Positions 1 to 21,317 of a stretch of 21,317 nt of DNA are shown in pieces. The DNA is taken from the IMG/VR virus record IMGVR_UViG_3300042465_002783, positions 1 to 21,317 of that record; one strand, written 5' to 3'. Made by a program: the position numbers and the translations under genes. The stretch is from a virus. Positions within the stretch are counted from its first letter, which is position 1; each line of letters opens with the position of its first letter. The notes under the pieces are model-generated. The model was not told the DNA's origin. It did not search any database and saw only the letters and a program-made list of their open reading frames with translations.

Positions 1-1
1 T

Positions 2-127
2 TATTCAGGTGAGAAGCTTGAGAAGGAAGATGCTGAATTGATTATCGCAAAGAACAGGCACGGAGAATGCCACACGATAGACACCACCTTTATTGGATCA
101 CGCACAATGTACGAAGAACGACTATGA
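2..127 (+). CDS. C-terminal end of a DnaB-like replicative helicase (5' truncated)
   Basis: The frame is open from the window edge to a TGA at 125-127 and encodes 41 residues. It contains LIIAKNRHGECHTIDTTFIG followed by SRTMYEE, which resembles the DnaB C-terminal pattern (EviiaKqRnGptgt..l.F....rFe). DnaB-family helicases unwind DNA as hexamers at the fork; the ATPase core would lie upstream, outside the window. The TGA overlaps the ATG of the next gene as ATGA, the coupling used throughout this operon, which supports the frame. A RecA-like or UvsW-type helicase cannot be excluded from so short a tail. Confidence 0.7.
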   Translation, partial: YSGEKLEKEDAELIIAKNRHGECHTIDTTFIGSRTMYEERL

Positions 128-720
128 GAAAGTATTGGACAAAGCAAGAGGTAGATATTTTCGTCAAGATATATCCGCATACGATCACAAACGAAATGGC
201 AGTACAGTTCAACTGCACTATGTCGCAGGTATACAACAAAGCAACCAAATTGGAGCTGAAGAAAACACCTGAGTATTTAGCCATCAATGGTGGACGGATT
301 AAAGAATCCAATATCCACACCCAATTCAGGAAAGGACAAAAAGCTTGGAACAAAGGGATGAAAGGATTGCATATTGGAGGAGTGGAAACACAGTTCAAAA
401 AAGGACACAAGCCACCCAATTGGAAACCGATTGGATATCGTTCAATTCGTGATGGATACCTGGTAGAAAAAACCGACAAAGGATTTCAGTTTGTTCACAT
501 CCTACTTTGGAAACAACACAACCAAGAGATCCCGAAAGGAATGTTTGTGGTATTCAAAGACCGAAACAAAATGAACATCACGATTGAGAATTTAGAGTTA
601 ATTGATAGGGCTGAAAATATGAGGAGAAATTCCTATGTCAACCTACCCGAAGAAATCAAAGAAGTAATTCACATCAAAAAACAAATAACAAGAAAAATAA
701 ACAGCTATGGCAAGAAATAA
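124..720 (+). CDS. HNH endonuclease (phage HNH_3 type) with N-terminal HTH/Myb-like region
   Basis: This 198-residue protein is probably a free-standing HNH endonuclease that nicks or cuts DNA, of the kind often found as a homing-type gene in phages. Residues 1-45 (RKYWTKQEVDIFVKIYP, then a helix-rich stretch) resemble a SANT/Myb-like or HTH DNA-binding segment. Residues 64-105 carry spaced QFRKGQKAWNKG and QFKKGHKPPNW motifs common in phage HNH proteins. Residues 121-170 form the HNH-like core, with FVHILLWKQHN, FVVFKDRNKMN, ENLELIDRAENMRRNS. The first His of the usual HHxD element is Phe here, a variant I recall from other phage copies. An ATG at 67 is in frame, but it lies inside the helicase gene; the ATG at 124 overlaps the helicase stop as ATGA and is preferred. 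Confidence 0.85.
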   Translation: MRKYWTKQEVDIFVKIYPHTITNEMAVQFNCTMSQVYNKATKLELKKTPEYLAINGGRIKESNIHTQFRKGQKAWNKGMKGLHIGGVETQFKKGHKPPNWKPIGYRSIRDGYLVEKTDKGFQFVHILLWKQHNQEIPKGMFVVFKDRNKMNITIENLELIDRAENMRRNSYVNLPEEIKEVIHIKKQITRKINSYGKK

Positions 721-928
721 AATGACCGACCTACGAGATCACCTTTTTGAAGTATTGGAAAAATTAAGAGATGGTGAGATTGACATTGAAACTGCACAAA
801 CGATGGCAGATGTTTCACAAGTGATTATCAACTCAGCCAAGATTGAAGTTGACTTCATCAAAGTAACTGGCAGTACATCGGATTCAGGATTCATCCAACT
901 CGGTGAACACAATCAAAAATTGTTATGA
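707..928 (+). CDS. Small conserved phage protein, function unknown
   Basis: A 73-residue, mostly helical protein. The pattern TDLRDHLFEVLEKLRDGEIDIETAQTMADVSQVIINSAKIEVDF looks like a small conserved phage protein usually placed near replication or recombination genes; I do not know its role. It overlaps the HNH gene by 14 bases. A second in-frame ATG at 722, just after the HNH stop, is an equally plausible start and would give 68 residues beginning MTDLRDHL. Its stop overlaps the next start as ATGA. Confidence 0.7.
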   Translation: MARNKMTDLRDHLFEVLEKLRDGEIDIETAQTMADVSQVIINSAKIEVDFIKVTGSTSDSGFIQLGEHNQKLL

Positions 929-1401
929 TTGATTATCAAGAGATGCACCTGTTGAAGCAAGAAGTCAAACGGCTCAAAGGTGTAATCGCAGAACTGAACG
1001 ATTCACGGATGCGAGAGATCAAGAAACTCAAAGACCAAATCGTGAACCCACGATGCAAGATCAACGAGATTGATGCCGAATGGACTGAAGCAATGAGGGT
1101 GGTGTGCATCATCTACGATGTTACTCCCGATGAGATACTGGAGAAGGTGAGAAGGCAAGGCATAATGGATGCCCGTCATTTGTTTTGTTATCTTTGCAAA
1201 AAGCATTTGCGGATGACCTACCTTTCCATCGGTCAGGTACTGCACCGTGATCACTCAACCATCATCCATTCCGTTCAAACCTATGAAGATCTGATCACCT
1301 ATGACAAATCAATCAATCAATTCTATGTTGAGGCTATATCCTTATTGGGTCTGCACCTCCACGAAAGGTCTAAGCTCGTCAATCAGTATAGTCCAATCTG
1401 A
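925..1401 (+). CDS. Coiled-coil protein with stand-alone DnaA domain IV-like (Bac_DnaA_C) DNA-binding region
   Basis: A 158-residue protein. Residues 5-40 are a probable coiled coil (LLKQEVKRLKGVIAELNDS). Residues about 52-125 resemble DnaA domain IV, the helix-turn-helix part that binds DnaA boxes. The signature is DARHLFCYL (82-90), then SIGQVLHRDHSTIIHSV (101-117), matching the DnaA pattern (L/G)RDHSTV.HA. The AAA+ ATPase domain of DnaA is absent. It follows a helicase end in a replication operon, so it may recognise DnaA-box-like sites at the phage origin or interfere with host DnaA; both roles are inferred. The start forms ATGA with the preceding stop. Confidence 0.75.
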   Translation: MIDYQEMHLLKQEVKRLKGVIAELNDSRMREIKKLKDQIVNPRCKINEIDAEWTEAMRVVCIIYDVTPDEILEKVRRQGIMDARHLFCYLCKKHLRMTYLSIGQVLHRDHSTIIHSVQTYEDLITYDKSINQFYVEAISLLGLHLHERSKLVNQYSPI

Positions 1402-1474
1402 GGAGGAAGCGTTACGCATCAAGAAAAAATACGAAAAAGATGGTTATATTTGCATTATTGAAAAGAAAAGTTGA
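1325..1474 (+). CDS. Possible 49-residue ORF bridging the DnaA-like and sigma-like genes
   Basis: A short frame with one ATG at 1325 encodes 49 residues. The first 77 bases overlap the end of the DnaA-like gene; the unique part reads VQSEEEALRIKKKYEKDGYI followed by CIIEKKS, which looks like an ordinary small soluble protein. Its TGA at 1472-1474 overlaps the TTG start of the next gene as TTGA. That is the coupling seen at nearly every junction here, and it supports both this frame and the unusual TTG start. It has no recognised family. The N-terminal half is less convincing and could be read-through of an overlapping frame. Confidence 0.4.
   Translation: MLRLYPYWVCTSTKGLSSSISIVQSEEEALRIKKKYEKDGYICIIEKKS
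1445..1452 (+). promoter_or_regulatory. Perfect match to the Bacteroidota -7 box (TAnnTTTG)
   Basis: TATATTTG matches TAnnTTTG at all six fixed positions and lies 18 bases before the TTG start at 1471. No TTG/TTTG is present at the expected -33 distance, and the site lies inside the possible short ORF at 1325-1474. It is a candidate only. Confidence 0.3.
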
Positions 1475-1980
1475 CAAAAGCGGATATCATATTGGAGTTA
1501 TCCAAAGCCGATTGGCTGAGGAAAGCAACGAAGAACATCGCTAAGAACAACGAACTTGCCAACGAACTGTATCAATACTTTTTTTTAACCATCCTTGAAA
1601 AACCTGATGACTATGTTGAGAAGTTGCACCGAGAAGGATATCTCCAGTTTTGGGCAATCCGCACTTTATACCTTTGTATCAACGGCAACAGGCATCCCTT
1701 CGCAGAATCTCGCATATACGATCAGTATGATGTCTATGAGCTGGACTTCCCCGAAGAACCCGACCTACTATTTGAGAGAGAGCAAGAAGAACAAATTGAA
1801 TCAAACCGAATTAACAAAATAAACCAGGTAACTGAAACGGCATACTTCTATGAAAGAGAACTTTTCAAACTTTGGTGCAGCGGAATGTCAGCGAGAGCCA
1901 TCCACCGCCAAACCGATATCTCAGTTCGTGAAGTGCTAAGAGTAATTAAACTAATGAAAGAAAGATGTACAACGAAATAA
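1471..1980 (+). CDS. Sigma-70-like / HTH regulatory protein (putative)
   Basis: A 169-residue protein starting at TTG. Residues 15-45 (WLRKATKNIAKNNELANELYQYFFLTILEK) recall region 2 of small sigma factors (asymmetric DLvQEvFl.iwek pattern). Residues about 128-168 (ERELFKLWCSGMSARAIHRQ, then TDISVREVLRVIKLMKER) form a helix-turn-helix like sigma region 4. The linker is acidic (PEEPDLLFEREQEEQIE). This layout is common among Bacteroidota phage proteins annotated as sigma-like; a role in late transcription is plausible given the late genes downstream. The TTG start is supported by TTGA overlap with the short upstream frame. It overlaps the next gene by 16 bases. Confidence 0.6.
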   Translation: MTKADIILELSKADWLRKATKNIAKNNELANELYQYFFLTILEKPDDYVEKLHREGYLQFWAIRTLYLCINGNRHPFAESRIYDQYDVYELDFPEEPDLLFEREQEEQIESNRINKINQVTETAYFYERELFKLWCSGMSARAIHRQTDISVREVLRVIKLMKERCTTK

Positions 1981-2219
1981 TTGGAATTGCTTGTCTAAGC
2001 ATCATCATCGTCAACTTTGGCAAACCAGCCGACTTGTTAAAACGCTATCTCTACGGAAGCGATTATTCCAAATGGAAACGAATGAAACCACTTGACTGTG
2101 CTTTCTGCTTGTCGTGGTGGTTGGGTTTGTCTTTTTTTATATACACCTACGGATTTGTGGGTATCTTGTACGCATCCATCGCAACCGTAATTGTTGCACT
2201 CCTTGAGACAAAAATATGA
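1965..2219 (+). CDS. Small membrane protein with LDCAFCLSWW motif
   Basis: An 84-residue predicted inner-membrane protein. A hydrophobic segment occupies residues 5-17; residues 50-80 (LSWWLGLSFFIYTYGFVGIL and on) form one or two further TM segments. Between them a CxxC-containing motif, LDCAFCLSWW, resembles the C-x-x-C-x-(S/T)-(F/W)-W element of small phage and bacterial membrane proteins of DUF1360 type. The role is unknown. It overlaps the upstream gene by 16 bases and the downstream one as ATGA. Confidence 0.7.
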   Translation: MYNEIIGIACLSIIIVNFGKPADLLKRYLYGSDYSKWKRMKPLDCAFCLSWWLGLSFFIYTYGFVGILYASIATVIVALLETKI

Positions 2220-2467
2220 TAGAATTCATCCAGTCACTTCGCCCGGCATACGAGATCTACAAAAAGACACTCGTGTTCCAATTAACGCCTGAGCAATCCG
2301 CACAACTTCAAAATGTACATCGTGAGATATTTGGTCGCAATGTTCCCAACTGCCATACTTGTGTGATTGAGTCGGTGTTCTCACTTTTGATATGGGCAGA
2401 CCAAAAAGCATTGGAGTTGGCACAACTTGCCGATGATGAGCAGAAACCAAAACGCAAACGGCAATGA
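2216..2467 (+). CDS. Small conserved phage protein with CxxC motif, function unknown
   Basis: An 83-residue protein. Residues 36-52 hold REIFGRNVPNCHTCVIES, a GRxVPxCxxC pattern that may bind metal or form a disulfide, followed by a hydrophobic helix and a basic tail (KPKRKRQ). I have the impression of similar small proteins in other Bacteroidota phages but no function to attach. Start and stop both form ATGA overlaps with the neighbours, which fixes the start. Confidence 0.65.
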   Translation: MIEFIQSLRPAYEIYKKTLVFQLTPEQSAQLQNVHREIFGRNVPNCHTCVIESVFSLLIWADQKALELAQLADDEQKPKRKRQ

Positions 2468-2688
2468 CAAACAATAAACAACTGACGGCAGTGGAGCAAC
2501 TATTTGTAAAAATGCTCGATATTCAAGAATCATTAAATCAATTAACTTTTGATGAATATTCAGAATTACTAAACAAGTATCATGAAATCGAAAAGAATCA
2601 AGCAATTAATTTTGCTTTAGATTGTCATAGAATGACCACAGACCAAATAGAAGAACACTACATTAAAACATACGGACTATACTTATGA
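2464..2688 (+). CDS. Small acidic/helical protein, tandem relative of the next gene
   Basis: A 74-residue protein of unknown function beginning MTNNKQLTAVEQLF and ending with HYIKTYGLYL. The next gene starts MKNNKQQTAVEWLW and contains DDYYNETFG, so the two share both ends of a common small-protein design (N-terminal NNKQ-TAVE, central EIEKNQ/EMEKEQ, terminal YY/YI.T.G). They are likely tandem paralogues or one gene partly copied. It is coupled by ATGA on both sides and is more AT-rich than its neighbours. Confidence 0.65.
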   Translation: MTNNKQLTAVEQLFVKMLDIQESLNQLTFDEYSELLNKYHEIEKNQAINFALDCHRMTTDQIEEHYIKTYGLYL

Positions 2689-2936
2689 AAAACAATAAAC
2701 AACAAACGGCAGTGGAGTGGTTATGGGAAATTGCATATAACAGAGAATTAACCTTTGAAGATTGGAAACAAGCCAAAGAAATGGAGAAGGAACAACACGG
2801 AAAAACTTGGGATACGGCTATGGACAACTTAGATGCCAGAGGTGGTAACATTGTTCGTGCTTATGTAGATTTTGATGATTACTACAACGAAACATTCGGA
2901 GCAGACCATATTGTTGACACGGACAAAATGATATGA
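2685..2936 (+). CDS. Small protein, tandem relative of the preceding gene
   Basis: An 83-residue protein, NNKQQTAVEWLWEI at the N-terminus, then KQAKEMEKEQ and YVDFDDYYNETFG. Proteins with the TAVEWL start and a Y-N-E-T-(F/Y)-G end are frequent small ORFs in Bacteroidota phages; their function is unknown to me. The first 33 bases are close to those of the preceding gene, including the shared strings aaacaataaacaac and acggcagtggag. It is joined by ATGA to both neighbours. Confidence 0.65.
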   Translation: MKNNKQQTAVEWLWEIAYNRELTFEDWKQAKEMEKEQHGKTWDTAMDNLDARGGNIVRAYVDFDDYYNETFGADHIVDTDKMI

Positions 2937-3190
2937 AACCCCACACCAAAATGTACCTAAACCATTTCGGATATGACATTAGTGACTTCATCCCTTGCGA
3001 GGTGTGTGGCAAAACTGCCATTGACATCCATCACATTGAAGCGAGAGGAATCGGAGGGAGCAAAGAGGCAGACAACATTGAAAACTTGATGGCGTTATGT
3101 CGTGAGGATCACTTGAAGTATGGTGATAAAAAACAACACAAGGAGTGGTTGAAATCCATTCACGAACAAAGATTGTCAATGGCAAAATAA
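2933..3190 (+). CDS. Small HNH endonuclease
   Basis: An 85-residue protein with a compact zinc-ribbon-type HNH motif. C22 and C25 (PCEVCGK) pair with C56 and H60 (LMALCREDH) as likely zinc ligands; DIHHIEARGIGG (31-42) carries the catalytic His and IENLMALC the Asn region. Small HNH proteins next to terminase genes are common in long-tailed phages and can be needed for packaging. Here it is separated by only 22 bases from the putative small terminase, so a packaging role is reasonable but inferred. The start overlaps the preceding stop as ATGA. Confidence 0.85.
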   Translation: MKPHTKMYLNHFGYDISDFIPCEVCGKTAIDIHHIEARGIGGSKEADNIENLMALCREDHLKYGDKKQHKEWLKSIHEQRLSMAK

Positions 3191-3212
3191 CTGTGAAATA
3201 ACAGCGAGAATT

Positions 3213-3590
3213 ATGGCAAATGAGCAAAACTTAAAACCCTTTCAAAAAGGTGGAGATGAAAGAATAAATCTGCAAGGTAGACCGCAGAAGCTCATCACTC
3301 AAATGAAGGAAATCGGATACACCAAAACTCAGGTGGAGGAAACGATGTTGTCAATGCTTTCGCTATCACGGAAAGAATTGGAGAAGATAGACAAAGGGGA
3401 TGAGTACACAATAATGGAACGCACGATTGCCGGTGCATTGCTGAAGGGTCACGACAAAAACTCCTTGTTCAACTTGGAGATGTTGCTCACACGATCACAA
3501 GGCAAACCAAAAGAAACGATTGACCAAACTATTGAATCAAAGAACTTCACAATAACACTAAATTTAGATGAGAGCAAACTGGAGAGATGA
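3213..3590 (+). CDS. Putative terminase small subunit (DUF5681-like)
   Basis: A 125-residue protein. Its N-terminus (LKPFQKGGDERINLQGRPQK, residues 7-26) matches the FkkGnp.in.kGRPkk opening of DUF5681-type phage proteins, followed by helices (KLITQMKEIGYTKTQVEETM) that could form the DNA-recognition HTH. Small terminases bind the packaging site and load DNA on the large subunit. The position, after an HNH gene and 1.9 kb before the large terminase, supports the call, though two glycosyltransferase genes intervene. The last 23 bases overlap the next gene. No clear Shine-Dalgarno site is present. Confidence 0.6.
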   Translation: MANEQNLKPFQKGGDERINLQGRPQKLITQMKEIGYTKTQVEETMLSMLSLSRKELEKIDKGDEYTIMERTIAGALLKGHDKNSLFNLEMLLTRSQGKPKETIDQTIESKNFTITLNLDESKLER

Positions 3591-3753
3591 GAACATCCTA
3601 CCACCTGAAGATGAACGACTTTGTGTGGTAAGTGATAACCAAGAAATCAAACACCTTGCCCGTTACATTGACGGTTATTGGATTGATGAATTCACAGGGA
3701 ACTTTGTAGAGATGTTGTACTGGATGCCCATCCCGTTATTACCAAACGAATGA
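3568..3753 (+). CDS. DUF551-like small protein
   Basis: A 61-residue protein with a tryptophan-rich pattern: NWRDENILPPEDERLCVVSD, then ARYIDGYWID and MLYWMPIPLLP at the C-terminus. The order W...LP......V......Y...W....(V/Y)..WMP(I/L)P..P is that of DUF551, a small phage domain of unknown function. It overlaps the preceding gene by 23 bases and the following start as ATGA. Confidence 0.7.
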   Translation: MRANWRDENILPPEDERLCVVSDNQEIKHLARYIDGYWIDEFTGNFVEMLYWMPIPLLPNE

Positions 3754-4493
3754 AAGTAATCCAATCGGGGCATCTCGGTGATTTGATCTATTCACTCACG
3801 GCAACAAAACGAGTTGCGGAGTTACACGGTGCAGTAGATTTCCACATCGGATTCCGTGAGCAGAATACTGTTTCAGGGCATCCAAGCGGAGGGTATTGTA
3901 TGAACTTAAACTCATACGAATACATCAAACCTTTGCTTGAGCATCAATCGTACATTAAAAGCGTTGAGATGCACTCACACCCCGACATTGATTATGACTT
4001 TGATAAGTTCAGGAAGCACGGATTGAATCTCTCTGCTGGTGATTTGAGGCGGAATCACTTTCTTGTCTACCCCGAATTAATGACCGACCTTCACGAACCT
4101 TGCATTGAAGCGACTGAACCTATCCCATACTTTGCGGACAAGATACTTTTGAACTTCTCATCTCGTTATCGCAATTACGACATCAACTATTTTCCATTGA
4201 AGCAACACAAGTGCGTTTTCTTTGGCTATGAAGATGAGTACATTGCATTCACCGAGCGATGGCAGTTGGATTGTGAACTTCTGAAATGCCAAGATGCTTT
4301 GATGTTGGCAACCATTGTCGGCAGTTGCAAGGCATTCATCGGCAATCAGTCAAGCACATACGCCATTGCAGAACAAATGAAAGTTAAACGATTGCTTGAG
4401 ATATGCGTTCACACACCGAATGTCATCCCCGTCAACAATGGCTTTGACTATGTAACGAATCAAGCGTTCAATCACTTACTGAAAACTCTATGA
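3750..4493 (+). CDS. Glycosyltransferase-like protein, GT-B fold, heptosyltransferase (GT9)-like
   Basis: A 247-residue protein resembling the ADP-heptose/GT9 group. The N-terminal SGHLGDLIYSLTATKRVAE (6-24) matches the GDxl.s.Pal..lr acceptor-domain start; KILLNFSSRYR (131-141) is the start of the second Rossmann domain; KAFIGNQSSTYAIAEQMKVK (194-213) matches the FIGNdSg..HlAaa.g donor-site motif, with Gln-Ser-Ser-Thr in place of Asp-Ser-Gly. It is shorter than typical GT9 enzymes (about 320-350 residues). Its substrate is unknown; modification of virion proteins, phage DNA or host surface glycans are all possible. It is coupled by ATGA to both neighbours. Confidence 0.7.
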   Translation: MKVIQSGHLGDLIYSLTATKRVAELHGAVDFHIGFREQNTVSGHPSGGYCMNLNSYEYIKPLLEHQSYIKSVEMHSHPDIDYDFDKFRKHGLNLSAGDLRRNHFLVYPELMTDLHEPCIEATEPIPYFADKILLNFSSRYRNYDINYFPLKQHKCVFFGYEDEYIAFTERWQLDCELLKCQDALMLATIVGSCKAFIGNQSSTYAIAEQMKVKRLLEICVHTPNVIPVNNGFDYVTNQAFNHLLKTL

Positions 4494-5479
4494 AATTACT
4501 GATACTTACTGACGGAATGAATGGTGTAGTTTACCACCGACTATTCACGCCACACTTACGGATGCAAATTGACGGACAAGCGGATGTCAGCGTTTGTCAA
4601 TCACAAGAGGAATGGCTCACACTTGATTACACCCAATTTGATGTGATCATCTTCTCACGATGGCTTGGGGCAAAGCATTATGATGTGCTGAAAAAGATTG
4701 CTGATTCAGGCACTCCCTATGTTGTGGACATTGATGACTATTGGGTTCTCCCAAAATACAACCCGGCATATTGGAACTATCGCAAAGGAATCAAGCAAGG
4801 TGTGAAGGATGCCATCAATTACGCTGATGCGGTGATCACCACAACTCCAGCACTTGCCAAAGAGATTCGGCAGATCAATGAGAATGTGACTGTTGTTTCC
4901 AACTGCTTGGATCTAACCCACAAACAATGGGAAGGCGAACCACTACCAAGAACTGACAAAGTGAAAGTCGGATGGGTGGGTGGAGTTACACACGAGGAGG
5001 ACTTGAAGCTCATTGCTGAGGAGATCAAAGGAATGGACATTGAGTTCTACATCTGCGGATATACACCAGGAGAGATTTGGAATCGCATTGCCAAGAGTAT
5101 GCCCGATGCAAAGATTGTTGAAGGCACAACCGTGTTTGAATATGGTGAGGTGTACAAGCACTTTGATATCGTGGTCGCACCGTTGCAAGATACCAAGTTC
5201 AACAACTGCAAATCTGAGCTGAAGATACTGGAAGCCAGTGCATACAAAAAGCCGATCATTTGTTCTGCCGTCTTGCCGTACCTTTATCACACCGCAAACG
5301 ATGGGGTGCTATTTCTTCCACGCAATCAATGGAGATCAGGCATTCAGAAGTTGATTGATGCCGGGCATTCAGTTCGTCAGTCAATGGGTCAAAGCAACTA
5401 CGACTACTGCAACAAGCATCATAACCTTGCACTACACAACTTGACGAGAATGTCGGTGTATCAACGCTTATGCAAATAA
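4490..5479 (+). CDS. Glycosyltransferase, GT-B fold, family 4-like
   Basis: A 329-residue protein. The N-terminal domain begins MKLLILTDGMNGVVYHRLFT and contains VDIDDYW (79-85); a second Rossmann domain starts at VKVGWVGGVTHEEDL (158-172). The donor-binding motif lies at 241-258: KSELKILEASAYKKPIIC, the GT4 pattern K..lK..EA.A.g.Pvi. It lacks a signal peptide or TM segments, so it should act in the cytoplasm. It is adjacent to the GT9-like gene and overlaps the large terminase by 10 bases, so the pair is made with the packaging proteins. Acceptor unknown. Confidence 0.8.
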   Translation: MKLLILTDGMNGVVYHRLFTPHLRMQIDGQADVSVCQSQEEWLTLDYTQFDVIIFSRWLGAKHYDVLKKIADSGTPYVVDIDDYWVLPKYNPAYWNYRKGIKQGVKDAINYADAVITTTPALAKEIRQINENVTVVSNCLDLTHKQWEGEPLPRTDKVKVGWVGGVTHEEDLKLIAEEIKGMDIEFYICGYTPGEIWNRIAKSMPDAKIVEGTTVFEYGEVYKHFDIVVAPLQDTKFNNCKSELKILEASAYKKPIICSAVLPYLYHTANDGVLFLPRNQWRSGIQKLIDAGHSVRQSMGQSNYDYCNKHHNLALHNLTRMSVYQRLCK

Positions 5480-6657
5480 ACTACACCCGACCATATCTAA
5501 CCAACTACCAAAAGGACATCCTTGATTGCGATGCTCGTTTCACGATTACGGCTGCATCAACCAAGACCGGCAAGACCGCATCACATATCATTTGGCTCTT
5601 TGAACAAGCACTCCAATGCAAGGATGGGCAGTCGGTGTGGTGGGTTGCTCCAGTATACCAACAAGCGGAGATTGCATTCCGAAGGATGAAGAACCAAGTC
5701 ACGGACAAGAACTTCTTCTTGAGCAACGAAACAAAACTATTGTTGACCTTGCCAACGGGATCACGGATTGAATTCAAGTCAGGAGAGAAACCCGACAACT
5801 TGTATGGTGATGATGTCTATGCTGCCGTGATTGATGAGGCATCAAGGATGCGTGAGGAATCGTGGTATGCACTCCGTTCTACTTTGACTGCTACACAAGG
5901 CAAGTGCAAACTGATTGGGAATGTCAAAGGCAAAAAGAACTGGTTCTACAAATTAGGTGAGAGAGCAAGGCAAGGCGAACCCGACTACAAGTATTTCAAG
6001 ATTACGGCATACGATGCAGCAAGGGAAGGCATCATATCGGAGAAAGAGATTGAACAAGCAAAGCGTGATCTACCTGATTATGTCTTTCGGGAATTATATC
6101 TTGCAGAACCAGCCGATGACAAGTCAAATCCGTTTGGCTTGGATGCAATCCGCAAATGCTACCGACCAATATCATCAATGCCCGTTGTTGCTTGGGGAGT
6201 GGATTTGGCAAAATACTCGGATTACACGGTGATAATCGGACTGGATGCAAACAACTGTGTTTGTTTCTGCGAACGATTCCAAGCGGATTGGTCAGTCACT
6301 CAAGCGAGGATTGTCAAACTGATTGGCAACACACCATCGTTTGTGGATAGTACAGGCGTTGGAGATCCTATCGTTGAACAACTTCAGCGACTTTGTCAAA
6401 GGGTCAAGGGATTCAAGTTTACATCGCAAAGCAAACAACAGTTGATTGAAGGGTTGGTGATGTCGGTGCAACAAACCGATGTGTTCTTTCCTGAAGAACC
6501 GATTGGAAGTGAGATGGAGAATTTTGAATTTGAATATACAAGAACAGGTGTGCGATATACTGCACCCGTTGGACTACACGATGACTGCGTGATGGCTCTT
6601 GCACTTGCCGTTGATTGCAAAGCCCACAATAGACCAGGCACTTTTTACTTCGCATAA
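5470..6657 (+). CDS. terL: Terminase large subunit (ATPase-nuclease)
   Basis: A 395-residue packaging motor protein that pumps DNA into the prohead and cuts concatemers. Walker A is ASTKTGKT (29-36), Walker B is AAVIDEA (118-124, D122/E123), and the coupling motif is KLIGNVKGK (147-155). The RNase H-like nuclease domain has WGVDLAKYSDYTV (D245), FVDSTGVGD (D293) and HDDCVMALALA (D371/D372), so all expected acidic residues are present. It is somewhat short for the family but complete. The ATG overlaps the preceding gene by 10 bases; the TAA is followed after two bases by the next ATG. Confidence 0.95.
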   Translation: MQINYTRPYLTNYQKDILDCDARFTITAASTKTGKTASHIIWLFEQALQCKDGQSVWWVAPVYQQAEIAFRRMKNQVTDKNFFLSNETKLLLTLPTGSRIEFKSGEKPDNLYGDDVYAAVIDEASRMREESWYALRSTLTATQGKCKLIGNVKGKKNWFYKLGERARQGEPDYKYFKITAYDAAREGIISEKEIEQAKRDLPDYVFRELYLAEPADDKSNPFGLDAIRKCYRPISSMPVVAWGVDLAKYSDYTVIIGLDANNCVCFCERFQADWSVTQARIVKLIGNTPSFVDSTGVGDPIVEQLQRLCQRVKGFKFTSQSKQQLIEGLVMSVQQTDVFFPEEPIGSEMENFEFEYTRTGVRYTAPVGLHDDCVMALALAVDCKAHNRPGTFYFA

Positions 6658-6659
6658 CT

Positions 6660-7220
6660 ATGAATTGGAAAAACATAACCATCCACCAACTGCAAGAGAT
6701 TCACTCTTGTCGTGATATGTCTGACCTTGAAAGGCAGATGAACATCCTTGCCATTGCTTTGAATCTTTCAATGGATGAGGTCGAGTCAATGACATTGGAC
6801 AAGCTCACAACCGAGTTTGCAAAGTTGGCGTTCTTAAACGACCTACCAAAAGCACCGATTCAATTTATGTTCAAACTGCGTGGCAGATATTTCCGATTAG
6901 CCAAAACGCCAAACGAGATGTGTGGACACCACTTCATTGAACTCCAGCAGGTATTCAACGGAGATGTGATTGAATCGCTCAACAAGATTGTTGCGTTGCT
7001 TTCCGTTGAGGTTGATTTCTTTGGAAGGAATAAGAAGGTTGTTGATGCTCAAGCACACTATGAGGACAAATGTGCGTTGATGATGCACTTGCCCGTTCCA
7101 CTTCCGTACACCTATGCTCTTTTTTTTTTGGAAGTTTATCCCGAATTATTGAAAAATATCCTCTCCTCTTTGACGGATCAGATGAAGGAGATGAAAGAGC
7201 AGTTGACCAAAGCCCAATAG
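6660..7220 (+). CDS. Tail assembly chaperone-like protein (gpG-like), zero-frame product
   Basis: A 186-residue protein: MNWKNITIHQLQEIHS start, a helical middle, then MMHLPVPLPYTYALFFLEVY and a charged helical end (DQMKEMKEQLTKAQ). The W..iti.q...l opening and size recall tail assembly chaperones of Bacteroidota phages. These keep the tape measure soluble, and many are made in two forms by -1 frameshifting. Codons 153-156 sit in a run of ten T (7120-7129). The next gene is in the -1 frame, which at this locus opens across the T run, so a gpG/gpGT-like pair is possible (see finding). The tape measure lies 4 kb downstream. A role in head or connector assembly is an alternative. Confidence 0.55.
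   Translation: MNWKNITIHQLQEIHSCRDMSDLERQMNILAIALNLSMDEVESMTLDKLTTEFAKLAFLNDLPKAPIQFMFKLRGRYFRLAKTPNEMCGHHFIELQQVFNGDVIESLNKIVALLSVEVDFFGRNKKVVDAQAHYEDKCALMMHLPVPLPYTYALFFLEVYPELLKNILSSLTDQMKEMKEQLTKAQ
7120..7129 (+). other. Ten-T run: candidate -1 frameshift site or homopolymer error
   Basis: Ten consecutive T bases encode Leu-Phe-Phe-Leu in the chaperone-like frame. The run contains T TTT TTT in the correct register for tandem -1 slippage, and the -1 frame is open from before the run to 7420. A length error in the homopolymer would give the same picture. Confidence 0.4.
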
Positions 7221-7420
7221 TGTGGCTGGAGATAGTTGACAAGATTGTCAAAGGTGATCGCACCAAATGGGATTTCATTCTTCAGATGCCGTTGATTGAG
7301 TTCTTGAATTCAATGGCGTTCTACAAAGCCAAGACCAAAGAACGGCAGAAGCGTTTGGAGGATGCTGCCGGGAAAGGATTCAATCCCTACATCGTTGCTT
7401 GTTTGAATGAGATGATTTGA
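7220..7420 (+). CDS. Small protein after the tail chaperone; separate gene or -1 frameshift extension (gpT-like)
   Basis: The frame encodes WLEIVDKIVKGDRTKWDFIL, QMPLIEFLNSMAFYKAKTKE and an ending NPYIVACLNEMI. The simplest start is the GTG at 7220-7222, which shares one base with the preceding stop (TAGTG) and gives 66 residues. The same frame is open upstream through the T run, so a -1 slip would yield a fusion of about 253 residues (156 from the upstream frame plus 97). The part between 7130 and 7219 in this frame (with LFDGSDEGDERAVDQS) looks less protein-like than the zero frame, which favours the separate-gene reading, but the position fits a gpT-like extension. Confidence 0.6.
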   Translation: MWLEIVDKIVKGDRTKWDFILQMPLIEFLNSMAFYKAKTKERQKRLEDAAGKGFNPYIVACLNEMI

Positions 7421-7447
7421 AACGAATGAGGCAATCGGCTATTTTTT
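7416..7447 (+). promoter_or_regulatory. Candidate promoter: TTTG, 20-base spacer, TATTTTTT
   Basis: TTTG at 7416-7419 is followed after exactly 20 bases by TATTTTTT at 7440-7447, which matches five of six fixed positions of the Bacteroidota -7 box. The predicted transcription start falls at about 7451, the GTG start codon. The same arrangement and spacing occur at 15814-15845. Confidence 0.45.
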
Positions 7448-7450
7448 AGC

Positions 7451-8584
7451 GTGGCTCTATCAATCACCCAACAACCCGATTCGTACGCACCAGGATTCAA
7501 CGACACGAATTTCGTGATCACTGAGTCAAGCGGTGGTATCTACACGAAAGACAATTTCAAGTTTATTGCAAATGTCAAAGTTGCAGCGACATCCGTTGCC
7601 AAGTTAAAAGCACCCATCTATTTTGGAAGTACAAACAAGGGGGTGTTCAACATTGGTCGCATCCTTGAGAGTTATGTGAGCAACGATTGGAATTTTGCAG
7701 ATACATCACCAAGCGGATGCACATCATCCTTCTCGGATTACGAGGTGGAGTTTGGGTATGAGTATTCAGCATCAGCAACGGGAACAATCACGGAGTATCT
7801 TGATTTGACTTCCGCAACTGGAACGGTTTGGAATGCTGCCTTGAATCCGTTTGATTTGGTCACTTACGCACAAGCTCAATATCTCGCCACATCATCAAGT
7901 GCAAAGTTCTTGACCAATGTCAGAACGAGGTCAATCCATCGCACTCAGAAGGATTGGTTGTATGCTTTGAAAGGTGATGCCACAAGCGTTGTTATTACCT
8001 ACTCCGATGCAAGTACACAAACATTCACATTGCCTTCGTCTAAGGTTGTGAGAATACCTGTGGGAAGCCAACTGACAATACCAGGTGCAGCGACTTACTT
8101 TGATGTGGTCTTGAAGTTGGGTGGAACTGCCAAGTCAGAAACCTATCGCATCAACATAAAAGACGAGTGCAGTAAATATGAAACAACGGATATCTTCTTT
8201 ATGAACCGACTCGGTGGATTTGATTCCTTCCGTTTCAATATGGTTAGACGAGATACATTTGAGGTTGCACGAAAGCAATTCCAATCCAATCCCTACTCAC
8301 TCGGTGCGACATACGGTTATGAGACAAGCGTCCGTACTCGTTCAAACTATCATACAACTGCAAGTCAGAAAGTGAAGCTCACATCAAACTGGATTGATGA
8401 CACCGAATCCGTTTGGTTGCGTGATCTAATTGAATCACCGGTTGTCTATATGTATGATGGCACTTTGTATGCAGTCAACATTGACAATGCAACCTATGAG
8501 CAAAAGAAAGGTGTGCAGGACAAGTTGTTCAACCTTGAACTTGATGTTACCTTGTCATTCGCTGACAAATCACAACGCTTATGA
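7451..8584 (+). CDS. Tail-tip / distal-tail structural protein (Bacteroidota phage type)
   Basis: A 377-residue, beta-rich, Thr/Ser-rich protein starting at GTG. The opening ALSITQQPDSYAPGFNDTNF followed by VITESS and NFKFIANVKV is characteristic of a recurrent structural protein of Bacteroidota phages in which a short beta-sandwich domain precedes a larger body; these are often near the tail tip. The C-terminal third contains a conserved-looking CSKYETTDIFFMNRLGGFDS segment. It ends at 8584, overlapping the next start as ATGA (8581-8584). No enzymatic motif is seen. The GTG start follows a promoter-like CTATTTTTTAGC. Confidence 0.6.
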   Translation: MALSITQQPDSYAPGFNDTNFVITESSGGIYTKDNFKFIANVKVAATSVAKLKAPIYFGSTNKGVFNIGRILESYVSNDWNFADTSPSGCTSSFSDYEVEFGYEYSASATGTITEYLDLTSATGTVWNAALNPFDLVTYAQAQYLATSSSAKFLTNVRTRSIHRTQKDWLYALKGDATSVVITYSDASTQTFTLPSSKVVRIPVGSQLTIPGAATYFDVVLKLGGTAKSETYRINIKDECSKYETTDIFFMNRLGGFDSFRFNMVRRDTFEVARKQFQSNPYSLGATYGYETSVRTRSNYHTTASQKVKLTSNWIDDTESVWLRDLIESPVVYMYDGTLYAVNIDNATYEQKKGVQDKLFNLELDVTLSFADKSQRL

Positions 8585-11310
8585 TCAGGTTATTAGTCAA
8601 TAACTCACCAGTTGACCTATCGGACAACTTTGACATTCTCATCTCCAAGTCAATTGCCGACATCAAGTCACCTGAAACAAGGTCAAGTGAGTGGACAAAG
8701 ACGGTTGTCATTCCTGGTACTCGTGCCAACAACAAGTTATTTGGTCACATCTTTGAGGTTGAACAAACCATTCAAGGAACTACGCAGTTTGCACCCGACT
8801 TCAATCCGAACAAGAAAGCGGATGTCATGGTGTTGCTTGATGAGGTTGAGCAGTTGCGTGGATTCATCCGATTGATTCAAATCAATGTGCTGGATTCAAC
8901 GGACATCCAATATGAATGTTCACTACACGGACAAACGGCTGATCTATTCACGACCATCGCAGACCGCAAATTGAATGTGTTGAACTTCAGCGAATACAAT
9001 CACACATTGTCAAGTGGCACGGTGATAAATTCTTGGGATACAAGCATTGTCAAGAACGCAACAACTCAAGCGTTTGCCTATGGTGAAGGTTATTTGTACG
9101 CCCTGATAGACAAAGGATATTCAACGGTGAGAAACATCAATCGCTTTGATGTGCCATCAATGACTCCTTGCCTTTATGCAAAGACCATCGTTGACAAGAT
9201 ATTCACCAACGCTGGTTATTCATACACGAACGATTCATTCTTCAACAATGACCGATTCAAACGCTTAGTGATTCCACCACCAAACGGATTGCTTGTTGAT
9301 GCAATCACATTGGAACAACGAAGGTTCAAAGCAGGTAGATCAAGCAGTCAACTTTTGCTAACTGGTGGTACATTGATTTTCAATGTAGATTCAGGTGGTA
9401 ACTTTTACGACAACGGCAATAACTACAACACAACTACCGGTGCTTACATTGTACCTGCTGGAGGGAACTATGTCTTTGAAGCATACTTGGAACTTTTGTT
9501 GAGTAACATATTCCCGTCAATACTTACCACTACTTTCGGAATTGGTATTGGAATATATGTGAATGATAAGCTGATTAAAAAATCACTTGTTGGAAATACG
9601 ATTGGAGGAACTCGTGCGTATCACCTACATTTTGACTTGCAGAATCTATTGGTTGGAGATAGCGTCAAATTAAAAATGATGGGGGTGTATAATGTTGTTA
9701 ATAACTATCAATTAACTGATGCCCAATTCACATTGGCAATGGTTGTCAATTCATTCTTGGAAAACAACTGTACTGGGTTTAATTATGGGTATGGGTCAAC
9801 AACGGATTTTGCTCAGTTCTTAAATTCCGAAGTCAAGCAATCCGATATGCTGATGAGCTTTGTCAAGATGTTCAATTTGTACATTGAGCCAAGCCAAGAC
9901 CAGCCCAAGATACTTCGCATCGTTCCAAGAGATGATTTCTACAATGGGGTAAATGTGGATTGGACAAAGAAACTTGATTACTCACAACCCGTTGAGATTG
10001 TTCCGATGGGTGATCTTGATGCAAACCCTTATGTATTCACTTACAAAGAGGGAGCAGATACATCCAACAAAGAATATCAAGAAATGTATCAATCAACTTA
10101 TGGCTCACGCACATACAAGATTGACAATGACTTTGTAAAAACGGAGAAGAAGATTGACATTGTGTTCTCGCCTACCCAAATCAAGAACTACAACAACAAC
10201 CAAAAGAACTTTGTGTTGAGTTATGTGGAATCTGAGAAGGATGGTGATTTGCGTATAATGTATTACGGAGGTTTGCAATCCGATGTGTATTGGGATTTGT
10301 TGTTGTTTTCATATATGGATTCCATCGTTTATCCGCAAACCAAATTGCCGATGACGATTCACTACGATTCAGTTACGGCTCCAACATTTGACATACTATT
10401 TGGGATGCCGAAAGAATTGGGTGTTGGTGCTGGTTATCAATACGGCAACTTCAACCTTGTCACAAATTTCTATTATCGTTTCATCACGGAGATCACCAAC
10501 AAGAACTCCAAGATTGTAAGAGCTTATTTCAGAATCACGCCATCGGATTGGTACAACTTGCGATTCAACAACTTGTATTTCTTTGAAGGTCAATACTGGA
10601 GATTGAACAAGGTCAGCGATTACAATCCGGTTGAAGAAGGCGTTTATGAATGCGAATTTCTTTTGGCTCAGTTCATCCCACCGGCAACACAAACCATCAA
10701 AGTGGTGGGTGCTGGAACGGCTGGAGGTGAGCAAGTGGAAACCTATGGTGATTTGTATCCAGCAGGTAACTTTCCATTCAAACCGGGCATCAAAGGCATC
10801 AGCGTTGGCACAAGTCAGAGTGATGGAAGTGGTGTGTTTGTGGGAACGGGAATTGTCCAATCTCCAATCAACATCAACAACTCAGGACTTGGAGTGATTG
10901 ACACCGTCTTTGGGGTGGGCGTTGATGGAAGTGTGGCACTTGTCTGCGATGACTTTGAAGTTACCAAATCGGACACACTCTATGTCGGCAACTTTGAGAT
11001 GTATCCAAACTATTTGAGTGGTGGTGCAGTTACAACCGTATCAGCAAATTACTCGGCAACCAAAAATGATTGGTTGATCATCGCATCAACAACTGCCGGG
11101 AATTTTACAATCACTCTACCCGATCCAACTGGACTAAGTGGTAAAACTTGGATTATCAAAAAGCCATTAGCCGGACATCAAGTGACCATTGCCACCGCAA
11201 CTGCTGCACAAATAGACGGCAGTGACACGCACACACAAACAGCACATCATTCATACGATGTCATCACTACTGATGGCGTTGAATTTTACATAATAGCAGA
11301 AGGACACTAA
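8581..11310 (+). CDS. Large tail-tip/baseplate-hub protein with inserted C1q/TNF-like domain and fibre-like C-terminus
   Basis: A 909-residue structural protein. Residues 1-240 (LSDNFDILISKSIADIKSPE; WTKTVVIPGTRANNKLFGHI) match the opening of large tail proteins of Bacteroidota phages. Residues about 250-395 look like an inserted C1q/TNF-type jelly roll: FYDNGNNYNTTTGAYIVPAG, YVFEAYLEL, IGIYVNDKLI, LLVGDSVKLKMM. Residues 405-470 resume the hub-like part (MLMSFVKMFNLYIEPSQDQ; LRIVPRDDFYNG). Residues 700-909 are Gly/Thr-rich and fibre-like, with NFTITLPDPTGLSGKTWIIK near the end. It probably contacts the receptor. It overlaps the tail-tip gene upstream as ATGA, and its TAA shares the A at 11310 with the tape-measure ATG (TAATG). 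Confidence 0.65.
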   Translation: MIRLLVNNSPVDLSDNFDILISKSIADIKSPETRSSEWTKTVVIPGTRANNKLFGHIFEVEQTIQGTTQFAPDFNPNKKADVMVLLDEVEQLRGFIRLIQINVLDSTDIQYECSLHGQTADLFTTIADRKLNVLNFSEYNHTLSSGTVINSWDTSIVKNATTQAFAYGEGYLYALIDKGYSTVRNINRFDVPSMTPCLYAKTIVDKIFTNAGYSYTNDSFFNNDRFKRLVIPPPNGLLVDAITLEQRRFKAGRSSSQLLLTGGTLIFNVDSGGNFYDNGNNYNTTTGAYIVPAGGNYVFEAYLELLLSNIFPSILTTTFGIGIGIYVNDKLIKKSLVGNTIGGTRAYHLHFDLQNLLVGDSVKLKMMGVYNVVNNYQLTDAQFTLAMVVNSFLENNCTGFNYGYGSTTDFAQFLNSEVKQSDMLMSFVKMFNLYIEPSQDQPKILRIVPRDDFYNGVNVDWTKKLDYSQPVEIVPMGDLDANPYVFTYKEGADTSNKEYQEMYQSTYGSRTYKIDNDFVKTEKKIDIVFSPTQIKNYNNNQKNFVLSYVESEKDGDLRIMYYGGLQSDVYWDLLLFSYMDSIVYPQTKLPMTIHYDSVTAPTFDILFGMPKELGVGAGYQYGNFNLVTNFYYRFITEITNKNSKIVRAYFRITPSDWYNLRFNNLYFFEGQYWRLNKVSDYNPVEEGVYECEFLLAQFIPPATQTIKVVGAGTAGGEQVETYGDLYPAGNFPFKPGIKGISVGTSQSDGSGVFVGTGIVQSPININNSGLGVIDTVFGVGVDGSVALVCDDFEVTKSDTLYVGNFEMYPNYLSGGAVTTVSANYSATKNDWLIIASTTAGNFTITLPDPTGLSGKTWIIKKPLAGHQVTIATATAAQIDGSDTHTQTAHHSYDVITTDGVEFYIIAEGH

Positions 11311-13139
11311 TGGCACTAAACGCAACGATTGACTTAACCGTCAAAAAACCTGACTTCAAATCAATGAAGTCCGAAATAAAGGCACTAACCATCGAAGCCC
11401 AACAGGCGGTGATGCAGTTTGGCGAGTTCTCACCTGAAGCACGAAAGGCAGAAGCGGCACTTGCATCTGCTCGTGATAGGATGGATGACTTCAATGATCG
11501 TGTGAAAGCGGTCAATCCCGACAAGTTCGCACAATTACAAACAGTTGTTTCGGGTGTTGCTCGTGGATTCCAAGCAGCACAAGGGGCAATGGCGTTGTTC
11601 GGCAATCAATCAAAGGACTTGGAAAAGACAATGGTCAAACTGCAAGGTGCGATGGCACTTGCCGATGGTCTTGAAGGTCTTGGAAAAGTTCAACAACAAT
11701 TCACGGCAATTGCAGGAAACATCAAAGGTGGTGTGATTAACGCATTCAAAGCGTTGGGCAATATGTCTACTTTGGCATTTGGCGTGATTGGAGTTGCATT
11801 GACATTGATCATCACCAATTTTGATACACTCAAAAAAGCCGTGATGAGTTTGATTCCTGGTCTTGGCAAGATGGCGGATGTCATTGGTGGATTAGTTCAG
11901 CAGTTTACCGATTTCGTTGGTGTGACATCCGCACAAGATAGAGCATTAGACAAGTTGAACAAGACAACTGCAAAATCAAATGAGCAACTTGACCGAGAGA
12001 TTGCACTCTTAAAAGCACGAGGAGATGAGGTTGGTGCATTTAGCAAACAACGGGAGAAGTTGACTAATGACTTAGCACAAGCTCGTGCAAACTACGGCAA
12101 GAACACGGAGAAGGAATGGGGCAAGATAATTCTTGACACCAAGAATGCGTTGGAGATTTTGGAAGTTGAAGAAGGCAAGTACGCAACAACCCAAGCACAA
12201 GCACAAACCGATGCCAACAAGGAATCAGAAGCCAAACGCAAAGCAAGGATTGCAAAAGAACTACAAGACGAACTGGATAGACAAGCCAAACTTGAAGCCA
12301 TAAGAAAGACCCATCTTGATCAGGTTATTTCCGCTGAGTTGTCAGCAAATGACGCAGCACGACAAAGCCGTTTGGCACAAGCAACAACTGAGGATGAACG
12401 GATTCAAATAGAATATGAGAACAAACTTGCAGCATTAAAAGAAGCACAAATTCAAGAACAAATTGCGGTTGCCGGGAATGCTGAAGCGTTGGCGTTAATT
12501 GATCAGAAATACGCGGATTTGGCAATTGTAGCAACTGCTGACGTGGATGCAGCAGAACTTGCACTTAACAAAAAGAATGTTGCGGATCAATTAAAACTTG
12601 ACGAAGAAGAAGCGGCAAAGAAAAAAGTAATCAACGACAAAGCAACTGCCGATGCACTTGCCAACGATGCTGCCATAAAGCAATCTAAACAAGATTTATT
12701 TGATGCGTCTATAGGTTTGGCAAATGCTGTGATTGGTCTTGTTGGTCAACAAACTGCTGCTGGAAAAGTATTGGCGTTGGGAACAATCGCAGCAGATACG
12801 GCAATGAGTATTTCAAACGCAATGACCGTGACAACATCACCATCACCGGACAATGTCGCAACGGGTGGTATTGCTGGTATTGCAAAATATGTGGCACTTG
12901 CAGCAATGATTCTGAACAATGCAAAGAGAGCAAAGGATATCTTGAAAGGTGGTCAGCCATCCGCATCAGCACCAGCACAAATGAACGGAGGAGGAATTCC
13001 ACAAATGTCTGCACCAAATATCAGCTCATCACTTCCGTCAGTAAGCGGATTTGATACCAAAGTATTTGTGACTGAAGGTGACATCAGAAGAACAACTGAT
13101 CGTGTGGATACGACAAGAAAAGTGTCCGTTGTCAAATAG
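11310..13139 (+). CDS. Tail tape measure protein
   Basis: A 609-residue protein, mostly helical. Residues 1-130 form an N-terminal helical region (LTVKKPDFKSMKSEIKALTI); a hydrophobic segment sits at 152-169 (MSTLAFGVIGVALTLIIT); a long coiled coil rich in Ala/Lys/Glu runs from about 215 to 470; a second hydrophobic, Ala/Gly-rich part follows at 470-550. The C-terminus (VFVTEGDIRRTTDRVDTTRK) matches a typical end of Bacteroidota phage tape measures (v.vtesDi...q.Rv). At about 0.15 nm per residue, a family rule of thumb, 609 residues would suit a tail near 90 nm. The ATG overlaps the upstream stop as TAATG. Confidence 0.8.
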   Translation: MALNATIDLTVKKPDFKSMKSEIKALTIEAQQAVMQFGEFSPEARKAEAALASARDRMDDFNDRVKAVNPDKFAQLQTVVSGVARGFQAAQGAMALFGNQSKDLEKTMVKLQGAMALADGLEGLGKVQQQFTAIAGNIKGGVINAFKALGNMSTLAFGVIGVALTLIITNFDTLKKAVMSLIPGLGKMADVIGGLVQQFTDFVGVTSAQDRALDKLNKTTAKSNEQLDREIALLKARGDEVGAFSKQREKLTNDLAQARANYGKNTEKEWGKIILDTKNALEILEVEEGKYATTQAQAQTDANKESEAKRKARIAKELQDELDRQAKLEAIRKTHLDQVISAELSANDAARQSRLAQATTEDERIQIEYENKLAALKEAQIQEQIAVAGNAEALALIDQKYADLAIVATADVDAAELALNKKNVADQLKLDEEEAAKKKVINDKATADALANDAAIKQSKQDLFDASIGLANAVIGLVGQQTAAGKVLALGTIAADTAMSISNAMTVTTSPSPDNVATGGIAGIAKYVALAAMILNNAKRAKDILKGGQPSASAPAQMNGGGIPQMSAPNISSSLPSVSGFDTKVFVTEGDIRRTTDRVDTTRKVSVVK

Positions 13140-13140
13140 T

Positions 13141-13150
13141 GCTATTTAAG
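13141..13150 (+). promoter_or_regulatory. CTATTT box before the protease gene
   Basis: GCTATTTAAG lies 14 bases before the ATG at 13155, at the same distance as the boxes ahead of 7451, 15850 and 21208. No TTTG is present 20 bases upstream. The downstream AAGAAAG could also act in ribosome binding. Confidence 0.3.
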
Positions 13151-13154
13151 AAAG

Positions 13155-13736
13155 ATGAAGTTACCAGTATACCGATTAGACATCAACGAGTTTGACGAAG
13201 AGACAGGCATTGAGTTTGTTTCTTTGGTTGAAACTCCAGCCATACAAAAGGACTTTCTTGCATTTGCAGAAATCACCCAAAGGTTTGAAATCAAGGATGA
13301 AGAAAAACGCATCGTTACAGGTGCAGCAATGATTGCTGATCTACCCATCTACCGAAGGGACGATGTTCGTGGAGAATACTATGTGGTATTTGACAAAGAG
13401 AGCATCTTCAAAATTGCCAAGAAGTGGGCAAGAGGCAACAAGTACGATGCGGTGAACACTCACCACAAAACACCAATCGCAGATGGCGTGAGCTTATTTG
13501 AATCATACATCATTGATCGTGAACGGGGCGTGATGCCACCGAAGGGATTTGAAGAAGTTGCCGATGGTTCTTGGTTTGTCAGTTACTTGATTGACAACGA
13601 AGAAGTTTGGTCAAAGGTGAAGTCAGGCGAGTTCAAAGGATTCTCGGTTGAGGGTGTTTTTGACTTTCCCGTTGATGCTGATGAGCAACTAATTGAGGAG
13701 ATGAAATCCTTGCTTTCCAAATGGAATGGCAAATAA
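13155..13736 (+). CDS. XkdF-like prohead serine protease (Peptidase_S78_2 family)
   Basis: A 193-residue protein expected to mature the capsid by cleaving scaffold and other head proteins. It begins MKLPVYRLDINEFDEETGIE, then FVSLVETPAIQKDF, a family opening. Candidate catalytic residues are H103 or H104 (NTHHKTPIADGVSLFESYII) and S164 (SGEFKGFSVEGVFDF). The GxWF and E-x-W-x-x-V-K-x-G-E-x-x-GFSVEG elements are those of XkdF-type proteases. It is a separate short protease, not fused to the scaffold, followed by scaffold-like and capsid genes in the canonical order. Confidence 0.85.
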   Translation: MKLPVYRLDINEFDEETGIEFVSLVETPAIQKDFLAFAEITQRFEIKDEEKRIVTGAAMIADLPIYRRDDVRGEYYVVFDKESIFKIAKKWARGNKYDAVNTHHKTPIADGVSLFESYIIDRERGVMPPKGFEEVADGSWFVSYLIDNEEVWSKVKSGEFKGFSVEGVFDFPVDADEQLIEEMKSLLSKWNGK

Positions 13737-13738
13737 AA

Positions 13739-13769
13739 TTGCAACACTTAAAACAAAAACCTAATTATA
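13739..13769 (+). promoter_or_regulatory. Weak promoter candidate before the scaffold/capsid genes
   Basis: TTG at 13739-13741 and TAATTATA at 13762-13769 have a 20-base spacer, the same as the two better candidates, but the -7 box matches only four of six fixed positions. The 39-base gap is unusually AT-rich for this compact genome, and the capsid genes need strong expression. Confidence 0.25.
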
Positions 13770-13775
13770 TAACAA

Positions 13776-14309
13776 ATGAACGCAAAAGAAACACTCAAGG
13801 AAATCCGCACAATGCTTGGATTCTCTGACGAAGAAATCAAAGTTGAGATGGCAACCGCCACCTTGACTGATGGGACTGTAATCTCTTACGAAGGTGAATT
13901 GGCAATCGGTACTGCGATCTTCGTTGAAACTGCTGAAGGTCAATTGGCTGCTCCTGATGCCACACACGAATTAGAGGGTGGGATGTTGGTGACAACTGTT
14001 GACGGAATCGTTACCGAAATTGTTGAACCTGAAATCGAAGTTGAAGTTGAAGCCGAAGAGTTCGCAACCGTATCTGCATTCAACGAAGTAGTTGCCAAGA
14101 TGGAAACTGCAATCGCTGAATTGACTGCTAAGGTGGCAACATTGACTGCATCAAACAACACACACAAAGAAGCAATGAGCAAAGCAATCGACTTGATCGA
14201 GAAAGTTGCTGACTTGCCTTCAGAAGAACCAACCAAAACTCCCGTTTCAAACAAGAAGAATGATCAGTTTGAAGCATTGAAAAGATTAAAAAACTCACTA
14301 AATAAATAA
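13776..14309 (+). CDS. Capsid scaffold-like protein (putative)
   Basis: A 177-residue acidic protein between the protease and the major capsid gene. Residues 1-25 are helical (KETLKEIRTMLGFSDEEIK). Residues 25-85 form a small beta domain (LTDGTVISYEGELAIGTAIF; LEGGMLVTTVDGIVTEI). A Glu/Val repeat (EPEIEVEVEAEEF) leads to a coiled coil at about 95-150 and a basic C-terminus (FEALKRLKNSLNK). Position, acidity, coiled coil and basic tail fit a scaffold; the beta domain is also seen in Bacteroidota phage head proteins of this position. It could instead be a minor head or decoration protein. Confidence 0.55.
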   Translation: MNAKETLKEIRTMLGFSDEEIKVEMATATLTDGTVISYEGELAIGTAIFVETAEGQLAAPDATHELEGGMLVTTVDGIVTEIVEPEIEVEVEAEEFATVSAFNEVVAKMETAIAELTAKVATLTASNNTHKEAMSKAIDLIEKVADLPSEEPTKTPVSNKKNDQFEALKRLKNSLNK

Positions 14310-14318
14310 ACTAAAACT

Positions 14319-15248
14319 ATGGCATTTTCAGTCGGATCTCTCGTTAATTACAACAACGAACAATCAACAGACTTGTTGGTTAAAGCATTGTTCAGCGGCA
14401 AAACTGCTGCTGCGATGTACGCTGCTAACCAAGTGCAGGTAGGTGTTAAATCATCTGCTGCCTTGAACATCATCGCTTCAACTGTATTCTTTCAAGCCGA
14501 TGGCTGCGGATACAATCCAAGTGGTACAACTACCTTCACACAAAGAAACATCACCGTTGGTGCTGTGAAAGTTGAAGAAACTCTTTGTCCTAAAACTTTG
14601 GAAGCAAAGTGGATGCAAACACAAATCATGCCTGGCTCACCAACAATGATTCCTTTCGAAGAGCAGATTGGTAACGAGAAGGTAGCCGTGATTGCACAAA
14701 CTTTGGAAACTGCTCTTTGGCAGGGTGATACTGCAAGTGGCAATCCTAACTTGAACCGCTTTGATGGTTTGAACAAGATCATCTCTGCTGCATCTCCAAC
14801 ATTGGCAAACGCTGCCCCAACAACTTTCACAACTGTAACTTCTGCAAACATTGATGAAATTTTGGATCAAGTTTATGCAAACATCCCTGCTGCCGTTGCT
14901 GAGAAAAGCGACTTGGTTTGCTTCTTGGGAATCGATGCTTACAAATTGATGTTGGTAAACTTGAAGAACGCTAACTTGTTTCATTATGTTGCTGATGCAG
15001 CTACTACAATGGAGATGGTGTATCCTGGTACTAATATGAAGTTGATCGGAGTTGGTGGTTTGAACGGAACAAACAAGATTGTTGCTGGTTCATTGTCTAA
15101 CTTCTTCTTAGGAACTGACCTTGCAAATGAAGAAGAAATCACAAAGCTGTGGTATTCAGAGGACTCAGACGAAGTGCGTTTCCGTTTGACTTTCAAGTAT
15201 GGTGTGCAGGTTGCATTCCCATCTGAAGTTGTTTATTTCACCCTTTAA
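14319..15248 (+). CDS. Major capsid protein (HK97-fold, putative)
   Basis: A 309-residue protein following protease and scaffold-like genes. There is an N-terminal helical region (STDLLVKALFSGKTAAAMYA), an extended-loop-like and Ala/Thr-rich middle (MIPFEEQIGNEKVAVIAQTL; ALWQGDTASGNPNLNRFDGL), a helical/beta core (ANIDEILDQVYANIPAAVAE) and a typical ending (VRFRLTFKYGVQVAFPSEVV). Its synonymous choices favour T-ending codons (GCT, TCT, CCT) more than the tail genes do, as expected for the most abundant product. The 309-residue length suits HK97-type capsids without a fused protease. Confidence 0.8.
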   Translation: MAFSVGSLVNYNNEQSTDLLVKALFSGKTAAAMYAANQVQVGVKSSAALNIIASTVFFQADGCGYNPSGTTTFTQRNITVGAVKVEETLCPKTLEAKWMQTQIMPGSPTMIPFEEQIGNEKVAVIAQTLETALWQGDTASGNPNLNRFDGLNKIISAASPTLANAAPTTFTTVTSANIDEILDQVYANIPAAVAEKSDLVCFLGIDAYKLMLVNLKNANLFHYVADAATTMEMVYPGTNMKLIGVGGLNGTNKIVAGSLSNFFLGTDLANEEEITKLWYSEDSDEVRFRLTFKYGVQVAFPSEVVYFTL

Positions 15249-15259
15249 TCTAAGGTAGG

Positions 15260-15766
15260 ATGGCTTGTTTATTAACATCAGGATTTACCCTTGATTGCAA
15301 AGAAGCAATCGGGGGTATCAAAAGCATCCACCTAATCAGTTGGACTGCATCAAAGTTTACCGTGGTAAGTGGTGTAGTAACCGCAACAACTGTGGTGAGC
15401 GGTGATGTATACACTTACGAGCTACCGAAAGCAACCGGCTCAATGACAAACACCACAAATGTGAGCATTGAGAACGGCACATCTTTCAACCAAGCAGACA
15501 TTGCGTTCAAACTTCGCAGATTGTCAACTACCAAACGCAACGAGATGAAACTCCTTGCACAAGGTCGTTGCTATGCAATCGTGAAAACGAATAACGATGA
15601 GTATTGGTTGGCTGGTAAGGACTTGGGTTGTGATGTGACTGCAATGGTTGCCAACACAGGTACTGCAATGGGTGACTCTACTGGATATGAGGTGACTCTA
15701 TCCGCAATCGAAGCCGAAGCACCTTTCATCTTGCAAGGTTCGGTGGTTACTACATTAGGAATTTAA
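15260..15766 (+). CDS. Major tail tube protein candidate
   Basis: A 168-residue, beta-rich protein: MACLLTSGFTLDCKEAIGGI, KSIHLISWTASKF, YELPKATGSMTNTTNVSIEN, FKLRRLSTTKRNEMKLLAQG and YWLAGKDLGCDVT. This pattern (dC....GGik.i......, TGS.t....v..g...., l.r..t.kr.e...la.......v.d.ng.yw..G.d.g) is what I associate with tail-tube-type proteins of Bacteroidota phages. It directly follows the capsid gene, with no head-completion genes between. A TAAGGTAGG sequence sits just before the ATG and may serve as a ribosome-binding site. The transcript ends at the terminator 25 bases after the stop. Confidence 0.6.
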   Translation: MACLLTSGFTLDCKEAIGGIKSIHLISWTASKFTVVSGVVTATTVVSGDVYTYELPKATGSMTNTTNVSIENGTSFNQADIAFKLRRLSTTKRNEMKLLAQGRCYAIVKTNNDEYWLAGKDLGCDVTAMVANTGTAMGDSTGYEVTLSAIEAEAPFILQGSVVTTLGI

Positions 15767-15790
15767 GTACGCTTGATTCATAGAGAGAGA

Positions 15791-15816
15791 GGGTGGGCAT
15801 TTGCTCACCCTTTTTT
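15791..15816 (+). terminator. Intrinsic terminator after the capsid/tail tube operon
   Basis: An 8-bp stem, gggtgggc and gctcaccc with one G-T pair, encloses a 4-base loop (attt) and is followed by six T. It is the clearest terminator in the window and separates the head genes from the fibre operon. Confidence 0.9.
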
Positions 15817-15845
15817 GTTACATAAAAGACAACTCGCTATTTTAC
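15814..15845 (+). promoter_or_regulatory. Candidate promoter of the fibre/signalling operon: TTTG, 20-base spacer, TATTTTAC
   Basis: TTTG at 15814-15817 begins inside the terminator T-tract and is followed after 20 bases by TATTTTAC (15838-15845), matching four of six fixed -7 positions. The predicted start of transcription falls near the ATG at 15850. Its position directly after a terminator makes a promoter here nearly required. Confidence 0.5.
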
Positions 15846-15849
15846 ATAG

Positions 15850-16200
15850 ATGCTCCAAGTAACTAAGCAAGATTCCGAATACTGGTATGTGACCTTGACT
15901 GAAAAAGTCACGATTGCAAACCCGTATTTTTTATTTAGTATGAAGTGCAGACAAACTGATGCGGTTAAGAATTTCATATTGACCGATACATCCACCCAAA
16001 AAGAACGATACAACAAGTTCTTGTTTGATGAAGGTGTGACCGATGCCAAAACTTTAGAGGTCGGTGAACACGAGTACAAAATCTACGCTCAGATTTCATC
16101 TAACAACTTGAATCCATCATTGGCTGATGAGTTGGTGGAAACGGGATTATTGAAAGTTCTTCCATTGTTAAACGACGAGTTATTCTATCAGGTATCGTGA
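15850..16200 (+). CDS. Small conserved tail/structural protein, function unknown
   Basis: A 116-residue protein, mostly beta: LTEKVTIANPYFLFSMKCRQ, then KNFILTDTSTQKERYNKF, LEVGEHEYKIYAQIS and LADELVETGLLKVLP. The pattern of an NPYFLF opening and a terminal VETGLLKV is familiar from Bacteroidota phages, where it precedes fibre genes; its role is not known to me. It is the first gene after the terminator and promoter candidate. Its stop overlaps the next start as GTGA. Confidence 0.6.
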   Translation: MLQVTKQDSEYWYVTLTEKVTIANPYFLFSMKCRQTDAVKNFILTDTSTQKERYNKFLFDEGVTDAKTLEVGEHEYKIYAQISSNNLNPSLADELVETGLLKVLPLLNDELFYQVS

Positions 16201-16424
16201 GCGAGAAAATCTACACAACGAATCGTGATATGGGCGTTGAACACGAAGTATCACTCACCAATAAAACATTCACCACGAATCGTGATATGGGATTTGTCCG
16301 CAATGTGGATGATGTCAAGAAAAATTATGAAGTAGATGCGTTGACGGCTGCTTTCTTATTAACTGAGGATTCATTTTTATTGCTCCAAGAGGATGGAGGT
16401 CGTTTGATAGAAAGTTATGTCTAA
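16197..16424 (+). CDS. Small tail-associated protein with internal TTNRDMG repeat
   Basis: A 75-residue protein starting at GTG (GTGA overlap). YTTNRDMG and FTTNRDMG occur at residues 6-13 and 25-32, encoded by a perfect 17-base DNA repeat. The C-terminus (TAAFLLTEDSFLLLQEDGGR) has the LLtEDs.LLleDG pattern seen in phage tail/adhesin proteins. It overlaps the fibre gene by 8 bases. The function is unknown; it is likely structural or a fibre adaptor. Confidence 0.55.
   Translation: MSEKIYTTNRDMGVEHEVSLTNKTFTTNRDMGFVRNVDDVKKNYEVDALTAAFLLTEDSFLLLQEDGGRLIESYV
16218..16291 (+). repeat. Two perfect 17-base direct repeats inside the small tail gene
   Basis: acgaatcgtgatatggg occurs at 16218-16234 and 16275-16291, 57 bases apart and therefore in frame, giving the TTNRDMG peptide repeat. 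Confidence 0.9.
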
Positions 16425-17292
16425 CAAGAAAATTTCACAACTTGATTCCATTGGAACTATTGATGTCAATCAGGACTCAATTCCAATCGTTGACTATTCC
16501 GAGAATGTCACCAAACGGACAAACCTTGCCAACATCGGTCAGCGTGTATTGGAAGCCAGTACGACAACAAACCTTGCTGAAGGAACAAACTTATATTTCA
16601 CCAATACACGAGTTTACACGAAGGCAAAGGCAGCGTTCAAAGCTGGTTCAAACACATCCATCACCTTTGACGATGCACTTCAAACCATCACCATCGCATC
16701 TCAGGGCAATGTTCAAAGCGTAAACACAAAGACGGGTGCAGTTGTATTGACAACAACGGACATCAGCGAAGGTACAAATCTATACTACACACAAGCAAGA
16801 TTTAACTCAGCGTTCACGGCAAAGAGTACAAGCGATTTGACGGAGGGAACAAACGAGTATTTCACCGCAGCGAGGGTGAGAGCAGTCGTGTTGACTGGTA
16901 TTTCATTGGTGACAAATGCCGTGATTTCTGCAACCGATTCAGTATTGGTTGCCTTCGGAAAGTTACAAGCTCAGATCACCGCAAACCTTTCAACCCTTAC
17001 ATCACACACATCCGATACAAGCAACCCACACGCCACCACAAAAGCACAAGTCGGCTTGGGCAATGTTGCCGATGTAGACACCACAAACGCATCAAACATT
17101 GCGAGTGGCACATTGGCTGATGCAAGGTTAACATCTGCCGTTACAAAGCAAGGAAACACATTTAACGGAGCATCTCAATTAGTACAGTTGGATGCATCTG
17201 CAAAACTTCCAGCCGTTGACGGTTCTAATTTGACAAACTTAAACATTCCACCTTCAACGGGTGGGGATCTATACTTATTCTATAACTACTAA
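16417..17292 (+). CDS. Tail fibre protein with EGTNLYFT repeats
   Basis: A 291-residue fibre. It opens MSNKKISQLDSIGTIDVNQD followed by SIPIVD, the virion-attachment start of many phage fibres (KISqL......D.ipvvd). Three copies of EGTN(L/E)Y(F/Y)T..R lie at residues about 55, 118 and 143. A GNVQSVNTKTGAVVLTTTDI element occurs at 97-116 and a collar-type motif NPHATTKAQVGLGNVADV at 203-220. These build trimeric beta-fibres. The end is Gly-rich with aromatic residues (GGDLYLFYNY). No chaperone domain is fused. Confidence 0.85.
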   Translation: MSNKKISQLDSIGTIDVNQDSIPIVDYSENVTKRTNLANIGQRVLEASTTTNLAEGTNLYFTNTRVYTKAKAAFKAGSNTSITFDDALQTITIASQGNVQSVNTKTGAVVLTTTDISEGTNLYYTQARFNSAFTAKSTSDLTEGTNEYFTAARVRAVVLTGISLVTNAVISATDSVLVAFGKLQAQITANLSTLTSHTSDTSNPHATTKAQVGLGNVADVDTTNASNIASGTLADARLTSAVTKQGNTFNGASQLVQLDASAKLPAVDGSNLTNLNIPPSTGGDLYLFYNY

Positions 17293-17293
17293 A

Positions 17294-17698
17294 ATGCCAG
17301 CAAATACATCACCCATATTCGCACTATCGCCTGAACTTGCATTTGCAACGGTGACGGATGCAACAACCGACAGAACAGGTGCAACGATGACAAACACCGT
17401 CACGCTTTTAACTGCTGCCACAAACGGCACGAAGATCACACAGATTGGGGCAAAGGTTGCAGGAACAAATGCGGCAACTTTAGTTTTGATTTTTGTAAGT
17501 GATTCAAGTGGGGCGAATTTCAAGTTGTTTGATGAGATTGCACTTTCCGCAATTACGGCATCAACTACCGTGACATCGCAAAGGGCGGTGACTGCTTACT
17601 CAGATTTGCAATTAAAAGCTGGGCAAGTTGTCAAAGTTGGAACTACCGTTGCAACTGCTGCTGGAATAAACATATTTGCAATCAAAGGAGATTATTGA
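17294..17698 (+). CDS. Small Ala/Thr-rich virion protein, possible fibre or head-decoration protein
   Basis: A 134-residue protein, MPANTSPIFALSPELAFATV at the start, then TNTVTLLTAATNGTKITQIG, LVLIFVSDSSGANFKLFDEI and a Gly-ended C-terminus. The composition and TAATNGTKI..I pattern suggest a single beta-sandwich domain of a kind found in Bacteroidota phage virions. A GTG 33 bases upstream is in frame but lies within the fibre gene; the ATG one base after the fibre stop is preferred. The function is not established. Confidence 0.6.
   Translation: MPANTSPIFALSPELAFATVTDATTDRTGATMTNTVTLLTAATNGTKITQIGAKVAGTNAATLVLIFVSDSSGANFKLFDEIALSAITASTTVTSQRAVTAYSDLQLKAGQVVKVGTTVATAAGINIFAIKGDY
17684..17690 (+). 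promoter_or_regulatory. Shine-Dalgarno-like site fixing the spike start
   Basis: AAAGGAG lies 9 bases before the ATG at 17700. It is one of few such sites in the window, and it excludes the in-frame TTG at 17676. Confidence 0.6.
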
Positions 17699-17699
17699 G

Positions 17700-18566
17700 A
17701 TGCCTGACTTCGGGATAATGCGTGGTTTTAATGAGAAGTTGTTTGGTGACAAGTTGGTTGCTGGGCAATTGCCTACGCAGTTGGGGTTGATTGGTAGTGA
17801 AAATATAACTCCTTTTTTACTTGACCTTTATCCAAACGCAGCCGCTGCTTATTCATTGCGTAAATTAAGAGGAGCATACACCGGAAATTCAATAAGAGTA
17901 AGAAGAACAGATAATACGGAGCAAGACATTGGATTTGCTATTGATGGAAGTTTAGATACAACAGCTTTACTCGCTTTTACTGGTACAGGGGCTTTAAATA
18001 ATGGATTTGTTACCACTTGGTACGACCAAAGTGGAAATGCAAGAAACGCAACGCAAACAACGGCAATAACCCAACCTCAAATAGTTAGCGCTGGTAGTGT
18101 TGTATTGGAAAATTCACTTCCAAGTGTAAATTTTGCCACTTCTAAAGAAATACAAACTGGGGCTTTTGCTTCAGTTATTTCACAACCGAACACATATTTC
18201 ATAACTGTAAACAAAGTAAATCATAGCGGTTATTTATTTGAAACAAGTGGAGCAGGCGGAAGGCAAGCACAAGGAGATGATACTTGGATATTTGCAGGTT
18301 CTGCTGCTTTTGGTTTTTATCCTAATGCTTACCTAAATAGTCAACAAATCTTTACTGTTCTTTTTGACGGGTCTAATAGTATTAGTCGAATGAATGGAGT
18401 TTCGGTAGGTTCTGGCAATCCAGGAACTAATGGGCAAGCAGGTCTACGTATTGGAAGAGGATTAACCAATTTTAAATTACAAGAATTTGTAATTTATTCA
18501 TCCAACCAAACAAGTAACTTTAATGGAATAGAAACAAATATTAACTCATTTTATTCAATTTACTAA
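17700..18566 (+). CDS. Tail spike/fibre with arabinofuranosidase-like (concanavalin-like) domain
   Basis: A 288-residue protein. Residues 1-35 (MPDFGIMRGFNEKLFGDKLV) look like an adaptor to the fibre. Residues 45-120 (AAAAYSLRKL, IRVRRTDNTEQDIGFAIDGS, ALLAFTGTGALNNGFVTTWY, DQSGNARNATQ) match the pattern of the alpha-L-arabinofuranosidase B catalytic/jelly-roll fold (AYSlRkL....G..irVrR..d....DIGF....l....l..F.g......v..WYDQSGngrda.Q). The remainder is a LamG/ConA-like sandwich. In phages this fold may bind or cut host polysaccharide. Codon use is clearly more AT-rich than the flanking genes, a sign of recent exchange. The Shine-Dalgarno site supports the ATG. Confidence 0.75.
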   Translation: MPDFGIMRGFNEKLFGDKLVAGQLPTQLGLIGSENITPFLLDLYPNAAAAYSLRKLRGAYTGNSIRVRRTDNTEQDIGFAIDGSLDTTALLAFTGTGALNNGFVTTWYDQSGNARNATQTTAITQPQIVSAGSVVLENSLPSVNFATSKEIQTGAFASVISQPNTYFITVNKVNHSGYLFETSGAGGRQAQGDDTWIFAGSAAFGFYPNAYLNSQQIFTVLFDGSNSISRMNGVSVGSGNPGTNGQAGLRIGRGLTNFKLQEFVIYSSNQTSNFNGIETNINSFYSIY

Positions 18567-18796
18567 TGTTAGGATATAAATACACAACCGAAGCCGAAGC
18601 AATTAACGCCCGTGAAGCGTGCGATAATTACTACGGCATACCCGTTGCACCTGATGATGTCACACAGAATTGGGTGGACTATCAGTTTGCAGAATTAAAC
18701 ACACCGCAATTTTGGTACATTGTTTTTGATGAATCATTAACGCCAATACTCGGGACACCCACAGAATTTGAAGTAGTTACACAATCACTCCCATGA
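18566..18796 (+). CDS. Small protein following the spike, possible fibre chaperone or attachment partner
   Basis: A 76-residue protein: MLGYKYTTEAEAINAREACD, NYYGIPVAPDDVTQNWVDYQ, and TPQFWYIVFDESLTPILGTP. The tight arrangement of YKYTTE.EAI, YYGIP, and FWYI.fDESL.p.LG.P is typical of a small conserved phage protein located directly after fibre genes; a fibre-assembly role is inferred from position alone. The start forms TAATG with the spike stop; the end forms ATGA with the next short frame. Confidence 0.6.
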   Translation: MLGYKYTTEAEAINAREACDNYYGIPVAPDDVTQNWVDYQFAELNTPQFWYIVFDESLTPILGTPTEFEVVTQSLP

Positions 18797-18855
18797 CAAC
18801 ACCGAAAGTAAAACCCAATGCGCTACCTGTTAGCTTTGACCAATTCCCGATATGA
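18793..18855 (+). CDS. 20-residue peptide ORF carrying the ALPVSFDQF motif
   Basis: A complete 20-residue frame, MTTPKVKPNALPVSFDQFPI, lies between the spike-associated gene and the kinase and forms ATGA overlaps with both. Its ALPVSFDQF motif recurs in the membrane protein starting at 21208, which reads KKPSALPVSFDQFRKNP. Between the two 27-base segments five bases differ, all at synonymous third positions. It is either a real coupled peptide or the remaining N-terminus of a second copy of that membrane protein. It could also be an N-terminal extension of the kinase joined by a -1 shift. Confidence 0.5.
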   Translation: MTTPKVKPNALPVSFDQFPI

Positions 18856-20075
18856 AACTAAGCGGTCGTAGTTGGATCGCTTTGATAATTGCGTCAGTCA
18901 TTATGCTGACCTTTCTTTCCGTGCAGTCAGCACTTGTTTTCAAATACATTGAGCCGACCTATACATCGGCTCTTTTTGGCTATTGGTCAATTATTGCCTT
19001 TATACCTTTTTTCTATTTCGTTGTGATTGAGTTCGTCAGAAAAGCACGGCATAAATTTCAATCAATAGACGATACATTCAACGCCATTGATGCCAGTAAC
19101 ATCGTATTGGAGTTTGACAAAAGCGGAACTATCCGAAAAGCAAATTCAAAGTTTTACACATCATTTGGCTATGCAGATATAATTGGACAACGCCACAAAG
19201 TTTTGGTCGGTGATGTAGATGCGAACGAATACAACTCATTTTGGAATCAACTCAGAGTCGGAAGATTTAAGCAAGGAGAATATGAAAGATTGAAGTCAGA
19301 TGGTTCGGTGATATGGTTATTTGCAAACTACAACCCCATCAAAGATCCATACGGTGAAGTTTACAAAGTGATGCTGATTGCAACCGATATCACCGACAAG
19401 AAGATAATTGAAGCGGATGTAAACAAAAAGAATTCCTATTTGGAACACGCTGCGAAGATTCTAAGACACGATATGCATTCGGGAATCAATACATATATCC
19501 CACGAGGTTTGAGTTCATTAAAACGGAGATTGTCTGAAGAGCAAATCAAGGAGTTAAAGATTGATGCACCCTTGCGAATGATTGAAGAGGGATTGACCCA
19601 CACGCAAAAAGTGTACAAGGGAGTGAAAGAATTCACGAACTTGGTGAAGGCAGATGCACAACTTGAAAAGAATGAGTTTGATCTGCGTGAAATTCTAATC
19701 AGTTACCTGAGCAGTACCAGTTATGAAAAGCAAGTTGTCATTGAAGAACTACCCATTATTGAAGTAAACGAGTCGTTGTTTTGTACTGCGGTGGACAACC
19801 TAATCAGAAACGGATTAAAGTACAACGATAGTTCAACAAAGGTGATTCGCATATTTGCGGAGGACAACTATCTTTGCATCGTTGACAATGGTCGTGGAAT
19901 GAGTCAAGAGGATTTGATTCAATGGTCGCAACCGTATAAACGAAAAGAAGGGCAGAAAGAAGCTGGAAGCGGATTGGGTTTGAACATATGCATTGCCATT
20001 ATGGATGAACACAAATTCCCGGTAACTGCTGAGAAATTAGAAATAGGTACAAAATTAAAGATAAAAATACGATGA
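18852..20075 (+). CDS. Membrane-bound PAS sensor histidine kinase
   Basis: A 407-residue protein. TM helices lie at about 9-30 and 44-63, separated by a very short external loop, so the signal is likely membrane-borne or cytoplasmic. A PAS domain spans about 76-187 (NIVLEFDKSGTIRKANSKFY; the PAC-like end is VYKVMLIATDITDKK). The dimerisation/phosphoacceptor helix has LRHDMHSGINTYIPRG with H206. The ATPase domain has an N-box VDNLIRNGLKYN (N316, N320), a G1 box VDNGRGM (D345) and a G2 box GSGLGLNICIAIM (372-384). All catalytic elements are present. It forms ATGA overlaps with the 20-residue frame upstream and the response regulator downstream. Complete histidine kinases are rare in phage late operons. 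Confidence 0.9.
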   Translation: MKLSGRSWIALIIASVIMLTFLSVQSALVFKYIEPTYTSALFGYWSIIAFIPFFYFVVIEFVRKARHKFQSIDDTFNAIDASNIVLEFDKSGTIRKANSKFYTSFGYADIIGQRHKVLVGDVDANEYNSFWNQLRVGRFKQGEYERLKSDGSVIWLFANYNPIKDPYGEVYKVMLIATDITDKKIIEADVNKKNSYLEHAAKILRHDMHSGINTYIPRGLSSLKRRLSEEQIKELKIDAPLRMIEEGLTHTQKVYKGVKEFTNLVKADAQLEKNEFDLREILISYLSSTSYEKQVVIEELPIIEVNESLFCTAVDNLIRNGLKYNDSSTKVIRIFAEDNYLCIVDNGRGMSQEDLIQWSQPYKRKEGQKEAGSGLGLNICIAIMDEHKFPVTAEKLEIGTKLKIKIR

Positions 20076-20509
20076 TTGATTCCATATTGCTTGTAGATGA
20101 CGAGGATTTATTCCACTTAGTTTTTGAAGATTCTTGCTCGTTGCTGGACATCACACTTTCCCTGCAAAGTTTAACATCTTCAGACGAAGCCGACCGACTA
20201 TTCAAGAAGTGGTTCAATGAAGGTCCTGTGGAAGATAGACCCGAATGTGTGTTTGTGGATTTGAACATCATCGGCAGTTCGTTTGATGGGATTGAGTTGA
20301 TCAGAAAAATCAACACGGAGTATGGCAACGGTGTTGTCATCGGAATCATCTCCAGTTCAGACGATAAACAAGAAATTGACAAGGCGAAATCCGTTGGAGC
20401 TCAGTTTTGGATTATCAAATCAGATGAGATTGAGCCGAGATTGGAATCCTTTCGCAGAGATTATGAAGGGTACAAGAATAAAACTGCTCCGTTTAAGGTA
20501 TACAAGTGA
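20072..20509 (+). CDS. Single-domain response regulator (receiver only)
   Basis: A 145-residue receiver protein. Acidic residues D9/D10 (ILLVDDED), phosphoacceptor D63 (CVFVDLNIIG), the switch Ser at 94-96 (GIISSSDD) and K116 (WIIKSDE) are all in place. The 55-60 residue span to D63 holds a slightly long helical insertion. There is no output domain; only a short tail (YEGYKNKTAPFKVYK) follows, so it must act by protein contact, like CheY or Rcp1. It is coupled by ATGA to the kinase and by GTGA to the next gene, which makes it the cognate partner of the kinase and a candidate regulator of the membrane coiled-coil protein. Confidence 0.9.
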   Translation: MIDSILLVDDEDLFHLVFEDSCSLLDITLSLQSLTSSDEADRLFKKWFNEGPVEDRPECVFVDLNIIGSSFDGIELIRKINTEYGNGVVIGIISSSDDKQEIDKAKSVGAQFWIIKSDEIEPRLESFRRDYEGYKNKTAPFKVYK

Positions 20510-21048
20510 TTCTAAGCAATGATACTGCCCAACAACTACTCAACCTATGGAAAACAAAAAAGGTTGGTTTAGAGGGCAATGTCTTGAAAGTCATCCAAAC
20601 AACGGATGAGGAATTCCAAAGGTACATTGACGAGGCAAAGCAGCGTGATCAAGAAACAAGACGAAAACGGTTAGAGATTACCAAACAAGTCCAATCTCAA
20701 AACAAGGACTTAATTGAAAGCCAAGCGGATCGTGAGAAGTTGATGATTGATTTGCAAGAATCACTTGCACAATCTGAGATGCTCAAGAACGCAGCGGTTG
20801 AGGATTTGGAATCACTACAAAAACGCACTCAGTTTGAACTGATTGGATTGATTGTAAAGGTCGCATTGTCGGTGATTGGTGCGGTTTGTATCTTGACAAC
20901 GATTCTTTATTTGTATGTAATCAGTAAGGGGTTGAATTCTACAATCATTGAAACTACCTGGAGCAATCTATTTGGAATCATCTTGACTAACTCGTTCTCA
21001 ATAATAGGAACGATTATGGGTGTGAAACATATGGCAGATAAAAAGTAA
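20506..21048 (+). CDS. Membrane-anchored coiled-coil protein, third member of the signalling cassette
   Basis: A 180-residue protein starting at GTG (GTGA overlap). Residues 1-30 are a small N-terminal region; 35-108 form a charged coiled coil (FQRYIDEAKQRDQETRRKRL; QADREKLMIDLQESLAQSEM). Two TM helices follow at about 112-138 (LIGLIVKVALSVIGAVCILT) and 152-173 (WSNLFGIILTNSFSIIGTIM). The C-terminus is VKHMADKK. I do not recognise a family. The N-terminal coiled coil is probably cytoplasmic, placed to meet the response regulator, so it may be the effector. A holin-like or exclusion-type membrane role is possible and unproven. Confidence 0.75.
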   Translation: MILSNDTAQQLLNLWKTKKVGLEGNVLKVIQTTDEEFQRYIDEAKQRDQETRRKRLEITKQVQSQNKDLIESQADREKLMIDLQESLAQSEMLKNAAVEDLESLQKRTQFELIGLIVKVALSVIGAVCILTTILYLYVISKGLNSTIIETTWSNLFGIILTNSFSIIGTIMGVKHMADKK

Positions 21049-21191
21049 TGGATAGGCATTTTGAAGATATCGTTGAACCCTTTGTGGTTTGTGTTTCGGC
21101 AGCAGCATTTGTTGGGTTGTTGTTATTTGGATTTATCTTTTTTGTAGATCAGTATTTTATGGAAAAAGACAAAAAGCAACACAACGACTGA
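21048..21191 (+). CDS. Small single-TM protein (47 residues)
   Basis: The frame encodes MDRHFEDIVEPFVVCVSAAA, then FVGLLLFGFIFFVDQYF and a charged end MEKDKKQHND. One TM helix (about residues 11-32) with an acidic N-terminus and a charged C-terminus resembles small phage membrane proteins including holin-type ones, but there is no diagnostic motif. The start forms TAATG with the coiled-coil gene, so it is part of the same operon. Confidence 0.6.
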   Translation: MDRHFEDIVEPFVVCVSAAAFVGLLLFGFIFFVDQYFMEKDKKQHND

Positions 21192-21196
21192 TTTTC

Positions 21197-21204
21197 TATT
21201 TGTC
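21197..21204 (+). promoter_or_regulatory. CTATTT box before the last gene
   Basis: TATTTGTC follows a C and begins 11 bases before the GTG at 21208. The stretch CTATTTGTCTGCGTGGC closely parallels CTATTTTTTAGCGTGGC before 7451. No -33 TTTG is seen at a 20-base spacing. Confidence 0.3.
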
Positions 21205-21207
21205 TGC

Positions 21208-21317
21208 GTGGCATCTACTATCAAAAAACCTTCAGCACTTCCAGTTAGTTTTGACCAATTTCGTAAGAATCCAATTGCCGCAGTTGCTTTTTGTATGCTT
21301 GTGGCTGTCAGCTATCT
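21208..21317 (+). CDS. Membrane protein N-terminus with ALPVSFDQF motif (3' truncated by the window)
   Basis: The frame runs from GTG to the window edge (36 codons plus two bases): ASTIKKPSALPVSFDQFRKN then PIAAVAFCMLVAVSYL, a cytoplasmic leader followed by a TM helix. The (L)PVSF(D/E)QF(R/K)KnP.aA..f...va..YL opening is one I associate with Bacteroidota phage membrane proteins near the lysis genes, perhaps spanin-like, but the rest is needed to tell. GTG is chosen because it lies just after the CTATTT box, as at 7451, and no ATG is available upstream in frame before the stop. Confidence 0.55.
   Translation, partial: MASTIKKPSALPVSFDQFRKNPIAAVAFCMLVAVSY

Follow-up and report, generated by a model that had tools for sequence, protein, structure and literature searches.

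Sensing by phages is usually ascribed to repressors, small peptides or lysis clocks. T4-type lysis inhibition (RI/RIII, holin T), which serves the same end as the locus described here if our lysis reading is right, is not known to involve a phosphorelay. Orthodox bacterial two-component systems with a single-domain (CheY-like) response regulator combine adjacent genes, an H-box kinase of the order PAS-DHp-CA and a receiver with the residues D/D/D/S/K. All these features recur in a cassette of three genes, encoding a histidine kinase (HK), a response regulator (RR) and a membrane protein (CC), that we analyzed in a 21,317-nt stretch of viral DNA (positions 1 to 21,317 of IMG/VR record IMGVR_UViG_3300042465_002783, hereafter the window). 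Yet the cassette differs from the orthodox systems in being restricted to viruses in the collections searched, in its nearly constant third, membrane gene, and in an RR that is far more conserved than the sensor half of the kinase. In LiaFSR, the kinase has two transmembrane (TM) helices without a large external sensor and the third protein is located in the membrane, as in the cassette. LiaFSR likewise consists of three genes for a kinase, a regulator and a third protein, as far as the accessible part of the source goes (PMC7191749). However, LiaR binds DNA, whereas the cassette RR has no output domain, and CC matched none of the LiaF models of Pfam and NCBIfam at E <= 0.1.

Histidine kinases encoded by phages have been described before. 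Phage phiCDHM1 carries agr genes including the kinase AgrC, but this is a quorum-sensing kinase for which the authors, in the portion of the paper available, found no phage response regulator (PMC3901668), whereas the cassette comprises an HK-RR pair plus a third protein. Uncultivated pelagiphages also provide a kinase gene in marine phage genomes, although its neighbors are curli genes and the available sections of that report mention no RR partner (PMC9599517); CsgG was found in 0 of 50 cassette records, and a curli link was rejected. The cREC domain of jumbo phages is likewise of receiver type, but is reported, in the accessible text, to lie beside NAD-processing genes and never in histidine-kinase systems (PMC7824862). 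The cassette RR lies directly behind a kinase, and this absence of histidine-kinase association does not apply to it, as HK is found upstream of 207 of 211 RRs. Our literature searches are consistent with the statement in the initial annotation that no characterized example of the arrangement is known, with the proviso that lone phage histidine kinases had already been published.

Organization of the cassette and its three proteins

The three ORFs are intact, with 4-base overlaps at the HK/RR and RR/CC junctions (Table 1). The cassette is not a product of chance, given its relatives, its low dN/dS (0.00-0.11 for HK, RR and CC versus close relatives) and its near-universal catalytic residues. 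The analysis supports the initial annotation, which saw here a full two-component cassette set among structural genes of a phage. The description of the surroundings needs amending in two respects. The 4-base coupling holds within the cassette, but not between the upstream 76-aa ORF (18566-18796) and HK, where a gap of 55 bases is filled by a 20-aa mini-ORF; and, as to the "tail-spike" label, ORFs 16417-17292 and 17676-18566 match PHROG tail-fibre and virion-structural families, while the PHROG search gave no match for the 76-aa ORF. The mini-ORF peptide ALPVSFDQF is also found at the N-terminus of the membrane protein encoded from 21208; peptides of this type occur, by the pattern used, in 23 loci, and upstream of HK only in the window's own copy (L001). 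Relatives of that membrane protein form one of the neighbor clusters, which were built on greedy ORF calling without a gene finder, and one relative had no Pfam or PHROG match. A promoter scan gave 2 sites versus a mean of 8.2 in shuffles.

Table 1. Features of the cassette and its immediate flanks (window coordinates).
Feature	Position	Strand	Basis
20-aa mini-ORF	18793..18855	+	ATGA overlaps with 76-aa ORF and HK
HK, histidine kinase, 407 aa	18852..20075	+	PAS_9 41.4 bits, HATPase_c 45 bits, both above Pfam cut-offs
HK two-TM hairpin, aa 11-29 and 41-59, short loop	18882..19028	+	hydropathy, AF2 helices
HK PAS domain, about aa 82-183	19095..19400	+	Pfam; PDB profile matches 3ewk, Aer PAS domain
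HK phospho-acceptor H206 in RHDMHSGINTYIPRG	19467..19469	+	residue alignment of relatives
HK ATPase domain with N, G1 and G2 boxes	19776..20066	+	Pfam HATPase_c, residue conservation
RR, receiver-only response regulator, 145 aa	20072..20509	+	Response_reg 31.5 bits, cut-off 30.2
RR phospho-accepting D63	20258..20260	+	D in 145/145 distinct RRs
RR C-terminal tail FKVYK	20492..20506	+	tail conserved in relatives
CC, coiled coil and C-terminal two-helix membrane part, 180 aa	20506..21048	+	ORF, AF2, relatives
CC second TM helix, WSNLFGIILTNSFSIIGTIMGVK, hyperconserved	20959..21027	+	motif tally in relatives
47-aa small membrane protein after CC	21048..21191	+	ORF call; hydrophobic stretch read from sequence
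Start of membrane protein (relatives ~94 aa), cut by window end	21208..21317	+	ORF; relatives form one neighbor cluster (cluster 25)

The H, N, G1 and G2 boxes of the kinase are intact, as first annotated, both in the window (H206; N316/N320; DNGRG at 345-349; GSGLGL at 372-377) and among the 164 distinct HKs compared. H206 is a histidine in 161/161 HKs aligned there (3 more are gapped), N316 and N320 are kept in 163/163 aligned, D345, N346, G347 and G349, as well as G374 and G376, in all 164, and G372 in 161, with E in the other 3. Across the 80 IMG/VR loci compared, HK relatives are 57-100% identical, most of them aligned over nearly the whole protein. The near absence of an external loop also holds true for the window HK according to hydropathy and an AF2 model (helices 5-29 and 37-82; mean pLDDT 79, but a low pTM of only 0.40), and this protein meets the intramembrane-sensing layout of two N-terminal TM helices with a very short extracytoplasmic loop. 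Sensor types vary among phages, from a hairpin with PAS, or with GAF and PAS, to forms without PAS or without the membrane part. Hydropathy-threshold segments number one or two in 142 of 154 complete HKs (those open at the 5' end were excluded from the architecture tables) and none in 12, all of which are accompanied by RR and CC. At locus L168, HK measures 263 aa, with no TM helix and little or no sensor, and RR and CC are still present. A BFVD fold search with HK returned kinases of uncultured phages and giant viruses.

The regulator proved to be receiver-only with intact phosphorylation residues (D9, D10, D63, S95, K116), in line with the first description. Response_reg was its sole Pfam match, without any second or output domain, and no DNA-binding domain was matched in Pfam or NCBIfam. 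With identical proteins counted once, D9 and D10 are as invariant as D63 (Table 1), S95 is kept in 144/144 and K116 in 142/142 aligned RRs, and the tail F-[KR]-x-Y occurs in 138 of 140 with a complete 3' end. All 73 stop-containing RRs of the first locus set are 145 aa long, and identity lies at 77-100% in 79 of 81 first loci, the window's copy counted. Conservation extends over most of the RR, including the presumed alpha-1, alpha-5 and tail segments (by receiver-fold numbering, without an RR model). The stretch around HK H206 and RR residues 13-20 are nearly invariant among aligned relatives.

The motif of the second CC helix is found in 132 of 135 distinct CCs with a complete 3' end, the other 3 having GTILG. 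The AF2 model places helices at 35-141 and 146-179 (mean pLDDT 76; pTM 0.34, which is low). CC belongs to no Pfam family, and the best match of the window's copy has an E of 0.0093 in PHROGs, those in Pfam, NCBIfam and PADLOC being weaker; the best value of its profile against PDB was only 0.12, and a fold search retrieved one clear viral relative (BFVD), itself uncharacterized. No homolog of known function is recognizable in these collections. A 74.5-kb record contains a CC (L262) although no RR was found in it, and CC may therefore have an independent role.

Distribution and conservation across phages

Scans of IMG/VR recovered at least hundreds of related stretches, in records of up to 298 kb; the counts are of stretches, at most 80 loci being retained per scan, and those of two of the four scans are lower bounds. 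The three-gene neighborhood recurs in these phages: among 211 RR loci (six contigs are present twice; 169 RR-region sequences are distinct), 207 have HK at most four genes upstream and 202 have CC downstream, and the four RRs without an upstream HK have ORFs that start at bases 1-149 of their loci. Seen from CC, RR lies upstream in 78 of 80 loci, with many contigs shared with the RR-based set. RR is the slowest of the three genes, with a median pairwise identity of 0.76 in 96 thinned triads; the HK core reaches 0.66, CC 0.53 and the sensor half of HK 0.35. Mirror-tree correlations (RR-CC 0.66, RR-HK core 0.70, RR-HK sensor 0.73) do not single out RR-CC and do not separate an input from an output role of CC.

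The phages themselves are very different. When only the 80 loci flanked by at least 4 kb on each side are considered, 2224 of 3160 pairs have no other detected gene family in common, at a median RR identity of 0.74 for these pairs. Joining at 30% common gene families yields 30 groups among these 80 loci and 32 among 135 loci >=9 kb; a threshold of 10% leaves the 80 loci in 9 groups, the largest with 62 members, and if one common family suffices, 134 of the 135 come together.

A scan of 84,980 bacterial and archaeal genomes with two RR peptide patterns (contigs <3 kb excluded; no all-genome profile search) gave 147 pattern stretches and one relative, L082, whose contig also carries adjacent Terminase_6N and PhoH genes. 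At E <= 1e-6, RR was present in 1 of 245 genomes of the phylum of L082, namely its own. As only two patterns were used, diverged chromosomal relatives could be missed. Within this limit, an ordinary chromosomal operon without phage genes nearby, which the initial annotation had named as its refutation, was not found, and this origin was rejected. Carriage by plasmids was rejected as well, RR having no match among 72,556 plasmids, nor was there one among 50,697 GenBank phages. As far as the searched collections show, these sequence comparisons suggest that the cassette is restricted to uncultivated tailed phages.

The Bacteroidota host assumed earlier is only weakly indicated: terminase matches are scattered over many hosts, the putative capsid ORF of the window matches only a hypothetical protein of Nonlabens phages (22% identity, E 1e-3), and a baseplate gene in the related locus L107 has its best matches in phages of Microcystis and Flavobacterium and in uncultured phages. 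Of 2966 predicted starts, 554 have a Shine-Dalgarno-like motif in front of them, versus 296 in shuffles, a count that does not decide the host.

Lysis genes near the cassette

Tail, baseplate or lysis genes lie close by in many cassette loci. Holin PF05105 is located <=3 kb from RR in 8 of the 9 records with a match over the cut-off, where random placement would give 0.91, and endolysin-like genes in 9 of 23 (1.98 expected), although this test overstates independence because the records are related. Of 50 records >=40 kb, only 25 had a recognizable lysis marker, and only 11 of these had one <=3 kb from RR. In G002, the holin and RR are 39 kb apart. Amidase_2 lies at a great distance in G015, G033, G042, G045 and G049 and 13 kb off in G017, M15_3 is far in G020 and G021, and the A5 endolysin-like gene of G048 is at 18 kb. 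Distances are linear; if the records are circular, G005 and G007 are also nearer. Markers A4 and A5 were built from genes adjoining the cassette, and G004 enters the any-marker test via A4 alone; the holin of G040 and the Amidase_2 of G038, both below the cut-off, were omitted, as were A5 matches within proteins of 830-831 aa (in G029, and the second and third in G030). Of the earlier guesses (lysis timing, superinfection, host rewiring), only the first gained partial support, from gene linkage, and it is the leading one, but lysis genes other than the holin are often far. Since some phages have a recognized holin close to the cassette, CC is not simply their only holin.

Two further candidates were not retained. 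The best PADLOC match of six proteins (E 0.0014) belongs to a neighbor and not to HK, RR or CC, and a defense-system reading was rejected; a gene that some large-phage loci carry in front of the cassette (L107:5685-6404) has no Pfam or PHROG match, and no role in transcription is claimed for it.

Possible roles of the cassette

That HK and RR form a functional phosphorelay is inferred, without biochemical data, yet we regard it as very probable. HK would autophosphorylate on H206 and then phosphorylate RR at D63. As RR has no DNA-binding domain, its output must be protein contact; phosphorylated RR would bind the cytoplasmic part of CC and change the state of its two-helix membrane part. The HK sensor half is swapped among phages while the kinase core, RR and CC persist, which we read as a pathway with exchangeable input and fixed output, most probably CC. 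We accordingly lean toward CC as the output of RR, in the absence of contact data. The likeliest consequence would be envelope control late in infection, by timing or delaying lysis or by closing the cell to a second phage. A working two-component pathway that acts late on the envelope via CC is our tentative proposal, to which we give slightly less than even confidence; lysis or envelope timing as the role is more doubtful. The most specific version is a virus-only pathway, common to phages of small and of jumbo genome size, in which interchangeable sensors act on an almost invariant receiver. Once phosphorylated, this receiver would directly gate a dedicated two-helix membrane protein, and the sensed state would in this way set when or whether the envelope is breached or sealed. 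This version is conceivable but on balance unlikely.

About as likely as this specific version is CC as an input partner, a LiaF-like membrane accessory tuning HK, with RR acting on a host target such as RNA polymerase or on another phage protein. HK looks intramembrane-sensing, the conservation of RR extends along most of the protein, as though several partners constrained it, and LiaFSR is, in the accessible part of the source, a three-component system for membrane stress whose third protein is inhibitory (PMC7191749); against this, CC and RR persist where HK lacks TM helices and has little or no sensor (L168), and RR has no matched DNA-binding domain. Less probable again is that HK and RR feed or drain phosphate of host two-component pathways (stress response, motility, surface remodeling). 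Phage proteins acting on host two-component systems are known, such as PIT4 (PMC10714779, to the extent accessible), as are the pelagiphages with a kinase before curli genes (PMC9599517, likewise seen in part), but CsgG is missing from the 50 records, and the near-invariance of the H206 stretch and of RR residues 13-20 suggests a private pair, not one tuned to different hosts. Finally, ordinary cellular genes transduced as cargo or mis-binned, without viral role, would explain the bacterial-type HK and RR domains but can hardly be reconciled with at least hundreds of viral stretches versus one genome-collection match on a terminase contig, no RR match in GenBank phages or plasmids, purifying selection on all three genes, and nearby tail, baseplate or lysis genes in many loci.

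An intact HK-RR pair under purifying selection in very different phages makes it probable that some viruses operate a phosphorelay themselves, and the presence of the cassette in many uncultured phages of very different sizes, in the scans made only on phage-like DNA, suggests signaling of their own during infection. RR and CC offer conserved markers for following such systems in viromes. If CC is the output, the cassette would provide a direct molecular link between a sensed cell state and a decision made late, for instance on lysis time or on the control of superinfection, and if the gating reading is true, it would be a two-component system that acts through a membrane device instead of through transcription.

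Anatomy and conservation of the cassette

The window, a virus record of 21,317 bases, carries genes matching terminase, tape-measure, head protease, tail-fibre and virion-structural families, as well as a putative capsid gene with a weak match only. At its right end lie three genes encoding a histidine kinase (HK), a response regulator (RR) and a coiled-coil membrane protein (CC). HK starts with two hydrophobic helices separated by a short loop, followed by a PAS domain, an H-box (RHDMHSGINTYIPRG) and an ATPase domain with the N, G1 and G2 boxes, while RR is a stand-alone receiver in which a DNA-binding domain is absent. CC is helical: a short N-terminal piece leads into a long coiled-coil helix, and two membrane helices follow, according to alignments and an AF2 model (mean pLDDT 76, pTM 0.34). 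The two-TM PAS kinase, receiver-only regulator and membrane coiled-coil protein described in the initial annotation, and the overlaps between their genes, are all seen in the sequence.

Coordinates of the cassette and other features (window positions unless a locus is named; L numbers denote fetched loci with RR or CC relatives)
Feature	Position	Strand	Length	Remarks
Phage protein	925-1401		158 aa	DnaA C-terminal DNA-binding domain (PF08299, 63.9 bits), no other Pfam domain
Glycosyltransferase gene	4490-5479			directly 5' of terminase large subunit gene; PHROG moron/host takeover class
Mini-ORF	18793-18855		20 aa	in front of HK; repeats peptide ALPVSFDQF
HK	18852-20075	+	407 aa	4-base overlap with RR
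RR	20072-20509	+	145 aa	4-base overlaps with HK and CC
CC	20506-21048	+	180 aa	4-base overlap with RR
Membrane protein	21208-21317			after CC; starts with ALPVSFDQF
WS-x-GCQV family	L207:6183-6785; L016:11170-11748		~195 aa	
Small protein upstream of HK	L207:6935-7123			
Protein between RR and CC	L122:5410-5907		~165 aa	
CC (RR not found in the record)	L262:3150-3806			

The residues of phosphotransfer are nearly universal among the relatives. Counting distinct proteins only, RR keeps D9, D10 and D63 in 145/145, S95 in 144/144 and K116 in 142/142 aligned proteins; in HK, H206 is found in 161/161 and N316 and N320 in 163/163 aligned proteins, D345/N346/G347/G349 in 164/164, and G372, the first glycine of the G2 box, in 161/164. 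The dN/dS of all three genes against close relatives ranges from 0.00 to 0.11 (synonymous sites were saturated against more distant ones). Across 96 thinned triads, RR is the slowest-evolving member (median pairwise identity 0.76; the HK core has 0.66, CC 0.53 and the sensor half of HK 0.35). The complete two-component cassette that had been noticed in this phage DNA is genuine and conserved, and its anatomy makes it very likely that HK and RR form a phosphorelay, phosphotransfer itself being inferred. The peptide ALPVSFDQF was found by pattern search in 23 loci; because an upstream copy was seen in the window alone, the mini-ORF resembles a scar left by local recombination at the edge of the cassette.

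Distribution in viral and other genomes

Relatives abound in IMG/VR, where they make up at least 594 of the 597 candidate stretches in the scan with HK, 556 of 561 with a distant RR, 56 of 74 with the RR of L082 and at least 485 of 598 with a CC alignment (at most 80 loci retained per scan), in records from short fragments up to 298 kb. The same three-gene neighbourhood recurs on the phage side: HK lies within four genes upstream of RR in 207 of 211 RR loci (window and L082 included), the RR ORF of the other four beginning at locus base 1, 1, 84 and 149, and CC follows RR in 202. In six of the nine loci without CC, RR is at most 14 bases from the locus end; two more (L121, L135) stop 376 and 619 bases past RR, and in L056 CC was overlooked by the ORF picker, yet detected by tblastn. 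Conversely, RR precedes CC in 78 of 80 CC loci. One exception, L253, begins at a contig edge; for the other, L262, no RR was found in the 74.5-kb phage record, a hint that CC may act by itself or through a different partner.

For the 80 loci whose flanks reach at least 4 kb on either side, 2224 of 3160 pairs have no other detected gene family in common, with a median RR identity of 0.74 (0.62-0.94). The contexts are strongly different, yet not wholly unconnected, since the 30 groups formed at 30% shared families shrink to 9 at 10%, and joining by any single common family unites 134 of the 135 longer loci.

An ordinary chromosomal operon without phage genes would have spoken against a viral cassette. 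A scan of 84,980 bacterial and archaeal genomes with the RR alignment, which used two peptide patterns and is informative on close relatives only, matched a single locus, L082. There HK-RR-CC lies near genes for Terminase_6N and PhoH proteins; the contig, 16.8 kb long, belongs to the assembly of an uncultured bacterium. The window RR, L208 RR and L195 CC had no match in 50,697 phage records, nor the window RR in 72,556 plasmids; the window HK had one partial match in the phage records (39% of the query, 34.6% identity, uncultured faecal phage). Within the collections searched, the cassette was thus not found outside phages. BFVD holds relatives of HK and of CC from 'uncultured Caudovirales phage', so single members are already in public databases. 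Weak hints point to Bacteroidota as host, because the putative capsid ORF matches a hypothetical protein of Nonlabens phages (22% identity) and the baseplate gene of the related L107 matches Flavobacterium phages (39%), after a Microcystis phage (43%).

In accordance with the initial annotation, which knew of no characterised example, the phage kinases met in print are lone ones: the AgrC of phiCDHM1, a phage for which the authors report that they detected no response regulator (PMC3901668), and a kinase before pelagiphage curli genes (PMC9599517). By contrast with the latter, CsgG occurs in 0/50 whole cassette records (every IMG/VR record of 40 kb or more that was fetched from the HK and two RR scans). 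The receiver-like cREC domain that jumbo phages carry is described as never occurring together with histidine-kinase systems (PMC7824862). PIT4 is a phage protein that acts on two-component systems of the host (PMC10714779), and PMC5513705 treats viral nitrate reductase and UhpC within two-component pathways of the host, not a viral HK-RR pair. In a literature search that left out most subscription journals and bioRxiv, phrases naming a two-component system or histidine kinase of phages or viruses returned no paper, and none of the papers listed describes the triad in its title or the opening of its abstract. We conclude that this is a conserved viral two-component cassette, undescribed in these searches.

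Variable sensors and a putative output

The input half differs among ten scanned HKs and that of the window (membrane hairpin and PAS): GAF and PAS in L182, L187 and L208 (PAS below cut-off in L208), two PAS in L177 and L171, GAF and two PAS in L169, one PAS in L192, and no recognised sensor in L168, L184 and L210. One or two N-terminal TM segments are predicted in 142 of 154 complete HKs and none in 12; RR and CC are present in all 12 loci with a TM-less HK, and therefore CC travels with RR rather than with a sensor bound to the membrane. In CC the second membrane helix is nearly frozen (motif in 132/135, GTILG in three more), as is the C-terminal tail of RR (138/140). Lacking a DNA-binding domain, RR would need a protein target, and CC is more likely than not this output. 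This remains an argument and not a proof, because the tree distances of RR, CC and the HK parts all correlate with one another to a similar degree (0.65-0.75).

Two HK genes precede one RR in L173, L176 and L191, where one HK seems to have a signal peptide and a late TM helix and CC has the variant GTILG, and also in L180, L194, L199 and L212. A small protein (median 62 aa, two hydrophobic stretches) adjoins HK upstream in 41 loci and is a possible sensor partner; its tabulated member has no Pfam or PHROG match. Directly after RR and before CC, 28 loci have a protein of about 165 aa that shows by eye a membrane part and a coiled coil, without convincing family match.

Linkage to lysis genes

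Lysis markers were searched in the same 50 records. The Pfam holin PF05105 exceeds the cut-off in nine and lies within 3 kb of RR in eight of these (0.91 expected at random position). Amidase_2 does so in nine records, three of them within this distance, and Peptidase_M15_3 occurs in four, near RR in two. Of 23 records with endolysin-like genes, counting the A5 family built from cassette neighbours, nine have one at most 3 kb from RR (1.98 expected). A marker of any kind is that close in 11 of 25 marker-bearing records (2.34 expected; reached in 0 of 20,000 random placements), none being counted in the other 25. These statistics overstate the strength, the records being mutually related and the neighbour-derived families A4 and A5 biased towards the cassette. 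Separately, 7/7 aligned members of one protein family share the motif WS-x-GCQV; the family may be an enzyme that these phages use on peptidoglycan, since its L016 member matches a PHROG endolysin.

For part of the family the linkage is genuine, yet it is not general, because the amidase is far from the cassette in the largest records and baseplate genes are among the downstream neighbours in one group of loci. For the lysis timing suggested in the initial annotation, this linkage gives partial support only. A role of the cassette in timing lysis, or in protecting against a second phage, is a reasonable guess without proof.
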